Origin: Rhodopseudomonas infernalis
GTDB lineage: Bacteria > Pseudomonadota > Alphaproteobacteria > Rhizobiales > Xanthobacteraceae
NCBI RefSeq assembly: GCF_022271405.1
Contig: NZ_JAJNAL010000016.1
Location: 1-64,000, forward strand
Direction of reading: 5' to 3'
Length of the DNA: 64,000 bases
A program made the position numbers and the translations under genes. Positions 1 to 64,000 of the stretch are shown here, in pieces (position 1 is the first letter of the stretch; each line of letters begins with the position of its first letter). The notes under the pieces were generated by a model. The model was given only the letters and a program-made list of their open reading frames with translations. It searched no databases and was not told the origin of the DNA.

Positions 1-108
1 CCCCCGCCCCCCCCCCCCCCCCCCGCCCCCCCCCCCCCCGCCCCCCCGCCCCCCCCCCCCCCCGCCCCCCCCCCCCCCCCCCCCCCCCCCCCGGGGGGGG
101 GCCCCCCC
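1..108. other. C/G homopolymer block at window edge
   Basis: Almost every base is C, broken by single G residues and one run of nine G at 93-101. No natural gene start looks like this. It runs straight into the signal-peptide region of the first gene. A small GC-rich inverted repeat lies at its right border (CCCGGCA at 106-112, TGCCGGG at 116-122), the sort of place where sequencing or assembly fails. I read it as an artefact of a contig end, not biology. Confidence 0.75.
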
Positions 109-123
109 GGCAGCCTGCCGGGT

Positions 124-1458
124 GTGCGCGAGCACCTGACCCTGACGACATCGCTGATCGCGCCCGCGTCGGCGCAGAGCAGCGACGAGCCGATCTATTA
201 CCAGGACCCCGACGGCAAGCCGGTGTATTCGCTGACGCCGCGCAAGGCCGCCGACGGCCGCGCCTTCCGCGCGGTGCCGGCCAGCGCCGATCTCAACTTC
301 GACGACGACGCTCCGCAAATGCCGCCACCACCGCCGGTGTCGACGACGCGAAAAATCAAGTTCTATCGCAACCCGATGGGCCTCGCCGATACCTCGCCGG
401 TCCCCAAGAAGGACTCGATGGGGATGGACTACATCCCGGTCTATGAGGGCGACGACAGCGATGACGGCGCGGTGAAGCTCTCGCCCGGCAAGATCCAGCG
501 CAGCGGCGTCAAGTCCGAGCCGGCGATGCGCCGGCAGCTCCGCGCCGTGATCCGCGCGCCCGGCGTGATCCAGCTCGACGAGCGCCGCGTCTCGGTGATC
601 GCGATGCGCTCGGAGAGTTTCGTGCAGAGCGTCGCCGACGTCACCACCGGCAGCCGCGTCCGCAAGGGCCAGCCGTTGATGCAGATCTACAGCTCGGCGA
701 TCTCGTCTGCCGCGGCCGACTACGTCTCCACGATCGGCTCGAGAGCCACCAGCAGCGTGCCGCAATTCGGTCGCGGCTCGCGGCAGCGGCTGATCAATCT
801 CGACGTGCCGGAAGCGGCGATCGCTGCGATGGACAAAACCGGCGTGGCGCCGGTGACGATCGAATGGCAGGCGCCGCGCGACGGCGTCGTGCTGGAGCGC
901 AGCGCGATTGAAGGCATGCGAGCGCAGCCCGGCGACGTGCTGTTCCGCATCGCCGATATCTCCAAGCTGTGGGCGACGATCGAGATCGCCGAGCGCGATC
1001 TCGGCGCGTTGGCGCCTGGGCAGATGGTGATGGTCCACGCGCGCGCGTTTCCCGGCCGCAGCTTCCACGGCGAGGTCAAGCTGATCTACCCGCAGCTCAA
1101 CAAGGAGGCGCGCACCGCACGGGTGCGGATCGAACTCGACAATCCGGATCTGACGCTGCTCCCCGAGATGTATGTCGACGCCGAGATCGACACCGGCGGC
1201 GCCGCGCCGGTACTGGCGGTCCCGGACAGCGCAGTGCTGGATTCCGGGAGTAAGCAAGTCGTGTTCGTCGACAAGGGCGATGGCCGCTACGAGCCGCGCG
1301 CAGTGAAGCTCGGGCAGCGCGGCAGCGGCGCCGTCGAAATCCGCGACGGGCTGGCCGAAGGCGAGTCTGTGGTGATTTCGGCCAACTTCCTGATCGACGC
1401 CGAGAGCAATCTCAACGCGGCGCTGAAGACATTCTCGGCCGAAGGAGCGCAGCCATGA
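124..1458 (+). CDS. cusB: Heavy-metal efflux RND periplasmic adaptor, CusB type (5' end damaged)
   Basis: Membrane-fusion subunit linking an inner-membrane RND pump to an outer-membrane channel. The visible start still shows the end of a signal peptide with a likely cleavage after ASA (about residue 17), so the true start lies in the homopolymer block and is lost. Residues 78-107 form a heavy-metal-binding HMBD segment (NPMG, then SMGMDYIPVY) with methionines at 85, 99 and 101. The remaining part has the barrel-sandwich hybrid and beta-barrel layout of HlyD-type adaptors. The stop overlaps the start of the next gene as ATGA, so the two are translationally coupled. Copper or silver is the best guess because of the Met-rich HMBD; zinc, cobalt or cadmium cannot be excluded. 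Confidence 0.85.
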   Translation: MREHLTLTTSLIAPASAQSSDEPIYYQDPDGKPVYSLTPRKAADGRAFRAVPASADLNFDDDAPQMPPPPPVSTTRKIKFYRNPMGLADTSPVPKKDSMGMDYIPVYEGDDSDDGAVKLSPGKIQRSGVKSEPAMRRQLRAVIRAPGVIQLDERRVSVIAMRSESFVQSVADVTTGSRVRKGQPLMQIYSSAISSAAADYVSTIGSRATSSVPQFGRGSRQRLINLDVPEAAIAAMDKTGVAPVTIEWQAPRDGVVLERSAIEGMRAQPGDVLFRIADISKLWATIEIAERDLGALAPGQMVMVHARAFPGRSFHGEVKLIYPQLNKEARTARVRIELDNPDLTLLPEMYVDAEIDTGGAAPVLAVPDSAVLDSGSKQVVFVDKGDGRYEPRAVKLGQRGSGAVEIRDGLAEGESVVISANFLIDAESNLNAALKTFSAEGAQP

Positions 1459-4400
1459 TCGCCCGCCTGATTACATGGTCGGCGCGCAATCTGCTGCTGG
1501 TGCTGTTCGGCGCCGGCTTCGCAGCCGCGGCCGGCCTCTATGCGCTCAAGCACCTGCCGCTCGATGCCATTCCGGATCTCTCCGATACGCAGGTGATCGT
1601 CTACACCGAGTATCCCGGGCAGGCGCCGCAGGTGATCGAGGATCAGGTCACCTATCCGCTGACCACCGCGATGCTCACCGTGCCGCGCTCGAAGGTGGTG
1701 CGCGGTTTCTCGTTCTTCGGCGTGTCGTTCGTCTATGTGATCTTCGAGGACGGCACCGACATCTATTGGGCGCGCTCGCGCGTGCTGGAATTCCTCAACG
1801 GGGCAGCGTCGCGATTGCCCACGGGAGTAACGCCGACGATCGGGCCGGACGCGACCGGCGTCGGCTGGGTGTACCAATATGCGGTGATGTCGAAGGAACT
1901 GAACCTCGCCGACACCCGCACCATCCAGGACTGGAATCTGAAATTCGCGCTGGCCCGCGCCGAAGGTGTCGCCGAGGTCGCCAGCGTCGGCGGCTTCGTG
2001 CGGCAATACAACGTCGTGCTTGATCCGCAGCGGATGCGCGACCTCGGCATCTCCATGCCGAAGATCCGCGATGCGATCCGCGCCAGCAATGCCGATGTCG
2101 GCGGCCGCACCGTCGAACTGTCCGAGTTCGAATACGTTATTCGCGGCAAGGGCTATCTCAAAGGCATCAACGATCTCGGCAACATCGTGCTGAAAGTAAC
2201 CGGCGGCACGCCCGTGCTGCTGCGCGATGTCGCCCGCGTCGAACTCGGTCCCGACGAGCGGCGCGGCCTCACCGAGCTGAACGGCGAGGGCGAGGTCGCC
2301 AGCGGCATCGTGCTGCAGCGCTTCGGCGTCAACGCGCGCGACGTCATCGACAATGTGAAGAAGCGTTTTGCGGAGATCGCATCGAGCCTGCCGAAGTCGG
2401 TCGAGATCGTCCCGGTCTACGACCGCTCCCAACTGATCGATGCGGCGATCGCCACGCTGAAGAGCACGCTGGTCGAAGAGAGCATCGTGGTGGCGCTGGT
2501 CTGTGTCGTGTTCCTGCTGCATGTCCGCAGCGCGCTGGTGGCGATCATCATGCTGCCGGTCGGCATCCTGATCGCATTCGGCGCGATGAAGCTGCTCGGC
2601 ATTGGCGCCAATATCATGAGTCTCGGCGGCATCGCGATTGCGATCGGCGCGATGATCGATGCGGCGATCGTGATGATCGAGAACGCCCACAAGCATCTGG
2701 AGCGCGCGCCGCCCGAGCGGCCGCGCGTCGAGGTGCTGATCGAGGCCGCCGCCGAAGTCGGTCCGGCGCTGTTCTTCAGTCTGCTGATCATCACCGTGTC
2801 GTTCATGCCGATCTTTACGCTGGAATCGCAGGAGGGTCGGCTGTTCAGTCCGCTGGCGTTCACCAAGACGTTCGCGATGGCGGCCGCAGCGCTGCTGTCG
2901 GTGACGCTGGTGCCGGCCCTGATGGTGATCTTCGTCCGCGGCCGCATCGTCCCCGAGCACAGGAACCCGATCAACCGCGTGCTGATCGCGATCTATCGGC
3001 CGGTGATCGACGCGGTGCTGAAGGCCAAGCTGCTCGTCATCCTCGCAGCGGTGGCGATCCTCGCGGTGACGATCTGGCCGGCACGCCAGCTCGGTACCGA
3101 GTTCATGCCGAACCTCGACGAAGGCACGCTGCTGTATATGCCCACGACGCTGCCCGGCATCTCGATCACCAAGGCGGCCGAGCTGCTGCAGACGCAGGAC
3201 CGCATCATCCGCGCGTTCCCGGAAGTTGCCTCGGTCTACGGCAAGGCCGGCCGCGCCGCGACCGCGACCGACCCGGCGCCGTCCGAGATGTTCGAGACCA
3301 TCATCAACCTCAAACCAAAGCAGGAGTGGCGCGCCGGCGTGACGCTGCAGAGCCTCACTGCGGAGATGGACCGCGCGCTGCAGTTCCCTGGCGTCTCCAA
3401 CGCCTGGACCATGCCGATCAAGTCTCGCATCGACATGCTGTCGACCGGCATCCGCACGCCGCTCGGCATCAAGGTGATCGGCACAGATTTGGGCGAGATC
3501 GAGAAGCTCGCCAAGCAGATCGAGCAGGTGCTGAAGAAAGTGCCGGGCACGTCGTCGGCCTATGCGGAGCGCGCGCTCGGCGGCTACTATCTGGAGATCA
3601 CGCCGGACCGCACCGCGATGGCGCGCTACGGTCTGGTGATCCAGGATGTGCAGGACGTCATCGCCACCGCGCTCGGCGGCCAGACCGTCACCACCACGGT
3701 GGAAGGCCGCCAGCGCTTCGGCGTCAACATGCGCTACCCGCGCGACCTGCGCGACAGCCCGCAGACGATCGGCCGCGAGGTGCTGGTGCCGATGCCGGCG
3801 GGCGGCGCGGTGCCGCTCGGCGAAGTCGCAACTATCACCCCGGCGCGCGGGCCGAGCTCGATCCGCACCGAGAACGGCCAGCTCGCGGTCTATATCTACA
3901 TCGACATCCGCGACCGCGATCTCGGCGGCTACGTCACCGAGGCGCGCGACGTGGTGAAGGCCAACGTCACGTTCCCGCCCGGCGCGTATCTCGTCTGGAG
4001 CGGGCAGTACGAATATCTCGAACGCGCCGCGGCGCGGCTCAAGATCGTGGTGCCGGTGACGCTGCTGATCATCTTCCTGCTGCTGTATCTCAACTTCCGT
4101 TCGGTGGCGGATACGATGATCGTGATGCTGTCGCTGCCGTTCGCGCTGGTCGGTGGCATCTGGCTGATGTGGGCGCTCGGCTTCAACCTGTCGGTCGCGG
4201 TGGTGGTCGGCTTCATCGCGCTCGCCGGCGTTGCGGCCGAGACCGGCGTGGTGATGCTGATCTATCTCGAGCACGCGCTGGCCGATGTCCGCGCGCGCCG
4301 CGCCGCGGAGGGCAGGGCGCTCGACCGCGCCGATCTCGCCGAAGCGATCAAGCACGGCGCGGTCGAGCGGGTGCGGCCGAAGGTCATGACCGTGGTGGCG

Positions 4401-4598
4401 ATCATGGCCGGCCTGCTGCCGATCCTGTGGAGCACGGGAACCGGCTCGGAGATCATGCAGCGCATCGCGGTGCCGATGATCGGCGGCATGGTGTCGTCGA
4501 CGCTGCTGACCCTGATCGTGATCCCGGCGATCTACGCGCTGGTCAAAGGATTTGCGCTGAGGCGAACGATGCCAGCCGCGAATCCTGTCGCCAGTTAG
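1455..4598 (+). CDS. cusA: Heavy-metal efflux RND pump, CusA/CzcA family
   Basis: Inner-membrane proton-driven pump that exports metal ions from the periplasm or cytoplasm through the tripartite complex. At 1047 residues it has the length of E. coli CusA. Seen in the sequence: an N-terminal membrane anchor, two large periplasmic loops and two groups of membrane helices. The heavy-metal RND signature with an acidic residue in TM4 (GAMIDAAIVMIENAHK) lies near residue 400, and the CusA/CzcA-like stretch EFMPNLDEGTLLYMP near 550. It starts inside the adaptor stop codon (ATGA). No outer-membrane CusC-like gene follows; it may lie upstream, outside the window. The long reading frames on the opposite strand and in the +2 frame here are compositional shadows. 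Confidence 0.93.
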   Translation: MIARLITWSARNLLLVLFGAGFAAAAGLYALKHLPLDAIPDLSDTQVIVYTEYPGQAPQVIEDQVTYPLTTAMLTVPRSKVVRGFSFFGVSFVYVIFEDGTDIYWARSRVLEFLNGAASRLPTGVTPTIGPDATGVGWVYQYAVMSKELNLADTRTIQDWNLKFALARAEGVAEVASVGGFVRQYNVVLDPQRMRDLGISMPKIRDAIRASNADVGGRTVELSEFEYVIRGKGYLKGINDLGNIVLKVTGGTPVLLRDVARVELGPDERRGLTELNGEGEVASGIVLQRFGVNARDVIDNVKKRFAEIASSLPKSVEIVPVYDRSQLIDAAIATLKSTLVEESIVVALVCVVFLLHVRSALVAIIMLPVGILIAFGAMKLLGIGANIMSLGGIAIAIGAMIDAAIVMIENAHKHLERAPPERPRVEVLIEAAAEVGPALFFSLLIITVSFMPIFTLESQEGRLFSPLAFTKTFAMAAAALLSVTLVPALMVIFVRGRIVPEHRNPINRVLIAIYRPVIDAVLKAKLLVILAAVAILAVTIWPARQLGTEFMPNLDEGTLLYMPTTLPGISITKAAELLQTQDRIIRAFPEVASVYGKAGRAATATDPAPSEMFETIINLKPKQEWRAGVTLQSLTAEMDRALQFPGVSNAWTMPIKSRIDMLSTGIRTPLGIKVIGTDLGEIEKLAKQIEQVLKKVPGTSSAYAERALGGYYLEITPDRTAMARYGLVIQDVQDVIATALGGQTVTTTVEGRQRFGVNMRYPRDLRDSPQTIGREVLVPMPAGGAVPLGEVATITPARGPSSIRTENGQLAVYIYIDIRDRDLGGYVTEARDVVKANVTFPPGAYLVWSGQYEYLERAAARLKIVVPVTLLIIFLLLYLNFRSVADTMIVMLSLPFALVGGIWLMWALGFNLSVAVVVGFIALAGVAAETGVVMLIYLEHALADVRARRAAEGRALDRADLAEAIKHGAVERVRPKVMTVVAIMAGLLPILWSTGTGSEIMQRIAVPMIGGMVSSTLLTLIVIPAIYALVKGFALRRTMPAANPVAS

Positions 4599-4618
4599 CT
4601 GCGACGAACCTCACCACT

Positions 4619-4708
4619 CGTCATGCCCGGGCTCGTCCCGGGCATCCACGCCTTACAGCTTGGCGACGCAACAAGGCGTGGATGGCCGGGACAAGCCCGG
4701 CCATGACG
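4619..4708. repeat. Dispersed palindromic element, copy 1
   Basis: About 90 bp bounded by CGTCATG and CATGACG. Each half has its own small palindrome (CCCGGGCTCGTCCCGGG; CCGGGACAAGCCCGG), followed or preceded by a CATCCACGCCTT / AAGGCGTGGATG pair that lets the whole element fold. A close relative lies at 12303-12392 in the opposite orientation. It sits just after cusA and may act as a terminator or mRNA stabiliser. Confidence 0.85.
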
Positions 4709-4863
4709 AATGTTTTGTGGGTTTCAGCTCTCATAAGCACCGCCTTCTCGTTGACGTCCTGTTTACGCTTTTCATGAAGCCGCTGTTTACCAGGCTTTTC
4801 GATCGCTCTCGCGCGATGACGAGGCCGTGTTGCGTGTGGCTCGCGCGCATCGCTGATTAACCC

Positions 4864-6330
4864 GTGAGCAACTTTAATTGGATATCACCAGGAACGATCG
4901 ACTTGTCTGAAACGACAATGGATCTGAGTAAGCGTTGCGTGAGCGTACCGATGTCAGTCATGCGTAACCGGCCGAAGGGCGCACGGATTGCGTCCTTCGG
5001 TCTCGGCCTCTGCGTGTTCGCAGGGATGCCGACCGAAATCGGCTATCAGGATATCGCGTCGCTGCTGGCACGGCAGCCGGGCGTCGCCGAGCGCTGGCAG
5101 AAGCGTGTGTTCGCTTCGTCGGTCGGTTCGGTTCAGGTCGCGACGTTCTCGTTCGGCCGTCCGATCGGCACCTGGGCGCCGCAGGGCTCGACCTATCAAC
5201 TCGCCAGCCTCGACGGCAAGCTTGGTCTCGGCGGATCGCTTGGCCGCAACCGGCTGATCCAGCCGCCGTCGCAATATCAGGCATCCGATTTTCCTGCCGT
5301 CGACCGCACGCTGAAGGGCGATCGCCTCGCGATCTTCAAGCCCGGCCAGGATGTGCCGGCCGAAGCCACACCGGCTGAGTCGGACGCACCGAACGTCGCC
5401 GGCGCCAAGACCGCCGAGCAGGCGCCGGGCGCCGCGCCGCTCGATCCCGAACTCGCCGAGGCGCTGACCTCCGAGCCGCTGCCGCAATACGGCGGCGAAC
5501 TCGATCCGTCGCACGACAAGGCTGCGGTGGGCGCTGCCTCGACCGACGTGCCGGCCCGCGATCCGTTCACCTTCAAGACCTCGAGCCTGTTCTTTGGCAC
5601 CGGTTCGCTCGGTGGCCCGGAGGAATCGCTCGAGCAGTGGCAGCCCGGCGAAGAGCCGATGATCGTCACGCCGGACGGGTCGGACATGAAGTCGCCGCTG
5701 ACGTCCGCCGCGATCGATCCGGAATCCGCGGGTGAAACCATCGCCGGCAAGGGCGAGGTCAATGTCGATCATCACGTCCGCACGCCGGCCGAGCGGCTCG
5801 GCCTGACCGAGCCGAAGCTGCGCGCCAGGCACGAGAAGTGCCTCGCCGAAGCGGTGTACTTCGAGTCGCGCGGCGAGAAGGTGCGCGGCCAGATCGCGGT
5901 CGCGCAGGTGGTGCTCAACCGCGCCTTCTCGGGCTTCTATCCGAGCAACGTCTGCGGCGTGGTGTATCAGAACAAGCACCGCCGCTACGCCTGCCAGTTC
6001 ACGTTTGCCTGCGACCGCGTCGCCGATGTCGTCCGCGAACCGGAAATGTGGGATCGCGCCAGGCGGATCGCGGCGGCGATGCTCGACGGCAAGCTGTGGC
6101 TGCCGGAAGTTTCCAAGTCGACGCACTATCACGCCTATTGGGTGCGCCCGTCCTGGGTCCACGAGATGAAGAAGATGTACAAGACCGGCGTGCACACCTT
6201 CTATCGCCCGCGCGCCTGGGGCGACGGCAGCGACGCCCCGAGCTGGGGCGACGCCGCCCAGACCGCCGCCATCTCCGAAGAACTCACCGAAGCCGCCAAA
6301 AGCTCGGCAGAGATCAACGCGAAGAACTAA
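4864..6330 (+). CDS. Cell wall hydrolase, SleB-like (Hydrolase_2 family)
   Basis: Predicted peptidoglycan hydrolase. The catalytic domain occupies about residues 325-445, with the family pattern CLAEAVYFESRGE, then QIAVAQVVLNR and CQFTFACD; the Glu of the first motif is the likely catalytic residue of this SleB/CwlJ fold. An N-terminal hydrophobic segment suggests a membrane anchor or signal peptide. The middle (about 150-300) is Pro/Ala/Glu-rich and probably a disordered linker. The start is uncertain: GTG at 4864 gives the longest frame, but ATG at 4918 or 4951 puts the hydrophobic segment closer to the N-terminus and may be the real one. It stands alone. Confidence 0.85.
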   Translation: MSNFNWISPGTIDLSETTMDLSKRCVSVPMSVMRNRPKGARIASFGLGLCVFAGMPTEIGYQDIASLLARQPGVAERWQKRVFASSVGSVQVATFSFGRPIGTWAPQGSTYQLASLDGKLGLGGSLGRNRLIQPPSQYQASDFPAVDRTLKGDRLAIFKPGQDVPAEATPAESDAPNVAGAKTAEQAPGAAPLDPELAEALTSEPLPQYGGELDPSHDKAAVGAASTDVPARDPFTFKTSSLFFGTGSLGGPEESLEQWQPGEEPMIVTPDGSDMKSPLTSAAIDPESAGETIAGKGEVNVDHHVRTPAERLGLTEPKLRARHEKCLAEAVYFESRGEKVRGQIAVAQVVLNRAFSGFYPSNVCGVVYQNKHRRYACQFTFACDRVADVVREPEMWDRARRIAAAMLDGKLWLPEVSKSTHYHAYWVRPSWVHEMKKMYKTGVHTFYRPRAWGDGSDAPSWGDAAQTAAISEELTEAAKSSAEINAKN

Positions 6331-6387
6331 CGCGCCGGCTCAAAAGCGCGCACGCTGCACGCGCGAGCGCGCCCCGAGCACAACGCG

Positions 6388-6514
6388 CTCCCTCTCCCGC
6401 CTGCGGGAGAGGGTTGGGGTGAGGGCGCCCCAGGCAGTGTGTCAGCTATTCGCGGAGCGGAGTGCCCTCACCCGCCGCGGTTCACGCGTCGGCCTCTCCC
6501 GCAAGCGGGAGAGG
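6388..6514. repeat. CTCTCCCGC-type inverted repeat region
   Basis: Two copies of a CCTCTCCCGC-nnn-GCGGGAGAGG hairpin (near 6391 and 6494) flank a spacer bordered by GGGTGAGGGC and GCCCTCACCC, so the arms can also pair with each other. It lies between convergent genes (cell wall hydrolase and nadC), where it could serve as a bidirectional terminator. A related arrangement occurs at 44248-44382. Confidence 0.75.
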
Positions 6515-6526
6515 TTGCGCCGCGAA

Positions 6527-7402
6527 CTACGCGTCGATGTCCAGCGCGACGTCGAAGTTCGGTGCCGAGTGGGTCAGGGCGCCGGACGAGACGTAGTCGA
6601 CGCCGGTCTCCGCAATGGCGCGGATCGAATCCAGCGTGACGCCGCCGGAAGCTTCGAGCACGACGCGGCCGGCGCTGATCGTCACCGCCTGCTTCAGCGT
6701 GTCGAGGTCCATGTTGTCGAGCAGCACGACGTCGGCGAGGCCGGTGGCGAGCACGTCCTGCAGCTGATCGAGCGTGTCGACCTCGATCTCCACCTTGACC
6801 AGATGGCCGATCTTGGCGCGCGCGGCTTCCAGCACCGGGCGGATACCGCCGGCGACCGCGATGTGGTTGTCCTTGATCAGCACCGCGTCGTCGAGCCCGA
6901 AGCGGTGGTTGAAGCCGCCGCCGCAGCGCACCGCGTATTTCTCCAGCGCGCGCAGGCCCGGCGTGGTCTTGCGGGTGCAGCAGATCCGCAGCTTGGTGCC
7001 GCTCGTATGCCGGACGTAGTCCGCCGTCAGCGTCGCGATGCCCGACAGCCGGCCGACGAAATTCAGCGCGGTGCGCTCGGCGGTCAGGATCGCCCGCGCC
7101 GGGCCCGACAGCGTCAGCAGATTCACGCCGGCCGCCACGGCATCGCCGTCGCGAACATGCGCGGCGATATGGATATCGGCCGACAGCTGACGAAGCGCTT
7201 CGACGGCCAGCGGAAGCCCGGCGATCACGCCCGCCTGCCGCGCCACCATGATGGCGTGCGCCTGCGTCGCTTCCGGAATGGTGGCGATCGACGTGATGTC
7301 GCCGGCGCGGCCGAGATCTTCGTCGAGCGCGCGGCGCACCGCATCGGCGATGGCGAGCGGCGACAGAAACGCGTCGGGATGCAGCAGAGAGGTCGGGGTC
7401 AT
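6527..7402 (-). CDS. nadC: Nicotinate-nucleotide pyrophosphorylase (carboxylating)
   Basis: Converts quinolinate and PRPP to nicotinate mononucleotide, CO2 and pyrophosphate, the third step of de novo NAD synthesis. At 291 residues it has the normal length of type II QPRTases. The substrate- and phosphate-binding motifs are present: TRKTTPGLR, then [10 protein letters not shown] and IKDNH, with the phosphate-binding glycine-rich strand EASGGVTLD near the C-terminus. It is the last gene of nadA-nadB-nadC, 37 bp after nadB, and is followed by the inverted repeat at 6388-6514. Confidence 0.96.
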
Positions 7403-7439
7403 GAAGGCTGCTCCTGAGCAGACGGACGAATGAGGACAG

Positions 7440-9068
7440 TCAGGCCAGCGCGGTCTGCGGCTGGGTGGGAAACGGCAGGATGACGGCGCCGCCCGGCAGC
7501 GTGGCCGCGCGCTCGCGGGCTTCCGCCAGCGTGGTGATGGTTCGCTTCGCCTGCGCCGGATCCTCGGCCGGATAGTCCGAGCGATAATGCGCGCCGCGGC
7601 TCTCGGTGCGCGCCAGCGCCGCGCTCGCGACCAGCAGCGCGGCGATCGCCATGTTGGCCAGCACCGGCGAGGCGGCGCAGCGCTCCAGCTTGGCCAGCGC
7701 GCGCACCGCGTCGCTGAGCCCTGAACGCTCGCGGATGACGCCGACCTTGCCGGACATCAAGGTCCGCAAGCTCTGCTCCTGCGCCGCATCGTGCGCGCCA
7801 TTGCGCGGCCGCTGCGCCGGATCGAAGCGGCCGTTGCTGGCCCGAAGCTCCCGTGCGTCGATATCCTCGGCGACCCGGGCCGCATAGACGACGGCTTCGA
7901 GCAGTGAGTTCGAGGCGAGGCGATTGGCGCCGTGCGCGCCGGTCGAGGAGACTTCGCCTGCCGCCCACAGGCCGGCGAGCGAACTGCGGCCGTGCTCGTC
8001 CACCGCGATGCCGCCCATGTGATAATGCGCCGCCGGGGCGATCGGGATCGGCTGCGTCGCCGGATCGATGCCGGCCGAGATGCAGCTCTGATACACGGTC
8101 GGGAATTCGTGCGCGAACCGGGCGCCGAGCGCCTGCGTGGCGTCGAGGAACGCGCCGCGGCCGGCGGCGACTTCGGCGAACACGCCGCGGGCGACGATAT
8201 CGCGCGGCGCCAACTCGGCCAGCGGATGCAGCGCCGGCATGAAGCGCTCGCCGGCGCCGTTGATCAGCGTCGCGCCTTCGCCGCGCAGCGCCTCGGTGGC
8301 GAGCGGCGCCGGATCGCGGCCGACCATGATGGCGGTCGGATGGAACTGCACAAATTCCGGATCGGCGATCAGCGCGCCGGCGCGCGCCGCGATCGCGAGG
8401 CCCTGGCCGGAGGCTTCGGCCGGATTGGTGGTCACCGCATAGAGATGGCCGATGCCGCCGGTGGCGAGTACCACGGCGGAGGCCGCGATCAACACCGGCG
8501 CGGATGGTGCGCCGACCTTGCGGAGTTGCAGGCCGGTGACGGCCTCGTCCTCGGTCAGCAGCGCTTCGGCGGACCAGCCTTCGAGCACGCGGATCGACGG
8601 CGTTTCGCGCACCGCTCTGGTCAGCGCGGTGATGATGGCCTGGCCGGCCATGTCGCCGCGGACGTGGACGATGCGCCGCGCCGAATGCGCGGCCTCGCGG
8701 GCCACCGCGAGCCGGCCTTCGAGATCTCGGTCGAACGGTACGCCGTAGCCGAGCAGGTCGTGGATGCGCGGCGCGGCTTCGCGTGCCAGCCCGAGCGCGA
8801 CCGCCTCATCGACGATGCCGGCACCGACCGCGATGGTGTCGGCCGCGTGCGACTCCGCGGTGTCGCCTTCGCCGACCGCGGCGGCGATGCCGCCCTGTGC
8901 CCAGGCGGTCGACGCGCCTTCGCCGAGCGGCGCGGCGGTGATCACCGTCACCGGCCGCGGCGCCAGCTTCAGCGCGCAGAACAGCCCCGCGAGGCCGCCG
9001 CCGACGATCACGACATCGCCGTGCCGACCGAGCGTTTCGAAATCAGGCGTACTACCAGGCGTAGTCAT
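7440..9068 (-). CDS. nadB: L-aspartate oxidase
   Basis: FAD enzyme that oxidises L-aspartate to iminoaspartate, the substrate of quinolinate synthase. The FAD-binding dinucleotide fold is at the N-terminus ([11 protein letters not shown], about residues 19-29). The active-site region HMGG and the FAD-binding [11 protein letters not shown] segment are in the second half, and the C-terminal helical domain carries [14 protein letters not shown], typical of NadB. At 542 residues it is full length. It lies between nadA (about 90 bp upstream) and nadC. Confidence 0.96.
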
Positions 9069-9159
9069 CTTGGCGATCCAACTCGGACGCGGTGGCCGCG
9101 AACGCCGTAAAATCGGTGAGGGCGGGCAAGGCCGCCGTCACGCGGTCCGCAGCAGCGGC

Positions 9160-10272
9160 TCAGTTCTTCAGGTTGATCATCCGCTCGACGGAGCGGCGGG
9201 CCGGCGCGATGATGGCGGGATCGACCGTCACTTCCTCGCGCAGGTACACGAGGCTGTCGAGAATCTTCGCCAGCGTGATCCGCTTCATGTGCGGGCACAG
9301 GTTGCACGGCCGCACCATCTCGACGTCGGGCAGCTCGGCCTGGACATTGTCGGCCATCGAGCACTCGGTGATCATCACCACGCGCTTGGGGTGCCGGGTC
9401 TTGACCCAGTTGATCATATGCGCGGTCGAGCCGGTGAAATCGGCTTCGGCCAGCACGTCGGGCGGGCATTCCGGATGCGCGATGATCTTCACGCTCGGAT
9501 CGGCCTCGCGATAGACGCGCAGCTCGTCGCCGGTGAAGCGCTCGTGCACTTCGCAGGCGCCCTTCCAGGCGATGATCTTGACCTTGGTCTGCGACGCCAC
9601 GTAGCGCGCCAGATATTGATCCGGCACCATGATGACGCGATCGGCTCCGAGGCTCTCCACCACCTGCACGGCGTTCGACGAGGTGCAGCAGATATCGACC
9701 TCCGCCTTCACGTCGGCGGACGTGTTGACGTAGGCCACCACCGGCACGCCGGGGAATTTTTCGCGCAGCAGCCGGATGTCGGCGCCGGTGATGCTGGAGG
9801 CCAGCGAGCAGCCGGCGCGCGAATCCGGGATCAGCACGCGCTTCTCCGGGCTGAGGATCTTCGAGGTCTCGGCCATGAAGTGCACGCCGCACTGGATGAT
9901 GGTCGAGGCCTTCACCTTGGTGGCCTCGATCGCCAGCTGCAGCGAGTCGCCAACGATGTCGGAGACGCAGTGGAAGATCTCCGGCGTCTGATAGTTGTGC
10001 GCCAGGATGACGGCGTCGCGCTCGCGCTTGAGCTCGTTGATCGCCTTGACGTAGGGCGCCATGAACGGCCACTCGACCGGCGGGATGACGTTCTGCACGC
10101 GCGCGTAGAGCTGCGCGGTCGCAGCCTCGACCTCGGGAGTCCAGTCCAGCGGCGGCATCGGCAGCGCGCGCGCTTTCTCGGACGGGGTTGGCGCAATGCG
10201 GGGGAGTGGAGCCTCGCGGCCGTGTGCCGGCTGGCCGAAATTCTCCGGCCCAAACAATTCAGCAAGCGGCAT
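9160..10272 (-). CDS. nadA: Quinolinate synthase A
   Basis: 4Fe-4S enzyme condensing iminoaspartate with dihydroxyacetone phosphate to quinolinate. The three cluster cysteines can be placed by motif: C128 (CGVHFMAET), C240 (ACEVHERF) and C326 (CNLCPHMK). HNYQ near residue 92 is the substrate-binding segment. At 370 residues, with an N-terminal extension of about 60, it fits the longer NadA forms. The start is supported by AGGAGG about 5 bases upstream. It is the first gene of the nad operon, and the 315 bp before it hold two operator-like palindromes. Confidence 0.96.
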
Positions 10273-10292
10273 CTCAGCCTCCTACAAACGTA

Positions 10293-10312
10293 TATACTCA
10301 ATATGAGCATAT
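10293..10312 (-). promoter_or_regulatory. Operator-like palindrome 1 upstream of nadA (candidate NadQ site)
   Basis: TATACTCAATATGAGCATAT, an imperfect inverted repeat built on CTC...GAG with A/T-rich flanks, begins 21 bp upstream of the nadA start. It matches site 2 at 16 of 20 positions. The position close to the start codon suits a repressor site. Assignment to NadQ is inferred from the nearby nadQ gene. Confidence 0.6.
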
Positions 10313-10403
10313 ATTGGCGTTGAGAAATCCGGCCTCCAGGGCCGGCCTATTTCAATCAGCGTTGACCAGAACACCGCGGCACACCCGCGGACACTGATCC
10401 ACT

Positions 10404-10423
10404 TATTCTCATTACGAGCAAAT
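10404..10423 (-). promoter_or_regulatory. Operator-like palindrome 2 upstream of nadA (candidate NadQ site)
   Basis: TATTCTCATTACGAGCAAAT shares the CTCA-n-TA-n-GAGCA core with site 1 at 10293-10312; the two are 111 bp apart from start to start. Both lie in an A/T-richer stretch of the nadA / acrylyl-CoA reductase intergenic region, so regulation of either gene is possible; nadA is the more likely target. Confidence 0.5.
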
Positions 10424-10587
10424 CTAATATAGCATGAGGTTTAGGGTTCCGCCAGTGCCCCAATGGATGAACTGGGCAGAGAAAAACCGCGCATCTGCAT
10501 CGCTGCACCGCAACGCGATCTTTACAGCAGGGCGCTGCTTTCTCTAACTCTGACCGCGAGCAGGAAGAACAATCCAAGGGGAGCGAC

Positions 10588-11574
10588 ATGGCGACGTTCA
10601 AGGCGATCCGCATCGACAAGGCGGAGAAGGGCACCACCGCAGCGCTGGCGCAGTTCGACGAAGCCGAGCTGATGGAGGGTGACGTCACCGTCGCGGTCGA
10701 GTGGTCGACCGTGAACTACAAAGACGGTCTCGCGGTGACAGGAAAGTCGCCGGTGGTCCGCCGCTTCCCGATGATCGCCGGCATCGACTTCGCCGGCACG
10801 GTGCTCGAGTCCAGCCATCCGTCGTGGAAGGCCGGCGACAAGGTCGTGTGCAACGGCTGGGGCATGGGCGAGACGCATCTCGGCGCCTACGCCGAGAAGG
10901 CGCGGGTGAAAGGCGACTGGCTGGTGCGGCTGCCGGACGGCCTCAGCGCGCGGCAGGCGATGGCGGTCGGCACCGCCGGCTACACCGCGATGCTCAGCGT
11001 GCTGGCGCTCGAGAAGCACGGCCTGACGCCCAAGGACGGCCCGGTGGTGGTCACCGGCGCGGCCGGCGGCGTCGGCTCGGTGGCGATCGCGCTGTTGTCC
11101 AAGCTCGGCTATCAGGTGATCGCCTCGACCGGGCGCACTTCGGAAGAGGCCTATCTGCGCGAGCTCGGCGCCTCTGAGATCATCGACCGCAACGAACTGT
11201 CCGCCCCCGGCAAGCCGCTCGGCAAGGAGCGCTGGGCCGGCGGCATCGACAGCGTCGGCTCGACCACGCTGGCCAATCTGCTGGCGATGACCAAGTATCG
11301 CGGCGCGATCGCGGCCTGCGGTCTGGCAGGCGGCATGGACCTGCCGGCGTCGGTGGCGCCGTTCATTTTGCGCGGAGTGTGTCTTTACGGCATCGACTCG
11401 GTGATGTGCCCGCTGCCGAACCGTCAGCAGGCCTGGAGCCGGCTCGCGACCGACCTGGATCCCGCAAAACTCGAACAGATGACCCAGGAAATCGGCCTCG
11501 ACCAGGTGATCGACACCGGCGCCAAGGTTCTGGCCGGCCAGGTCCGCGGTCGAATCGTGGTGAAAATTGCGTAG
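10588..11574 (+). CDS. acuI: Acrylyl-CoA reductase (NADPH), YhdH/AcuI-type MDR oxidoreductase
   Basis: Medium-chain reductase of the YhdH/AcuI group, which reduces acrylyl-CoA to propionyl-CoA with NADPH and protects against toxic acrylyl intermediates. Seen: the GroES-like N-terminal half with NYKDGL and GIDFAGTV, no catalytic zinc ligand pattern, and a Rossmann segment [15 protein letters not shown] near residues 152-166. The C-terminal IRGRIVVKI-like ending (VRGRIVVKI) is typical. At 328 residues it is full length, with an AAGGGG-type ribosome site before the ATG. Transcribed away from nadA. The exact substrate is inferred from the family. Confidence 0.85.
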
Positions 11575-11672
11575 CGTTCAGACTTTACCAACCAAGCTGC
11601 GCCAATGTTGCCGCAGTTTGTATGGTAAGGAGCGGGTTAACGAATGAATCCCGCGCCAGTAGGAGTTCAGGC

Positions 11673-12251
11673 ATGTTCGTGCGTTTCGTCTACGGAGCCC
11701 TGATGGCTGGCGCCACCGTTCTGCCGGCAATGGCAGGATCGATGAACGCGGACGAAGCGCGAAAGTTTGTCTCCGGCAAGGTGTTCGCCTTCACCTGCTT
11801 CGACGGCACCCGCGGCGCCGGGCGCGTATTTGACGACGGCGGCGCCGCCGGCTCGGTGCAGTTCTCCGGCTCCGGTCCGAACCGCTTTCTGCGGCTGCCG
11901 GGCAACACGCTGCAGGTGCGCGGCCAGGCGATCTGCGCGTCGATCAAGGGTATCCCGTTCGATCCCTGCTTCAATCTCGACAAGACCAGCGAGCGCAGCT
12001 TCCGCGGCTCGGTGTCGGGCATGGGCTTCGCCTATTGCGACTTCCGCCATCAGGGCACGGGCCAGATGATGATGGCCCGCGCGCTCGCTCGCCAGCCACG
12101 CGCCCCGCGTCCCGCCCGCTCGGCCGACGCCACGCCGAAGGAGGTCGTCGCCAGCGTCCCGACGCCGCGCGTCGAAGCCACCCGCCTCGAGGCGCCGAAG
12201 GAATCCGCGAAGGTCGAAGCAGCGCCAGAACTGCGCCGCTCGACGGACTGA
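11673..12251 (+). CDS. Hypothetical secreted protein
   Basis: 192 residues. The ATG at 11673 is preceded by AGGAG at 11661-11665 and begins a clear signal peptide (cleavage likely after AMA, about residue 21); the longer reading frame upstream overlaps acuI and is not needed. The mature part has four cysteines (in FTCFDG, ICAS, FDPCF and YCDF), suggesting disulfides in the periplasm. The last ~55 residues are Pro/Ala/Lys/Glu-rich and look disordered. I do not recognise the family. It is followed by the palindromic element at 12303-12392. Confidence 0.7.
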   Translation: MFVRFVYGALMAGATVLPAMAGSMNADEARKFVSGKVFAFTCFDGTRGAGRVFDDGGAAGSVQFSGSGPNRFLRLPGNTLQVRGQAICASIKGIPFDPCFNLDKTSERSFRGSVSGMGFAYCDFRHQGTGQMMMARALARQPRAPRPARSADATPKEVVASVPTPRVEATRLEAPKESAKVEAAPELRRSTD

Positions 12252-12302
12252 GCAGCTAGGCTATCTGGTCGATCCTCATTATCTCTGTAGTGACGCTTAC
12301 TC

Positions 12303-12392
12303 CGTCATGGCCGGGCTTGTCCCGGCCATCCACGCCTTTGCTGCGTTTCCTTCAGCAAGGCGTGGATGCCCGGCGCAAGGCCGGGCATGACG
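12303..12392. repeat. Dispersed palindromic element, copy 2
   Basis: Bounded by CGTCATGG and CATGACG with the internal CATCCACGCCTT / AAGGCGTGGATG pair. Same family as 4619-4708 but inverted, and located between the convergent 3' ends of the secreted protein gene and the DUF2339 gene. Confidence 0.85.
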
Positions 12393-12438
12393 GGGAGAGG
12401 CTGCCGAGATATCGCAGGCTTGTTACTTCGCAGGCCCT

Positions 12439-15165
12439 TCACTCCGTCTGCATCTGCTGTGCCTGCGGCGACGGTCGTGACCGGAACAGGATGCGCTGAT
12501 AAAGCCAGCCGATCGCCACCAGCACCAGGCCCAATCCCATGAACGACAGTGCCCGGTACACGCCGGTCAGCGTCGACATGTCGATCAGGAAGGCCTTGCA
12601 GATGGTCAGTCCGATCACCACCGCGGACGCAAGACGCGCGCGTTGCGAGTCGAACATCAGGCCGGCGCCGAGCAGCAGCACGCCGCAGCCGAGCCAGGCC
12701 AGCGAGTAGGTGTATTGCTCGGCATCGCTGGTGTCGCCGATCGACAGCACCGGGCCTTGATACAGGCGGCGGATTTCCAGCGAGACGTACGCCAGCGCCA
12801 TCACCAGCGCGAGGCCGGCGAAGCCGTTGGCGTAGAACGGGCGACGCAGGCCGGCAACCGCATAGGACAGCAGCAGGGCCAGCAGCGCCGGGGCGGCGTA
12901 GGCGAGCAGCAACTGGTTCAGCACCACGCCGTTGATATGCGCGGACGCGAACAGCGGGTTCTCGAGCAGCAGCAATCCGCCGAGGCTGGCGAGTGCGGCG
13001 AACACCGCGAGCAGCACCGCGGCGACATTGTGCACGATGCTGCCGCTGCGCCGGCGCAGCCGCTCCAGCCCGATCGCCATCGCCAGCGCGACGCAGACCT
13101 GCAGGGCGACCTCGGTCAGCCCCGCGCTGTCGCGATACACGTCGCCGCCATTCACCGTGTGACGGATCTGCAGGAACGCGAGCAGCACCGTGAACAGGAT
13201 CGCGGCGGATTCCATCATCCGCAGCGGCACGTCGTCGCCGCGCTTGCGGAGCCAGAAGCTCCCCAGCCAGAACGCCGCCGCTGGCACGCCGTAGCCCCAC
13301 AGCAGCCAGTTGAAGATCGGCGTGGTCCCGACCGCGGCGCCGACGATGCGCGGCTCCCAGCCGATCCGCATCACTACGATCGCCGCGAGGATCGCGGCGA
13401 GCCAGCGCAGGAACGGAATCGGCCGCTGCAGCGAGATCCACGCCGTGCTGGCCGCCATCAGCGCCAGCGCGATCGTCAGCCAGCCCTTTTCCAACGCGAA
13501 GGTCAGCGCCAGCGCCAGCGCGCCGAGCGTGCCGGTGGCGTACAGCGCGGTCGAGATCGGAATTCCGGGCCGCGTGTCGCGTTTACTCAGCGCCTCGGTC
13601 GCCGCGCCGAACGCGGCAGCGATCAGCACGGCGACGATCGCGAACGGGATCGAGCGATCGAGATGTGCGATCCGCGCGTACAGCGCGATCAGCAGCGCCA
13701 GCGGCGCGAACACGCCGGCCGCAGCCCACACCACGGGGACGGCCGCATTGGCCGCGCGGCCCTGCGCAAGTAGTCCGGCGCCGCCGAAGCCGAGCGCGAA
13801 CAGTGCCGCAACGATCAGATGCGTGGTCACCGAGCCGGCGAGCGGATCGGCGTCGATGCCGGGCAGCGGCCCGCCTTGCAGCACAAGCAGATCGGGCGCG
13901 CTACGCACCACCCACAGCAGGAACACCAGCGCAGCCAGCACCGCTGCCCCGGCCACGGCCGCAGTTGCGGCGCTGGCGCGCCAGGCCACGCCGAGCGTCG
14001 CCGCAACCAGCAGCGCGAACACGATCATCGCGGCGTCGGAATGCGCGCTGTCGACGACGATCAGCGCCGCCGCGAGCAGGAAGGTCGCCAGCGATCCGGA
14101 CGAGATCGGCTCGATCCGGTCGTTGCCCAGCGACGGGCCGAACATGAAGTTACACACCACCAGCAGTACCGCGAGCGCGAAGCTGACGACGACGTGGAAG
14201 GCCGGCGGGGCCAACTGGCCGGGTGCGATGTCCAGCCCCGGCAGCGTCCAGAAGAACGCCAGCGCGATCGTGGTGACGGCAAGCCAGCGCCACAGCCGGA
14301 TCCGCGCCAGGCCGAACGAGGCCGCGGTGATCACCGCGAGATAGATGTACAGCGCCCAGTAGTCCGGCTTGTCGGACGACACCAGGATCGGCGTGACGAA
14401 GCCGGCGACGACGCCGAGCCCGGCCAGGGCCGGGCCGTGCAGCAGCGCGGCGGCCAGCGTGCCGAGCGCGACCAGTCCGAGCAGGATGAAGGCGCTGGCC
14501 GGCGCGAGGAAATCGTACAGCGCGTAGGCGGCGTAGACGGTGGCGAACGCCACCGCGGTGCCGGCCGCGGTGAGGATCGCCGGAATGTTGGCGATCGGCA
14601 GCGCGCGGATGTTGGAGATGTCTTCCTTGCGCCGGGTCCATTCACCGGCAGCGAGCAGCGCCAGCGCGAACAGGCCGCCGAGCAGCACGCGCACGCCCGG
14701 GCCGAGCAGGCCCTGCTCGATCGAGTAGCGCACCATGAAGAAGCCGCCGAGCGCCAGCGTCAGGCCGCCGACCCACACCACCCAGCGCGTGCCGATGCGT
14801 TCTTCGAAACCGGGTTTGGCCACCGGCACTGCAGCAGCCTCGGGTGGCACGGACTCGGCTCGCGCAAAATCGGGTGGTACGGCATTTGCGGCCGGCTCTT
14901 CGCTGGCCGCGAGCGCGGGCTCGGCAGAATTCGCCATGGCGTCCGCGATCTCGTCAGATTGCAACTCGGGCGCAAGCGGCGCGTCGCTGGCGAGAGGTCG
15001 CTGCGCCGGCGCCGTAGCTGTGGCAGCACCCGGACGCTGCGCCAGCGGCTGGGTGGTGGCTTGCAACGCGTCGAGCCGCGCCTGCAGGACCAGCGAGCGG
15101 TTGTTGGCCTTACGCGCCAGCACCAAGGCGGCGATGGCGATGACGATCGACAGCAGTTCGAGCAT
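12439..15165 (-). CDS. DUF2339 multi-spanning membrane protein
   Basis: 908 residues. One N-terminal helix (LSIVIAIAALVLA) is followed by a basic segment and an Ala/Pro/Glu-rich linker to about residue 130, then by an unbroken series of more than 20 hydrophobic segments. The entry into the membrane domain, RIGTRWVVWVGGLTLALGGF, is characteristic of DUF2339. The family is widespread in proteobacteria and its function is unknown. Transport or envelope roles are guesses. The large frames on the opposite strand here are shadows of the strongly G/C-biased third positions. Confidence 0.85.
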   Translation of the reverse strand: MLELLSIVIAIAALVLARKANNRSLVLQARLDALQATTQPLAQRPGAATATAPAQRPLASDAPLAPELQSDEIADAMANSAEPALAASEEPAANAVPPDFARAESVPPEAAAVPVAKPGFEERIGTRWVVWVGGLTLALGGFFMVRYSIEQGLLGPGVRVLLGGLFALALLAAGEWTRRKEDISNIRALPIANIPAILTAAGTAVAFATVYAAYALYDFLAPASAFILLGLVALGTLAAALLHGPALAGLGVVAGFVTPILVSSDKPDYWALYIYLAVITAASFGLARIRLWRWLAVTTIALAFFWTLPGLDIAPGQLAPPAFHVVVSFALAVLLVVCNFMFGPSLGNDRIEPISSGSLATFLLAAALIVVDSAHSDAAMIVFALLVAATLGVAWRASAATAAVAGAAVLAALVFLLWVVRSAPDLLVLQGGPLPGIDADPLAGSVTTHLIVAALFALGFGGAGLLAQGRAANAAVPVVWAAAGVFAPLALLIALYARIAHLDRSIPFAIVAVLIAAAFGAATEALSKRDTRPGIPISTALYATGTLGALALALTFALEKGWLTIALALMAASTAWISLQRPIPFLRWLAAILAAIVVMRIGWEPRIVGAAVGTTPIFNWLLWGYGVPAAAFWLGSFWLRKRGDDVPLRMMESAAILFTVLLAFLQIRHTVNGGDVYRDSAGLTEVALQVCVALAMAIGLERLRRRSGSIVHNVAAVLLAVFAALASLGGLLLLENPLFASAHINGVVLNQLLLAYAAPALLALLLSYAVAGLRRPFYANGFAGLALVMALAYVSLEIRRLYQGPVLSIGDTSDAEQYTYSLAWLGCGVLLLGAGLMFDSQRARLASAVVIGLTICKAFLIDMSTLTGVYRALSFMGLGLVLVAIGWLYQRILFRSRPSPQAQQMQTE

Positions 15166-15219
15166 GGGATCTCCAGGCGACCGGCCCGGGTGGAGGGCTG
15201 TGCGCCGATGTTACAGGGT

Positions 15220-16224
15220 TCAGCGTCGGCCGCGCACGCGCAGGCCGGGGGCGGGGCGTTCCTGCAGTACTTCGCGGCGGAAGCGGAACAGCGCGGCGGG
15301 ACGTCCGCCTGTTCGTGTCGACATCTCCCCGGTTGGTTCGACCAGCGCGCCGGCTTCGACCAGCCGGCGGAAGTTCTGTTTGTGCAGATGCCGGCCGGAG
15401 ATGGCTTCGACGGTGTGCTGCAATTCCGTGAGGGTGAAATCCGCCGGCATTAGTTCGAACACCACCGGACGGTATTTCAACTTGGCCCGCAGCCGCGCGA
15501 TCGCGGTGGCCAGGATGCGGCGATGATCGAACCGCATCGCAACGCCGAGCGGCGGCAGCTTGGCGCGCGCCAGCGCGGCCGGACGGCCGTCGCGCCGCGC
15601 CTCCTCGATCAGGCCGGCTTCGTAGAGCAGCTCGTAGCGGTCGAGCACGCGCTCCTCGTCCCACTGCGCGCCGTCGATGCCGAAATACAGCCGCACGCGG
15701 TCCCTGCGGGCGAGCGCACGCGCCGCGTCCGGCTGCTCGGTCTGCGCCGCCCAGGCGGTGAGTTCGGGCATGATGTCGCGTTCGATGATCTGCGGCCGGC
15801 TTTCGCGCCAGTCTTCCCAGGGAAAGAAGCGATACCAGGGCTCGAAGGTCGCGCCTGCTGCGCGCGAAGCGTTCTCGACCGCGCGGGTCAGCGCCAGATA
15901 GCCGATCGAGGCGACGTGGACGTCGGTGTCGCCGATCCGCGCGTGGCGGCCGCGGTCGCCGAAGGTGTACAGCTGCTCGACATAGCCGAGCCGCAGCCCG
16001 GTCTGCTCTTCGACCCATGCACGCAGGCCGATCTCCAGCGTGCGGTGCGAGATCGCGTCGAACGGGCCGTAGGGCAGGCCGATGCCGCTGCTGCCGCCGG
16101 ATGCCGTAAGGATCAGCGGCTCGTTGTTTTCGAGCGCAACGATCGCGGCGGTCAGTCCGATCTCGATCGGGATCGGTGGGCTGTCGCCAGCAGGCTTGCC
16201 GCTGCTCGACATCACGTCGCTCAT
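15220..16224 (-). CDS. nadQ: NAD biosynthesis regulator, NUDIX-like plus winged helix (NadQ type)
   Basis: 334 residues. The N-terminal ~170 are NUDIX-like but with a degenerate box (LRAWVEEQTGL where REUXEE would be expected), as in sensor rather than hydrolase domains. The C-terminal ~110 residues form a winged-helix DNA-binding region (FTLTELQHTVEAISG, then HKQNFRRLVEAG and RTGGRPAALFRF). This layout is that of alphaproteobacterial NadQ (COG4111), a repressor of NAD synthesis analogous to NrtR. I chose ATG 16224, 7 bp after the stop of the phosphatase gene, rather than the TTG at 16245 that overlaps it. nadABC lies 5 kb away with two shared palindromes upstream. Confidence 0.75.
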   Translation of the reverse strand: MSDVMSSSGKPAGDSPPIPIEIGLTAAIVALENNEPLILTASGGSSGIGLPYGPFDAISHRTLEIGLRAWVEEQTGLRLGYVEQLYTFGDRGRHARIGDTDVHVASIGYLALTRAVENASRAAGATFEPWYRFFPWEDWRESRPQIIERDIMPELTAWAAQTEQPDAARALARRDRVRLYFGIDGAQWDEERVLDRYELLYEAGLIEEARRDGRPAALARAKLPPLGVAMRFDHRRILATAIARLRAKLKYRPVVFELMPADFTLTELQHTVEAISGRHLHKQNFRRLVEAGALVEPTGEMSTRTGGRPAALFRFRREVLQERPAPGLRVRGRR

Positions 16225-16231
16225 GCGGTCG

Positions 16232-16738
16232 TCATTCGAGGTCAACGCGGAACGGCTGGCCCTCGACGCCGAGATTGCCCGGACCCATCGCGTCGAGCGC
16301 CCGCAGCATGCGGCCCTCGCGGCCGAGCGCGCGGTCGGCGAGCGTGACGATCCGCCGGTTCGGGAAGGCGCTCGGCGAAGCGTCGCGGATCTGCTGCGCG
16401 ATCACCATCTCGTCGCGATGCGGATTGAGCGCGCAGGCGGCGGCGAAGGCGCTCGCGGTCGAGCGGCTGATGCCCGCATAGCAATGGACCACCAGCGGCG
16501 CCGCGCGGTCCCAGCCGCGCACGAAGTTCAGCAAGTCGGCGACATGGGATTCGTTGGGTGCAACGAAGCCATCCATGTCCTCGATGATATCATCCATCGA
16601 GATGCGCAGGTGGTTGACCTCGAGTACCGAAGCGGGGCGCTGCACCTGGTCGACGTTGGCCATCACCGACAGGATATGGCTGGCGCCGGTCGCCGCGACG
16701 GTCGGGTGCAGGGCTGCAAGCGAGCAGACGTGAATCAT
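16232..16738 (-). CDS. Protein tyrosine phosphatase-family protein
   Basis: 168 residues from the ATG at 16738, which has GGAAGG just upstream; the longer frame is not needed. The phosphatase loop HCYAGISRS (Cys-x5-Arg followed by Ser) is near residue 93, in a small dual-specificity-like phosphatase fold. An upstream Asp in the DDIIEDMDG stretch may be the general acid region. It lies directly before nadQ (7 bp gap), so the two are probably co-transcribed. The substrate is unknown. Confidence 0.8.
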   Translation of the reverse strand: MIHVCSLAALHPTVAATGASHILSVMANVDQVQRPASVLEVNHLRISMDDIIEDMDGFVAPNESHVADLLNFVRGWDRAAPLVVHCYAGISRSTASAFAAACALNPHRDEMVIAQQIRDASPSAFPNRRIVTLADRALGREGRMLRALDAMGPGNLGVEGQPFRVDLE

Positions 16739-16866
16739 GGAGCCTTCCGAAGTTGCGGCCGATCTTAATCCTGCGCCGGGGGTGGTGAAAGCGCGATGAC
16801 GCGAGCGGTTGTCCTCTGTGGAACACCGCGGCGGAGGCAACCCGGCCGGGCCGCGCCGGTTCGGCG

Positions 16867-17493
16867 TCACCCGGGGGCTGCCCCGGCTTTGTTACATAGC
16901 GCCTCGAACCGCGCCAGGAACCGCTTTTCGGCCTTTCCGGCCGACCACGGCGTCAGGTAATCGTCCTGCATGGTGGCCGGCAGCCCTGGGTCGCTGCCGA
17001 ACAATCGCTTCGCCTCCGCTTTGGTGAAACCGGCGAGGCAAGTTGCCTCGAGATAGGCCGCGCCGCGATCTGCGGCCTTGATCTGGCGTTCGAGCTTTTC
17101 GTCGAGTTCGGCCGGCAGCCCGAAGCGAACATGGATCGCGCCCAGCAATCGCTTCTCGACGCTCTTGTAGGACGCGCCGATCACCGCCTTGAAGGGCGAG
17201 ATCATGTCGCCGATGACGTATTCGGGCGCGTCGTGCAGCAGTGCGGCAAGGCGCAGCCGTCCGTCGACCCGCGGATTCTTTTCGCGCATCACCGCCTCGA
17301 CCAGCAGCGTGTGCTGCGCCACAGAGAAGATATGCGTGCCGCTGGTCTGGCCGTTCCACCGCGCGACGCGGGCGAGCCCGTGGGCAATGTCGGCGACCTC
17401 GACATCGAGCGGCGAGGGGTCGAGCAGATCGAGCCGGCGGCCCGACAGCATCCGCTGCCAGACCCGTTCTTTTAAGGATTTGTTAGCAGTCAT
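16867..17493 (-). CDS. HD-domain hydrolase, YfbR-like
   Basis: 208 residues from ATG 17493; upstream codons in the same frame lack conservation-like content. Metal-binding HD pattern: HIFSVAQH near residue 52, LLHDAPEY near 86, and AADRGAAYLEA near 137. This is the arrangement of YfbR-type 5'-deoxynucleotidases and related HD phosphohydrolases. A nucleotidase activity is therefore likely but not certain. It ends about 130 bp before the phosphatase start on the same strand. Confidence 0.75.
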   Translation of the reverse strand: MTANKSLKERVWQRMLSGRRLDLLDPSPLDVEVADIAHGLARVARWNGQTSGTHIFSVAQHTLLVEAVMREKNPRVDGRLRLAALLHDAPEYVIGDMISPFKAVIGASYKSVEKRLLGAIHVRFGLPAELDEKLERQIKAADRGAAYLEATCLAGFTKAEAKRLFGSDPGLPATMQDDYLTPWSAGKAEKRFLARFEALCNKAGAAPG

Positions 17494-17671
17494 GGCGATG
17501 CGATGGCGAAGATCCGGCTGTGGTGCGCACGGGCTGCGAGGCGACAACACGTTGACTGCCATATAGGCAGCCTTGCCCGAACTAAGCCACCGTCTCGGCC
17601 CAGTTCTGCACGATCCCGTGACTACGCTCGCGCCGTGCTGGTGGGCGTTAAGCGTACGATAGGGGGAAGCC

Positions 17672-17872
17672 ATGGAAATGACCGGTCGCCGCGAGGCGGA
17701 ACGATCACGGGCCGAGGACGGGTCCCGTCAGGCTGTCACCGAAGCATCGGTGCACCATGCGGAGCAGTATGATTCGCACGTGCAGGATCTGCAGCAGGAA
17801 AACGAATCGCTGCGGGAACTGATCGTCAGCCTGTCGGAGCTGGTGATCAAGCGGGTCGCCGAGCGGCGCTGA
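17672..17872 (+). CDS. Small coiled-coil hypothetical protein
   Basis: 66 residues, starting at ATG 17672 after a strong AGGGGGAA ribosome site. The N-terminal half is charged and low in hydrophobics. The C-terminal half (about 38-63, with LQQENESLRELI and SELVIKR) has heptad spacing that fits a short coiled coil. It diverges from the HD gene and its 3' end overlaps the end of tag by 26 bp. No family recognised. Confidence 0.6.
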   Translation: MEMTGRREAERSRAEDGSRQAVTEASVHHAEQYDSHVQDLQQENESLRELIVSLSELVIKRVAERR

Positions 17873-18518
17873 GGCGGCTCGTTGAACGTGTCGGCGCCGC
17901 AGAACGCCGCGCCGGCTTGGTCATCTGCCCGCACCGCGCGTGGCAGTGACAGTCGACCAGATGATCGTTGACCATGCCGACCGCCTGCATGAAGGCGTAT
18001 ACGATCGTCGGTCCGACGAATTTGAATCCGCGCGCGGCTAAGTCCTTCGAAATCTTCACCGACAGCGGCGTCGAGGCGGGCACGCCCGCGGTGGTCTTGA
18101 AGCTGTTGACCTTCGGCGCGCCGCCGACGAAGTCCCACAGCAGCTTCGAGAAGCCGGGGCCTTCGTCCTGAATTTTCAGCCAGGCTTTGGCGCTGCCGAT
18201 CGCGCCTTCGATTTTCGCGCGGTTGCGTACGATGCCGACGTCGTTCATCAGCTCTGCAATCTTGTCGGCGTCGTAGCGGGCGATCTTGGCCGGATCGAAA
18301 TCGTCGAACGCGCGGCGGAAGTTATCGCGTTTGCGCAGAATGGTGATCCACGACAGACCGGCCTGAAACCCGTCGAGGATCAGCTTCTCGAACAGCGCAC
18401 GATCATCGTATTCGGGCACCCCCCATTCGGTGTCGTGATAGGCCACGTAGAGCGGATCGTCGCCCGGCCACGGGCAGCGAACGACGCCATCGGCGCCGGT
18501 GTGCGGTCCGCGGCTCAT
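17847..18518 (-). CDS. tag: DNA-3-methyladenine glycosylase I
   Basis: Removes 3-methyladenine from DNA in base excision repair. 223 residues. Seen: RCPWPGDD near the N-terminus, the HDTEWG motif, the helix-hairpin-helix-like region FEKLILDGFQAGLSW, and a C-terminal HCHARC cluster that with Cys15 and the early His would bind zinc as in E. coli TagI. The C-terminal ~25 residues are a basic, Ser/Arg-rich tail. Its start overlaps the stop of ygfZ by 4 bp, so the two form an operon. Confidence 0.93.
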   Translation of the reverse strand: MSRGPHTGADGVVRCPWPGDDPLYVAYHDTEWGVPEYDDRALFEKLILDGFQAGLSWITILRKRDNFRRAFDDFDPAKIARYDADKIAELMNDVGIVRNRAKIEGAIGSAKAWLKIQDEGPGFSKLLWDFVGGAPKVNSFKTTAGVPASTPLSVKISKDLAARGFKFVGPTIVYAFMQAVGMVNDHLVDCHCHARCGQMTKPARRSAAPTRSTSRLSAARRPA

Positions 18519-19396
18519 GTGCCGGTCCTGCGCTGCGTCGGAATGAGGTCGTCCGGATCGGCGATGGTCAGCGCCACGCCGGGTGCGCCGAGCGGCAACC
18601 CGGCAGCGCGCGCTTCGGCAACGCGGTCGATTCGTAGCAGCGCAAGCCCGCGGCCTTCCGCCGACGAGCCCATGATGCCAACACTCTTCTCACCGGCCAT
18701 GATGTCGCTGCCGGGCTGCGGCGCGGCGCCCTCGAAGGTGACGCGCACGATCCGGGTCCGCGCGGTTCCGCGATGGTGCATCCGCGACACCACCTCCTGG
18801 CCGATATAGCAACCCTTGGTGAAATCGACGCCGTGCAGCCGGTCCATATTGGCCTCATGCGGAAAAGCGTCCGCATAGCCGAAATCGATGCCGCCGGTCG
18901 GCACGCCGCAGGCGATTCGATGAGCGTCGTACTGCTCCGTGGCCACCACCGTCGCACCGAGCGCTTCCGCGGTTGCCGGCGCCAGCAGTTCCGGCACGAT
19001 GATCCGCCAGCCTAGCTGATCGGCGCGGGGATCGGCAAAGCCCATCTCCGGCGGCTGCGCTGGCGCGCCGTCCCACAGCGCCAGCACGCCGAGCCGGTCG
19101 GACAGGTTCTCGATCAACGCCTTGGCGCGCAGCTTGTAGAATTTCAGCTTGGTGGCCAGCGGCTCGGCCAGCGCCTTCGGGCAGTCCAGCAGGAAGCCGC
19201 CGTCGTCCTCGGCCGCCATTTCGGTGATGAAGAAGTCGGCGACGATCTTGCCCTGCGGCGTCAGCAGTGCGCCGAATCGTCCCTGCCCGGGAACGAGCTT
19301 GGTCAGATCGGTGGTGACCAGGCCGTTGAGCAGGTGCCGCGCGTCGGGACCGCTGATCTTGATCACGCCGCGATCGGGGAGAAATGTCGCCTTCAT
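18515..19396 (-). CDS. ygfZ: Folate-binding YgfZ/CAF17-like protein
   Basis: 293 residues. Tetrahydrofolate-binding protein related to the glycine-cleavage T protein that assists assembly or repair of Fe-S enzymes. The diagnostic motif KGCYIGQEVV lies near residue 194, and the GcvT-like fold is visible at the N-terminus (SGPDARHLLNGLVTTDL). Upstream of and overlapping tag; divergent from the dihydroorotase-like gene. Confidence 0.9.
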   Translation of the reverse strand: MKATFLPDRGVIKISGPDARHLLNGLVTTDLTKLVPGQGRFGALLTPQGKIVADFFITEMAAEDDGGFLLDCPKALAEPLATKLKFYKLRAKALIENLSDRLGVLALWDGAPAQPPEMGFADPRADQLGWRIIVPELLAPATAEALGATVVATEQYDAHRIACGVPTGGIDFGYADAFPHEANMDRLHGVDFTKGCYIGQEVVSRMHHRGTARTRIVRVTFEGAAPQPGSDIMAGEKSVGIMGSSAEGRGLALLRIDRVAEARAAGLPLGAPGVALTIADPDDLIPTQRRTGT

Positions 19397-19557
19397 TGAA
19401 ATTCCGGTCGGATTTGCTCGTTTAGCCGGTCAGGAACGAGCTTTGCGCAGGCGTCCGCTCCGGCTATGACTGCCCAAGGTAAGCGGCCAAGCTTGGCGCA
19501 ACAAGGCTTATGCAACAAGCCGTGCACAAGCGTCCCGCCGAGACACTTCGAGGAACC

Positions 19558-20892
19558 ATGACCGGCACGTTCGACACCATTCTCAAGGGCGGCACGATCG
19601 TCAACCAGGACGGCGCAAGCGTTGGCGACGTTGGCATCAAGGGCGGCCGCATCGCCGCGCTGGGGTCGTTCGATGCGGGGCAGGCCGGCGAGACGATCGA
19701 TTGCCGCGGCCTCCACGTTCTGCCGGGCGTGATCGACACTCAGGTGCATTTTCGCGAGCCGGGCCTGACCCACAAGGAAGATCTGGAGACCGGCTCGCGC
19801 AGCGCCGTGATGGGCGGCGTCACCGCGGTGTTCGAAATGCCGAACACCAATCCGCTGACGGTCACCGAGGAGACCTTCACCGACAAGGTCGCGCGCGCCG
19901 AGCATCGCATGCATTGCGACTTCGCGTTCTTCATCGGCGGCACCCGCGACAATGTCGAGGAATTGCCGAAGCTGGAGCGCGCCCGCGGCTGCGCCGGCGT
20001 CAAGGTGTTCATCGGTTCGTCGACCGGCAGCCTGCTGGTCGAGGACGATCCGAGCCTGCGCCGCATCCTGTCGGTGATCCAGCGCCGCGCCGCGTTCCAC
20101 GCCGAGGACGAGTACCGCCTCAACGACCGCAAGGGCGAACGCATCGAAGGCGATCCGCGCTCGCATCCGATGTGGCGCGACGACGTCGCCGCACTGACCG
20201 CGACGCAGCGACTGGTGGCGATTGCGCGCGAGACCGGCAAGCGCATCCACGTGCTGCACATCTCGACGCGCCAGGAAATGGAGTTTCTACGCGACCACAA
20301 GGACGTCGCGTCGGTGGAAGTCACGCCGCATCACCTGACGCTGGTTGGTCCGGAGTGCTACGAACGGCTCGGTACCAAGGCGCAGATGAATCCGCCGGTG
20401 CGCGACGCATGGCATCAGCAGGGGCTGTGGCACGGCCTGGCGCAGGGCGTTGTCGACGTGCTCGGCTCCGACCACGCGCCGCATACGCTGGAAGAGAAGG
20501 CCAAGACCTATCCGGCGTCACCCTCGGGCATGACCGGCGTGCAGACGCTGGTGCCGACCATGCTGGACCACGTCAATGCAGGGCGGCTGTCGCTGGCCCG
20601 CTTCGTCGATCTCACCAGCGCCGGACCGGCGCGGTTGTTCAACATCGCCTGCAAGGGCCGCATCGCTGCCGGCTACGACGGCGACTTCACCGTGGTCGAT
20701 CTCAAGCGCAGCGAAACCATCACCGACGAGTGGGTCGCCTCCCGCGCCGGCTGGACGCCGTATCACGGCACGCGCGTCACGGGCTGGCCCGTCGGCACGT
20801 TCGTGCGCGGTGCCAAGGTGATGTGGGAGAACGAACTGACCACGCTCTCGACCGGTGAGCCGGTGCGCTTCCTCGAGACGCTGAAACCCTAA
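19558..20892 (+). CDS. Dihydroorotase-like amidohydrolase (first HxH His replaced)
   Basis: 444 residues from ATG 19558, preceded by GAGGAAC. It has the cyclic amidohydrolase fold of class I dihydroorotases: VHFREPG, a candidate carboxylated Lys in VKVFIGSSTG, the metal His in HAEDEY and HVLHIS, and the catalytic Asp in SDHAPHT. The first His of the usual HxH pair is Gln62 (TQVH), so one metal ligand is missing. It is not next to pyrB, whose partner PyrC' proteins often lose ligands. It may still be the organism's dihydroorotase, or a relative acting on another cyclic amide. Confidence 0.8.
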   Translation: MTGTFDTILKGGTIVNQDGASVGDVGIKGGRIAALGSFDAGQAGETIDCRGLHVLPGVIDTQVHFREPGLTHKEDLETGSRSAVMGGVTAVFEMPNTNPLTVTEETFTDKVARAEHRMHCDFAFFIGGTRDNVEELPKLERARGCAGVKVFIGSSTGSLLVEDDPSLRRILSVIQRRAAFHAEDEYRLNDRKGERIEGDPRSHPMWRDDVAALTATQRLVAIARETGKRIHVLHISTRQEMEFLRDHKDVASVEVTPHHLTLVGPECYERLGTKAQMNPPVRDAWHQQGLWHGLAQGVVDVLGSDHAPHTLEEKAKTYPASPSGMTGVQTLVPTMLDHVNAGRLSLARFVDLTSAGPARLFNIACKGRIAAGYDGDFTVVDLKRSETITDEWVASRAGWTPYHGTRVTGWPVGTFVRGAKVMWENELTTLSTGEPVRFLETLKP

Positions 20893-21170
20893 GCCGAAAC
20901 GTTCGAGCGAGGGTGCGACGCCGCCTGTCTGCCCCCTGCGGACCAGATGTCGCATGCCTTTTTGCCTGCGACGTGGAACCGCAGTCCGGGATTCTGCGTA
21001 TCCCCGCCGCGAGCATCTTCAACGATGATCGCAGCACGATTCGGAATGCGCACGCCGAAGCGGGCTGGGAGCCGTTGGTTAACAGCAAATCAACGAATGA
21101 GGTGCAGCCTTCTGAAGTCGCAACGATCGCCGGGTCGTCGAGTGACCGATACGCTTGAGGGAGATTCCAG

Positions 21171-21326
21171 ATGGAAGCTCAGAAGACCGCGGTCGAAGCC
21201 ATCGTCGCCTTGACCGGATGTGATCCCGCTGCCGTGACCGAATCCATCCGCCGGTTCTATCTGGCCGGCGTGAAGGACCCGAAGCGGCTGACCTTCAAAG
21301 GCCTGCAGGCGTTCGCGCGAAACTAA
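21171..21326 (+). CDS. Small hypothetical protein
   Basis: 51 codons from ATG 21171, with GAGGGAGA 7-14 bases upstream, ending TAA at 21324-21326. The protein begins MEAQKTAVEAIV and is mixed charged and hydrophobic with no membrane segment. Third codon positions are G/C-rich in this frame, as in real genes nearby. Family not recognised. Confidence 0.55.
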   Translation: MEAQKTAVEAIVALTGCDPAAVTESIRRFYLAGVKDPKRLTFKGLQAFARN

Positions 21327-21375
21327 GCGAACGCTGACTTCAACCTCGTCACCAGGCTCTCGCGAGCTTTGCCGG

Positions 21376-21639
21376 CTATTGCTTGGCGACCGCTACCGAG
21401 AACTCGCCGTTGCGCACCCGGCCGGGCAGGCCCTCGACGAATTTTGCGACCGCATCCTCGCCGTAGGTGCCGACCAGTTCGGCAAAAGCGGTGAACAGGC
21501 TTGCCTGCGCCAGGCAGTCACCGTCGACGCCGTCGTGCAAAGCCTCGGCCCAGGCTTCACTGAGATAACCGAGCGCCGTCTGCTTCTGCTCGCGGTCAGC
21601 CTGCAGGTCTTGATCATGCTGATAAGTCGTGACGCTCAT
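21376..21639 (-). CDS. Conserved-looking small hypothetical protein
   Basis: 87 residues from ATG 21639; the frame extends to 21705 but the extra residues look non-coding. Predicted soluble and mostly helical, acidic (ALGYLSEAWAEALHDG, then LFTAFAELVGTYG). No motif recognised. It is convergent with the 51-residue gene. Confidence 0.6.
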   Translation of the reverse strand: MSVTTYQHDQDLQADREQKQTALGYLSEAWAEALHDGVDGDCLAQASLFTAFAELVGTYGEDAVAKFVEGLPGRVRNGEFSVAVAKQ

Positions 21640-21768
21640 GAATCTCAACAAGGGTAAGGCGCGACCCACTGCGGATCGGCGATGTGGAAGTGTTATCACG
21701 GGCACCGGCGTCGGCTAGGGAGGTTCTTTAGGAAAGGTTAACGGCCTGGGATAAACCCGAGGTGGGAC

Positions 21769-22146
21769 TCAGTTGGCGTAGCGGGCGGTGAGATCGCGGG
21801 AGATCCTGGAACCCTCTTCGAGATAGCGGCGGATGGCTACCTTCGCGGCCGGTGTGCAAGTCCGATAGGTCTGCTGGAACCCGTTGTAGCCCCGGTTGAA
21901 TCCGGCGATCAGCCGGGTCCTTCGTTCGCCCGAGGGCGTTTCGGCATCGATCAGGGCCTGCATCTCGTTGCGCCATTTGGCGCCTTCGTTGCTGCCGCAG
22001 ACGCCCCGCAGATAATGCAGGGTGCCGAGGATTTCGGCGAAGCGTTGCAGATCTGCATCGAACGGCGCGGCGCCATCCTGCGCGCGCGCCGGGGCAAGGC
22101 CGCAGGTCGCGGCCACGAGAGCTATGGCGAGCAGGCGCTTCAGCAT
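21769..22146 (-). CDS. TIGR02301-family secreted protein
   Basis: 125 residues from ATG 22146. A signal peptide (RLLAIALVAATCGLAPARA) is followed by a helical domain with YLRGVC, AKWRNEM and GFNRGYNGFQQTY, the pattern of the alphaproteobacterial TIGR02301 family of unknown function. Two cysteines in the mature protein could form a disulfide. The much longer frame upstream runs through the NUDIX gene in another phase and is rejected. Confidence 0.75.
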   Translation of the reverse strand: MLKRLLAIALVAATCGLAPARAQDGAAPFDADLQRFAEILGTLHYLRGVCGSNEGAKWRNEMQALIDAETPSGERRTRLIAGFNRGYNGFQQTYRTCTPAAKVAIRRYLEEGSRISRDLTARYAN

Positions 22147-22205
22147 GAGGGGATCCCGTTGCGGCCTGATAGGCCGTTTCGGCCGCAGCGGCAAGCGAGC
22201 CCGAC

Positions 22206-22628
22206 CTACGTTCCGATCAGGGCGCGTGCGGCCGCGACGATGTCCGGCAGGCCCTCGGTGACCTTGAACGTGCCGACCGCCTCCGGCGCAACCCAGACTG
22301 CGTCGTCGAGTTCGTCGTTCAGCACCGGCTCGCCGGAGATCCAATGCGCCGCAAACGACAGGATGACGTAATGGCCGGCATTGAGCGGACCCGGCACTAC
22401 CTCGCGCCAGCCCGCCAGACCGGCGATGGACACCGACAGCGCGGTCTCCTCGGCGATTTCGCGGCTCAGGGCCAGTTCGAGCGGTTCGCCGTATTCGACC
22501 CGGCCGCCGGGCAGCGAATAGAAGCCCTTGCCTGGCGATCGTGCGCGGCGGACCAACAGCACGTTGCCGTCGCGGAAAATCGAGGCGCTGACTGCGAGTT
22601 GCGGGTGATGCGGGGGGACGGAAGTCAC
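22206..22628 (-). CDS. NUDIX hydrolase
   Basis: 140 residues. The complete NUDIX box lies at about 42-64: GGRVEYGEPLELALSREI followed by AEETAL (G-x5-E-x7-RE-U-x-EE-x-G/A-U). It is ADP-ribose or nucleoside-diphosphate-derivative pyrophosphatase-like, but the substrate cannot be read from sequence. It ends 59 bp before the TIGR02301 gene on the same strand and follows the hypothetical gene at 22635 by 6 bp, so the three are probably co-transcribed. Confidence 0.9.
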   Translation of the reverse strand: MTSVPPHHPQLAVSASIFRDGNVLLVRRARSPGKGFYSLPGGRVEYGEPLELALSREIAEETALSVSIAGLAGWREVVPGPLNAGHYVILSFAAHWISGEPVLNDELDDAVWVAPEAVGTFKVTEGLPDIVAAARALIGT

Positions 22629-22634
22629 GGCCGT

Positions 22635-23150
22635 TCAGTGCGACATGATGAAGTCGACGTCGGCGGCGCTGCCCTGACCGTTGATGATGCCGCCGGCGCG
22701 GCCGATCAAGGGCTTGATCCATCCGACAGCTTCCTCGGCCAGCTTGGTCCGCGTCGAATCCTGCCTGGCGCCGCGCATCGCATCGCCGATCGCGGAGAGG
22801 ATCGCGGTCATGTTGTTGGTGACTTCGTCGAAGTCCTGGCGGATGCCGGGATCGGCAGTCTCGTAGGCTTCGATCGCGAGATCGCGCGCCTTGAAGTTGG
22901 AAAGCTTGAAGTGTTCGGCATAGGACAGCGGCTGCCAGCCGAGGAAATCGTCCGAGCACTCGGGCATGTCCGGAATCATCTCGAGCAGCATGATGGCTTC
23001 GTTGAAATGATTCAGGTAGTCGGTGGCGAGCCCTGTCTTGGGGTTGATGTTGGCAGCCGACAGCTGTGCCGCACGTGCTGCGGCATCTGCGCCACCCGAT
23101 GAGCCCGGGCGCGATGAGGGACTGGTTTGCATCGATGCCATCATTGGCAT
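22635..23150 (-). CDS. Hypothetical protein (helical, alphaproteobacterial)
   Basis: 171 residues from ATG 23150; other in-frame ATGs at 23144, 23141 and 23132 are possible. A Ser/Pro/Gly/Ala-rich N-terminus (~40 residues) is followed by a helical acidic domain (NHFNEAIMLLEMIPDMP, then EHFKLSNFKARDLAIEAY). I do not recognise a named function. It diverges from the SRAP gene across a 55-bp gap, so the two share a promoter region. Confidence 0.65.
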   Translation of the reverse strand: MPMMASMQTSPSSRPGSSGGADAAARAAQLSAANINPKTGLATDYLNHFNEAIMLLEMIPDMPECSDDFLGWQPLSYAEHFKLSNFKARDLAIEAYETADPGIRQDFDEVTNNMTAILSAIGDAMRGARQDSTRTKLAEEAVGWIKPLIGRAGGIINGQGSAADVDFIMSH

Positions 23151-23205
23151 TCTTCGGGTCCCGGAGTTAATAGGCCCTGAAGACGGCCCCTGGGATAAAT
23201 GCTCA

Positions 23206-23973
23206 ATGTGCGGACGCTTTGTCATTACTTCGGCGCCTGCTGCGATCCGTGCGGCATTCGCCTATGAGGACCAGCCGAACTTCCCTGCGCGCTTCAACAT
23301 TGCGCCGACGCAGCCGGTTCCCGTCGTGATCGTCGACGGCGGTGTGCGTCGTTTCCGACTGATGCGGTGGGGCTTTCTGCCGTCCTGGGTGAAGGACCCG
23401 AAAACGTTCGCGCTGGTGATCAATGCCCGCGCCGAGACCGTGCTGGAGAAGCCGGCGTTCCGCAACGCCATCCGCCGGCGGCGCTGCCTGGTGCCGAGCG
23501 ACGGCTACTACGAGTGGAAGCCGGTCGGCGCTCGCAAGCAGCCGTATTTCATTCATCCGCGAGACGACAGCCCGATCGGATTTGCGGGCGTGTGGGAAAC
23601 CTGGGTGGGGCCGAACGGCGAGGAGCTCGACACGCTCGCGATCGTCACCACGGCGGCCACTGGAGCGATGACCGAACTGCACGACCGCGTCCCGGTCACG
23701 ATCGCCCCGCAGGACTATGCGCGTTGGCTCGACAGCAGCGAGACCGATGTCGATGCGGCCACGGTCTTGCTGCGGCCGCCGCCGGACGGCCTGTTCGTCT
23801 GGTATCCGGTATCCACCGCCGTCAATCGCGTCGCCAATGACAACCCGCAACTGATCCTGCCGATCTCGGACGAGGAGGCCGCCGCAGCTCCAGCGCCGAA
23901 AGCCACGCCGCCCAAGCGCGCCGCGCGGGCACCGAGACCGGACGAAGACAGTGGGCAGGGATCGTTGTTCTAA
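23206..23973 (+). CDS. SOS response-associated peptidase (SRAP, YedK/HMCES family)
   Basis: 255 residues. ATG 23206 places the catalytic Cys at position 2 (MCGRF), which is required because it crosslinks to abasic sites in single-stranded DNA. The other active-site residues are visible: Asn in INARAET, Glu in GYYEW and His in LHDRVPV. Longer frames starting upstream would bury the Cys and are wrong. The C-terminal 30 residues are Ala/Pro/Lys-rich. The dispersed repeat at 23987 follows the stop codon. Confidence 0.93.
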   Translation: MCGRFVITSAPAAIRAAFAYEDQPNFPARFNIAPTQPVPVVIVDGGVRRFRLMRWGFLPSWVKDPKTFALVINARAETVLEKPAFRNAIRRRRCLVPSDGYYEWKPVGARKQPYFIHPRDDSPIGFAGVWETWVGPNGEELDTLAIVTTAATGAMTELHDRVPVTIAPQDYARWLDSSETDVDAATVLLRPPPDGLFVWYPVSTAVNRVANDNPQLILPISDEEAAAAPAPKATPPKRAARAPRPDEDSGQGSLF

Positions 23974-23986
23974 GATCAACCTTCGC

Positions 23987-24072
23987 CGTCATTGCGAGCG
24001 AAGCGAAGCAATCCAGCTCCGCGCACCGCGATGGCTGGATCGCGTCGTCGCCTTCGGCGCCTCGCCATGACG
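23987..24072. repeat. Dispersed palindromic element, CGTCATTGCGAGCG type
   Basis: Begins CGTCATTGCGAGCGAAGCG and ends CCATGACG, with the internal pair CAATCCAG / CTGGATCG. A different family from the 4619 and 12303 elements. It lies between the convergent SRAP and FAD-oxidase genes. Confidence 0.8.
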
Positions 24073-24085
24073 ATGATCGTGGCGC

Positions 24086-25510
24086 TTACACGACCTTGCC
24101 GGGGTTCATGATGCCGTGCGGATCGAGCATCTGCTTGATCGAACGCATCAGCGCCATTGCGGTCGGATCCTTCACGCCGGGGAGCTCGTCGCGCTTCATC
24201 ACGCCGATGCCGTGCTCGGCCGAGATCGAGCCGCCATGACGCAGCACGATCGCGAACACGACGCTGTTGACCTCGTGCCAGCGCGCCAGGAACTCCGCCT
24301 TGTCGGCGCCGACCGGCTGGCTGACATTGTAGTGGATGTTGCCGTCGCCGAGATGGCCGAACGGCACCGGGCGAATGCCGGGCATCAGCCGGGTCACCGC
24401 GGCGTTGGCTTCGTCGATGAAGGCCGGCACGGCCGCGACCGGCACCGACACGTCGTGCTTGATCGAGCCGCCCTCCGGCTTCTGCGCCGGCGAAATCTCC
24501 TCGCGCAGCTTCCAGAACGCTTCCTGCTGCTGCAGCGATGCGGCGATCGCGGCGTCGTCGACGATGCCGTCTTCCAGCCCGCGTTCGAGAATCGCCTCCA
24601 GCGCGCCGCGCGCGTCGTCGCGCATCGACGACAGCTCGATCAGCACGTACCACGGATAGCGCGCCTGCAGCGGATCGCGGTTGTGGGCGTGGCGCACCGA
24701 GAAATCGAGCGCGATCTCGGCGATCAGTTCGAAGCTGGTGAGGCTGCCGGCGGCTTCAGCGCGGGCGATGCCGAGCAGCTTCAGCGCGGCGTCGGGCGAT
24801 TGCAGCCCGACGAACGCAGTCTCGACCGCGCGCGGCTTGGGAAACAGCTTCAGCGTCGCGGCTGTGATGATGCCGAGCGTGCCCTCGGCGCCGATGAACA
24901 GATCGCGCAGATCGTAGCCGGTGTTGTCCTTCTTCAGCTTCGACAGCAGATTCATTACGCGGCCGTCGGCGAGTACGACTTCGACGCCGAGCGCCATGTC
25001 GCGCGCCAGCCCGTAGGCGAGCGCGGCGGTGCCACCGGCATTGGTCGAGAGATTGCCGCCGATCGTGCAGCTTCCCTGCGCGCCGAGCGACAGCGGAAAC
25101 AGCCGGTCGACGCTCGCGGCCTTTTCCTGCGCGGTCTGCAGAATGACGCCGGCTTCGGCCGTCATGGTGTTAGACGCCAGATCGACCTCGCGAATCGCAT
25201 CCATCCGCTTCAGTGAGATCACCACTTCGCCGTTGAGCGGCGTCTGTCCGCCGACCAGCCCGGTGTTGCCGCCCTGCGGCACCAGGGCGACGCGGGCTTC
25301 ATGCGCGAGCTTGCAGATCGCCGCGACCTCGGCGGTCGAGCCGGGCCGCAGCACCAGCGGCGAGTGGCCACGATACAGATTGCGCTCCTCGGTGACGTAG
25401 GCCTCGAGCTCGGCCGGATCGGTCAGCGCATGCCTGGCGCCGACGATCGCCGTGAAGCGCGCGATCAGTTCGGGAGACAGCGGCGCCACCAGGGGGCTAG
25501 CGATGTTCAT
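24086..25510 (-). CDS. FAD-linked 2-hydroxyacid dehydrogenase (GlcD/D2HGDH-like)
   Basis: 474 residues. The N-terminal FAD-binding PCMH domain (about 50-230) contains VPQGGNTGLVGG and GNLSTNAGGT. The C-terminal FAD-linked oxidase domain has FGHLGDGNIHYNV and SAEHGIGVMKRDEL, which hold the metal and substrate residues of D-2-hydroxyglutarate / D-lactate dehydrogenases. Length and motifs fit this group; whether the substrate is D-2-hydroxyglutarate, D-lactate or glycolate is not decided by the sequence. It stands alone. Confidence 0.88.
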   Translation of the reverse strand: MNIASPLVAPLSPELIARFTAIVGARHALTDPAELEAYVTEERNLYRGHSPLVLRPGSTAEVAAICKLAHEARVALVPQGGNTGLVGGQTPLNGEVVISLKRMDAIREVDLASNTMTAEAGVILQTAQEKAASVDRLFPLSLGAQGSCTIGGNLSTNAGGTAALAYGLARDMALGVEVVLADGRVMNLLSKLKKDNTGYDLRDLFIGAEGTLGIITAATLKLFPKPRAVETAFVGLQSPDAALKLLGIARAEAAGSLTSFELIAEIALDFSVRHAHNRDPLQARYPWYVLIELSSMRDDARGALEAILERGLEDGIVDDAAIAASLQQQEAFWKLREEISPAQKPEGGSIKHDVSVPVAAVPAFIDEANAAVTRLMPGIRPVPFGHLGDGNIHYNVSQPVGADKAEFLARWHEVNSVVFAIVLRHGGSISAEHGIGVMKRDELPGVKDPTAMALMRSIKQMLDPHGIMNPGKVV

Positions 25511-25625
25511 GGGTGTTTCCTGTTTCCCGATATCGGGCGGAGCAAGCGGCGAAGCGATCCTGGCGAGAACCGCGTCGCTTCTGAATGGCGTCCTGTTCGC
25601 AAAGGCCGATGCGACAGCATTGATT

Positions 25626-26609
25626 TCAATCCCGCGGCGCGGCGGCGCGCCGCAGGCGGTCGTTGATGGCTTCGCCGAGTCCCTCGTTCGGGATCGGCAT
25701 CACGGCGATCGCGGAGGCGCCGCAGCCGTCCAGCTCGCGCAGATATCCGAACAGATTCGCGGCGGCCTCGGCGAGATCGCCGCGCGGCGAGAGATTGCGA
25801 AGCGCGATTGCCGCTTCGGCGCCCGGCGGCAGGTCCGGCCCGAACGCCAGCAGCGCCTCGCCGGGCTTCACCACAGCGGCTGTGAGCCGCACCGTCGCCC
25901 GCGGCGCATAATGCGACGCCAGCATGCCTGGGGCCACGGGGGCGGCCGTAGGGGAGGGGCTGGATGTGCCGAGCGGCCGGCCGAGCACCCGCTCGATCGC
26001 CTCGCGCGGCACGCCGCCCGGTCGCAGCAGCATCGGCGACCCGACGCAGCCGACGATGGTCGATTCGACCCCGACCGTGACCGGGCCGCCGTCGATGATC
26101 AGATCGATACGGCCGCCGAGGTCCGCCAGCACGTGGGCCGCGGTGGTCGGCGACACGTGACCGGAGCGATTGGCCGAAGGCGCCACCACGGCGCCGCCGA
26201 ACGCCCGCAGAATCGTCTGCGCCACCGGATGTGCCGGCACCCGAATCGCCACCGTCTCCAGTCCCGCAGTCGCCAGATCTGCCACCGCACACCCCGCCGC
26301 CTTCGGCAGCACCAGCGTCAGCGGCCCCGGCCAAAAGGCCGACGCAAGCCGTTCGGCGATGGCGTCGAAGACCGCGATTCGTCGGGCCGCTGCAAAATCG
26401 GCGACGTGGGCGATCAATGGATTGAACGACGGACGCCCCTTGGCGGCATAGAGCCGGGCTACGGCGGCTGCATTGGCCGCATCGGCGCCGAGCCCGTACA
26501 CGGTTTCGGTCGGAAATCCGATCAAACCGCCGTCCCGCAGGCATTCGGCGGCCCGTTTGGACGCGTCGGCGCCTCCCGGCAGGGTCTGGGTTGTGAAATC
26601 AAGGGTCAT
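25626..26609 (-). CDS. L-threonylcarbamoyladenylate synthase, Sua5 type
   Basis: Makes threonylcarbamoyl-AMP for the t6A modification at position 37 of ANN-decoding tRNAs. 327 residues from ATG 26609. The TsaC/YrdC domain has FPTETVYGLGADA and AAKGRPSFNPL near the N-terminus and APSANRSGHVSP at about 145. The C-terminal Sua5 domain (from about 220, with LASHYAPRA) separates it from short TsaC. It diverges from the tRNA-Pro gene. Confidence 0.93.
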   Translation of the reverse strand: MTLDFTTQTLPGGADASKRAAECLRDGGLIGFPTETVYGLGADAANAAAVARLYAAKGRPSFNPLIAHVADFAAARRIAVFDAIAERLASAFWPGPLTLVLPKAAGCAVADLATAGLETVAIRVPAHPVAQTILRAFGGAVVAPSANRSGHVSPTTAAHVLADLGGRIDLIIDGGPVTVGVESTIVGCVGSPMLLRPGGVPREAIERVLGRPLGTSSPSPTAAPVAPGMLASHYAPRATVRLTAAVVKPGEALLAFGPDLPPGAEAAIALRNLSPRGDLAEAAANLFGYLRELDGCGASAIAVMPIPNEGLGEAINDRLRRAAAPRD

Positions 26610-26677
26610 CCTTCGTTCATAACCCAATTCGCGTGCTTGCGGAGCGCGAAGGTCGACGCTATAAGCCGCCCACTTGT

Positions 26678-26754
26678 CGGAGTGTGGCTCAGCCCGGTAG
26701 AGCACTGCGTTCGGGACGCAGGGGTCGCAGGTTCGAATCCTGCCACTCCGACCA
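26678..26754 (+). tRNA. tRNA-Pro (anticodon CGG)
   Basis: 77-nt cloverleaf with encoded CCA end. The acceptor stem CGGAGTG pairs with CACTCCG, the D arm is GCTC...GAGC, the anticodon stem CTGCG / CGCAG encloses loop TTCGGGA (anticodon CGG), and the T arm is GCAGG-TTCGAAT-CCTGC. ACCA follows the acceptor stem. It marks the left border of an A/T-richer region. Confidence 0.95.
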
Positions 26755-26814
26755 GATCATTAGGTTTTCCCTTCTGATCGTTGGTCCTTCCCGAGTTGTC
26801 CATCTTTCAAACCA

Positions 26815-26828
26815 CCCCCCCCCCCCCC
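26815..26828. repeat. Run of 14 C
   Basis: Uninterrupted C tract 61 bp after the tRNA-Pro CCA end, in non-coding sequence. Its true length may be misread. Confidence 0.85.
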
Positions 26829-26976
26829 GAAACACAACAACGCGCTTTGGTTGATTGCCGTGGCTCCCACGGCGCTTTGGCTATGGCTTCGCGGCCTCAG
26901 GTGGAGCGCGACGCGGGGGTCCCATGCTTCGGGGTGGAGAGGGATGGCGACGAAACATGAGCGATTCTTGAGCTGG

Positions 26977-27007
26977 TAAGCACGGCTCGTCCGGCGAGCC
27001 GTGCTTA
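26977..27007. terminator. Perfect 13-bp hairpin
   Basis: TAAGCACGGCTCG (26977-26989), 5-base loop TCCGG, then the exact complement to 27007. The stem is strong, but the following bases are GTGCTCC, not a T tract, so intrinsic termination is only possible. It could also be a repeat relic. Confidence 0.5.
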
Positions 27008-28242
27008 GTGCTCCGCACGATGCAGGCGAACGCGCCCGTCAAGGCCGGCGGCCGGGATGTTGACGGCGAAGCCACGGCTTATCGTGATGATTGGGCCGGC
27101 GGACGAGGTTCGGTTGAGGCAAACGATCAGGGGCGGCGGTGCAGGCGGCCCGCGCGTCTTTGCGCTGGCGATGCTGAGCCTGCACGCGTCCAGCATCGCG
27201 CGTATTCTCGTTCAGACGCAGGACTGGTCGTCGCGGTGATCATGATCACCATCGATCCCGATGCCGACAGCCGGTCACAGCAGGACGGCCTCAGCGCCGT
27301 GCATGATGCCGAGGACGCTAAGCTGAAGGCACTTCGCTGCTGGCCCACGACCGGGACGGATGGACCGTCAAAGTGAGCCAGTCCAGCCATGATGTCGGCT
27401 GCCGCGGACGCCGCGCCGCGCCGCGCCCGTTCATTGCTATGTCGTGCATAAAGCCAGACCGAACCGCGCGGGCAAACGGCACTGTTCGCCGATCAGCTTT
27501 GGCCGGAATTGCCGAAGCGCCGCCTTCCTCGATTCGGTCGATGACCGTTGCCGTTTACGGTGCTATGGTGCGGCGCAGGCGGCTGGCTCCTGACCGCCCA
27601 GTTGCAGCATGGAGAGGGACCACTGGCGGCCCGCTTCAAGTCGAGGCGCAGGCGGATAGCTTCGGCGCGCGTTCTTAGCAGTCACCAAAGGATCGAAATC
27701 GATTCCAAACAGAGACGGGTCATGCAGCCGATGTCCTGGTTTTCAATGTGAGATGACATTGAAACAGGTTGGAAGCACGAAACTGAGCTGGGAATCCTGA
27801 TGATGACTATGTTCTTCGTATCGCCACATCGATTCATCCTCACCAACTACATCGTTCTGAAGTGACACAATGCAGTTCCTGTCGGCGACGCCTGGTCCGC
27901 AGTGCTCCACATATTGCAGCCCAAATGAGGAGGCTTGGATAGTTTGGACAAGACGTGTCTGCTCGGGCAGTCGACGGGAAGCACAAGCGTTGATCACTCA
28001 GGCGGCCCGAATTCGAGGGCGCGACGACATCTTGATGCGATTTATGCGGAAATTGCCTTCTGCAGACTCCACAGCGTCGAGCGACCTCTTGCGCGGCGAT
28101 TGGATGCTTAAGTCGAGGATCGCGAGGTCGAATGGTACATGGTCGCTCTTCTTGCAGAATTGTAGTCAGCTCGAAGGCGAGGCTGTGCTGCTATCTCTTC
28201 AGTGCGAAGCATTAATGTAGTTCGTCAAACGAGTATGTGAAG

Positions 28243-31200
28243 ATGGCTGATTTCCTCTCGAAGATCGATTCCGATGCGGGTCAGAAGAAACCCAGGGCAA
28301 AGAGAAAGCTCGGCAGCAAGGCGAACCAAAAAGGTTTGCATGATATGGTGGCTGCCGATGAACAGGCTGTCGATGTCGTCGCAAACACCCTAGGAGAGTC
28401 AATTCTTTCCAACGAAAGCCCGTCTCGTGATCTCGCCGCGGTCAGGACCTATCTGACTGCTCTCGGATTGTTTGACGTGGATTTTTATGTAAGTAACTAC
28501 TCTGATGTGGCCTTGACGGGCGATGATCCGTTCGAGCATTTCTTTCTGCGTGGCTTCAAGGAAGGTCGTAAGCCCAACGCGATCTTCGATCCGATCTGGT
28601 ACGTCACGACGTATCCTGATGTGCACGAGGCGGGCATTCAGCCGCTACTCCATTATGCGATCTTTGGTGAACGTGAGGGGCGTCGACCCAGTCCTTATTT
28701 TCAGCCGAATTGGTATCGTGACAAATACGGCATCCCGGAAGGCCAAAGCCCGCTCGCCCACTATATGAAGAACCGTGCGGGGCCGTTCAGTCCGATCCAG
28801 GAGTTCGACGCTCAATACTATCTCGATAGCTATCAAGACGTCGCGGCCGCGAAGGTCGATCCATTCGAGCATTTCATTTTTCATGGCTACAAGGAAGGTC
28901 GAAATCCATCTCCCGATTTCGATACAAAATTCTACATTCAGCGCTACTTCAAAGGCAGGATTGATCAAAATCCCCTGCTGCACTATCTCGAACACCGTCA
29001 CGAGGAGGGCATCTACCCGATCCCGCCAGAGAACGAGGCGACCATCCCGGCTGAGGTCCGACGTTTCACCAAGCCGAGTGTGTTGTTCGAGGAGTTGCGG
29101 CCTCTGCCGCCGACCGCGAAGCCGAGAGCGAAAGTGCTGGCGTACTATCTCACGCAGTTCCATGCCTTTCCCGAAAACGACAAATGGTGGGGCGCAGGCT
29201 TTACCGAATGGGCCAACATCAGCCGCGGCTTGCCGCGATTCAAAGATCACTACCAACCGCGTGTTCCTCGCGACCTCGGGTTCTATTCGCTCCTCGATAT
29301 CGAGAACATGCGCCGGCAGGTCGAATTTGCGAAGGCCTCAGGCATCCACGGGTTCGTCTATTACTACTATTGGTTCAACGGCAAGCGGCTCATGGAGAAG
29401 CCGCTGGAGCAGTTTCTGAAAGCGCGCGACATCGACATGCCGTTCTGCCTGATGTGGGCGAATGAAAACTGGACGCGGCGCTGGGATGGGTTGGAGAGCG
29501 AGGTTCTGATCTCGCAGGATTATGCCGACGACGACGATGAGCGGTTGCTCGGCGACTTCTGCCGCCACTTCGAGGATCCTCGTTACATTCGCATCCAGGG
29601 CCGGCCGCTGCTGATGATTTATCGTCCGCGGTTGATCCCGGCTGCCGCCACCGTCATTGCCCGCTGGCGCACGATCTTCAAGACCAGGTTCGGCGAAGAT
29701 CCGATCATCATCATGGGGCAGAGCTTTGACGATTTCGATCCCACGGTAATGGGTCTCGACGGCGCGATCGAATTTCCGCCCCACAAAGTCACGAAATATA
29801 TCCCGCTCTTGAACTCCGAAGTGAAAGTGCTGGACGACACTTTTTCGGGCCAGATCTTCAGCTACGACGACGTCGCCAAATATTCGATCAAGGAGCCGCG
29901 CCCGAAGTTTCCGCTGATCAAAACGGCGGTTCCGAGCTGGGACAATGATGCGCGCCGGCAGGGCTCCGGCCTCGTCATCCACGGCTCGACGCCGCAGAAG
30001 TACGAGGCCTGGCTCTCGAAGCTGGTGGACGATGCGCAGAGGCACCCGTTCTTCGGCGAGTCCTTTGTTTGCATCAACGCCTGGAACGAGTGGTGTGAGG
30101 GAGCTTATCTCGAACCGGATCTGCACTTCGGCTCGGCTTACCTGAATGCGACGGGGCGCGCCGCTGCGGGTCTCACGCGCGACCGCTCGCAGCCCAAGGT
30201 TCTGCTGGTCGGGCATGACGCGTTCCCGGGGGGCGCGCAGCATCTCTTGCTCAACATCGGCAGGACGCTCCTGAGCGCCTTCAACATCGAAACCGAATAC
30301 CTTCTGCTCGACGGCGGCACCATGGTGGACGAGTATTCCGCCTCTGCGCCGCTTACGGTCTTGAGCAAGCCCAGTGAACTCCCGTCGGCATTGCAGCGTT
30401 TTCGAGAAATGGGCTTCACCGCTGCGATCGTAAATACCACCGCCAGTGGCCACGCGGTGAAGCTGCTTGCGGATATGGGCTTTCGGACTGTCTCGCTGGT
30501 CCATGAGTTACCGCGGATCCTTCGGGAGAAGCGACTGGAGGACCAGGCTCGCGCTGCAATTTCCATTGCAGACAGCGTTGTCTTCGCGTCCGAGTTCGTC
30601 CTCGACAAGCTCGCCGATGCGCTCGAGTTCGGTCGGGACGACGAGCGCTTTCTGATCCGTCCACAGGGGAGCTACAAGCAGATCTTCCCGGCCCCGGATG
30701 AGGCAGCCGCGATCCGCAGTGAGTTCGGTCTCGCTCAGTCGGACAAGCTGGTGCTAGGCGTCGGATATGCCGATCTCCGCAAGGGCATCGACATGTTCCT
30801 CCAGCTCTGGAACCTTGTCGGACAAAACAATCGCTCGATCCATTTCTGCTGGGCAGGTGGAATTGATCCTTCTGTGGCCGAATGGCTTGGCCCCGAGATC
30901 CAACGCGCGAGGATGAGCGGCCGCTTTCACTTCACCGGCTTCCGGTCGGACATGCAGGGGCTGTATTCGGCTTCCAATGTCTACGCGCTGACTTCGCGGG
31001 AGGATCCATTCCCTACCGTCGCCCTCGAGGCGCTGAGCGTCGGAGTGCCTGTCGTGGCCTTTGCCGACGCCGGGGGCATCCCAGGATTTCTCCTCGAGGA
31101 AGAGGTTGGTGCAGTTGTCCCGTATTGCGACGTCCCTGCGATGGCGAAGGCCGTAGAGCGTCTCCTGTCCCGTCCGCCGTCGGAGGCGGAGCGCGCGCGC

Positions 31201-32154
31201 ATGACGGGGCTGATCGAGGCCAGATTCTTGTTCTCCGACTATGTGCGTGAACTTCTCCATTTGGCACTGCCGGCGCTGCCGGCGGTCTCGGTCGTCGTGC
31301 CCAATTACAACTACGCGCATTGTCTGCCGGAACGGCTCTGCACGATCTTCGACCAAAACCATTCGGTCGAAGAGATCATCGTGCTGGATGACTGTTCGAA
31401 GGATGACAGCATTTCGGTCATCGTGAAGATCGCAGAGGAGCGCCAGCGAGATCTCACGCTCGTGGTCAACGAGCAGAACTCCGGCTCGGTATTCGCGCAG
31501 TGGAGTAAGGCTGCCGAGATGGCCAAGGGAGAGTTCTTGTGGATCGCCGAAGCCGACGACCTTTCCGAGCCGAACTTCCTGTCGAGTCTCCTGGAACTGA
31601 TGCGGAACGACGCGGACATCGCGCTCGGGTTCACCGACTCGAAGGCCATCGATGGAGAGGGACAGCACCTCTACGAAAGCTACAAGCCCTATTATGCGAG
31701 CATTGAGCCTGACGCTCTATCGAGAACCGAAGTGTTTGACGCAGGCGATTTCGTCGGGCGCTTCCTCGGGGTGAAGAACACGATTCTGAACGTGTCGTCC
31801 GTGTTATGGCGGCGCGAGGCTTTGCTCCGCGCGCTCGATGCCTGTCACGAAGACCTCGACGGCCTACGGATGGCAGGAGACTGGCGCATCTATCTCGAAT
31901 GCCTTTCCGCGCCTGACGCGAAGATTGCCTACGTGGCCGATCCGCTCAACGTGCACCGCCGCCATGCGGCGAGCGTCACCCATTCAATGAACGCACAGAA
32001 GCATATCGAGGAGATCGAGAGAATGCACCGCGTCGCGCGGGAACTGTTTGGACTCCGAAACGGTGAAGTACGAGCGCAGGAAGTGTACATCAAGGAAGTT
32101 GCTGCGCAACTATTGGGACCGGCGCCTTCGACGGAAAGCCGAATGCGGATCTAA
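28243..32154 (+). CDS. Giant multidomain glycosyltransferase (repeats + WbsX/GH99-like + GT4 + GT2)
   Basis: About 1303 residues from ATG 28243 (a GTG two codons earlier is possible). Order of parts: a basic N-terminus; five repeats of 35-50 residues (about 77-260) of the type FDxxWYxxxYPDV...HYxxxGxxEGRxP; a WbsX/GH99-like domain (about 297-640, KVLAYYLTQFHAFPEND, then GFVYYYYWF); a GT4-like transferase (about 650-1010, LVGHDAFPGGAQHLLL, then SREDPFPTVALEAL); and a GT2 transferase (about 1018-1240, VSVVVPNYNYAHC, DDCSKDDS, AEADD). Such proteins assemble O-antigen or other surface glycans. Codon use is visibly less G/C-biased than in the surrounding genes, suggesting transfer. A signal peptide is absent, so it acts in the cytoplasm. 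Confidence 0.88.
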   Translation: MADFLSKIDSDAGQKKPRAKRKLGSKANQKGLHDMVAADEQAVDVVANTLGESILSNESPSRDLAAVRTYLTALGLFDVDFYVSNYSDVALTGDDPFEHFFLRGFKEGRKPNAIFDPIWYVTTYPDVHEAGIQPLLHYAIFGEREGRRPSPYFQPNWYRDKYGIPEGQSPLAHYMKNRAGPFSPIQEFDAQYYLDSYQDVAAAKVDPFEHFIFHGYKEGRNPSPDFDTKFYIQRYFKGRIDQNPLLHYLEHRHEEGIYPIPPENEATIPAEVRRFTKPSVLFEELRPLPPTAKPRAKVLAYYLTQFHAFPENDKWWGAGFTEWANISRGLPRFKDHYQPRVPRDLGFYSLLDIENMRRQVEFAKASGIHGFVYYYYWFNGKRLMEKPLEQFLKARDIDMPFCLMWANENWTRRWDGLESEVLISQDYADDDDERLLGDFCRHFEDPRYIRIQGRPLLMIYRPRLIPAAATVIARWRTIFKTRFGEDPIIIMGQSFDDFDPTVMGLDGAIEFPPHKVTKYIPLLNSEVKVLDDTFSGQIFSYDDVAKYSIKEPRPKFPLIKTAVPSWDNDARRQGSGLVIHGSTPQKYEAWLSKLVDDAQRHPFFGESFVCINAWNEWCEGAYLEPDLHFGSAYLNATGRAAAGLTRDRSQPKVLLVGHDAFPGGAQHLLLNIGRTLLSAFNIETEYLLLDGGTMVDEYSASAPLTVLSKPSELPSALQRFREMGFTAAIVNTTASGHAVKLLADMGFRTVSLVHELPRILREKRLEDQARAAISIADSVVFASEFVLDKLADALEFGRDDERFLIRPQGSYKQIFPAPDEAAAIRSEFGLAQSDKLVLGVGYADLRKGIDMFLQLWNLVGQNNRSIHFCWAGGIDPSVAEWLGPEIQRARMSGRFHFTGFRSDMQGLYSASNVYALTSREDPFPTVALEALSVGVPVVAFADAGGIPGFLLEEEVGAVVPYCDVPAMAKAVERLLSRPPSEAERARMTGLIEARFLFSDYVRELLHLALPALPAVSVVVPNYNYAHCLPERLCTIFDQNHSVEEIIVLDDCSKDDSISVIVKIAEERQRDLTLVVNEQNSGSVFAQWSKAAEMAKGEFLWIAEADDLSEPNFLSSLLELMRNDADIALGFTDSKAIDGEGQHLYESYKPYYASIEPDALSRTEVFDAGDFVGRFLGVKNTILNVSSVLWRREALLRALDACHEDLDGLRMAGDWRIYLECLSAPDAKIAYVADPLNVHRRHAASVTHSMNAQKHIEEIERMHRVARELFGLRNGEVRAQEVYIKEVAAQLLGPAPSTESRMRI

Positions 32155-32250
32155 TCGATTTATTCGGCTGTCAAGAGCTGGGTTTCTGCTGGATTATCTT
32201 TAGACAGCCGAGGTTATCATGTACGTGCCTTCCGCTGTTTCGCGCTCCTG

Positions 32251-32681
32251 AGTGCTCTCAAAGCGGATAAGACGACCTTTCAGAAAGACAGCAAGATAGA
32301 GGTTCCTGTCGAATTGCTGAAGCTGCTGATCCAGATCGCCCGCGCTTCAGGTGACTTCGATGAGGGCAATTATTTGCGTTCCAACCCTGATGTTGCAAAG
32401 GCCGTGGAAATCGGCGGCGTTGAGAGCGCTCATCATCATTATATTGGGTTTGGCCATATATTGGGTTTGGCCATTTTGAGGGCCGCGAAGGTGGCGGGCC
32501 AGAGCTAGATGCGAGCTGGTATTTGCGCCAGTACCTGGACGTCGCTGCGGCCATCAAGCAGGTGAGGGTCCGGTCGCCCGAAGAGCATTTTCATCAGGTA
32601 GGAGCGGCTGAAGGTCGGAGTCCGAGCGCGGGCCAAGAGGATGGTGCAGCGCAATGGAAAAGAGCGCTGCGGGTCGTTTGA
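32251..32681 (+). pseudogene. Broken gene with FDxxxYLxxNPDV-type glycan repeats
   Basis: Reading the plus frame through 32311-32457 gives ...FDEGNYLRSNPDVAKAV...HHHYIGFGH, then the frame shifts. If one copy of a 17-bp duplication at 32441-32474 is ignored, the frame continues as FEGREGGGPELDASWYL, then RQYLDVAAAIK, EEHF and AAEGRSP to a stop at 32679. The repeats match those at the N-terminus of the giant glycosyltransferase upstream. The 5' end is unclear: no good start codon was found in the open frame. As it stands, translation would stop at 32506-32508. Confidence 0.75.
32441..32474 (+). repeat. Exact 17-bp tandem duplication
   Basis: ATATTGGGTTTGGCCAT occurs twice without gap (32441-32457 and 32458-32474). 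Seventeen is not a multiple of three, and this shifts the frame of the pseudogene around it. Removing one copy restores the family repeat pattern. Confidence 0.95.
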
Positions 32682-32844
32682 ATTTCAAAGTCCTCCACTG
32701 AGCTAGATTGGTCATCTGAGGAGCGGTATTCAAGCCCTGTTCAGAAGGGCTGCTTATGCTTGTTGTGTCAGAAAGTATTGATTAAAAGACCGATTATTGC
32801 CATCAGGCCGTTTTTGAGATTCTGCTGGAGCGCTCCGAGACCAA

Positions 32845-33810
32845 ATGTCTGGTATTCCAATGCTTTGTTGGGAAAGGGACCAACCTCAAATCCTGGGTCG
32901 GCTAGGGCACCGATCCAAACTCAAGATCTGCTGCAAGACCGTCAACGAGCCTGAGCTTGTGCTCGGCTGGTTAGAGCATCATGGAGCGATTGTCGGGTTG
33001 GAGAATCTGATCATTGCCGATAATGGCTCCGATGATTTCGGAGCGCTCGAAACCTACAGTCGATTTGCGGACAAGGTCACGATTTTCCAGTTCTCCGGGA
33101 ATCACAACGATATCCATTGGCACCCGAGGTTCGGGCCGCTGTTCGAAGCGCTGAAGGCTTCGTCAGATCATTTCGCTTTTTTCGACGTCGACGAGCGGCT
33201 GATCTGGATCGAGGGCGGAAATTGGTCTGCGAACTCGAATATTCTGGAAGCGATACGCGAATTCGACTCGATCTACCCGGCGACTTGGCTGATCAACGCG
33301 ATCGGTTCATCCGACAAGTTTAATCTGCTGGATACCGAGCGCCGACCAATCCTGACGAATAATCTCAAATACGGGAAACCAATTCTGACGTCAAAATTGA
33401 TTGGTGCGCAGGCCGGAATACACAATATCCAGTATGCAGGTAACAAGTATTCAAGCGCCTGTGCGGGGCAGCTCTTCCTGCTTCATCTGACGCAATTTCC
33501 TGATCAGCGGATCGACGCCAATGTGAAGAAGTTGGCCAATCGGGGGCTGGTTGAACGCTCCATTGATCCTCAAGTCATTTCTTCGATGGACTTTAGTTCG
33601 TATCCAGACAAGACGGTGCTCCGCTTTCAAAATGAGATCGTCGAAATGCTGGCGTACAAGAATGGCGATCGAACCATTGAAGCCAAAGAGACTGAGTATC
33701 TGAATCTGACCAAGAATGGAGCAGTAAACTATTCGAATGACGAGGCTCGGATGGCTTTCTCCAAGTTCGTCGAAGACGCGCCCAGCGTAGCCGAGACAAT
33801 TTTTGCATGA
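32845..33810 (+). CDS. Glycosyltransferase family 2-like protein
   Basis: 321 residues. The domain begins near residue 25 with KICCKTVNEPELVLGWLEHH, then NLIIADNGSDD and FFDVDERLIW, the nucleotide-sugar-binding and acidic metal motif of Glyco_tranf_2_4-type proteins. No signal peptide. The first 24 residues look non-conserved, so the start may be later; no convincing ribosome site was found. Its stop overlaps the start of the next gene (ATGA), so they are coupled. Codon use is A/T-richer than the bulk genome. Confidence 0.8.
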   Translation: MSGIPMLCWERDQPQILGRLGHRSKLKICCKTVNEPELVLGWLEHHGAIVGLENLIIADNGSDDFGALETYSRFADKVTIFQFSGNHNDIHWHPRFGPLFEALKASSDHFAFFDVDERLIWIEGGNWSANSNILEAIREFDSIYPATWLINAIGSSDKFNLLDTERRPILTNNLKYGKPILTSKLIGAQAGIHNIQYAGNKYSSACAGQLFLLHLTQFPDQRIDANVKKLANRGLVERSIDPQVISSMDFSSYPDKTVLRFQNEIVEMLAYKNGDRTIEAKETEYLNLTKNGAVNYSNDEARMAFSKFVEDAPSVAETIFA

Positions 33811-34919
33811 GGCGTCTCGCCCTTGTCCTTGTTACGTTAGGCCTCATCGCCGCCTCGCTCTCACCCCGTGAGTGTCGTGCAGACAGCTTCAAGGTCGTGT
33901 CTACCGAGCGAAAGTGCGATGCGTTGGATTTGCCGGACGCGCCGCTCAGGGCGTTCAGATTAGCGGATGGCTCGATCCGCGCCTTTGCCACCCACTACCG
34001 AAATCGCGCGCTAATCGGGTCGAATTTTGCAGACCTGAGAGAGAGTTGCTCGATCGCCTATGAAGGAAGGCTCGATCCGGATCCCTCTCATTTCGACTAT
34101 AAGACTTGGATCGCGTCCACTTGGCTTTCCGAGGACGGTTCGGTGTTTGCTCTTGGCCACAATGAGTATCAGGCACAGGAAGTGCCCGGTCGTTGTTCCT
34201 TTCGGGACTATGAATCGTGCTGGTACAACAGCATTGTATTGCTCCACAGCAGGGACTCGGGACGAACATTCCGCCGTTATGGAAACCAAGGTGGTTTGTT
34301 GCTAGCTCCCGATTTCGTTGACACGCTCGGGCAAGGTCATTCGCGGGGCTACACCAGCCCGACCAATATGGTTAAGTCGGGAAACTTCGTTTACTCGCTT
34401 GTGGCGTATGCTGGGCTCGATCCGAAGGATCGGGGACGTTGCGTGTTGCGATCGTCTCTGCCGATCAACGCAGAGTCATGGCAGATCCTGACAAGTGATG
34501 GGTTCGTAAGGCCGAATGGCAGTCCTTTCCTGGACAAGGCCAAGCTGCGTTGCCGCTACGCCGAAGGCCTGGGCGGATTTGTGGGTTCAATTGCGAAGGT
34601 GTCTGGCAGGGACTTGTTCCTCGCTACAGTTGCGGAAGATGACTCCGAAGGCGGAAGTATCGTCACCTACGTCTCATCCGATCTGGTGCATTGGAGAAAT
34701 CGGCAAGTGCTTTTGCACGTCTCTCTTTTTTGGTCGAAAGCGTGCGCCTCCGATTATCGTTACTCATATCCAAGCCTCGTGGACGAGAGCTCTTCGACCG
34801 CCAATTTCGACGAGGTCGGCTCGACAGCCACGCTTTACCTTGTTCGGAGTGCTTGCAGGGTCGGGACGGATAGGGCGCTTGTTAGAACGACCGTGAAGGT
34901 CCAGCTGCCCCAGAATTAG
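33807..34919 (+). CDS. Secreted Asp-box protein of unknown function
   Basis: 370 residues. Signal peptide at 1-25 (LALVLVTLGLIAASLS, likely cleavage after CRA). The mature protein is beta-rich with an Asp-box-like motif SRDSGRTF at 148-155 and a repeated pattern of short aromatic strands, suggesting a sialidase- or glycosidase-like beta-propeller. It has many cysteines, in keeping with the periplasm or cell surface. The ATG overlaps the stop of the glycosyltransferase gene, so it most likely acts on or binds the same glycan. No catalytic residues can be assigned. Confidence 0.65.
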   Translation: MRRLALVLVTLGLIAASLSPRECRADSFKVVSTERKCDALDLPDAPLRAFRLADGSIRAFATHYRNRALIGSNFADLRESCSIAYEGRLDPDPSHFDYKTWIASTWLSEDGSVFALGHNEYQAQEVPGRCSFRDYESCWYNSIVLLHSRDSGRTFRRYGNQGGLLLAPDFVDTLGQGHSRGYTSPTNMVKSGNFVYSLVAYAGLDPKDRGRCVLRSSLPINAESWQILTSDGFVRPNGSPFLDKAKLRCRYAEGLGGFVGSIAKVSGRDLFLATVAEDDSEGGSIVTYVSSDLVHWRNRQVLLHVSLFWSKACASDYRYSYPSLVDESSSTANFDEVGSTATLYLVRSACRVGTDRALVRTTVKVQLPQN

Positions 34920-35071
34920 CGCCATGACCGAGTTGTCGCGGTGTACATCGAACTGCCCCGCCGACAGACATGATCTTCCGCGGGTGCTCAGGCATCGTCC
35001 GCGCCGCTAGTTCAGGTCGCTTGTTGCTGCCGACTTGAGGGATAGAAGCGCTGACGCGTTCAAGCTCCTGA

Positions 35072-35704
35072 CTAAAAGGGCTCAAATGAAAAGTCGCGCA
35101 GCAGTAGGTGCGCCTTCTCTCTCTCAGGAAGCGGCAGGAAAAACGAAAGGTCTCCAGCTGTAGCGATCTCTCGCGCAATTTCGTTGACCCGATGATAAGC
35201 GGGACGCGACGAAAAGTCGTGAATGGCAATGATGGCAGAGGGTTTGCAGTGGAGCACCACTTGGGCAAAACAAGCCACCCGAAATCGCCCGTCCACGAGG
35301 TACAAGTCTGCGTTGGCGCTTCCTTCAACATTCCACACGTCAGAATGATAGGACGGCCATCGATGGCGTGTCGTGTTGTCTGTCGGGGATCCCCACTCGC
35401 CCGTTGTGCCGATGTCCATGAACAATAATTCCGGGATCACTTTGCTATCGGCGCAGGCGACCTTCACCAGGTCGAGCCATTCCTGAGAGGAATCGACCGA
35501 TATGATGCGGTCCCGAACATAGTTTGAGGCCAGGACGGTGCTTCCGCCAGTGCCGAACTCGACGTACGAGGTGGCGTTCCTGATGAAAGAGGTGAAAAGG
35601 GCCGTTTCTTCCGGGAACATCCTGATCTGCACTGATCGCTCCACCTGGCGGGATGTATTGAGTTGTGGCGTGTTTGATGGCGACGTGCCTTGAGCCCGCA
35701 TCAA
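35072..35704 (-). CDS. SAM-dependent methyltransferase-like protein
   Basis: 210 residues. A class I Rossmann motif (YVEFGTGGSTVLAS, about 47-60) is followed by the acidic strand end ISVDSSQEWL and later DLYLVDGRFRVAC and AIIAIHDF, a pattern shared by small methyltransferase-fold proteins in polysaccharide clusters. Whether it methylates a sugar is inference. It is convergent with the secreted protein gene and completes the A/T-richer island. Confidence 0.65.
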   Translation of the reverse strand: MMRAQGTSPSNTPQLNTSRQVERSVQIRMFPEETALFTSFIRNATSYVEFGTGGSTVLASNYVRDRIISVDSSQEWLDLVKVACADSKVIPELLFMDIGTTGEWGSPTDNTTRHRWPSYHSDVWNVEGSANADLYLVDGRFRVACFAQVVLHCKPSAIIAIHDFSSRPAYHRVNEIAREIATAGDLSFFLPLPEREKAHLLLRDFSFEPF

Positions 35705-36020
35705 AGTTCCAGAATGGAAAGATTATGAGCCTGGATAGCTGATTTGCAACCGTCTGGCTGCTCAGCTCGGCGACGGTGGAAAGCCCGAAACGGGAATGTC
35801 GAGTGCAGGGGTTAGCAGATTGGAACAGCCCCGTCTCTTAACGAGGATCACCCAAGCAACGTCGAGCTGCTGGCGAGACGGGCGGAGAGACATCTCATCA
35901 CCTCGTACCCGCGCTCCCTCGCCCGCACAGCACGCCGATCGCCGATGTCGACAAATCATGATCGGGGAAGAGTCTCGCTCGTCGGTGGTTTTGTCCTCTC
36001 AGCACGCCTCAATCGGCGCC
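35705..36020. other. Intergenic stretch at right island border
   Basis: 316 bp between two minus-strand genes. No supported gene, repeat or operator seen. Composition returns to G/C-rich across it. No copy of the tRNA-Pro 3' end was found here. Confidence 0.6.
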
Positions 36021-36702
<682 letters not shown>

Positions 36703-36719
<17 letters not shown>

Positions 36720-37488
36720 GAGCCGCCTTTTCTCCCAAATAGGCCGCGATCACTTCCGGCGAGCCGCGCACCGTCTGCGGTGTGCCTTCTGCGATCTTGC
36801 GGCCGAAATTCAGCACCGTAATCCAGTCCGACACCGCCATGACCAGCGGCATCACGTGATCGATCAGCAGGATCGAGATCCCACGTTGCGAACGTAAATC
36901 GAGCAGGATGCGATTGAGGGCGTCGATCTCCGCGGCGCGTAGTCCGGCGGCGGGCTCGTCGAGCAGCAACAGCCGGGGGCGGGTGGCGAGCGCGCGGGCG
37001 ATCTCGAGCCGGCGCTGCTTGCCGAACGGCAGCGCCGCTGCCTCGGTGTGCTCGTCGCCTGCCAGCCCGACCAACGTCAGCAATTGCTGAGCTTCGTCAC
37101 GCGCCGTCGATTCGATGTCGCGGTAACGGCGGCCCTGCCAGGCGGCCGTGACGCCGCCATAGGCATGGTAGCGGTCGAGGCCGATCAGCACGTTCTCGAG
37201 CGCGGTCATTTCGCCGAACAGCTCGGTGTTCTGGAAGGTGCGGGCGACGCCGCGGCGGTTGATGGCGTGCGGCGACCGGCCGTCGAGACGCTCGCCTTCG
37301 AACAGGATGCCGCCGTTGGACGCCGTGTAGATGCCAGTGACCACATTGAGCAGCGTGCTTTTGCCGGCGCCGTTCGGACCGATCACGGCCTGGATCGCTC
37401 CGGGCGCCAGATCGAGCGTGACGGAATCCAGCGCCACGAGCCCGCCGAACCGGACGCTGACGTTCTGAATCTGCAGCAGCGCGGTCAT
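36703..37488 (-). CDS. livG: Branched-chain amino acid-type ABC transporter ATP-binding protein LivG
   Basis: 261 residues from ATG 37488; a longer frame reaching 38418 is livM read in another phase. Walker A GPNGAGKST, the LivG-type insert VARTFQNTELFGEMTALENV, the variant signature LPFGKQRRLEIARAL and Walker B LLLDEPAAGL. Its start overlaps the livM stop by 4 bp. Confidence 0.93.
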
Positions 37489-38438
37489 GGCCGGGGCCTC
37501 GAGGCGCCTTGCAGCGCGTTGCCGAGCTGGCGGAGCCAGGGCAGGCTGGCGAGCCCGTTCGGCCGCAGCACGATGAAGCCGAGCAGCAGCAGCGCGAACA
37601 CCAGACCGAGATAGGACTGGAACGCCTGCAGATAGTTCGGCAGCAACACGAACACCGCGCTGCCGATCACCGCGCCGATCGGCGACAGCATGCCGCCGAC
37701 GACGGCGATCGCCAGGAAGTAAACCGCGTAGGTGATGCCGAACTGGGCGGGATCCAGATAGGTCGACAGCGGCGCCAGCAGTCCGCCGCTGACCGCGCCG
37801 AGAAAGGCGCTGGCGGCGAAGGCCGCCGCCTTGTAGCGCAGCACATCGAGACCCATCGCCTGCGCGGCGGTCTCGCTCTGCCGGATCGCCGTGAGGGCGC
37901 GGCCATATCGCGAGGTCGCCAGGTTCTGGGTGATCAGGATGAACAGGGCCGTCACCGGCAGGATGACGTAGTACAGCTCGCGGCCACTGCCGAGGGCGCG
38001 GCCCATGATCTCGAACGGCGGCACCGCCATGCCGGCCGCGCCGCCGGTGAGCTGGTCCCAATGGGTCAGCGCCAATTGCACGATCGCCGTCACCGCCAGC
38101 GTGGCAAGCGCCAGATAATGGCCCGCGACCCGCAGCGTCATCTGGCCGAGCACGAAGCCGAAAGCCGCCACCAGGATCGCCACCAGCGGAATGCCGGCCC
38201 ACAGCGGCACGCCCCACGACGTCGCCAGGATCGACGCGCCATAGCCGCCGAGCGCCACGAATGCCGATTGCGCCAGTGAGATCTGCCCGGCCATGCCGGT
38301 CACCACCACCAGCCCCAGCACCGCCAGCGAGGTGCCGGCGATCAGGCAGAGTTCGAACAGATGAAATTCGGCGAGCACGTGCGGCGCGATGAAGAACAAC
38401 GCGACGGCGACGGCCCACAGGATCAAGCGAAGCGACAT
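37485..38438 (-). CDS. livM: Branched-chain amino acid-type ABC transporter permease LivM
   Basis: 317 residues, eight to ten hydrophobic segments. The LivM signature region GMAGQISLAQSAFVALGGYG is near residue 49. ATP-binding and permease genes overlap, as is usual in this operon type. It begins 1 bp after the livH stop. Confidence 0.92.
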   Translation of the reverse strand: MSLRLILWAVAVALFFIAPHVLAEFHLFELCLIAGTSLAVLGLVVVTGMAGQISLAQSAFVALGGYGASILATSWGVPLWAGIPLVAILVAAFGFVLGQMTLRVAGHYLALATLAVTAIVQLALTHWDQLTGGAAGMAVPPFEIMGRALGSGRELYYVILPVTALFILITQNLATSRYGRALTAIRQSETAAQAMGLDVLRYKAAAFAASAFLGAVSGGLLAPLSTYLDPAQFGITYAVYFLAIAVVGGMLSPIGAVIGSAVFVLLPNYLQAFQSYLGLVFALLLLGFIVLRPNGLASLPWLRQLGNALQGASRPRP

Positions 38439-38439
38439 G

Positions 38440-39306
38440 CTACACCTTCTTGACCAGCAGGCCGCCGAGCAGACCCTGCGGGCGAATGAGGATGACGGCG
38501 ATCAGGATGCCGTAGCTGATCATATCCTTCAGCGCGCTGGAGATGTACGTCCCGACCAGCGCTTCCACCACGCCGAGCATGATGCCGCCGATCACGGCGC
38601 CGGGCAGGCTGTTAAATCCACCGAGCACCGCCGCGGTGAAGCCCTTGATGCCGATCAGCCCCATGTCGGGCGACAGCGTCAGCAGCGGCGCGACCAGCAC
38701 GCCGGCGATGGTGGCCAGAACCGAGGCCAGGATCCAGATCATCAGGAACACGGTGGACGTCCGTACGCCGATCAGGCTGGCGCCGATCCGGTTGTCGCAC
38801 GCCGCCATGATGGCCTTGCCGTACAGCGTCTTCTCGAACAGCACGAACAGCAGAGCTAGCAGACCGAGCGAGATGCCGACGATCGCCAGATTGGCCGGCA
38901 CCACCAGCACGCCGCCGACCGGGATGGCGTTCTGCGACAGCAGAAACGGAAACGGCCAGGCGTTCGGCCCCATATAGGCCCGGACGAATTCGCGCAGCAC
39001 GGTGCCGAGCGCAAGACTGGCGATGATCTGGGCAAGCAGCGAAGCGCGCCGCAGCGGCCACATGAAGCCGCCATAGATCAGCGCGCCGAGCAGCCCCGAC
39101 AGCAGCAGCGCGCAGGCGACGGCGGGCCAGAACGGCAGCCCGACGGTCATCTGCGAGATCAGCACAAGATAGGCCCCGAAGGTGACCTGATCGCCGTATC
39201 CGAAATGGACGACGCCGGTGCCTTTGTGGATCAGAACGAAGCCGAGCGCGATCAGCGCGTAAACCGCGCCGGCCGTGATCGAACTGACGAGGACTTGTGC
39301 CAACAT
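38440..39306 (-). CDS. livH: Branched-chain amino acid-type ABC transporter permease LivH
   Basis: 288 residues from ATG 39306, 4 bp after the ridA stop; the frame continues upstream to 39339 inside ridA but lacks need for it. LivH features: SSITAGAVYALIALGF at the N-terminus, GTGVVHFGYGDQVTFGAYL and the conserved loop GLIGIKGFTAAVLGGFNSLPG. Confidence 0.92.
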   Translation of the reverse strand: MLAQVLVSSITAGAVYALIALGFVLIHKGTGVVHFGYGDQVTFGAYLVLISQMTVGLPFWPAVACALLLSGLLGALIYGGFMWPLRRASLLAQIIASLALGTVLREFVRAYMGPNAWPFPFLLSQNAIPVGGVLVVPANLAIVGISLGLLALLFVLFEKTLYGKAIMAACDNRIGASLIGVRTSTVFLMIWILASVLATIAGVLVAPLLTLSPDMGLIGIKGFTAAVLGGFNSLPGAVIGGIMLGVVEALVGTYISSALKDMISYGILIAVILIRPQGLLGGLLVKKV

Positions 39307-39310
39307 GGGA

Positions 39311-39700
39311 TCAGAGTGCCGCGATGCCCTTGATTTCAATCAGCGCGTCCGGGCGGATCAGCCCGCTGACGACGACGCCGGTGGCGGCCGGCCAGGGCGG
39401 CCCCTTGAACAACTCGCGGCGCAGGTCGGCGGTCTTGTTGTAGTCCTCGAGCGACAGGAAGTAGTCGGTCGTCTCGATGATGTTGCTGAGGTCGCCGCCG
39501 ACGCTCTTGAGGATGATCTCGAACTTCTCGAAAATCCGGCGGGTCTGGGCGACGATATCGCCGGGGCCGACGATCTTGCCCTTGTCGTCGGTCGCGGTGG
39601 TGCCCGACAGGAACACAAGGTTGCCGACGCGCACGGCAGGCGAGAACGTGAACCGCTCGGGCCAGTTGCTGTTCGGGATGATGGGTTGATAGCTCGACAT
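39311..39700 (-). CDS. RidA-family protein
   Basis: 129 residues from ATG 39700. YjgF/YER057c/RidA fold, shown by VFLSGTTATDDKG, then QTRRIFEKFEIIL and a PAATGVVVSGLIRPDALIEI ending. The Arg usually found before the C-terminal strand in true RidA imine deaminases (in a PAR motif) is not at its place here (PAATG), so it may be one of the divergent subfamilies found in catabolic operons. A role in hydrolysing a reactive intermediate is inferred. Confidence 0.82.
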   Translation of the reverse strand: MSSYQPIIPNSNWPERFTFSPAVRVGNLVFLSGTTATDDKGKIVGPGDIVAQTRRIFEKFEIILKSVGGDLSNIIETTDYFLSLEDYNKTADLRRELFKGPPWPAATGVVVSGLIRPDALIEIKGIAAL

Positions 39701-39714
39701 AGGGGCTCCTGTCG

Positions 39715-41337
39715 TCAGCGTTGCCGCAAGGCGAAACGTTGGATCTTGCCGGTCTCGGTTTTCGGGAGCGCGGCGACGTATTCGAACAGCCGCGGATATT
39801 GATGCCGGCCGACGGTGGACTTGACGGCCGTCACCAGTTCGCCCGACAGCTCGTCGCTGCCGGTGAAGCCGGGGCGCAGCACCACGAAGGCCTTGACGAT
39901 CTGGCCGCGCATCTCGTCGGGCGTGCCGACCACGGCGGCCTCGGCGACCGCGGGATGCTTGAGCAGCGCGCTCTCGACCTCGAACGGACCGATCCGATAG
40001 CCGGCGCTCTTGATCATGTCGTCGGCGCGGCCTTCGAACCAGAAGTAACCGTCGTCGTCGCGGCGGCCGAGATCGCCGGTCACGATCCAGCCGTTGCGCA
40101 GCAGGCCGCGGGTGGCGTCGGGATCGTTCCAGTATTCGAGCCAGTAGCGGCAATCCGGATTGGCCTGCTTGGCGATCAGTCCGGTCTCGCCGGCGGCCAG
40201 CTCGCGGCCGTCGTCATCCACAATCGCCATCCGATAACCCGGCGCCGGCAGGCCCATCGAGCCCGGCTTCACCGCCATCGCGATGGCGTTGTGGTTGCCG
40301 ATCGGCAGCGCATATTCGGTGGCGCCGAAATGGTCCATCGGCGTCAGCCCCCAGATCCGCTGAAAGGATTCGACGACTTTGGAGTTGAGCGGCTCGCCGC
40401 AGCTCGAGATCGCATGCAGCCGGATATGCCGGGCTTTCAGCTCGGCCTCGTCCATCACCAGCACGCCGCGGAGCAGGGTGGGCGTGGTCGCCAGATTGGT
40501 GACGCCGTAGCGCTCGAGAATCGACAGAAACACCTCGGGCGTCGGATTGGACTCCACCGTCACCACGGTGCCGCCGATGGCCAGCGCGCCGAGATAGCAG
40601 ACGAAGCCGTAGCCCCAGCCTGGATCGCCGGTCGGCCACAGCACATCGTCCGGCAGCAGGTCGAGGCCGTAGCTGATGTAAGGCGAGATCGCCGCCAGAA
40701 AGTTCACCGCGATCGCGCCGCCCTTCGGCTGGCCGGTCGAGCCCGACGTGTAGATCAGCGCCGCCGCATCGTCGCGGCCGCGCATCACTGACGTGAATGA
40801 CGCCGGATGCTGCGCCAGTTCGGGTGCCAAATCGATCCAGCCCGTGCGCAAGACGTGGCCCGGCTGTGTCACGCACAGCACGATCGCCGTGGTCTCGGCC
40901 GGCACCTGCGCGGCGACGGCCGCGTGAGTCACCAGCACCTTGGCGCCGCAATGGTCGAGGCGAAACTTGACGGCGTCGGGCCCGAAGCCGGTGAACACCG
41001 GCACATAGATCGCGCCGACCTTCAACGCGCCGAGGATCGCGATCACCACGTCGGGACCGCGCGGCATCAGGCCGGCGACCCGGTCGCCAGGGACGACGCC
41101 GAGTTTCTGCAGCAGATTGGCGAAGCGGTTGCTGACTTCCGACAACTCGCGATAGCCGAAGCGGCGCTCGTGACCGGCGGCATCGACGGCGATCAGCGCG
41201 ACGCGTTCGCTGTCGATGTGGCGATCGACAATGGAGTGGCCGAGCGACACCGGCCCGTTTTCGCTCCAGCCGAGCGCTGCACGAACCTTGCCCCAATCGA
41301 AGTCTGCGACGGCGTCCTGATAGGTCTCAGACGGCAT
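39715..41337 (-). CDS. AMP-dependent acyl-CoA synthetase
   Basis: 540 residues. Activates a carboxylic acid with ATP to its CoA thioester. Adenylate-forming motifs: YTSGSTGQPKGG (about 194-205), GATEYALP near 340, TGDLGRRDDDGYFWFEGRADD, and the catalytic Lys in PKTETGKIQR at the C-terminus. Best resembles acetate/medium-chain ligase-like members. It lies between ridA (14 bp) and maoC (11-bp overlap), so the cluster likely imports, activates and hydrates a carboxylic acid. Substrate unknown. Confidence 0.88.
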   Translation of the reverse strand: MPSETYQDAVADFDWGKVRAALGWSENGPVSLGHSIVDRHIDSERVALIAVDAAGHERRFGYRELSEVSNRFANLLQKLGVVPGDRVAGLMPRGPDVVIAILGALKVGAIYVPVFTGFGPDAVKFRLDHCGAKVLVTHAAVAAQVPAETTAIVLCVTQPGHVLRTGWIDLAPELAQHPASFTSVMRGRDDAAALIYTSGSTGQPKGGAIAVNFLAAISPYISYGLDLLPDDVLWPTGDPGWGYGFVCYLGALAIGGTVVTVESNPTPEVFLSILERYGVTNLATTPTLLRGVLVMDEAELKARHIRLHAISSCGEPLNSKVVESFQRIWGLTPMDHFGATEYALPIGNHNAIAMAVKPGSMGLPAPGYRMAIVDDDGRELAAGETGLIAKQANPDCRYWLEYWNDPDATRGLLRNGWIVTGDLGRRDDDGYFWFEGRADDMIKSAGYRIGPFEVESALLKHPAVAEAAVVGTPDEMRGQIVKAFVVLRPGFTGSDELSGELVTAVKSTVGRHQYPRLFEYVAALPKTETGKIQRFALRQR

Positions 41338-41815
41338 CGGACATTCCTTTGGCGCCGGCTTTGCACAGCAGCAGATAGCGATGGTGACCGCTCAGCACGG
41401 TGTCGCCGGCGCTGTTGAGCAGGTCGACGTCGAACTGCACTACGGCCGAGTTGCCGCCAGCCTTCGGTTCGATCGACGAGACCGTGAAGCGGCTGGTCAG
41501 CACGTCGCCGACGAACACCGGCTTGAGAAACCTGGCGTCCTGGCCGAGGAACGCGACCATACAATCGGCGAAACGGCGCGACATCGCGGTGGCGCCGAAC
41601 GCCGTCATCGCCATCAGCAGCAGGCCGTGCGCGAGCCGCTTACCGAACCGCGTCTTCGCCGCATAGGCGTCGTCATAGTGAATCGGATGGTGATCGCCGG
41701 TGAGGTCGGCGAACGCCTTGAAGGTGGCGTCGCCGATCTCGCGCGGCTCGCCGCCGAAGCTCTGACCGACGGTCAGATCATCGGCGAACAGTTGCGTATT
41801 CGAGTCCTGGCTCAC
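41327..41815 (-). CDS. MaoC-like hotdog dehydratase
   Basis: 162 residues. The hotdog-fold hydratase motif GDHHPIHYDD near residue 40 contains the Asp and His that catalyse enoyl-CoA hydration, and FGKRLAHGLLLM follows as in (R)-specific enoyl-CoA hydratases. It overlaps livK (4 bp) and the synthetase (11 bp). Confidence 0.88.
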   Translation of the reverse strand: MSQDSNTQLFADDLTVGQSFGGEPREIGDATFKAFADLTGDHHPIHYDDAYAAKTRFGKRLAHGLLLMAMTAFGATAMSRRFADCMVAFLGQDARFLKPVFVGDVLTSRFTVSSIEPKAGGNSAVVQFDVDLLNSAGDTVLSGHHRYLLLCKAGAKGMSDAV

Positions 41816-43041
41816 TTGGCAGTCTCACCCTCTGCGCGCACCACCAGCGGCAGCAGCTTGCGGCTGAGGTCGGACTGGATCTCGACGATCTTGGCGGCCT
41901 GATTGCCCTCGCGCTCGGTGGGGCTGAACGTCGTCGGCAGCGTCAGCTCGGTCTCGAAGCCCTTCAGCGACTCCAGCGCCTTGATGAAGCCGGCCTGGGT
42001 GGGGGCAGCTTCGGTGCGCTTCAAGCCTTCGATGAACACCTGCGCGCCGCCATAGCCGAGCACGTCGCCGAGATCCGGCCGGCCCTGGCGGGCGAGATCG
42101 GGGAAACGCTTTTCGAATGCGGCGCGGAATTTCACAGCGGCAGGATCGTCGCCTTCCGGCAGCACCTTGAGGGTGACGATGTTCTGCGTGCCGGCGGCGG
42201 CTTCGCCGACGATCTCCGGATACTTGCGGCTGCCGGCCGAGTTGGCGCCCATCACCGTGGCTTTGAGCCCTAGCTGCTTGGCCTGGCGGGTGATGATCGC
42301 CGACGGATTGGGATAGCCGTACACGATCAGCACGTCCGGCGCCGCCTGATTGATACGCGACAGCTGCGCGGTGAAGTCGGTGTCGGCGATGTTGAAGTTC
42401 TCGTCGGCCACCAGCCCGATCTTGCGTTCGGTCAGCCGCGCGCTGACGCTCTCGCCGCCGCGTTTGCCGTATTCGTCCGACTGCCGGATCAGCGCGATCT
42501 TCTTGGCCTTGAGATGGTCGACGACGTAGTTGGCGATCGCCGTGCCTTGCTGCCGGTCGTTCATCGGCCCGGTGCGAAACACCACGGGGATCGGCGGTTC
42601 GGTGACGGCGGGCGTGGAGAACACCGAGATGAAAGTCGGCGTCTTCGACTGCTTGAAGGTCGGCACCAGCGCCTGGCCGACGGCGCTGGCGGCGGGGCCG
42701 AACACGGCGAACACCTGCTCCTGATCGATCAGCTTCTTGTAGGCGGCGATGCCCTTGGGCGGCGAGGACTCGTCGTCGAGCGACACCCACTCGATCTTGC
42801 GGCCATTGATGCCGCCGGCAGCATTCGCCTCTTCGAATGCCATTGTGGCGCCCGCCAGATTGCCGGTGCCGAACACGGCGAGCGGGCCGGTGAGGCTACC
42901 GAGCACGCCGATCTTGATCGACTTCTCCGCGACGCCGGGCTCCGCGGCCTGGACCGGGCCGGCGATGGCCAGCAGCGCAAGGCTGCAGGCGGCAAAGACA
43001 GCGCTCTTCAGGACGCGGCGGCGGTTGCTGGTGACGTTCAT
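41812..43041 (-). CDS. livK: ABC transporter substrate-binding protein, Liv type
   Basis: 409 residues from ATG 43041, which has GGAGGAG 4-10 bases upstream; that decides the start against longer frames. Signal peptide with a basic head (SNRRRVLKSAVFAACSLALL), cleavage near VQA. The mature domain begins IKIGVLGSLTGPLAVFG, the periplasmic binding protein type I fold. First gene of the operon, divergent from the IclR regulator. The neighbouring acyl-CoA synthetase suggests a carboxylate ligand rather than an amino acid. Confidence 0.88.
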   Translation of the reverse strand: MNVTSNRRRVLKSAVFAACSLALLAIAGPVQAAEPGVAEKSIKIGVLGSLTGPLAVFGTGNLAGATMAFEEANAAGGINGRKIEWVSLDDESSPPKGIAAYKKLIDQEQVFAVFGPAASAVGQALVPTFKQSKTPTFISVFSTPAVTEPPIPVVFRTGPMNDRQQGTAIANYVVDHLKAKKIALIRQSDEYGKRGGESVSARLTERKIGLVADENFNIADTDFTAQLSRINQAAPDVLIVYGYPNPSAIITRQAKQLGLKATVMGANSAGSRKYPEIVGEAAAGTQNIVTLKVLPEGDDPAAVKFRAAFEKRFPDLARQGRPDLGDVLGYGGAQVFIEGLKRTEAAPTQAGFIKALESLKGFETELTLPTTFSPTEREGNQAAKIVEIQSDLSRKLLPLVVRAEGETAK

Positions 43042-43054
43042 CAACTCCTCCATA

Positions 43055-43071
43055 TTTCCGAATATCGGAAA
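43055..43071. promoter_or_regulatory. Candidate IclR operator between livK and iclR genes
   Basis: TTTCCGA-ATA-TCGGAAA, a perfect 7-bp inverted repeat with 3-bp spacer, 14 bp upstream of the livK start and 69 bp upstream of the regulator start. The only strong palindrome in the divergent intergenic region; size and A/T-rich outer bases suit IclR-family sites. Confidence 0.6.
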
Positions 43072-43139
43072 GAAATCTTGATTATCGAAAAGGCTATGTG
43101 TAGGAAATTTCAAAGTCAATGCGACAAGGCAGGCAACAA

Positions 43140-43928
43140 ATGACCAAAACTTCGGCAGAGTCGGCGGACAACTCGCCATTGGAGCGCTACTTCAAAGTGC
43201 TCGAAGCGGTTGCGATTGCCGGCGATGGCGCCAGCGTCACGGAGATCGCGGCGAACTGTAACTTGCCGCTCGGCAGCGCCCATCGGCTGTTGCAGAACCT
43301 GCTACGCACCGGGCTGCTCACCAACAAGGATGGCCGCCGCAAGGACTATCAACTCGGCGAACGGCTGCTGCGGCTGCTTCACGCCGGCACCGACTCGGCG
43401 CGGCTGGCGATCGCGGTGCAGCCGATCCTCGATCAGCTCGCCAATCAGTTCGATGAAACCTGTTATCTCGCCCGTTTGGTCGGCCATCAGGTCGTGTCAG
43501 TGGCGTGGGCGGCGCCGAACGGCGGGCTGCGCGGCCACGTCGTGCCCGGCCACATCCTCGCGCCGCACGTTGCTGCATCGGCCAAGGCGATTCTGGCGTT
43601 TCAATCGGATGCGCTGCTCGATCGGATCCTGTCGGAGCCGCTGCCAAAGCTGACGCCGGATACCAAGGTGGCGCGCGACGATGTCGAACGAGACTACGCG
43701 CAGGTCCGCGATCATCAGTTCGCGACGTGCTGGAACGAGATGGAGGTCGGCTTCGGCGCCATCGCGGTGCCGATCCCGATCCCGGATATCGGCGTCATCT
43801 ACAGCGTCGGCACGGCGGGCTTCACCGAGAGGCTGGGCCGGAGGCCGGTCGCCGACTTCGTCGACCAACTTCAGAAAGCCGTCGAGCCGCTCGCCCGCGC
43901 GCTGCGCGAGCCGTCGGCGCCGAGATAA
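43140..43928 (+). CDS. IclR-family transcriptional regulator
   Basis: 262 residues from ATG 43140. N-terminal winged helix at about 13-75 (SVTEIAANCNLPLGSAHRLLQ) and a C-terminal effector domain with ETCYLARL, HVAASAKAIL and an IAVPIPIPD-GVIYSVG region typical of IclR GAF-like domains. Transcribed divergently from the Liv/acyl-CoA operon, whose product's substrate or CoA ester is the likely effector. Confidence 0.9.
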   Translation: MTKTSAESADNSPLERYFKVLEAVAIAGDGASVTEIAANCNLPLGSAHRLLQNLLRTGLLTNKDGRRKDYQLGERLLRLLHAGTDSARLAIAVQPILDQLANQFDETCYLARLVGHQVVSVAWAAPNGGLRGHVVPGHILAPHVAASAKAILAFQSDALLDRILSEPLPKLTPDTKVARDDVERDYAQVRDHQFATCWNEMEVGFGAIAVPIPIPDIGVIYSVGTAGFTERLGRRPVADFVDQLQKAVEPLARALREPSAPR

Positions 43929-44048
43929 CGCGACATGCGGTCGGCATTTGTCCTGAGACGCCGGCCGGCGCGACTCGCGTCTGGTCGTTCTGGGACGCGG
44001 GCATCGACGCCGCGATGGACGTCGCGGTCGACATCGTCAACCGCAATC

Positions 44049-44213
44049 ATGATGGGCGACGGCGTCATCGATATCCGCGCCGTCCGCGCCGCCGTCGAGG
44101 CGGAAGGCTTCGCCGGCTACTCCGAGATCGAAATCTTCTCCGAGGATTGGTGGGGACGCTCGATGGACGAGGTGCTGACGACGTGTATCGAACGGCACCG
44201 CAGCGTGGTGTGA
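44049..44213 (+). pseudogene. C-terminal remnant of a sugar isomerase/epimerase
   Basis: About 54 residues: MMGDGVIDIRAVRAAVEAEG, then GYSEIEIFSEDWW, SMDEVL and TCIERHRSVV to the stop. This is the usual C-terminal end of xylose-isomerase-like TIM-barrel (AP endonuclease 2 family) proteins, which are normally about 270 residues. Sequence upstream in the same frame (43935-44048) does not look like the barrel. The start and catalytic parts are missing, so it is a relic, possibly from a deletion next to the IclR gene. Confidence 0.65.
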
Positions 44214-44247
44214 GACACGACCTGACCTATCCCCAGGGCGCTGCCTA

Positions 44248-44382
44248 ACCTCTCCCCGCGCGCGGGCAGAGGTCGGATTGCGCAGCAATCCGGGTGAGGG
44301 GGCGTCTCCGCGAAGCCGAGAGTCAGAGACGCGCGTCGCCCCTCACCCCAACCCTCTCCCCGCAAGAGCGGGGCGAGGGAGC
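44248..44382. repeat. CCTCTCCCC-type inverted repeat region
   Basis: Two hairpin-forming blocks around CTCTCCCCGC, with CCGGGTGAGGGG and CCCCTCACCCC able to pair across a spacer. Same general plan as 6388-6514, and again next to the 3' end of a gene (the minus-strand binding protein gene). Confidence 0.7.
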
Positions 44383-44425
44383 TCGCTGTGCTTGGGGCGA
44401 GGTGAACGTGCCGCCGCCTCGCGGC

Positions 44426-45442
44426 TTACTTCTTCACCGTGACCTTGCTGGCGTCCATCTTGATCGAAGGGTCCAGCATCTTGGTCGAGAATGAGGTTTC
44501 GACTTCGAACGGTTTCTCCATGCCCAGATAGGTCTGGACCAGCTCGTAGTCCTTCTTCATCCGTTCGCCGTCGATCCAGCCGAGCGCCTTGGTGGTGGTG
44601 AATTCGTCGGTCATCAGGTACTTGATGCGTTCCCACTGGCGCTGCTGATTTTCCTTGTCGAGGCCCGAGGCGCTGTCGAGCAGCGCCTTCAGGCAGGGGT
44701 CGACGTTTTCAACGCAGGCGGCGAACGCCTTCTGGCTGACGGTGACAAAGTCGTGCACCACCTTCGGGCTCTTGGCCAGATAGGCGCCGTTGACGATCAG
44801 CGAATTGCCGTAGGGGTTGAGGCCGATGTCCTTCCAGTTGACGTAGCCTAGGTCGTCGCCGAACTCGATCACCTTGCGGTCGTGCTCGTTGTAGAAATCG
44901 CTGATGATGTCGACGCTGTGGCCCTTGAGCGCCGCGACCTTGGCGGTCGGACCGACATTGACGAAGTTCACGGAGTCGGCGGCGATGCCGGCCGCCTTGG
45001 CGAAGGCCGGCCACATCACCCGCGACGCGTCGCCGGGCGGATTGCCGATCTTGTGGTTCGGGAAATCCTTCGGGCCGTTCACGCCGTAGCTCTTCAGCCA
45101 GTAGAACGTCTGTCCGGTGTTGGCGTAGATGCTCATCAGCGCCACGACGTCGGCGCCCTTGCTCTTGGCCACCAGCATGGTGCCGAGATCGGCGATGCCG
45201 AACGCCGAGCCGCCGGAGCCGACCTTGAGGGACGACACGCCGGAGCCCTTGCCGGACTCGATGGTGAGGTCGATGCCGGCCTTCTCGTACCAGCCCTGGG
45301 CCTTGGCGTAGTAGAACGGCGAGTGGTCGGCGGTCGGGGTCCAGTTCAGGATCAGATTCACCGCCTCCGCGGCCCCAGCCGGCAGCGATGGGCTCGACAG
45401 CGCCAGCGCCACACCCGCCGCGGCGATACGGAAGTACTTCAT
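44426..45442 (-). CDS. NMT1/THI5-like ABC substrate-binding protein
   Basis: 338 residues from ATG 45442, with AGGAGAG upstream. Signal peptide about 1-25 (cleavage near GAA). The mature protein begins VNLILNWTPTADHSPFYYAK, the entry motif of NitT/TauT/thiamine-precursor-type binding proteins. It is split from its permease and ATPase genes by the divergent tetR, but shares the same palindromic operator with them, so the three belong together. Ligand unknown; pyrimidine- or sulfonate-like compounds are possible. Confidence 0.88.
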   Translation of the reverse strand: MKYFRIAAAGVALALSSPSLPAGAAEAVNLILNWTPTADHSPFYYAKAQGWYEKAGIDLTIESGKGSGVSSLKVGSGGSAFGIADLGTMLVAKSKGADVVALMSIYANTGQTFYWLKSYGVNGPKDFPNHKIGNPPGDASRVMWPAFAKAAGIAADSVNFVNVGPTAKVAALKGHSVDIISDFYNEHDRKVIEFGDDLGYVNWKDIGLNPYGNSLIVNGAYLAKSPKVVHDFVTVSQKAFAACVENVDPCLKALLDSASGLDKENQQRQWERIKYLMTDEFTTTKALGWIDGERMKKDYELVQTYLGMEKPFEVETSFSTKMLDPSIKMDASKVTVKK

Positions 45443-45531
45443 CGAAGAGCTCTCCTGTTGTCGCGAGGCGTCGGTCGCTCGCACGCTTGCAATTCCGGCC
45501 CCCGCCATGCAACAGATCGGCATCCGAATTG

Positions 45532-45547
45532 TCAACCATCTGGTTGA
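45532..45547. promoter_or_regulatory. TetR operator, copy 1
   Basis: TCAACCATCTGGTTGA: 7-bp perfect arms around 2 bp, lying 2 bp before the tetR ATG and 90 bp upstream of the binding protein gene. It is the exact reverse complement of copy 2 at 46204-46219. Its architecture resembles the known RutR box TTGACCAnnTGGTCAA. Confidence 0.8.
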
Positions 45548-45549
45548 AA

Positions 45550-46194
45550 ATGAGCAAAGCCAAGACCGACGAGACCAAGCAGCGCCGCGACCCGGCGGCG
45601 ACCCGGCTGAAGCTGCTGACCGCGGCGCGCCACGAATTCGCGGCGCGCGGCCTCGCCGGCGCGCGGGTCGACGAGATCGCGGCCCGCGCCGGCGTCAACA
45701 AGCAGTTGGTCTATCACTATTTCGGCGACAAGGACGCGCTGTATCTCGGCGTGCTCGAGTGGGTCTATGAGGAGCTGCGCAGCCACGAGCGTAGCCTGAA
45801 GCTCGACGGCCTGGCGCCGGAGCGGGCGATCCGCAAGCTGATCGAATTCTCGTTCGATCATCTCGCCGGCCACCCGGATTTCATCGTGCTGCTCAACGAC
45901 GAGAACCGCGGCGGGGCCCGGCATGTTCGCGGCTCCGGACGGCTCGAAGCGATGCATTCGCCACTGGTCAGCCTGGTGTCGAAGATCCTCAAAGAGGGGA
46001 TAGCGCAAGGCGTGTTCCGCAAGGGCGTCAATCCGGTGCAGCTCTACATTTCGATCGCCGGGCTCAGCTATTTCTATTTCTCCAACAATCCGACGCTGTC
46101 GGCGATCTTCGGTCGCGACCTCAACACGTCCCGCGAACGCGCGGCGCGCCGGCGCCACGTGGTCGATCTGGTGCTCCGCTCGCTGCGTCCGTGA
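45550..46194 (+). CDS. TetR-family regulator (RutR-like)
   Basis: 214 residues from ATG 45550; the frame extends upstream but the operator ends 2 bp before this ATG. N-terminal HTH at about 17-62 (AARHEFAARGLAGARVDEIA, then NKQLVYHYFGDKDALY). The C-terminal domain resembles the RutR/YcdC type (HPDFIVLLNDENRGGARH). Its own promoter and both flanking transport operons carry the same palindrome, so it probably represses all three until the transported compound binds. Confidence 0.9.
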   Translation: MSKAKTDETKQRRDPAATRLKLLTAARHEFAARGLAGARVDEIAARAGVNKQLVYHYFGDKDALYLGVLEWVYEELRSHERSLKLDGLAPERAIRKLIEFSFDHLAGHPDFIVLLNDENRGGARHVRGSGRLEAMHSPLVSLVSKILKEGIAQGVFRKGVNPVQLYISIAGLSYFYFSNNPTLSAIFGRDLNTSRERAARRRHVVDLVLRSLRP

Positions 46195-46203
46195 ATTCTG
46201 TAA

Positions 46204-46219
46204 TCAACCAGATGGTTGA
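46204..46219. promoter_or_regulatory. TetR operator, copy 2
   Basis: TCAACCAGATGGTTGA, 10 bp after the tetR stop and 59 bp before the permease start. Identical to copy 1 read on the other strand. Confidence 0.8.
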
Positions 46220-46277
46220 AACATAGCTCGGCCCGGTCTAGGTTGTGGCTACGTCAACCCGGGTTCCAGGAAATTTC

Positions 46278-47048
46278 GTGACTGAAGCAGGACGCCAATC
46301 TGTGCGGTCGGCCGCGATCATCGTGCTGGTGCACGCCGCCGTGATCGTGCTGTGGCAGGTGCTGGTCGACGTGTTCCAGGTGCCGAAATTCGTGCTGCCG
46401 TCGCCGCTCGACACCATCAGGACGCTGGGATCGTCGCAATATGCCTGGTTCTCCAACTCGCTGGTCACCTCCGCGGAGATCCTCGGCGGCTTCGCGCTGG
46501 GCTCGATCGTCGGTGTCGCGATGGCGGTGGTGTTCACCTGGTCGCCGCTGGTCAGCGCGATCCTGCTGCCGCTGTTCGTCACGCTCAACATGATCCCCAA
46601 GGTGGCGCTCGGGCCGCTGATCATCGTCTGGTTTTCCTACGGCATCGTGCCGAACATCCTGATCGCCTTCAGCATCTGCTTCTTCCCGATCCTGCTGACG
46701 ACGGCGCGCGGTCTGCGCGAAGTCGAACCGGATCTGCTCGATCTCGTCAAATCGCTGCGCGGCTCGCGCTGGACGCTGTTCCGCAAGATCCAGCTGCCGG
46801 GTTCGCTGCCTTACGTTTTCTCCGGCATGAAGGTCGGCGCCATTCTGGCCGTGGCCGGCGCGATCGTCGGCGAATTCATCGCCTCGGAGCGGGGGCTCGG
46901 CTATCTGATGATCCAGGTGCAATCCGCGCTGGATACGCCAGCGATGCTGATGGCGGTGGTGCTGCTCACGCTGCTCGGCGTGGTGCTGTACGGCCTCGTG
47001 CTGCTGCTCGAACGCCTCGTCGTGGTGCGCGACGTCAGGCTGCACTAA
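46278..47048 (+). CDS. ABC transporter permease, NitT/TauT type
   Basis: 256 residues from GTG 46278, chosen because CCAGGAAA lies 7-14 bases upstream; a GTG at 46245 is the alternative. About six hydrophobic segments and the cytoplasmic EAA loop (ARGLREVEPDLLDLVKSLRG, ending in a basic and Trp-rich stretch). Downstream genes follow with 14 bp, so it heads the operon permease-epimerase-GNAT-aldolase-ATPase. Confidence 0.9.
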   Translation: MTEAGRQSVRSAAIIVLVHAAVIVLWQVLVDVFQVPKFVLPSPLDTIRTLGSSQYAWFSNSLVTSAEILGGFALGSIVGVAMAVVFTWSPLVSAILLPLFVTLNMIPKVALGPLIIVWFSYGIVPNILIAFSICFFPILLTTARGLREVEPDLLDLVKSLRGSRWTLFRKIQLPGSLPYVFSGMKVGAILAVAGAIVGEFIASERGLGYLMIQVQSALDTPAMLMAVVLLTLLGVVLYGLVLLLERLVVVRDVRLH

Positions 47049-47062
47049 TCAATCAAGGATCC

Positions 47063-48103
47063 ATGATGCTGCTCAGCCGCGACACTCTGCCCAAGACGAT
47101 CCCCGACATTGCCGCGCTCGACGACCTGTTGTGCCGGCCGACCCAGGCGCTGATCGACGATCTCGCCAAGGTCGACGGCGATCTGATGGTGCTCGGCGTT
47201 GCCGGCAAGATGGGGCCGACGCTGGCCGGGCTCGCGAAGGCCGCGTCGCCGAACCGGCGCGTCATCGGCGTCGCGCGGTTCAGCGATCCGGACTCCAAGG
47301 CCGCGCTGGAAGCCCGCGGGGTCGAGACGATCGCCTGTGATCTGCTCGACGAGGCGGAGATCGCCAAGCTGCCGAAGTCGCCCAACGTGGTGTTCATGGC
47401 AGGCCGCAAGTTCGGCGCCGAGGGCGATCTGGCGCTGACCTGGGCGATGAATTCCCATGTCCCGGCGCTGATCGCGCAGGCGTTCCGGCAGTCGCGGATC
47501 GTGGCGTTCTCGACCGGCTGTGTCTATCCGTTCGTGCCGGTGGACAGCGGCGGCTCGACGGAGTCGATGCCGCCGAACCCGCCCGGCGAATACGCCCAGT
47601 CCTGCGTCGGCCGCGAGCGGATGTTCGAGTATTTCTCGGACAAGTACCAGACGCCCGGCCGGCTGTTCCGGCTCAACTACGCCATCGATATGCGCTACGG
47701 CGTGCTCTACGATATCGCCAGCAAGGTCTGGCAGGGCAAGCCGATCGACGTCGGCATCGGTCACGTCAATTTCCTCTGGCAGGGCGATGCCTCGGCGCAG
47801 GCGCTGCGCTGCCTGGCGCATTGCACGACGCCGACCACGCCGATCAATGTCAGCGGTCACGAGACGCTGCTGGTGCGCGATCTCGCCGCCAAGTTCGGCA
47901 AGCTGTTCGGCCGCGATCCGGTGATCGTCGGCGAGGAGCAGCCGACCGCATGGTTGACCGACACCTCGCTGGCCGTGAAGCTGTTCGGCCACGCCGTGGT
48001 CGATACCGATCAGCTGGTGGCCTGGACCGCCGATTGGGTCGCGCGTGAAATGCCGAATATCGGCAAGCCGACCAAATACGAGGTGCGCGATGGCCGTTAC
48101 TGA
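47063..48103 (+). CDS. NAD-dependent epimerase/dehydratase-like protein (catalytic Lys missing)
   Basis: 346 residues from ATG 47063 with AAGGATCC upstream. Rossmann motif GVAGKMG near 43. The Ser region is STGCVYP. At the catalytic YxxxK position the sequence is YAQSC (Y177 to C181), so the Lys is Cys. The rest of the short-chain extended fold, including NYAIDMRYGVLYDIA and INVSGHETLLV, is intact. Either the active site is modified or the protein has another role. Longer frames overlapping the permease are shadows. Confidence 0.82.
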   Translation: MMLLSRDTLPKTIPDIAALDDLLCRPTQALIDDLAKVDGDLMVLGVAGKMGPTLAGLAKAASPNRRVIGVARFSDPDSKAALEARGVETIACDLLDEAEIAKLPKSPNVVFMAGRKFGAEGDLALTWAMNSHVPALIAQAFRQSRIVAFSTGCVYPFVPVDSGGSTESMPPNPPGEYAQSCVGRERMFEYFSDKYQTPGRLFRLNYAIDMRYGVLYDIASKVWQGKPIDVGIGHVNFLWQGDASAQALRCLAHCTTPTTPINVSGHETLLVRDLAAKFGKLFGRDPVIVGEEQPTAWLTDTSLAVKLFGHAVVDTDQLVAWTADWVAREMPNIGKPTKYEVRDGRY

Positions 48104-48914
48104 GGCCGACACCGTCGTCCGGCTCGGCGATAGCGATGCCGCCGCCGGCCTGGTGTTGTCCACCGAAACGCATTGGAACCAGACCGAGGCCGACTGGCGG
48201 TTCTTCGTCCGCCGCGGGCTGACCTTCGGCGTGCGCGAGGACGGCGAGCTCGTGGCGACCGCGGCGCTTCTGCCGCACAATGCGACCGACGCGTGGATCA
48301 GCATGGTGCTGGTGACGCAGCGCTGCCGCCGGCGCGGGCTGGCGACGCGGCTGGTCGACCGCTGCGTCGCCGAGGCGGACAGGCTGAAGCTGACGACATG
48401 GCTCGACGCGACGCCGGCCGGCGCGACGGTGTACGAGCCGCTTGGATTTTCGGGCGTGCTGGAGCTGCGCCGGCTGCGGCTGACTCAACGCCCGCCGCTC
48501 GCGGAAGCCGCAGCGCTCGGCGCGGGCAAGCTGTCCGACATGATCGCACATGATCGCGGAGCGCTGGGCTTCGATCGCACCGCGTTGCTCACCGAACTCA
48601 GCGCACGCGACGGTTCGCGGCTGCTCGAACTGAACGGCGCCATCTCACTGGTCCGGGACGGCCGCGTCGCGCGGCACATCGGGCCGCTGTACGCGCCGGA
48701 CCTGTCGTCCGCGCTGACGCTGATCGATGTCATCGTCGCCAGCGAGACGGGGCCGGTCTTGCTCGATGCCGTCGCCGGATCCTCGGGCTTTGTCGACGCG
48801 CTGCAGCAGCGCGGCTGGGCGGTCGAACGGCCGTTTCTGCGGATGCGCCACGGCGCCGGGACGACGGCGCCCGGCGAACTGCCATTCGCCGTTGCCGGCC
48901 CGGAATACGGTTAG
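48090..48914 (+). CDS. GNAT-family N-acetyltransferase
   Basis: 274 residues from ATG 48090, overlapping the epimerase gene by 14 bp. The acetyl-CoA-binding region is ISMVLVTQRCRRRGLATRLV (about 71-90), followed by DATPAGATVYEPLGF. The C-terminal ~120 residues form a second GNAT-like half without a clear acetyl-CoA loop, as in two-domain members. The acceptor is unknown but probably belongs to the pathway of the imported compound. Confidence 0.85.
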   Translation: MAVTEADTVVRLGDSDAAAGLVLSTETHWNQTEADWRFFVRRGLTFGVREDGELVATAALLPHNATDAWISMVLVTQRCRRRGLATRLVDRCVAEADRLKLTTWLDATPAGATVYEPLGFSGVLELRRLRLTQRPPLAEAAALGAGKLSDMIAHDRGALGFDRTALLTELSARDGSRLLELNGAISLVRDGRVARHIGPLYAPDLSSALTLIDVIVASETGPVLLDAVAGSSGFVDALQQRGWAVERPFLRMRHGAGTTAPGELPFAVAGPEYG

Positions 48915-48923
48915 GACCACGCC

Positions 48924-49979
48924 ATGCACCACAGCGACATGAACTCCGACGTCCGCCGCCTGATCGCGGACGGCACCGTCATTCCGGCGCATCCGCTGGC
49001 GCTCGATGCCGGGCGCAAGCTCGACCGGCGTCATCAGCGCGCACTGACCCGCTACTACATCGACGCCGGCGCCGGTGGCCTCGCGGTCGGCGTCCACACC
49101 ACGCAGTTCGCAATCCGCGAAACCGGACTGTACAGACCGGTGCTGGAATCGGCGGCCGAGACCGCCGCGGCGTGGACGAAGCGTCCGCTCGTCCTGGTCG
49201 CGGGTCTGGCCGGGCCCACGCAGCAGGCCGTGCAGGAGGCGCAGACCGCGCGGGCGATCGGCTACCACGCCGGGCTGCTCAGCCTCGCGGCGATGAAGTC
49301 ATCGTCCGAGGCGGAGATCCTGGACCACTGCCGCGCCGTCGCGCAGGAGATCCCGCTGGTCGGCTTCTATCTGCAGCCGGCGGTCGGCGGTCTGGCGCTC
49401 AGCTCGAACTTTTGGCGCGAGTTCGCGTCGATCGAGAATGTCGTCGCCATCAAGGTCGCGCCGTTCAATCGCTATCGGACGCTCGACGTGCTGCGCGGCG
49501 TCGCCGCCGCAGGCGCGCTCGATCGGGTCGCGCTCTACACCGGCAACGACGACCACATCCTGCTCGACCTGATGCTGCCGTTCGATCTGCGCGACCAGGG
49601 CGTCACCACCCGCGCTTACTTCAAGGGCGGCTTGCTGGGCCACTGGTCGGTGTGGACGCAGGCGGCGATCAAGCAGTTCGAGGCCTGCAAGGCCGCGCGC
49701 GGCAAGGACAGCCTGCCGGCGGATCTGCTCGCGCTCGATGCCCGGGTCACCGATTGCAACAGCGCGTTCTTCGACGTCGCCAACGATTTCCACGGCTGTA
49801 TCGCCGGCTGCCACGAAGTGCTGCGGCGGCAGGGGCTGCTGCAGGGCATCTGGTGCCTCGATCCGAACGAAGGGCTCAGCGAAGGCCAAGCCGCGCAGAT
49901 CGACCGCGTCTGCCGCGAGCATGTCGACCTCAGCGACGACGCTTTCGTGGCCGCCAATCTGGAGCGCTGGCTGGCATGA
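48924..49979 (+). CDS. Dihydrodipicolinate synthase-family aldolase
   Basis: 351 residues. TIM barrel of the DapA/NAL family: the Schiff-base Lys is in VVAIKVAPFNRY, and FYLQP takes the place of the YN-P Tyr motif. The usual GTTGE loop is VHTTQFAIR, so substrate recognition has diverged from DapA. It is longer than DapA (about 300). Stop and next start overlap (ATGA). A lyase step on a keto- or hydroxy-acid is likely. Confidence 0.85.
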   Translation: MHHSDMNSDVRRLIADGTVIPAHPLALDAGRKLDRRHQRALTRYYIDAGAGGLAVGVHTTQFAIRETGLYRPVLESAAETAAAWTKRPLVLVAGLAGPTQQAVQEAQTARAIGYHAGLLSLAAMKSSSEAEILDHCRAVAQEIPLVGFYLQPAVGGLALSSNFWREFASIENVVAIKVAPFNRYRTLDVLRGVAAAGALDRVALYTGNDDHILLDLMLPFDLRDQGVTTRAYFKGGLLGHWSVWTQAAIKQFEACKAARGKDSLPADLLALDARVTDCNSAFFDVANDFHGCIAGCHEVLRRQGLLQGIWCLDPNEGLSEGQAAQIDRVCREHVDLSDDAFVAANLERWLA

Positions 49980-50770
49980 CCGACGCGGCGCCGTTCATCA
50001 GCCTGCGCAATGTCCGCAAGGTGTATCGCAGCGGCGGCAACGAGTTTCTTGCCGTGTCGGACGTCACGATGGACGTGCAGGAAGGTGAACTGGTGGCGCT
50101 GGTCGGCCCGTCCGGCTGCGGCAAGACCACCGTGCTGAAGATCCTCGCCGGCCTGCACGGCGCCGATGGCGGCACAGTCAGCATCGGCAATGCGACGACG
50201 CCGTTCGATCCGGCGCGCGACGTCGGCATGGTGTTCCAGCAGGCGCTGCTGCTGAAATGGCGCAACATCCTGGAGAACGTCTTGCTGCCGGCGGAGATCG
50301 TCGGCCTGCCGATGAAGGCGGCGCGGTCGCGCGCGCGCGATCTGCTGGCGCTGGTCGGCCTTGCCGGCTACGAGGACAAGTATCCGCAGCAGCTCTCCGG
50401 CGGCATGCAGCAGCGCGCCGCGATCGCACGCGCCTTCGTGCATGATCCCAAGCTGATCCTGATGGACGAGCCGTTCGGCGCGCTCGACGCGCTGACGCGA
50501 GAGCAGATGAACCTGGAAATGCTGCGGATCTGGCGCGAGAGCGCCAAGACCATCCTGTTCGTCACCCACAGCATCCAGGAAGCCGTGTTCCTCGGCTCGC
50601 ATTGCGCGGTGCTGACGGCGCGTCCCGCCCGGATGGCCGAGTACTTCCCGATCGACCTGCCGATGCCGCGCGATCTGGCGATCAAGACCGACGATGCGTT
50701 CGGCGCCTATGTGCGGCGGATCTATGCCGGCCTCGGCATGGCCGGGCCGGGCGCCGCGGCGCGGGAATAG
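49976..50770 (+). CDS. ABC transporter ATP-binding protein, NitT/TauT type
   Basis: 264 residues from ATG 49976. Walker A GPSGCGKTT (about 42-50), Q loop FQQALLLKW, signature LSGGMQQRAAIARAF, Walker B LILMDEPFGALD and switch His in FVTHS. Completes the transporter with the permease (46278) and the binding protein (44426). Last gene of the operon, convergent with marR. Confidence 0.93.
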   Translation: MTDAAPFISLRNVRKVYRSGGNEFLAVSDVTMDVQEGELVALVGPSGCGKTTVLKILAGLHGADGGTVSIGNATTPFDPARDVGMVFQQALLLKWRNILENVLLPAEIVGLPMKAARSRARDLLALVGLAGYEDKYPQQLSGGMQQRAAIARAFVHDPKLILMDEPFGALDALTREQMNLEMLRIWRESAKTILFVTHSIQEAVFLGSHCAVLTARPARMAEYFPIDLPMPRDLAIKTDDAFGAYVRRIYAGLGMAGPGAAARE

Positions 50771-50787
50771 CAGGGCTGCGCCGGCGC

Positions 50788-51261
50788 TTACTTCAGCCGC
50801 TCGAGCAGCGCCAGAAATTGCGCCCGTTCGTCTTTCGCCAGCGGCGACAGAGTTTCTTTGGTGACCTCGTGGGCGATCGGGATCGATCGCTCGGTCAGGG
50901 CCTTGCCTTCCGGCGTCAACGATACGACCAGGCGGCGGCCGTCTTCCGGATCGGAGCCGGTCTCGACCAGCCCGCGCTTCACCAGTCGCTCCACCACGCC
51001 CTTGATGGTCGCTGCGTCCATCGCGGTGGCGCGGCCGAGCAGATTTTGCGAGCACGGGCCTTTCTCGAACAGCTTCGCCAGCGCCGCCCATTGGGTCATC
51101 GTCAGATCTTCGCCCATGCGGCTGACGAAAATCGTCGCATGACGCTGCAGCACCTGGCGCAGCGTGAAGCCGACCTGTGCGTCCAGCAGATAGGACGTTG
51201 CGCTTTTGGCCTTGCGGCGCGGCTTGTCCAACACTTTGCTCTTACCCGAACCTGAAGCCAA
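50788..51261 (-). CDS. MarR-family regulator (candidate regulator of nicotinate genes)
   Basis: 157 residues. Winged helix at about 60-125: MTQWAALAKLFEKGPCSQN, DAATIKGVVERLVKRG and the wing SDPEDGRRLVV. It ends the operon that starts with 6-hydroxynicotinate reductase (6 bp after livF). Nicotinate clusters in Pseudomonas and Bordetella are controlled by MarR proteins (NicR, BpsR), so this protein is the natural candidate. It probably binds the region between 59595 and 59900. Confidence 0.85.
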   Translation of the reverse strand: MASGSGKSKVLDKPRRKAKSATSYLLDAQVGFTLRQVLQRHATIFVSRMGEDLTMTQWAALAKLFEKGPCSQNLLGRATAMDAATIKGVVERLVKRGLVETGSDPEDGRRLVVSLTPEGKALTERSIPIAHEVTKETLSPLAKDERAQFLALLERLK

Positions 51262-51267
51262 TTTGCG

Positions 51268-51972
51268 TCACACCGCCAAATAAGCGTCGCGAATTTCCGG
51301 ATGCGCCTCGAGTTCGTCGATGGTGCCGGAAAAACGAATCCGCCCCTTCTCGATGATATAGGCGCGGTCGCAGATCAGCTTGGCGAAATGCAGATTCTGC
51401 TCCGAGATGATGATGCCCAGCCCCTCGCGCTTCATCGCCAAAATGGCGTCGGCCATCTGCTCGACGATCTTCGGCGCGAGCCCTTCGGACGGCTCGTCGA
51501 GCAGCACCAGCGACGGGTTGCCCATCAGCGTGCGGCCGATGCTGAGCATCTGCTGCTCGCCGCCGCTCATGTCGCCGCCGAGCCGCTTGCGCATCTCGCC
51601 GAGATTGGGAAACAGCTTGTAGATCCGCTCAGGCGTCCATTCGGCGACGCCGGGGCGTGGCTTCTGCTTGCCGACCTCGAAGTTCTCCTCGACCGTCAGC
51701 TCGGTGAAGATGCGCCGGTCTTCCGGCACGTAGCCGAGGCCGCGGCGCACGATTTCGTAGGACGGCAGCCGCGAGATGTCCTCGCCTTCGAACGTCACCT
51801 TGCCGCTGCGCCGCTGCACCAGCCCGACCACCGAGCGGAAGCTGGTGCTTTTGCCGGCGCCGTTGCGGCCCAGCATCGCAACGACTTCACCTTCGCCGAC
51901 CGCGAAGCCGACGTCGAACAGGATATGCGCCGGGCCGTAGTGACTGTTGAGGTCGGAGACTTCGAGCTTCAT
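51268..51972 (-). CDS. livF: Liv-type ABC transporter ATP-binding protein (LivF) of nicotinate cluster
   Basis: 234 residues. Walker A GRNGAGKST, signature MSGGEQQMLSIGRTL and Walker B LVLLDEPSEGL. Overlaps livG by 4 bp. Confidence 0.93.
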   Translation of the reverse strand: MKLEVSDLNSHYGPAHILFDVGFAVGEGEVVAMLGRNGAGKSTSFRSVVGLVQRRSGKVTFEGEDISRLPSYEIVRRGLGYVPEDRRIFTELTVEENFEVGKQKPRPGVAEWTPERIYKLFPNLGEMRKRLGGDMSGGEQQMLSIGRTLMGNPSLVLLDEPSEGLAPKIVEQMADAILAMKREGLGIIISEQNLHFAKLICDRAYIIEKGRIRFSGTIDELEAHPEIRDAYLAV

Positions 51973-52751
51973 GACAGCGCCTCCGCGCGGTGCTTGGCAT
52001 CGTAGAGCAGGCCGTCGCCGAGATAGATCGCCTGCACCTGCCGGTCCTGGCGGACCTGCTGCGGAGTGCCGCGCGCGATCAGCTGTCCGCGGTTCAGCAC
52101 CATCACCTCGTCGGCGTGTTCAAACACCACGTCCATGTCGTGCTCGGTGAACAGCACGCCGATGTTCTTGGCCCGCGCAATGCCGGCGGTGAGCCGCATC
52201 AGCTCGACGCGCTCCTTCGGCGCCATGCCGGCGGTCGGCTCGTCCATCAGCAGCAGCCGCGGCTGGTTGGCGAGCGCGATCGCCAGTTCGAGCCGCTTGA
52301 GGTCGCCATAAGCCAGCTCGCCGCACGGCCGCTCGACCTGTTCGCTCATGCCGACCAGCGCCAGCAATTCATCGGCCTCGGCCCGGTGCCGCGCGCCGGC
52401 GTAGCCGATCATGGACCACAGCCGGTGATGAAACGACAGCAGCGCCACCTGCACGTTCTCGCGCACCGTCATCGACGCGAAGGTCGCGGTGATCTGGAAG
52501 GTACGGCCGACGCCGCGTCGCCACACCGTGCGCGGCGGCAGCCCGACCACTTCCTCACCCGCAAGCCTGATCGAGCCGGCATCGGGAGGGATCTGGCCAT
52601 TGAGCATGTTGAAGCACGTGCTCTTGCCTGCGCCGTTCGGGCCGATCAGCGCCAGGATCTCGCCGGCGTTGACAGTAAAACTGACGTCGCGCACCGCGTG
52701 GACGCCCGCATAGGACTTCACCAGCCCTTTGACATCGAGCAGCACGGTCAT
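51969..52751 (-). CDS. livG: Liv-type ABC transporter ATP-binding protein (LivG) of nicotinate cluster
   Basis: 260 residues from ATG 52751. Walker A GPNGAGKST, VGRTFQITATFASMTV, signature-like LAYGDLKRLELAIAL (degenerate, as in many LivG) and Walker B LLLMDEPTAGM. Longer frames to 54167 are the fused permease in another phase. Overlaps livHM by 4 bp. Confidence 0.93.
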   Translation of the reverse strand: MTVLLDVKGLVKSYAGVHAVRDVSFTVNAGEILALIGPNGAGKSTCFNMLNGQIPPDAGSIRLAGEEVVGLPPRTVWRRGVGRTFQITATFASMTVRENVQVALLSFHHRLWSMIGYAGARHRAEADELLALVGMSEQVERPCGELAYGDLKRLELAIALANQPRLLLMDEPTAGMAPKERVELMRLTAGIARAKNIGVLFTEHDMDVVFEHADEVMVLNRGQLIARGTPQQVRQDRQVQAIYLGDGLLYDAKHRAEALS

Positions 52752-54640
52752 TCCGCAGCCTCCATCTTGGCGACGGCCAGCGCATCGGGCTTGCCGTTCT
52801 TCGGCCTCGGCCCGCGGTGGCGCCAATCGTCGATGAAGCCGACGATGCCCTTCGGCGCAGCGACGACGAGCAGCACGATGATCGCGCCGAGCACCAGCTT
52901 GGACCAGTCGGTCTGGCTCATCAGCCAGATCGCCAGCGCCTTGTAGACGATGGCGCCGATCACCGCGCCCGACACCGTCTCGATGCCGCCGAGTAGCACC
53001 ATCACCAGGCCGTCGACCGAGATGGGGATGGCCAGCGATTCCGGAAACACCGAGCCCTTGAGGAAAGCGAACAGCGCGCCGGCGACGCCCGCGAAGGTGC
53101 CGGCGACGATCAGCGCGACCCACTGCGTGGACTTGCGGTCGATGCCGATCGCGTCGGCACGCAGCGTGTTGTCGCGCGTGGCGCGCAGGCCGAAGCCGTA
53201 AGGCGAGAACACCAGCATGCGCAGCAGCGCAACGCCGACGACCGCGACGCCGAGCGTCAGCCAGAAGAAGCCTTGCGGGCTCGACGCCCAGGCCGACGGC
53301 CAGATGCCGAGGATGCCGTTGTCGCCGCCGGTGACTTCGACCCACTGGAACGCCACCGACCAGATGATCTGCGCGAACGCCAGCGTCAGCATCGCGAAGT
53401 ACACGCCCGACAGCCGCACGCAGAACCAGCCGGCCACGACCGCGCCGAGCAGCCCGAACACCGGCCCGACCAACAATGCCAGCTCCATCGGTGCGCCGAG
53501 GAATTTCACCGCGAACGCCGCACCATAAGCGCCGAGGCCGAAATAGGCGGCGTGGCCGAACGAGGCGAGACCGCCGACCGTCATCATGAAATGCAGGCTG
53601 GCGGCGAACAGCACGAACACCAGGATCTCGGCGCCGACGCTGAGCAGATAGTTGCCGGCGAACAGCGGCAGCAGCGCCGCGATCACGATCACCGCCGCGA
53701 CGCCGGCGCGCTCCAGCATCGACATCGGCTTCCACGGCCGGAACGAGATGCCGGTGCTGGAGCGGACGCCGCGCTCCGCCTTGCCGAGCAACCCATAGGG
53801 CCGCACTACGAGCACCACCGCCATCACCAGGAACACCGCGATCAGCGAGATTTTCGGCAGCACCAAAATGCCGAGCGCGTTGAGCTCGGACACCAGCACC
53901 GCCGCGATGAACGCGCCGGTGACCGAGCCGAGCCCGCCGATCACCACCACGACGAACACCTCGACGATGATCGACAGGTCCATGTAGTGCGTCACCGTGG
54001 TGCGCGGGATCTGCAGCGCGCCGCCGAGTGCGGCGAGGAACACGCCGAGCGCGAACACGCTGGTAAACAGCCATTTCTGATTGACGCCGAGGCAGGCGAC
54101 CATGTCGCGGTCCTGCGTCGCGGCGCGCACCAGCACGCCCCAGCGGGTGCGGTGGAATAGCAGCCACAAAGCGCCGAGCACCGCCGGGCCGAGCAAGATC
54201 AGCAGCAGATCGTAGGTCGGCACCAGCCGGCCGAACAGGCTGAAGGCGCCGGTGAAGCCGGGGGCGCGCGGGCCCATCAGATCGTCGGCGCCCCAGATCA
54301 GCACCACGAGATCCTGCACCATCAGCGTCACGCCGAAGGTGGCGAGCAGCTGGAATAGCTCCGGCGCCTGATAGATCCGGCGCAGCAGCACCATCTCCAT
54401 CAGCGCGCCGAGCACCGCGACGATCAGGCTCGCCACCAGCAGGCCGCCCCAGAACCCGAGTGGGCCGCTGAAGCGGTCGGTCAGGGTGAACGCCATATAG
54501 GCGCCCAGCATGTAGAACGCGCCGTGCGCGAAGTTCACGATACGGGTGACGCCGAAGATGATCGACAGCCCCGACGCCACCAGGAACAGCGACGCCGCGC
54601 TGGCGAGACCACTGAGAGCCTGGACCAAGATCAGTTCCAC
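52748..54640 (-). CDS. Fused LivH-LivM permease
   Basis: 630 residues, the sum of two permeases. Residues 1 to about 290 are LivH-like (SGLSIIFGVTRIVNFAHGAF), about 305 to 600 are LivM-like (GLASFGHAAYFGLGAYGAAF), with a basic Pro/Lys-containing linker around 300 and a charged C-terminal tail. The other Liv cluster in this window keeps livH and livM as separate genes, so the fusion is specific to this system. Translation is coupled to livG. Confidence 0.9.
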   Translation of the reverse strand: MELILVQALSGLASAASLFLVASGLSIIFGVTRIVNFAHGAFYMLGAYMAFTLTDRFSGPLGFWGGLLVASLIVAVLGALMEMVLLRRIYQAPELFQLLATFGVTLMVQDLVVLIWGADDLMGPRAPGFTGAFSLFGRLVPTYDLLLILLGPAVLGALWLLFHRTRWGVLVRAATQDRDMVACLGVNQKWLFTSVFALGVFLAALGGALQIPRTTVTHYMDLSIIVEVFVVVVIGGLGSVTGAFIAAVLVSELNALGILVLPKISLIAVFLVMAVVLVVRPYGLLGKAERGVRSSTGISFRPWKPMSMLERAGVAAVIVIAALLPLFAGNYLLSVGAEILVFVLFAASLHFMMTVGGLASFGHAAYFGLGAYGAAFAVKFLGAPMELALLVGPVFGLLGAVVAGWFCVRLSGVYFAMLTLAFAQIIWSVAFQWVEVTGGDNGILGIWPSAWASSPQGFFWLTLGVAVVGVALLRMLVFSPYGFGLRATRDNTLRADAIGIDRKSTQWVALIVAGTFAGVAGALFAFLKGSVFPESLAIPISVDGLVMVLLGGIETVSGAVIGAIVYKALAIWLMSQTDWSKLVLGAIIVLLVVAAPKGIVGFIDDWRHRGPRPKNGKPDALAVAKMEAAE

Positions 54641-54732
54641 GGCGGCGCCTTTCGTTCGGGTTGGGGTCGTCGGAGCTTTGGGAAGAAGCCGCCGCTGAGA
54701 TCAGCGGCGGCGATGGTCGAAAGAAAGTCGGC

Positions 54733-55929
54733 TCAGTTCGCCGGACGAAGCTTGGCGGCTTCGGCCTCGGGCGGCAGATAGTCCGCGCCCTTCTTGAACT
54801 TGATGTCGGTCATGATGCCTTTGCCGTCCTTCTGGGTGGTCTTGCCGACGAAGGCGCCCATCGTCGACTGATGATCACCGGCGCGGTACACGACAGGACC
54901 GAACGGGGTGTCGACCTTGAGGTTCTTCATTGCCTTCATCAGGCTCTCGGTCGACGTATCGTCGGCGGCGGTCAGCACCGCGGCGATGCTTTTGACGGTC
55001 GAATAGCCGACCACCGAGCCGAGCCGCGGATAGTCCTTGTTCGCCGCCTGATAGGCATCGAGGAAGGCTTTGTGCTCCGGGGTGTCGATCGCGTACCAGG
55101 GATAGCCGGTGACGATCCAGCCTTCCGGCGTCTCGGTCTTCAGCGGATCGAGATATTCCGGCTCGCCCGTGAGGTAGGACACCACGACGCGGTCTTTGAA
55201 CACGCCGCGGGTATTGCCCTCACGCACCAGCTTCACCAGGTCGCCGGCGAAGGTGGCGTTGAGGATCGCGTCGGGCTTGGCAGCGTCGATCGCCTGCAGC
55301 ACCGGGCCGGCGTCGATCTTGTTCAGCGGCGGCCACTGCTCGGCGACGAATTCGACGTCGGGCCGCTTCTTGCTGAGGATTTCCTTGAAGGCGGCGACGA
55401 AGGACTGGCCGAATTCATAGTTCGGCGCGATCGTCGCCCACTTCTTGGCCGGCAGCTTGGCGGCTTCCTCCGCCAGCATCGAGGCCTGCATGTAGTTCGA
55501 GGTGCGCAGCCGGTAGGTGTAGTCGTTGCCCTTCGACCAGACGATCGCGTCGGTCAGCGGCTCGGCGGCGATGTACAGCACCTTCTTCTGCTTGGCAAAA
55601 TCCGACAGCGCCAGGCCGATATTGGAGAGGAAGCCGCCGGCGATCATCACTACGCCGTCGCGCGACACGAGTTCGTTGGCGGCGGTCAGCGCGTCGCCCG
55701 GCTTGCCGCCGTCGTCCTTGGTGATGACGACCAGCTTCTTGCCCTTGATGCCGCCGGCATCGTTGATCTGCTTGAGCGCCAGCTCCATGCCCTTGCGATA
55801 CGGCTCGGTGAAGCCGGGCAAAGCGGAGTAGGAGTTGATCTCGCCCACCTTGATTTCGCCCTGCTGGGCGTGCGCCGCTCCGGACGCCAACAACAATGCG
55901 GCCAGTGCCAGTCGTGCTACCTGCTTCAT
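54733..55929 (-). CDS. livK: Liv-type substrate-binding protein of nicotinate cluster
   Basis: 398 residues. Signal peptide (KQVARLALAALLLASGAAHA), then IKVGEINSYSALPGFTEPYR and the two-lobe periplasmic type I fold. It lies between the permease and the AA_synth genes in the operon led by 6-hydroxynicotinate reductase, so nicotinate or a hydroxylated pyridine carboxylate is the likely ligand (inference; many Liv-type proteins bind aromatic acids). Confidence 0.88.
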   Translation of the reverse strand: MKQVARLALAALLLASGAAHAQQGEIKVGEINSYSALPGFTEPYRKGMELALKQINDAGGIKGKKLVVITKDDGGKPGDALTAANELVSRDGVVMIAGGFLSNIGLALSDFAKQKKVLYIAAEPLTDAIVWSKGNDYTYRLRTSNYMQASMLAEEAAKLPAKKWATIAPNYEFGQSFVAAFKEILSKKRPDVEFVAEQWPPLNKIDAGPVLQAIDAAKPDAILNATFAGDLVKLVREGNTRGVFKDRVVVSYLTGEPEYLDPLKTETPEGWIVTGYPWYAIDTPEHKAFLDAYQAANKDYPRLGSVVGYSTVKSIAAVLTAADDTSTESLMKAMKNLKVDTPFGPVVYRAGDHQSTMGAFVGKTTQKDGKGIMTDIKFKKGADYLPPEAEAAKLRPAN

Positions 55930-56023
55930 ACGCTCTTGCCCTCTTGTGAAAGAAACTCAGCCAGTTTTCTTCTCCAACGTCTTCGAGCGAGCCGATTGTC
56001 AGTTCGTTCGAAAACGCCGTCTT

Positions 56024-56608
56024 TCAGCGTAGCCCATCCTCACCCTTGATTTCGGCGGTGGTCAAACCGCCGACCCGTGGCAGCGGGCGGCCGGAATCGG
56101 TCACCGCCACCGCCACCACGATTTCGCCCGCGCGCGGCGCATCGCCGACGCTCACCTGCATGCCGTCGAAATGGCTGCGCACGAAGGCGGCGTCCTTGTG
56201 GCCGAGCGGAATGTCGAGTTCGGCGCCGAGGCCGCCGCGACGTTTCGACGACGGGATCAGCGCCGCGCCCTTGCCCAGCACCTTGCGCACCGGCGCGCCC
56301 ATCTTGGGATGCAGCAGCGCGGCGGCGTGTTCGAGTTCGCCGTTCTCACCGACCAGCGCGGCCTTGCCGTAGCTCTCGGCCTTGCTGCCCTCGATGCCGA
56401 GCGCCGCCACGGCCTTCTCGGTCAGCAGCCCGCCGAGCTCCTCGCCGATCGCGATCAGCTCGGACAGATCCTCGACATAGCGACCGGCGAACGGATTTTC
56501 GATCACCGCGATCGCCGCGGCGCGGCGGGTGGCCGGGGCGACCGGCCGGCCCATCTCGGTCAGCGTTTCTTCGACGACGACAACGATCTTGCGGATTTTT
56601 GCGCTCAT
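56024..56608 (-). CDS. AA_synth (PF06684) family protein, copy B
   Basis: 194 residues. Shares with copy A at 56605-57189 the block AVIENPFAGRY (about 35), the YGKAALVGENGELEHAAAL stretch and the C-terminal AEIKGEDGLR. The family is called amino acid synthesis protein on structural grounds only; its reaction is unproven. Position between the reductase and the transporter makes a ring-opening or deamination role in nicotinate breakdown possible. Overlaps copy A by 4 bp. Confidence 0.85.
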   Translation of the reverse strand: MSAKIRKIVVVVEETLTEMGRPVAPATRRAAAIAVIENPFAGRYVEDLSELIAIGEELGGLLTEKAVAALGIEGSKAESYGKAALVGENGELEHAAALLHPKMGAPVRKVLGKGAALIPSSKRRGGLGAELDIPLGHKDAAFVRSHFDGMQVSVGDAPRAGEIVVAVAVTDSGRPLPRVGGLTTAEIKGEDGLR

Positions 56609-57189
56609 CGCAGACCGTCCTCGCCCTTGATGTCCGCCGCTGCGAGTCCGCCGACGCGGGCGTGCACGCGCGGGCCGCTGCTCATCACCAGCACCAGTGC
56701 GATTTCATTGGCCTTGGGGGCGTCGGTGACGCCGACTTCCATCGCGTCGAAATGGCTGCGCACGTAGGAGGCGTTGACGTGGGTGATCGGCACGTCGAGC
56801 CGCGTGCCCGGGCCGCCGACCTTCTTGGTCGACGGCACGATGGCCTTGGCGTCGCCGAGGATCTCGCGCATCGCGTAGCCGCCGGGCACGTGCCACAGCG
56901 CGCCGTGCTCGAGCTCACCATTGGCGCCGACGATCGCGCCCTTGCCGTAGCCGTCGATCGCCTTGGCGTCGCCGCCGAGCGCCTGCAGCAGCTCGCCCGC
57001 CAGCGCGACGCCGAGCGGCGTGAGGTCGTCCATGAAGCCTGAGATCTCCGGCACGTAGCGGCCGGCGAACGGGTTCTCGATCACCGCGATGATCGCGCCG
57101 CGCCGCCGCGGCGTCGCCGCCACCGGGCCACCTTCGTGGAAGACTTCCTCGGTGATCAGCACTTTCTTCCGGACTTTGACCTCAGGCAT
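56605..57189 (-). CDS. AA_synth (PF06684) family protein, copy A
   Basis: 194 residues from ATG 57189; the upstream ~17 residues of the longer frame overlap the UPF0280 gene. Same blocks as copy B: AVIENPFAGRYVPEI, YGKGAIVGANGELEHGAL, SYVRSHFDAMEV and AADIKGEDGLR. Both copies keep the Glu-Asn and His residues in the shared blocks, so neither looks dead; they may form a heteromer. Confidence 0.85.
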   Translation of the reverse strand: MPEVKVRKKVLITEEVFHEGGPVAATPRRRGAIIAVIENPFAGRYVPEISGFMDDLTPLGVALAGELLQALGGDAKAIDGYGKGAIVGANGELEHGALWHVPGGYAMREILGDAKAIVPSTKKVGGPGTRLDVPITHVNASYVRSHFDAMEVGVTDAPKANEIALVLVMSSGPRVHARVGGLAAADIKGEDGLR

Positions 57190-58096
57190 TGGTTCGCTCT
57201 TGTTGTGGGTGCGAGGAAAGGAAGGCGGCATCGCCGACACTGACGGTTTCGCCCTGCAAATGCAGCGCCGCGGCGCAGATCAATCCACGCGACATCAGGT
57301 CGCGCGCGACCGCAAGGCCGGCAGACAGCGACTGTGCGCGCTCGGCGTCGGATAGCATCGGGACCTCGCGCGTGACGCGGCGATCGCCGAGATCGTTGTC
57401 GGGCTGGATGTCGCAAGCTCGCCGGCGGATCACGCCGCGATGATCCGGTAGGTCGACGGCGTTGGCAACAACGGTCGCGGCCGCATCCGCCATCGCGGCG
57501 GTCGGCGCCAGAATCGTCACCGCGTCGGCGATGCCGAGCGAGAAGCTGCGCCCGCGCCAGCCGCTGGTGGCGACGCCGCGCACCGGACTGTCTGCAGTGA
57601 TTGCGGCCGAGCCGATCAGCCGCGGCTGGTCGGGGCGGTCGACCAGTCCGACCGTGTAGCTCGCGCCCTGCGCCAGATGCAGCGCGATATCGCCGCCATT
57701 GTTGACGTAGGCGCGGGTGATGCCGGGGCAGAGCAGCGCCTTCAGTATCTCATCCGCCACCGCGCCTGCGACCGCCGCCATCGGCGTGATGAACATCGGA
57801 TCGGCGAACGGCGCCACCGCCGCGGCCATGCGCTGCGCGACTGGATGAACCAGCGTCGGCGCGTTGCCGCCAGCCGGCGCACGCAGCGCCGAGAGTTCGG
57901 CGCACAGCGCGTCGAGCAGCCCGGTGAAGCGTCGCACCGCGGCGTCATAAGCGTAGCGCACGGCTTCGGCCTCGCCGGTCGCCTCGATGATCAGGTCGAT
58001 CGGGCCGTCCTGGAGATGCAAACGGCGGCCATCGGCCAGCAGCGCCGCCTGGATGGGCCGTCCTCGAACCGGCGAGATGGGTTGCGGGGCGGCCAT
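57182..58096 (-). CDS. UPF0280 (ApbE-like) family protein
   Basis: 304 residues from ATG 58096. Glycine-rich block AYVNNGGDIALHLAQG (about 165), GVATSGWRGRSFSLGIAD and a DAAATVVANAV helix, as in UPF0280 proteins with the ApbE flavin-transferase fold. Function is unknown. Its stop overlaps the start of AA_synth copy A by 8 bp, and it follows the reductase by 4 bp. A role in flavin handling or in the pathway itself is possible. Confidence 0.82.
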   Translation of the reverse strand: MAAPQPISPVRGRPIQAALLADGRRLHLQDGPIDLIIEATGEAEAVRYAYDAAVRRFTGLLDALCAELSALRAPAGGNAPTLVHPVAQRMAAAVAPFADPMFITPMAAVAGAVADEILKALLCPGITRAYVNNGGDIALHLAQGASYTVGLVDRPDQPRLIGSAAITADSPVRGVATSGWRGRSFSLGIADAVTILAPTAAMADAAATVVANAVDLPDHRGVIRRRACDIQPDNDLGDRRVTREVPMLSDAERAQSLSAGLAVARDLMSRGLICAAALHLQGETVSVGDAAFLSSHPQQERTNA

Positions 58097-58100
58097 GCGA

Positions 58101-59594
58101 TCAGCCGAAGTAACGTTTGACGGAGTTGGGCGCGAGCGGCCACGGATTGTCGGCATGCGGCGCGACCGGGCGGCGGCCGTCGTCGAGCGTGATCGACGAC
58201 ACCGGGCGAACCTCCGCCATGTGGCCGCCGAGTTCCTGATAGTCCGATAGCCGCAGCGTGAATTCGATCGGCGCCACCAGCGCCGGCGTCGGCACATAGC
58301 CGAAGGCGTTCTCCGGCATCTTGGTGACGTCCACCATGATGGTGATGCCGCCGCCGGGATAGACATAGACCGGTGCGCCGCCGCAGGTCACATAAGTCAG
58401 CGCGTCCTTCACCGAGTTGGTCAGGCGGACCGGATTCTCCGTCACACCGGCTCGCAGCGAGCCGCCGGCGCCAGCCATGAACAGCACGGTCGACAGCGCC
58501 GGCTCGCAATTGTCCTTGACCCGCTGCGACAGCGCGGCGAGTTCCGCCGGCATTTCCTTTTCACGCGGCGTCAGCTCGTCGTCGAGTTCGAAGTAAGCGG
58601 CATGTTCGCCGGTGGTGGAGATGAAATACAGCCGCAGCCCGGGCCAGGCGACCTTGCGATCGAACGGGCCGAGGATCGACAGCGGATCGGAGATATTGGT
58701 GCCGCCCCAGCCGGTGCCCGGCTCGGCGACCTGGAAGTAACGACCCGGCGTCGAGCGCCGCCCCTTGATCTTGATGCCGGTGTCGGCAATGCCCAGAACC
58801 TTGCCGGCCTGATGTTCGGATAACACGCCGGTAATGTGATCGTCGACCACGACGACGTCATCGACCAGGCCGAGCCACTGCTTGGCGAACATGCCGATCG
58901 TCGCCGAGCCGCAGCCGACGCGCATGCGCTCTTCCTTGATGCCGTTGACGATCGGCGCCTGGCCGGCCTGCACCATCACGGTCGAGCCGCCGTCGATCGT
59001 CAGCTCGACCGGCTTGCCGTTGCACAGATCGAGCAGCGCTTCGCAGGTGATGCGGCCTTCCTTCTTGCTGCCGCCGGTGAGGTGATGCACGCCGCCGAGC
59101 GACAGCATCTGTGAGCCGTATTCCGATGTCGTGACGTGGCCGACTGCTTCGCCGCCGGCGCGCACCGTCGCCTGTTCGGGGCCGAGGAAGCGGTCGGTGT
59201 CGATCTTCACTTTGACGCCGCAGTAACTGAAAATGCCCTCGGTGACGACCGTCACCATGTCGACGCCGTTGACTTCGGACGACACGATGAACGGCGCGGG
59301 CTTGTAGTCCGGATAGGTGGTGCCGGCGCCGATCGCGGTGACGAAGGTGTCGGGCGACGCAATCAGCTTGCCGTCCCACGAGCCATCGCGATGGAACGGC
59401 ACTACCGCGGCGCCATGCGCCAGCGCGCGGTCGAGCACGACATGCGGATCGACGCGGACCAGCTCGCCGTTGTCGTTGGCGTAGCGGTCGCAGGCGCCGC
59501 TGGCGCCGGGCTTGATGTAGCACATCACCGGACACGCATCGCAGCGGATCTTGTCGTCGCTCGGCGTCTGCGCCTCGGGAATGCTGTCACTCAT
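58101..59594 (-). CDS. hnr: 6-hydroxynicotinate reductase
   Basis: 497 residues. Reduces 6-hydroxynicotinate to 1,4,5,6-tetrahydro-6-oxonicotinate, the second step of reductive nicotinate breakdown known from Eubacterium barkeri and proposed in Azorhizobium. N-terminal cysteines C18, C21, C25 and C35 fit an Fe-S cluster; EGIFSYCGVKVKIDTDRFLG and YVTCGGAPVYVYPGG are further conserved-looking blocks. The family match is from recall of annotation, not a search. First gene of the minus-strand operon, divergent from nicA. Confidence 0.8.
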   Translation of the reverse strand: MSDSIPEAQTPSDDKIRCDACPVMCYIKPGASGACDRYANDNGELVRVDPHVVLDRALAHGAAVVPFHRDGSWDGKLIASPDTFVTAIGAGTTYPDYKPAPFIVSSEVNGVDMVTVVTEGIFSYCGVKVKIDTDRFLGPEQATVRAGGEAVGHVTTSEYGSQMLSLGGVHHLTGGSKKEGRITCEALLDLCNGKPVELTIDGGSTVMVQAGQAPIVNGIKEERMRVGCGSATIGMFAKQWLGLVDDVVVVDDHITGVLSEHQAGKVLGIADTGIKIKGRRSTPGRYFQVAEPGTGWGGTNISDPLSILGPFDRKVAWPGLRLYFISTTGEHAAYFELDDELTPREKEMPAELAALSQRVKDNCEPALSTVLFMAGAGGSLRAGVTENPVRLTNSVKDALTYVTCGGAPVYVYPGGGITIMVDVTKMPENAFGYVPTPALVAPIEFTLRLSDYQELGGHMAEVRPVSSITLDDGRRPVAPHADNPWPLAPNSVKRYFG

Positions 59595-59900
59595 GGGACT
59601 GCTGGCTCCAGGCCGTCGGCTCTTGGTGATCCGGCGCTGCCTTCATTTCATATGTATACTAATGAAAAGCGAGGGCTGCTTCGAAGTCAAGCATAAGGAA
59701 TGGGCAGCACATGCACAAACATTGTCGCAGCGCACACCATGCTTGACGAATTTCATTCGTGTAGAAACAATCATGGCATCAGTAGGCGAGACAGGCGGGA
59801 GCGCCGGAATGCCCTATAGTAGTCAGAGCGCGCCGTTGTTTGTTGCGATGCACGCTGATTGCCGTGCGCGTCACGACGTCCTGTTCGCGAGGCGGTGCCG
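59595..59900. promoter_or_regulatory. Divergent control region of the nicotinate genes
   Basis: 306 bp, A/T-richer than the flanking genes. Contains the inverted repeat TTTCAT-N10-ATGAAA at 59646-59667 (middle ATGTATACTA, itself partly palindromic around GTATAC), 52 bp upstream of the hnr start. A weaker, partly similar stretch starts with TTTCATTCGTGTAG at 59752. Probably holds the promoters of hnr and nicA and the operator for the MarR regulator at 50788. Confidence 0.6.
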
Positions 59901-60401
59901 ATGAATTCGGGCGGCCCGGTGAGTCTCACGGTCAACGGAACCGAGCATTCCTTCGACCTGCCGCGCGACACCAAGCTGATCTATGTGCTGCGCAACGATC
60001 TCGGCCTCAACGGACCGAAGTTCGGTTGTGGCCTCGGCGAGTGCGGCGCCTGCACGGTGCTGATCGACGGCGTTCCGGCGCGGTCTTGCGTCGTGACGCT
60101 GAAGACCGCGGAGGGCCGATCCGTTACGACGCTCGAGGGGCTTGGGACACAGGATGCGCTGCACCCGGTGCAGGCGGCGTTCATCGAGGCGCAGGCGGCG
60201 CAATGCGGCTATTGCCTCAACGGCATGATCATGACGGCGACGGCGCTGCTCGCGCGTAACCCGACGCCGAGCATCGACGAAGTGCGCGAGGCGCTGCGCT
60301 ACAATCTGTGCCGCTGCGGCACGCATGTGGAAATCGTCCGCGCCGTGCTGGTCGCGGCGGGGGCTGCTACGGATGCCGCTGTGGCGCAGGCGGCCCTGTG
60401 A
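59901..60401 (+). CDS. nicA: Nicotinate dehydrogenase small 2Fe-2S subunit
   Basis: 166 residues from ATG 59901 (GAGGCGG upstream). Electron-transfer subunit of the molybdenum hydroxylase that converts nicotinate to 6-hydroxynicotinate. Two 2Fe-2S sets: C43, C48, C51, C63 (plant-ferredoxin type) and C102, C105, C137, C139. Length matches Pseudomonas putida NicA (157). Its stop overlaps the nicB start (TGATG). Confidence 0.9.
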   Translation: MNSGGPVSLTVNGTEHSFDLPRDTKLIYVLRNDLGLNGPKFGCGLGECGACTVLIDGVPARSCVVTLKTAEGRSVTTLEGLGTQDALHPVQAAFIEAQAAQCGYCLNGMIMTATALLARNPTPSIDEVREALRYNLCRCGTHVEIVRAVLVAAGAATDAAVAQAAL

Positions 60402-63400
60402 TGAGTGAGCGCCCGATGACCGAGCCGACGCCCGACACCGCGGAGTTGCTGGCGGGTGCCGGCACGTTGGCGGTGCTGCGGCCCTCGCAACACGTCAAGG
60501 GATTAGTCCCGACCGAGCCGCCGCCCGAGGGCGCGCTCGATCTGTTTCTCTATCTCGACGCCGCCGGCCAGGTGTTGGCTTTCAGCGGCCATGTCGATCT
60601 CGGCACCGGCATCCGCACGGCCCTGGCGCAGATCGTCGCCGAAGAACTCGACGTGCCGTTTGGGTCCGTCACCATGGTGCTCGGCCACACCTCCGGCACG
60701 CCCAACCAGGGCGCCACCATCGCCAGCGACAGCATTCAGGTCAGTGCCGTGCCGCTGCGCAAGGCCGCGGCGCAGGCGCGGCATCATCTGGTGGCGCTCG
60801 CCGCGCAGGAGCTGGAGCTTGCGGCCGACCAACTCACCGTTACCGACGGCATCGTGCATCCGCGCGATGCGTCCAATCGTGGCGTGTCCTACGCGTCGCT
60901 GCTGCAAGGCCGCAGCGAGCGGTTGATGCTGGCGGACGATGTCGCGGTCAAGCCGGTGAGCGAGCATCGCATCGTCGGCCACCGCGTCGCGCGCTCGGAT
61001 ATTCCGGCGAAGGCGACCGGCGACTTCGTCTATGTGCACGACGTCCGCGTGCCCGGCATGCTGCATGGCCGCGTCGTGCGGCCGCCTTATGCGGGCATCG
61101 ACGCCGGCGACTTCATCGGCAACAGCCTGCTCGGCGTCAACGAAGCCTCGATCGCGCATATTCCCGGCGTGGTCGCGGTCGTCACGATGGGGGATTTCGT
61201 CGGTGTGGTTGCCGAGCGCGAGGAGCAGGCTGCCGAGGCCGCGCGCGTCCTTGACGTCAAGTGGAAGCCACCGCCACCGCTGCCGAAGCTCGACGATCTC
61301 GCCACCGCGCTACGCGCCAATCCCGCGACGACGCGCACGCTGCTCGACAAGGGCGATGTCGAGGCCGCGCGTAGTTCCGCGACCGTGCCGATGGATCGCA
61401 CCTACGTCTGGCCGTATCAGATGCACGGCTCGATCGGGCCGTCCTGTGGCGTCGCCGATGTAAGTGATGGTTTTGCGCGGATCTGGTCGGGCACGCAGAA
61501 CCCGTATCCGCTGCGGCTGGATATTTCGATCCTGCTCGGCATTCCGGAGGCAGATGTCGAGATCCTGCGCTTCGAAGCCGCCGGCTGCTATGGCCGTAAC
61601 TGTGCCGACGATGTCTGCGCCGACGCCGCGCTGCTGTCCCGCGCGGTCGGGCGGCCGGTGCGCGTGCAGCTGACGCGCGAGCAGGAGCATGCCTGGGAGC
61701 CGAAGGGCGCCGCGCAACTGATGGAAATTTCCGGCGGCCTGACCGCCGACGGCAGCCCGGCCGCCTATGACTTCGCCACACGCTATCCATCCAACGCCGC
61801 CGTGACGCTGGCGCTACTTCTCACGGGGCGGGTGCCGGCGAACAATCCGGTGTTCGAGATGGGCGATCGCACCGCGATCCCGCCTTACGCCTACGATAAC
61901 ATCCGCGTGCGCGTGCACGACATGGCGCCGATCGTCCGCGCGGCCTGGCTCCGCGGCGTCTCGGCGCTGCCGAATTCATTCGCGCATGAAAGCTACATCG
62001 ATGAGTTGGCGGCTGCGGCCGGTGTCGATCCGCTGGACTATCGGCTGCGCTATCTGCACGATCCGCGCGCCGTCGATCTGGTCAAGGAAGTCGCCGCGCG
62101 AGCTAACTGGGCGCACCGCACCGGACCGCGCCGCGAGATCGTCGAAGGCGACGTCGTGCGCGGGCAGGGGCTCGCCTACGCGCTCTACGTCCACTCCAAG
62201 TTTCCCGGCTACGGCGCCGCTTGGTCGGCCTGGGTCGCCGATGTCGAAGTGAATACCAGGACCGGCGACGTCGCGGTGAAGCGCGTCGTGGTCGGTCAGG
62301 ATTCCGGACTGATGATCAACCCGGCCGGGATCGAGCATCAGATCCACGGCAACGTCATCCAGTCGACCAGCCGCGCGCTGAAGGAGAGCGTCAGCTTCAC
62401 CGACACTGCGGTCGCCGACAAGGAGTGGGGCGCGTACCCGATCATCACCTTCCCCGAGGTGCCGGTGATCGACGTCGTGCTGATGCCGCGGCCGAACGAT
62501 CCGCCGCTCGGCAGCGGCGAGTCGGCCTCGGTGCCCTCCGCGGCGGCGATCGCCAACGCGATTTTTGACGCCACTGGGGTGCGGCTGCGCGAGCCGCCGT
62601 TCACGCCGGACCGCGTCCGCGCTGCCTTAGGTTTGCCTCAACCCCCGCAGCCCGTTCCGCCGCCGGTAAAGAAGCGCTCTTGGTTCGCAATGGCGGGCGC
62701 CGCCTTGGTCGGTGCGCTCGGCATGGCGGCGATCGCGCTGCCGATCCGCGGCGCCATCGCCCCGATCGCGCCGCCCGATCCGTCGACGTTCTCGTCCGAC
62801 ATGATCGCGCGCGGCCGACAACTCGCCGCGCTCGGCGGCTGCGCGACCTGTCACACCGTGCCCGGCGGGATTACAAATGCCGGCGGCCGCGCGATGGAAA
62901 CGCCGTTCGGCACCGTGTACGCAACCAATCTGACGCCCGATCCCGAGACCGGCATCGGCCATTGGTCTTACGCGGCGTTCGAGCGGGCGATGCGCGAGGG
63001 CATCGCCCGCGACGGCAGCCACCTCTATCCGGCGTTTCCCTACGCGTCGTTCACCCGCAGCAGCGACACCGATTTGCAGGCGCTGTACGCTTTTCTGATG
63101 TCGCAGGCGCCGGTGAAGGTCGCGACGCCCGCGGCTAAGTTGTCGTTTCCATTCAATATTCGCCCGCTGATGGCGGGTTGGAACTTGCTGTTTCTGCGGC
63201 CTGGACCGATGCAGGCCGATCCGGCCCGGCCCGCTCAATGGAATCGCGGCGCCTATCTGGTCGAGAGCCTCGGCCATTGCGGCGCCTGTCATACCCCGCG
63301 CAACGCGCTCGGTGCCGAGAAGGCCAAGACCGACTATCTGGCCGGCGGCGCCGTCGATGGCTGGCACGCGCCGGCGCTCACGGCCCTTTCGCGCGCACCG

Positions 63401-63967
63401 ATCCCGTGGACCGAAGCCGAGCTGTTCGCCTATCTGCGCAGCGGCTTCTCGCGCTTTCACGGCACCGCGGCGGGCCCGATGGCAGCGGTGGTCGAGCAAC
63501 TCGCACCGCTGCCCGATGCAGATATCCGCGCGATGGCGACCTATCTGGCGTCGTTTGCGCCGACGGCCGAGCCCGACCCGGTGCAACGTGCCGCGGCGCT
63601 GCAGACCGAGGCAGCGTCCGCGCTGCGCCCGCTGGATACGCTGGGCGGCCGGCTCTACGAAGGCGCCTGTGCGTCCTGCCACGCCGAAACCGGCCCGACG
63701 CTGTTCGGCGTCCGCCCGGCGCTGGCGCTCAACACGAATGTCCACGCAATGGAACCGGACAATCTGATTAGGGTCATTCTAGACGGAATACCTAGTCCCG
63801 CAGCTGCCGAACTGGGCGATATGCCCGGGTTCCGCCACAGTTTCGACGATAACCAGATCGCGGCGCTGGTCACTTATCTGCGCGCCTCCTTCGCTCCGCA
63901 GGCGCCCGCCTGGGGCGGCGTTGAACAAGCGGTGTCGCGCCTGCGCGCCCACCAAGGCTCTCACTGA
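60401..63967 (+). CDS. nicB: Nicotinate dehydrogenase large subunit with three cytochrome c domains
   Basis: 1188 residues, the size of P. putida NicB (1187). Residues 1 to ~745 form the molybdopterin cytosine dinucleotide-binding domain of aldehyde/xanthine dehydrogenase type (GHVDLGTGIRTALAQIVAEE, then PLGSGESASVPSAAAIANA). A hydrophobic segment near 762-785 probably anchors it to the membrane. Three heme c sites follow: C814-C817-H818, C960-C963-H964, C1090-C1093-H1094. Electrons therefore leave to the respiratory chain rather than NAD, as in P. putida. Starts inside the nicA stop; the stop is at 63965-63967. Confidence 0.92.
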   Translation: MSERPMTEPTPDTAELLAGAGTLAVLRPSQHVKGLVPTEPPPEGALDLFLYLDAAGQVLAFSGHVDLGTGIRTALAQIVAEELDVPFGSVTMVLGHTSGTPNQGATIASDSIQVSAVPLRKAAAQARHHLVALAAQELELAADQLTVTDGIVHPRDASNRGVSYASLLQGRSERLMLADDVAVKPVSEHRIVGHRVARSDIPAKATGDFVYVHDVRVPGMLHGRVVRPPYAGIDAGDFIGNSLLGVNEASIAHIPGVVAVVTMGDFVGVVAEREEQAAEAARVLDVKWKPPPPLPKLDDLATALRANPATTRTLLDKGDVEAARSSATVPMDRTYVWPYQMHGSIGPSCGVADVSDGFARIWSGTQNPYPLRLDISILLGIPEADVEILRFEAAGCYGRNCADDVCADAALLSRAVGRPVRVQLTREQEHAWEPKGAAQLMEISGGLTADGSPAAYDFATRYPSNAAVTLALLLTGRVPANNPVFEMGDRTAIPPYAYDNIRVRVHDMAPIVRAAWLRGVSALPNSFAHESYIDELAAAAGVDPLDYRLRYLHDPRAVDLVKEVAARANWAHRTGPRREIVEGDVVRGQGLAYALYVHSKFPGYGAAWSAWVADVEVNTRTGDVAVKRVVVGQDSGLMINPAGIEHQIHGNVIQSTSRALKESVSFTDTAVADKEWGAYPIITFPEVPVIDVVLMPRPNDPPLGSGESASVPSAAAIANAIFDATGVRLREPPFTPDRVRAALGLPQPPQPVPPPVKKRSWFAMAGAALVGALGMAAIALPIRGAIAPIAPPDPSTFSSDMIARGRQLAALGGCATCHTVPGGITNAGGRAMETPFGTVYATNLTPDPETGIGHWSYAAFERAMREGIARDGSHLYPAFPYASFTRSSDTDLQALYAFLMSQAPVKVATPAAKLSFPFNIRPLMAGWNLLFLRPGPMQADPARPAQWNRGAYLVESLGHCGACHTPRNALGAEKAKTDYLAGGAVDGWHAPALTALSRAPIPWTEAELFAYLRSGFSRFHGTAAGPMAAVVEQLAPLPDADIRAMATYLASFAPTAEPDPVQRAAALQTEAASALRPLDTLGGRLYEGACASCHAETGPTLFGVRPALALNTNVHAMEPDNLIRVILDGIPSPAAAELGDMPGFRHSFDDNQIAALVTYLRASFAPQAPAWGGVEQAVSRLRAHQGSH

Positions 63968-64000
63968 TCGTCGTCTTTCCCTTCAGGTTGCCCGATAAAT

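Follow-up and report, generated by a model that had tools for sequence, protein, structure and literature searches.

Tandem AA_synth (PF06684) paralogues as candidate enzymes of a step after ring opening in nicotinate catabolism

Two adjacent genes of the AA_synth family (PF06684) stand in a nicotinate-type gene cluster of Rhodopseudomonas infernalis, and they raise the question of which step in nicotinate breakdown they might serve and whether they would serve it as a pair. We compared the pair found in the window (the whole stretch of 64,000 nucleotides that was analysed) with relatives in genomes near the window and across its phylum.

The AA_synth pair and its cluster

Copies A (56024..56608) and B (56605..57189) are both encoded on the minus strand as proteins of 194 residues, and in the ORF list they have bases 56605-56608 in common, an overlap of 4 bp. 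For B the same list gives a GTG start at 57240; the ATG at 57189 agrees better with relatives. In the profile search both proteins covered PF06684 from end to end (1-175 of 175), scoring 244 bits for A and 235.9 bits for B with a cut-off of 27 bits, and they are 49% identical to one another. The blocks ENPFAGRY, GENGELEH/GANGELEH and IKGEDGLR were verified in the pair, and the original prediction of two overlapping, tandem 194-residue members of this family with common sequence blocks was confirmed. Among crystal structures, the best match of A is 2qtp (E 7e-84) and that of B is 3byq (E 2.5e-59), the structures of SPO0826 and BB2672 published in 2010 from the family formerly called DUF1185 (PMC2954203). 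The present family name rests on a guess at amino-acid synthesis: a role in amino-acid metabolism was suggested from fold and neighbours in the part of the structure paper that was accessible (PMC2954203), whereas most neighbours found here belong to pyridine-carboxylate catabolism. Our literature search, mostly at title level and with most subscription papers outside its scope, gave no paper that we recognised as assigning a reaction or activity to any PF06684 member or as naming the family in a nicotinate cluster, in keeping with the prior description of a family with a structure and no proven reaction.

In order of transcription on the minus strand, the operon runs from a 6-hydroxynicotinate reductase-like gene (Hnr, 58101..59594) through a UPF0280/ApbE-like gene (57182..58096), B and A to a periplasmic binding protein of a branched-chain-amino-acid-type ABC transporter (54733..55929; Peripla_BP_6, 239.8 bits; putatively for nicotinate uptake), a fused ABC permease (52748..54640; BPD_transp_2 in two stretches), two ATPases and a MarR-family regulator (50788..51261; MarR, 41.8 bits). 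One ATPase lies at 51268..51972 (ABC_tran); the other, which precedes it in the operon, is an ATPase-like frame ending at 51969 as read from the ORF list. The pair had been placed between the reductase and the transporter, and this position holds, except that it does not directly follow the reductase, the UPF0280/ApbE-like gene intervening. Divergent from this operon, on the plus strand, are genes for a nicotinate hydroxylase-like 2Fe-2S subunit (59889..60401; Fer2_2 and Fer2; the ORF opens at 59859 and the start is provisional) and a nicotinate hydroxylase-like molybdopterin subunit fused to cytochrome c domains (60398..63967; MoCoBD_1, MoCoBD_2, Cytochrom_C and Cytochrome_CBB3).

About 1 kb past the window, at 65060-66256 of the same contig, is an amidohydrolase gene orthologous to enamidase; residues 12-394 of its product match the E. 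barkeri enamidase structure 2vun with E 4e-108. Hnr is orthologous to genes annotated as 6-hydroxynicotinate reductase, scoring 734 and 726 bits against those of two annotated records, and by homology the cluster carries both marks of the tetrahydro-6-oxonicotinate route, an Hnr gene and an enamidase gene. The same order is found on a Sulfitobacter plasmid, where the genes are annotated as 6-hydroxynicotinate reductase, UPF0280 family protein and, twice, amino acid synthesis family protein. The nicotinate cluster itself is already in print, for Azorhizobium, Bradyrhizobium, R. palustris HaA2 and strain SG-6C; the accessible parts of these reports include two genes there with no family, count or role stated. 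As far as our searches show, what is new is the A/B split, the occurrence of either copy alone, the exchange between enamidase and HyuAB, and a count that ties PF06684 to pyridine-carboxylate catabolism.

Co-occurrence with Hnr and copy number

Co-occurrence with nicotinate genes was the original prediction's own test, and it was counted in two genome sets, one of 61 genomes near the window and one of 398 drawn from the phylum, which share some genomes, the window's own among them. In the first set PF06684 was present in 19/19 Hnr genomes and in 5/42 genomes without Hnr. In the second it was present in 31 of the 32 genomes with a strong Hnr match, as against 28 of the 366 others; a weak match in G084 (E 9.8e-4) was dropped before this count, and one genome, G197, has Hnr and lacks PF06684. 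Fisher tests that ignore relatedness gave p values of 1.4e-11 (61-genome set) and 1.1e-28 (398-genome set), and by hand count 15 of the 16 genera with a strong Hnr match in the larger set carry PF06684. This co-occurrence bears out the proposal of A and B as candidates for enzymes in nicotinate catabolism, and the association of the family with that pathway is well supported.

Over both sets there are 50 distinct Hnr genomes, and their content at the Hnr locus varies: 20 have A and B, 11 have A only, 17 have B only and 2 have neither (G197, with no member genome-wide, and G040, with two distant members elsewhere). Two of the 17 genomes with B only at Hnr (G181 and G252) carry a further B+A pair beside enamidase, away from Hnr, leaving 15 with B alone. 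In 16 Hnr genomes a single PF06684 gene is present genome-wide, which is A in five (G020, G031, G169, G345 and G393) and B in eleven (G046, G055, G110, G130, G225, G229, G389, G076, G335, G391 and G425). The other six genomes with A only at Hnr each have one extra PF06684 match, a coumarin-type member of the B clade in five and a fragment in G217. Retention of the pair had been taken to point to an obligate heteromer or to two sequential steps; with one copy at Hnr in 28 of the 50 genomes, 16 of them with a single copy genome-wide, this reading was not upheld. A or B stands alone in otherwise similar clusters, a pattern which suggests that either copy could do the job without the other, and a heteromer of A and B may form where both genes are present.

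A set of 80 loci among the matches listed with copy A as query, a biased sample made up mostly of Bradyrhizobium, served only for gene order, tree rows and two models. The 4-bp overlap recurs in 33 of the 42 loci with both genes, many of which are close relatives. In a tree of 116 members, for which the IQ-TREE bootstrap was unsettled (0.987) and the drawn root is a midpoint, A (30 rows, support 100/98) and B (43 rows, 100/100) form separate clades. Since this separation is strongly supported, A and B look like old paralogues, and a recent tandem duplication is not indicated.

Putative ring-opening hydrolases and other PF06684 contexts

Enamidase orthologues were taken as matches above 500 bits, with only the four best candidates per genome scored in one of the searches. 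They were found in 15 genomes of the first set and 18 of the second (32 distinct), and all 32 have both Hnr and A; the match in G397 is interrupted by an in-frame TGA. Among the 33 Hnr genomes with A, G443 alone has no enamidase match, and an orthologue was found in 0/17 Hnr genomes without A. Enamidase-like genes of a second kind occur in G040 (298.6 bits) and G056 (285.6 bits), both of which lack A.

HyuA and/or HyuB lie within about 14 kb in 8 of the 15 genomes with B alone (G046, G055, G056, G389, G225, G335, G076 and G229), with just one of the two genes in G225 and G229. These genes were sought near Hnr loci: they did not occur within about 25 kb of Hnr in G130, G391 or G425 (the contig of G391 being shorter on one side), and in G110, G114, G255 and G332 the search covered a 6 kb flank. 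HyuA and/or HyuB are also near Hnr in the enamidase-free genomes G443 and G040, and at no Hnr locus fetched did enamidase and HyuAB occur together. A Pleomorphomonas plasmid carries, in this order, Hnr, UPF0280-like, B, HyuA, HyuB and NicR; B overlaps HyuA by 4 bp, and HyuA overlaps HyuB by 4 bp. In locus L049 AA_synth and HyuA overlap by 4 bp. From these distributions we infer that HyuAB would replace enamidase as a second solution for lactam opening, and that AA_synth would be kept whichever hydrolase serves.

In 6 loci, members of a third PF06684 clade (6 rows, 98/93) have an enamidase-like gene of the second kind at a distance of -4 to 62 bp. The best match of such a gene was 2vun in the one case tested, and 6 of the 10 second-kind hits in the two sets have a PF06684 neighbour. 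A Thermomicrobium record shows this arrangement beside a molybdopterin hydroxylase gene.

Because the cluster has an enamidase orthologue or, in other genomes, HyuA/HyuB, it is doubtful that A or B acts on tetrahydro-6-oxonicotinate itself. The idea that they open the lactam ring had come from a presumed likeness of the AA_synth fold to AtzD. It was dropped: besides the enamidase orthologue in the cluster, no serine reaches 95% in the 116 AA_synth rows (S145 is highest at 89%), so that, with K82 constant, no Ser-Lys dyad of the AtzD type is evident, and the likeness to AtzD is at fold level only, profile comparison with two AtzD sequences giving no signal.

The second large PF06684 context combines a GntR regulator, AA_synth, an alpha/beta hydrolase, a flavin reductase, a luciferase-like monooxygenase and an aldehyde dehydrogenase, in a gene set that varies per locus, and we take this to be the make-up of the trigonelline (tgn) cluster; two annotated rhizobial records have the same gene kinds. 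The trigonelline-type luciferase monooxygenase is present in 22 of the 398 genomes and all 22 carry PF06684, the two genes being 14-18 kb apart in G117, G344 and G368. Either Hnr or this luciferase is found in 52 of the 398 genomes, and PF06684 in 51 of these 52 as against 8/346 with neither. Seen from the family, 51 of its 59 genomes in this set have Hnr or the luciferase, a link through which the long-open question of what PF06684 does becomes testable with a single set of substrates (2-formylglutarate, glutarate semialdehyde and succinate semialdehyde) and single-copy strains. In a trigonelline-type cluster on an Arthrobacter plasmid, two AA_synth genes stand in tandem, and genes for a succinate-semialdehyde dehydrogenase and for a tautomerase family protein are nearby. 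Minor contexts consist of an FAA hydrolase, zinc alcohol dehydrogenase and glyoxalase; a GMC oxidoreductase; or an aldehyde dehydrogenase alone.

Context labels in the 116-row tree were set by hand (17 loci of trigonelline type, 6 of a related type with aldehyde dehydrogenase and hydrolase, and 9 rows labelled other). The trigonelline-locus group forms its own clade (100/100) apart from A and B, and it stands for TgnF by locus make-up, the sequence of TgnF itself being outside the tree. A coumarin-type subgroup nests inside the B clade. TgnF, of the trigonelline pathway of Acinetobacter baylyi ADP1, is described as homologous to HcdD, a PF06684 member from the 7-hydroxycoumarin operon of Pseudomonas mandelii 7HK4 that is induced with its pathway (PMC7913881). 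The coumarin-type loci, with FAA hydrolase, zinc alcohol dehydrogenase and glyoxalase, are likened to that of HcdD by locus make-up. Unlike the nicotinate route, the HcdD route has no ring nitrogen and no formyl dicarboxylate.

A candidate step after ring opening

In 1992 Kitts reportedly found that Azorhizobium opens the reduced ring, releases ammonia, decarboxylates and oxidises the product to glutarate; we know of no gene for the decarboxylation step. Trigonelline breakdown yields carbon dioxide, formate, methylamine and succinate semialdehyde, products that point to a stage like 2-formylsuccinate. The product of enamidase is given as 2-formylglutarate (PMC9304392), and glutarate in the Azorhizobium route is confirmed at second hand (PMC3511419). 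Taken together, the two routes indicate that the two main PF06684 contexts have a 2-formyl dicarboxylate and an omega-semialdehyde in common.

The recurrent Pfam-assigned genes in enamidase-type Hnr loci are those of transport, regulation, hydroxylase, reductase, hydrolase and electron transfer, and no decarboxylase or aldehyde dehydrogenase was found among these recurrent gene clusters. A and B, along with the UPF0280 protein, are the recurrent genes of known family to which no role is attached, and decarboxylation is the step to which no gene is attached; three further recurrent frames have no Pfam family, at least one of them antisense to an ATPase. By elimination and analogy we put first, at odds below even (a probability of just under 0.4), a reading in which A and B would be enzymes able to stand in for each other in the step right after ring opening, most probably the decarboxylation of 2-formylglutarate to glutarate semialdehyde. 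Hnr would form tetrahydro-6-oxonicotinate, enamidase (HyuA/HyuB elsewhere) would open the lactam to 2-formylglutarate, a hexameric AA_synth made of A or B alone would take this product and remove its beta-carboxylate as CO2, and a dehydrogenase encoded elsewhere would oxidise the resulting semialdehyde to glutarate. TgnF-type relatives would carry out the matching step on a formyl dicarboxylate, giving succinate semialdehyde in trigonelline breakdown. AA_synth may in this way fill the decarboxylation that follows ring opening in the Azorhizobium route.

Decarboxylation is consistent with the occurrence of PF06684 both with Hnr and with the trigonelline-type luciferase, with the presence of either paralogue alone in Hnr clusters, with the reported stimulation of succinate semialdehyde oxidation by TgnF (PMC7913881), with the retention of AA_synth across hydrolases and of A in all 32 enamidase genomes, with the third clade beside the second enamidase-like gene in 6 loci, and with a set of constant polar residues. 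R6, K82, E93, H94, R108, E162 and R178 are constant in every one of the 116 rows having a letter there, and E91 and R174 are nearly constant. Lys82 may be catalytic: this invariant lysine could form an imine with the aldehyde, while the invariant arginines could grip the carboxylates. It is possible, and we suggest it tentatively, that PF06684 as a whole is a new class of cofactor-free enzymes in the chorismate-mutase/YjgF fold group, decarboxylating or otherwise processing 2-formyl dicarboxylates in a late step common to nicotinate and trigonelline breakdown, and spread with ring opening of the enamidase, HyuAB and trigonelline types.

Several observations count against a decarboxylase. 2-Formyl acids may lose CO2 non-enzymatically, and G197, as noted above, has Hnr without PF06684. 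A gene of the CMD family, nominally a decarboxylase, occurs in one enamidase-type locus, L069 alone. The expected aldehyde dehydrogenase is not recurrent in nicotinate loci, with single cases in L194 and in G076, there about 17 kb away from the cluster. The coumarin-type subgroup lies within the B clade and belongs to a route without a formyl dicarboxylate, and HcdD had no effect in its authors' attempts, as far as the accessible part of their report goes (PMC7913881). The stimulation reported for TgnF (PMC7913881) would fit decarboxylation only for an assay started with the hydrolase product; for any other, lactol opening or activation would account for it better, and if TgnF acted on pure succinate semialdehyde, decarboxylation would be the wrong reaction.

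An alternative, unlikely in our judgement but the first to be weighed, is that AA_synth interconverts the cyclic and open forms of the product, opening a hydroxylactone (lactol) or hydrate of the semialdehyde, or a lactone, for the dehydrogenase. The reported stimulation of a semialdehyde dehydrogenase by TgnF (PMC7913881) would be expected of such an enzyme, aldehyde dehydrogenase genes are often found nearby in loci of the trigonelline type and in some others, and lactone opening would suit the place of HcdD beside the dihydrocoumarin lactone; however, no dehydrogenase recurs in nicotinate loci, and 7-hydroxydihydrocoumarin is described as hydrolysing by itself in buffer.

Structure comparison bears on a second alternative. 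A was modelled without templates with a mean pLDDT of 90.4, and the only Foldseek matches of the model with E below 0.001 were 2qtp and 3byq (E 2.2e-21 and 8.6e-21; Z 25.1 and 27.1 with a closer aligner). The next tier, at Z 5.1-6.6, comprises Rid/YjgF proteins, chorismatase, chorismate mutases and cyclic amide hydrolases, including the cyanuric acid hydrolase AtzD with its Toblerone fold, which is considered to have arisen from a YjgF-type trimer (PMC3758960). AA_synth might accordingly be a Rid-like hydrolase of an enamine or imine left by lactam cleavage (2-aminomethyleneglutarate), giving ammonia and 2-formylglutarate, a substrate that would remain after HyuAB alone; the links of AA_synth to hydrolases of three families can be read in the same way. 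We consider this quite unlikely, since Z values below 8 may mean no more than a common arrangement, with chains of AIR synthetase, selenophosphate synthetase, ThiL and FtsZ in the same band. The best fold of the Rid tier reached Z 6.6, and hhalign against 28 Rid proteins gave a probability of 0.1, compared with 0.2 for a reversed control. Moreover, the E. barkeri enamidase is said to deaminate as well (PMC9304392), yet 32/32 enamidase genomes have A.

It is improbable that AA_synth is a non-catalytic partner which stabilises or activates enamidase, HyuAB or the dehydrogenase. For such a role speak the description of TgnF, which has it stimulate another enzyme and nothing more, and the 4-bp overlap of AA_synth and HyuA seen in L049 and one annotated record; the third clade is also closely spaced with its enamidase-like gene in 6 loci. 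The two inter-subunit salt bridges in the structure paper, which we mapped to E91-R178 and E93-R174, could also account for the conservation of these four residues at an interface; the paper further describes a histidine cluster near a large cavity (PMC2954203). Against a non-catalytic role, the polar residues do not vary although the partners come from unrelated families, as would be expected of a conserved active site. An obligate A/B heteromer, or two sequential steps, in breakdown of tetrahydro-6-oxonicotinate is very improbable despite the tandem overlap and the second PF06684 match in 6 of the 11 A-only genomes, given the 5 A-only and 11 B-only genomes with no other member, ring opening already covered by enamidase, and crystallised members that were both homo-hexamers in solution (PMC2954203).

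Some minor features of the cluster concern the reductase. Hnr matched no Pfam or NCBIfam family at E 0.001 and no PDB entry at E 0.1; its predicted structure has a mean pLDDT of 65, a Cys cluster at its N-terminus is conserved, and a simple pattern for a flavin attachment motif gave no match. The UPF0280/ApbE-like protein scored 28.4 bits for ApbE and 412 bits for NF003322; its start codon at 58096 was read from the reading frame, and 57182-58075 was used in searches. Its gene is present in 27/27 Hnr loci among L042-L071. It is more likely tied to Hnr, and the protein could possibly be a flavin transferase for Hnr. Promoter scanning gave 2 matches with 0.7 expected, and terminator scanning gave 5 with 3.3 expected; these matches were set aside.

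Hnr and its UPF0280/ApbE-like neighbor

Hnr, the 6-hydroxynicotinate reductase-like protein (58101–59594, − strand), had no family match in Pfam or NCBIfam at E 0.001 and no relative in the PDB at E 0.1. Its N-terminal cysteine cluster (C18, C21, C25 and C35) is conserved; the predicted structure is a poor model. Close to Hnr lies a UPF0280/ApbE-like gene (57182–58096, − strand), and such a gene was found near Hnr at 27 of 27 Hnr loci among L042–L071. These 27 include L048 and L062, the two that lack AA_synth (PF06684) genes. Because ApbE proteins attach flavin and Eubacterium barkeri Hnr carries a covalent flavin, Hnr may, by analogy, be flavinylated by the UPF0280 protein.

Additional genes at Hnr loci

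A single long frame (60398–63967, + strand) fuses a molybdopterin subunit to cytochrome c domains, the architecture expected of a nicotinate hydroxylase passing electrons to a cytochrome chain. An isochorismatase-family hydrolase, encoded near Hnr at L196 (9204–9929), recurs at L043, L048, L058, L060, L067, L068 and L071, and is possibly a nicotinamidase supplying the nicotinate route. Six Hnr loci (L049, L050, L051, L059, L060 and L232) lack an enamidase gene but have HyuA/HyuB (hydantoinase/oxoprolinase) pairs, which likely replace enamidase in lactam opening.

Variant arrangements of the module

At L108 and L110 (genomes G181 and G252), counterparts of the window's tandem AA_synth genes, B and A, adjoin enamidase apart from the Hnr cluster; the module can therefore be split. 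The Hnr cluster of each genome has its own B copy. Genome G197 has an Hnr cluster (L062) and no PF06684 gene genome-wide; no enamidase above threshold was found anywhere in this genome, nor HyuAB within about 27 kb of the locus.

AA_synth in other settings

Outside Pseudomonadota, a Thermomicrobium roseum plasmid (L234) groups AA_synth with an amidohydrolase resembling enamidase and with one subunit of a molybdopterin hydroxylase, probably another N-heterocycle route. On an Arthrobacter dokdonellae plasmid (L233), two tandem AA_synth genes lie inside a trigonelline-type cluster. Both are only weakly similar to A (105 and 131 bits), and tandem pairs may thus have arisen more than once. The same cluster also encodes a tautomerase family protein.
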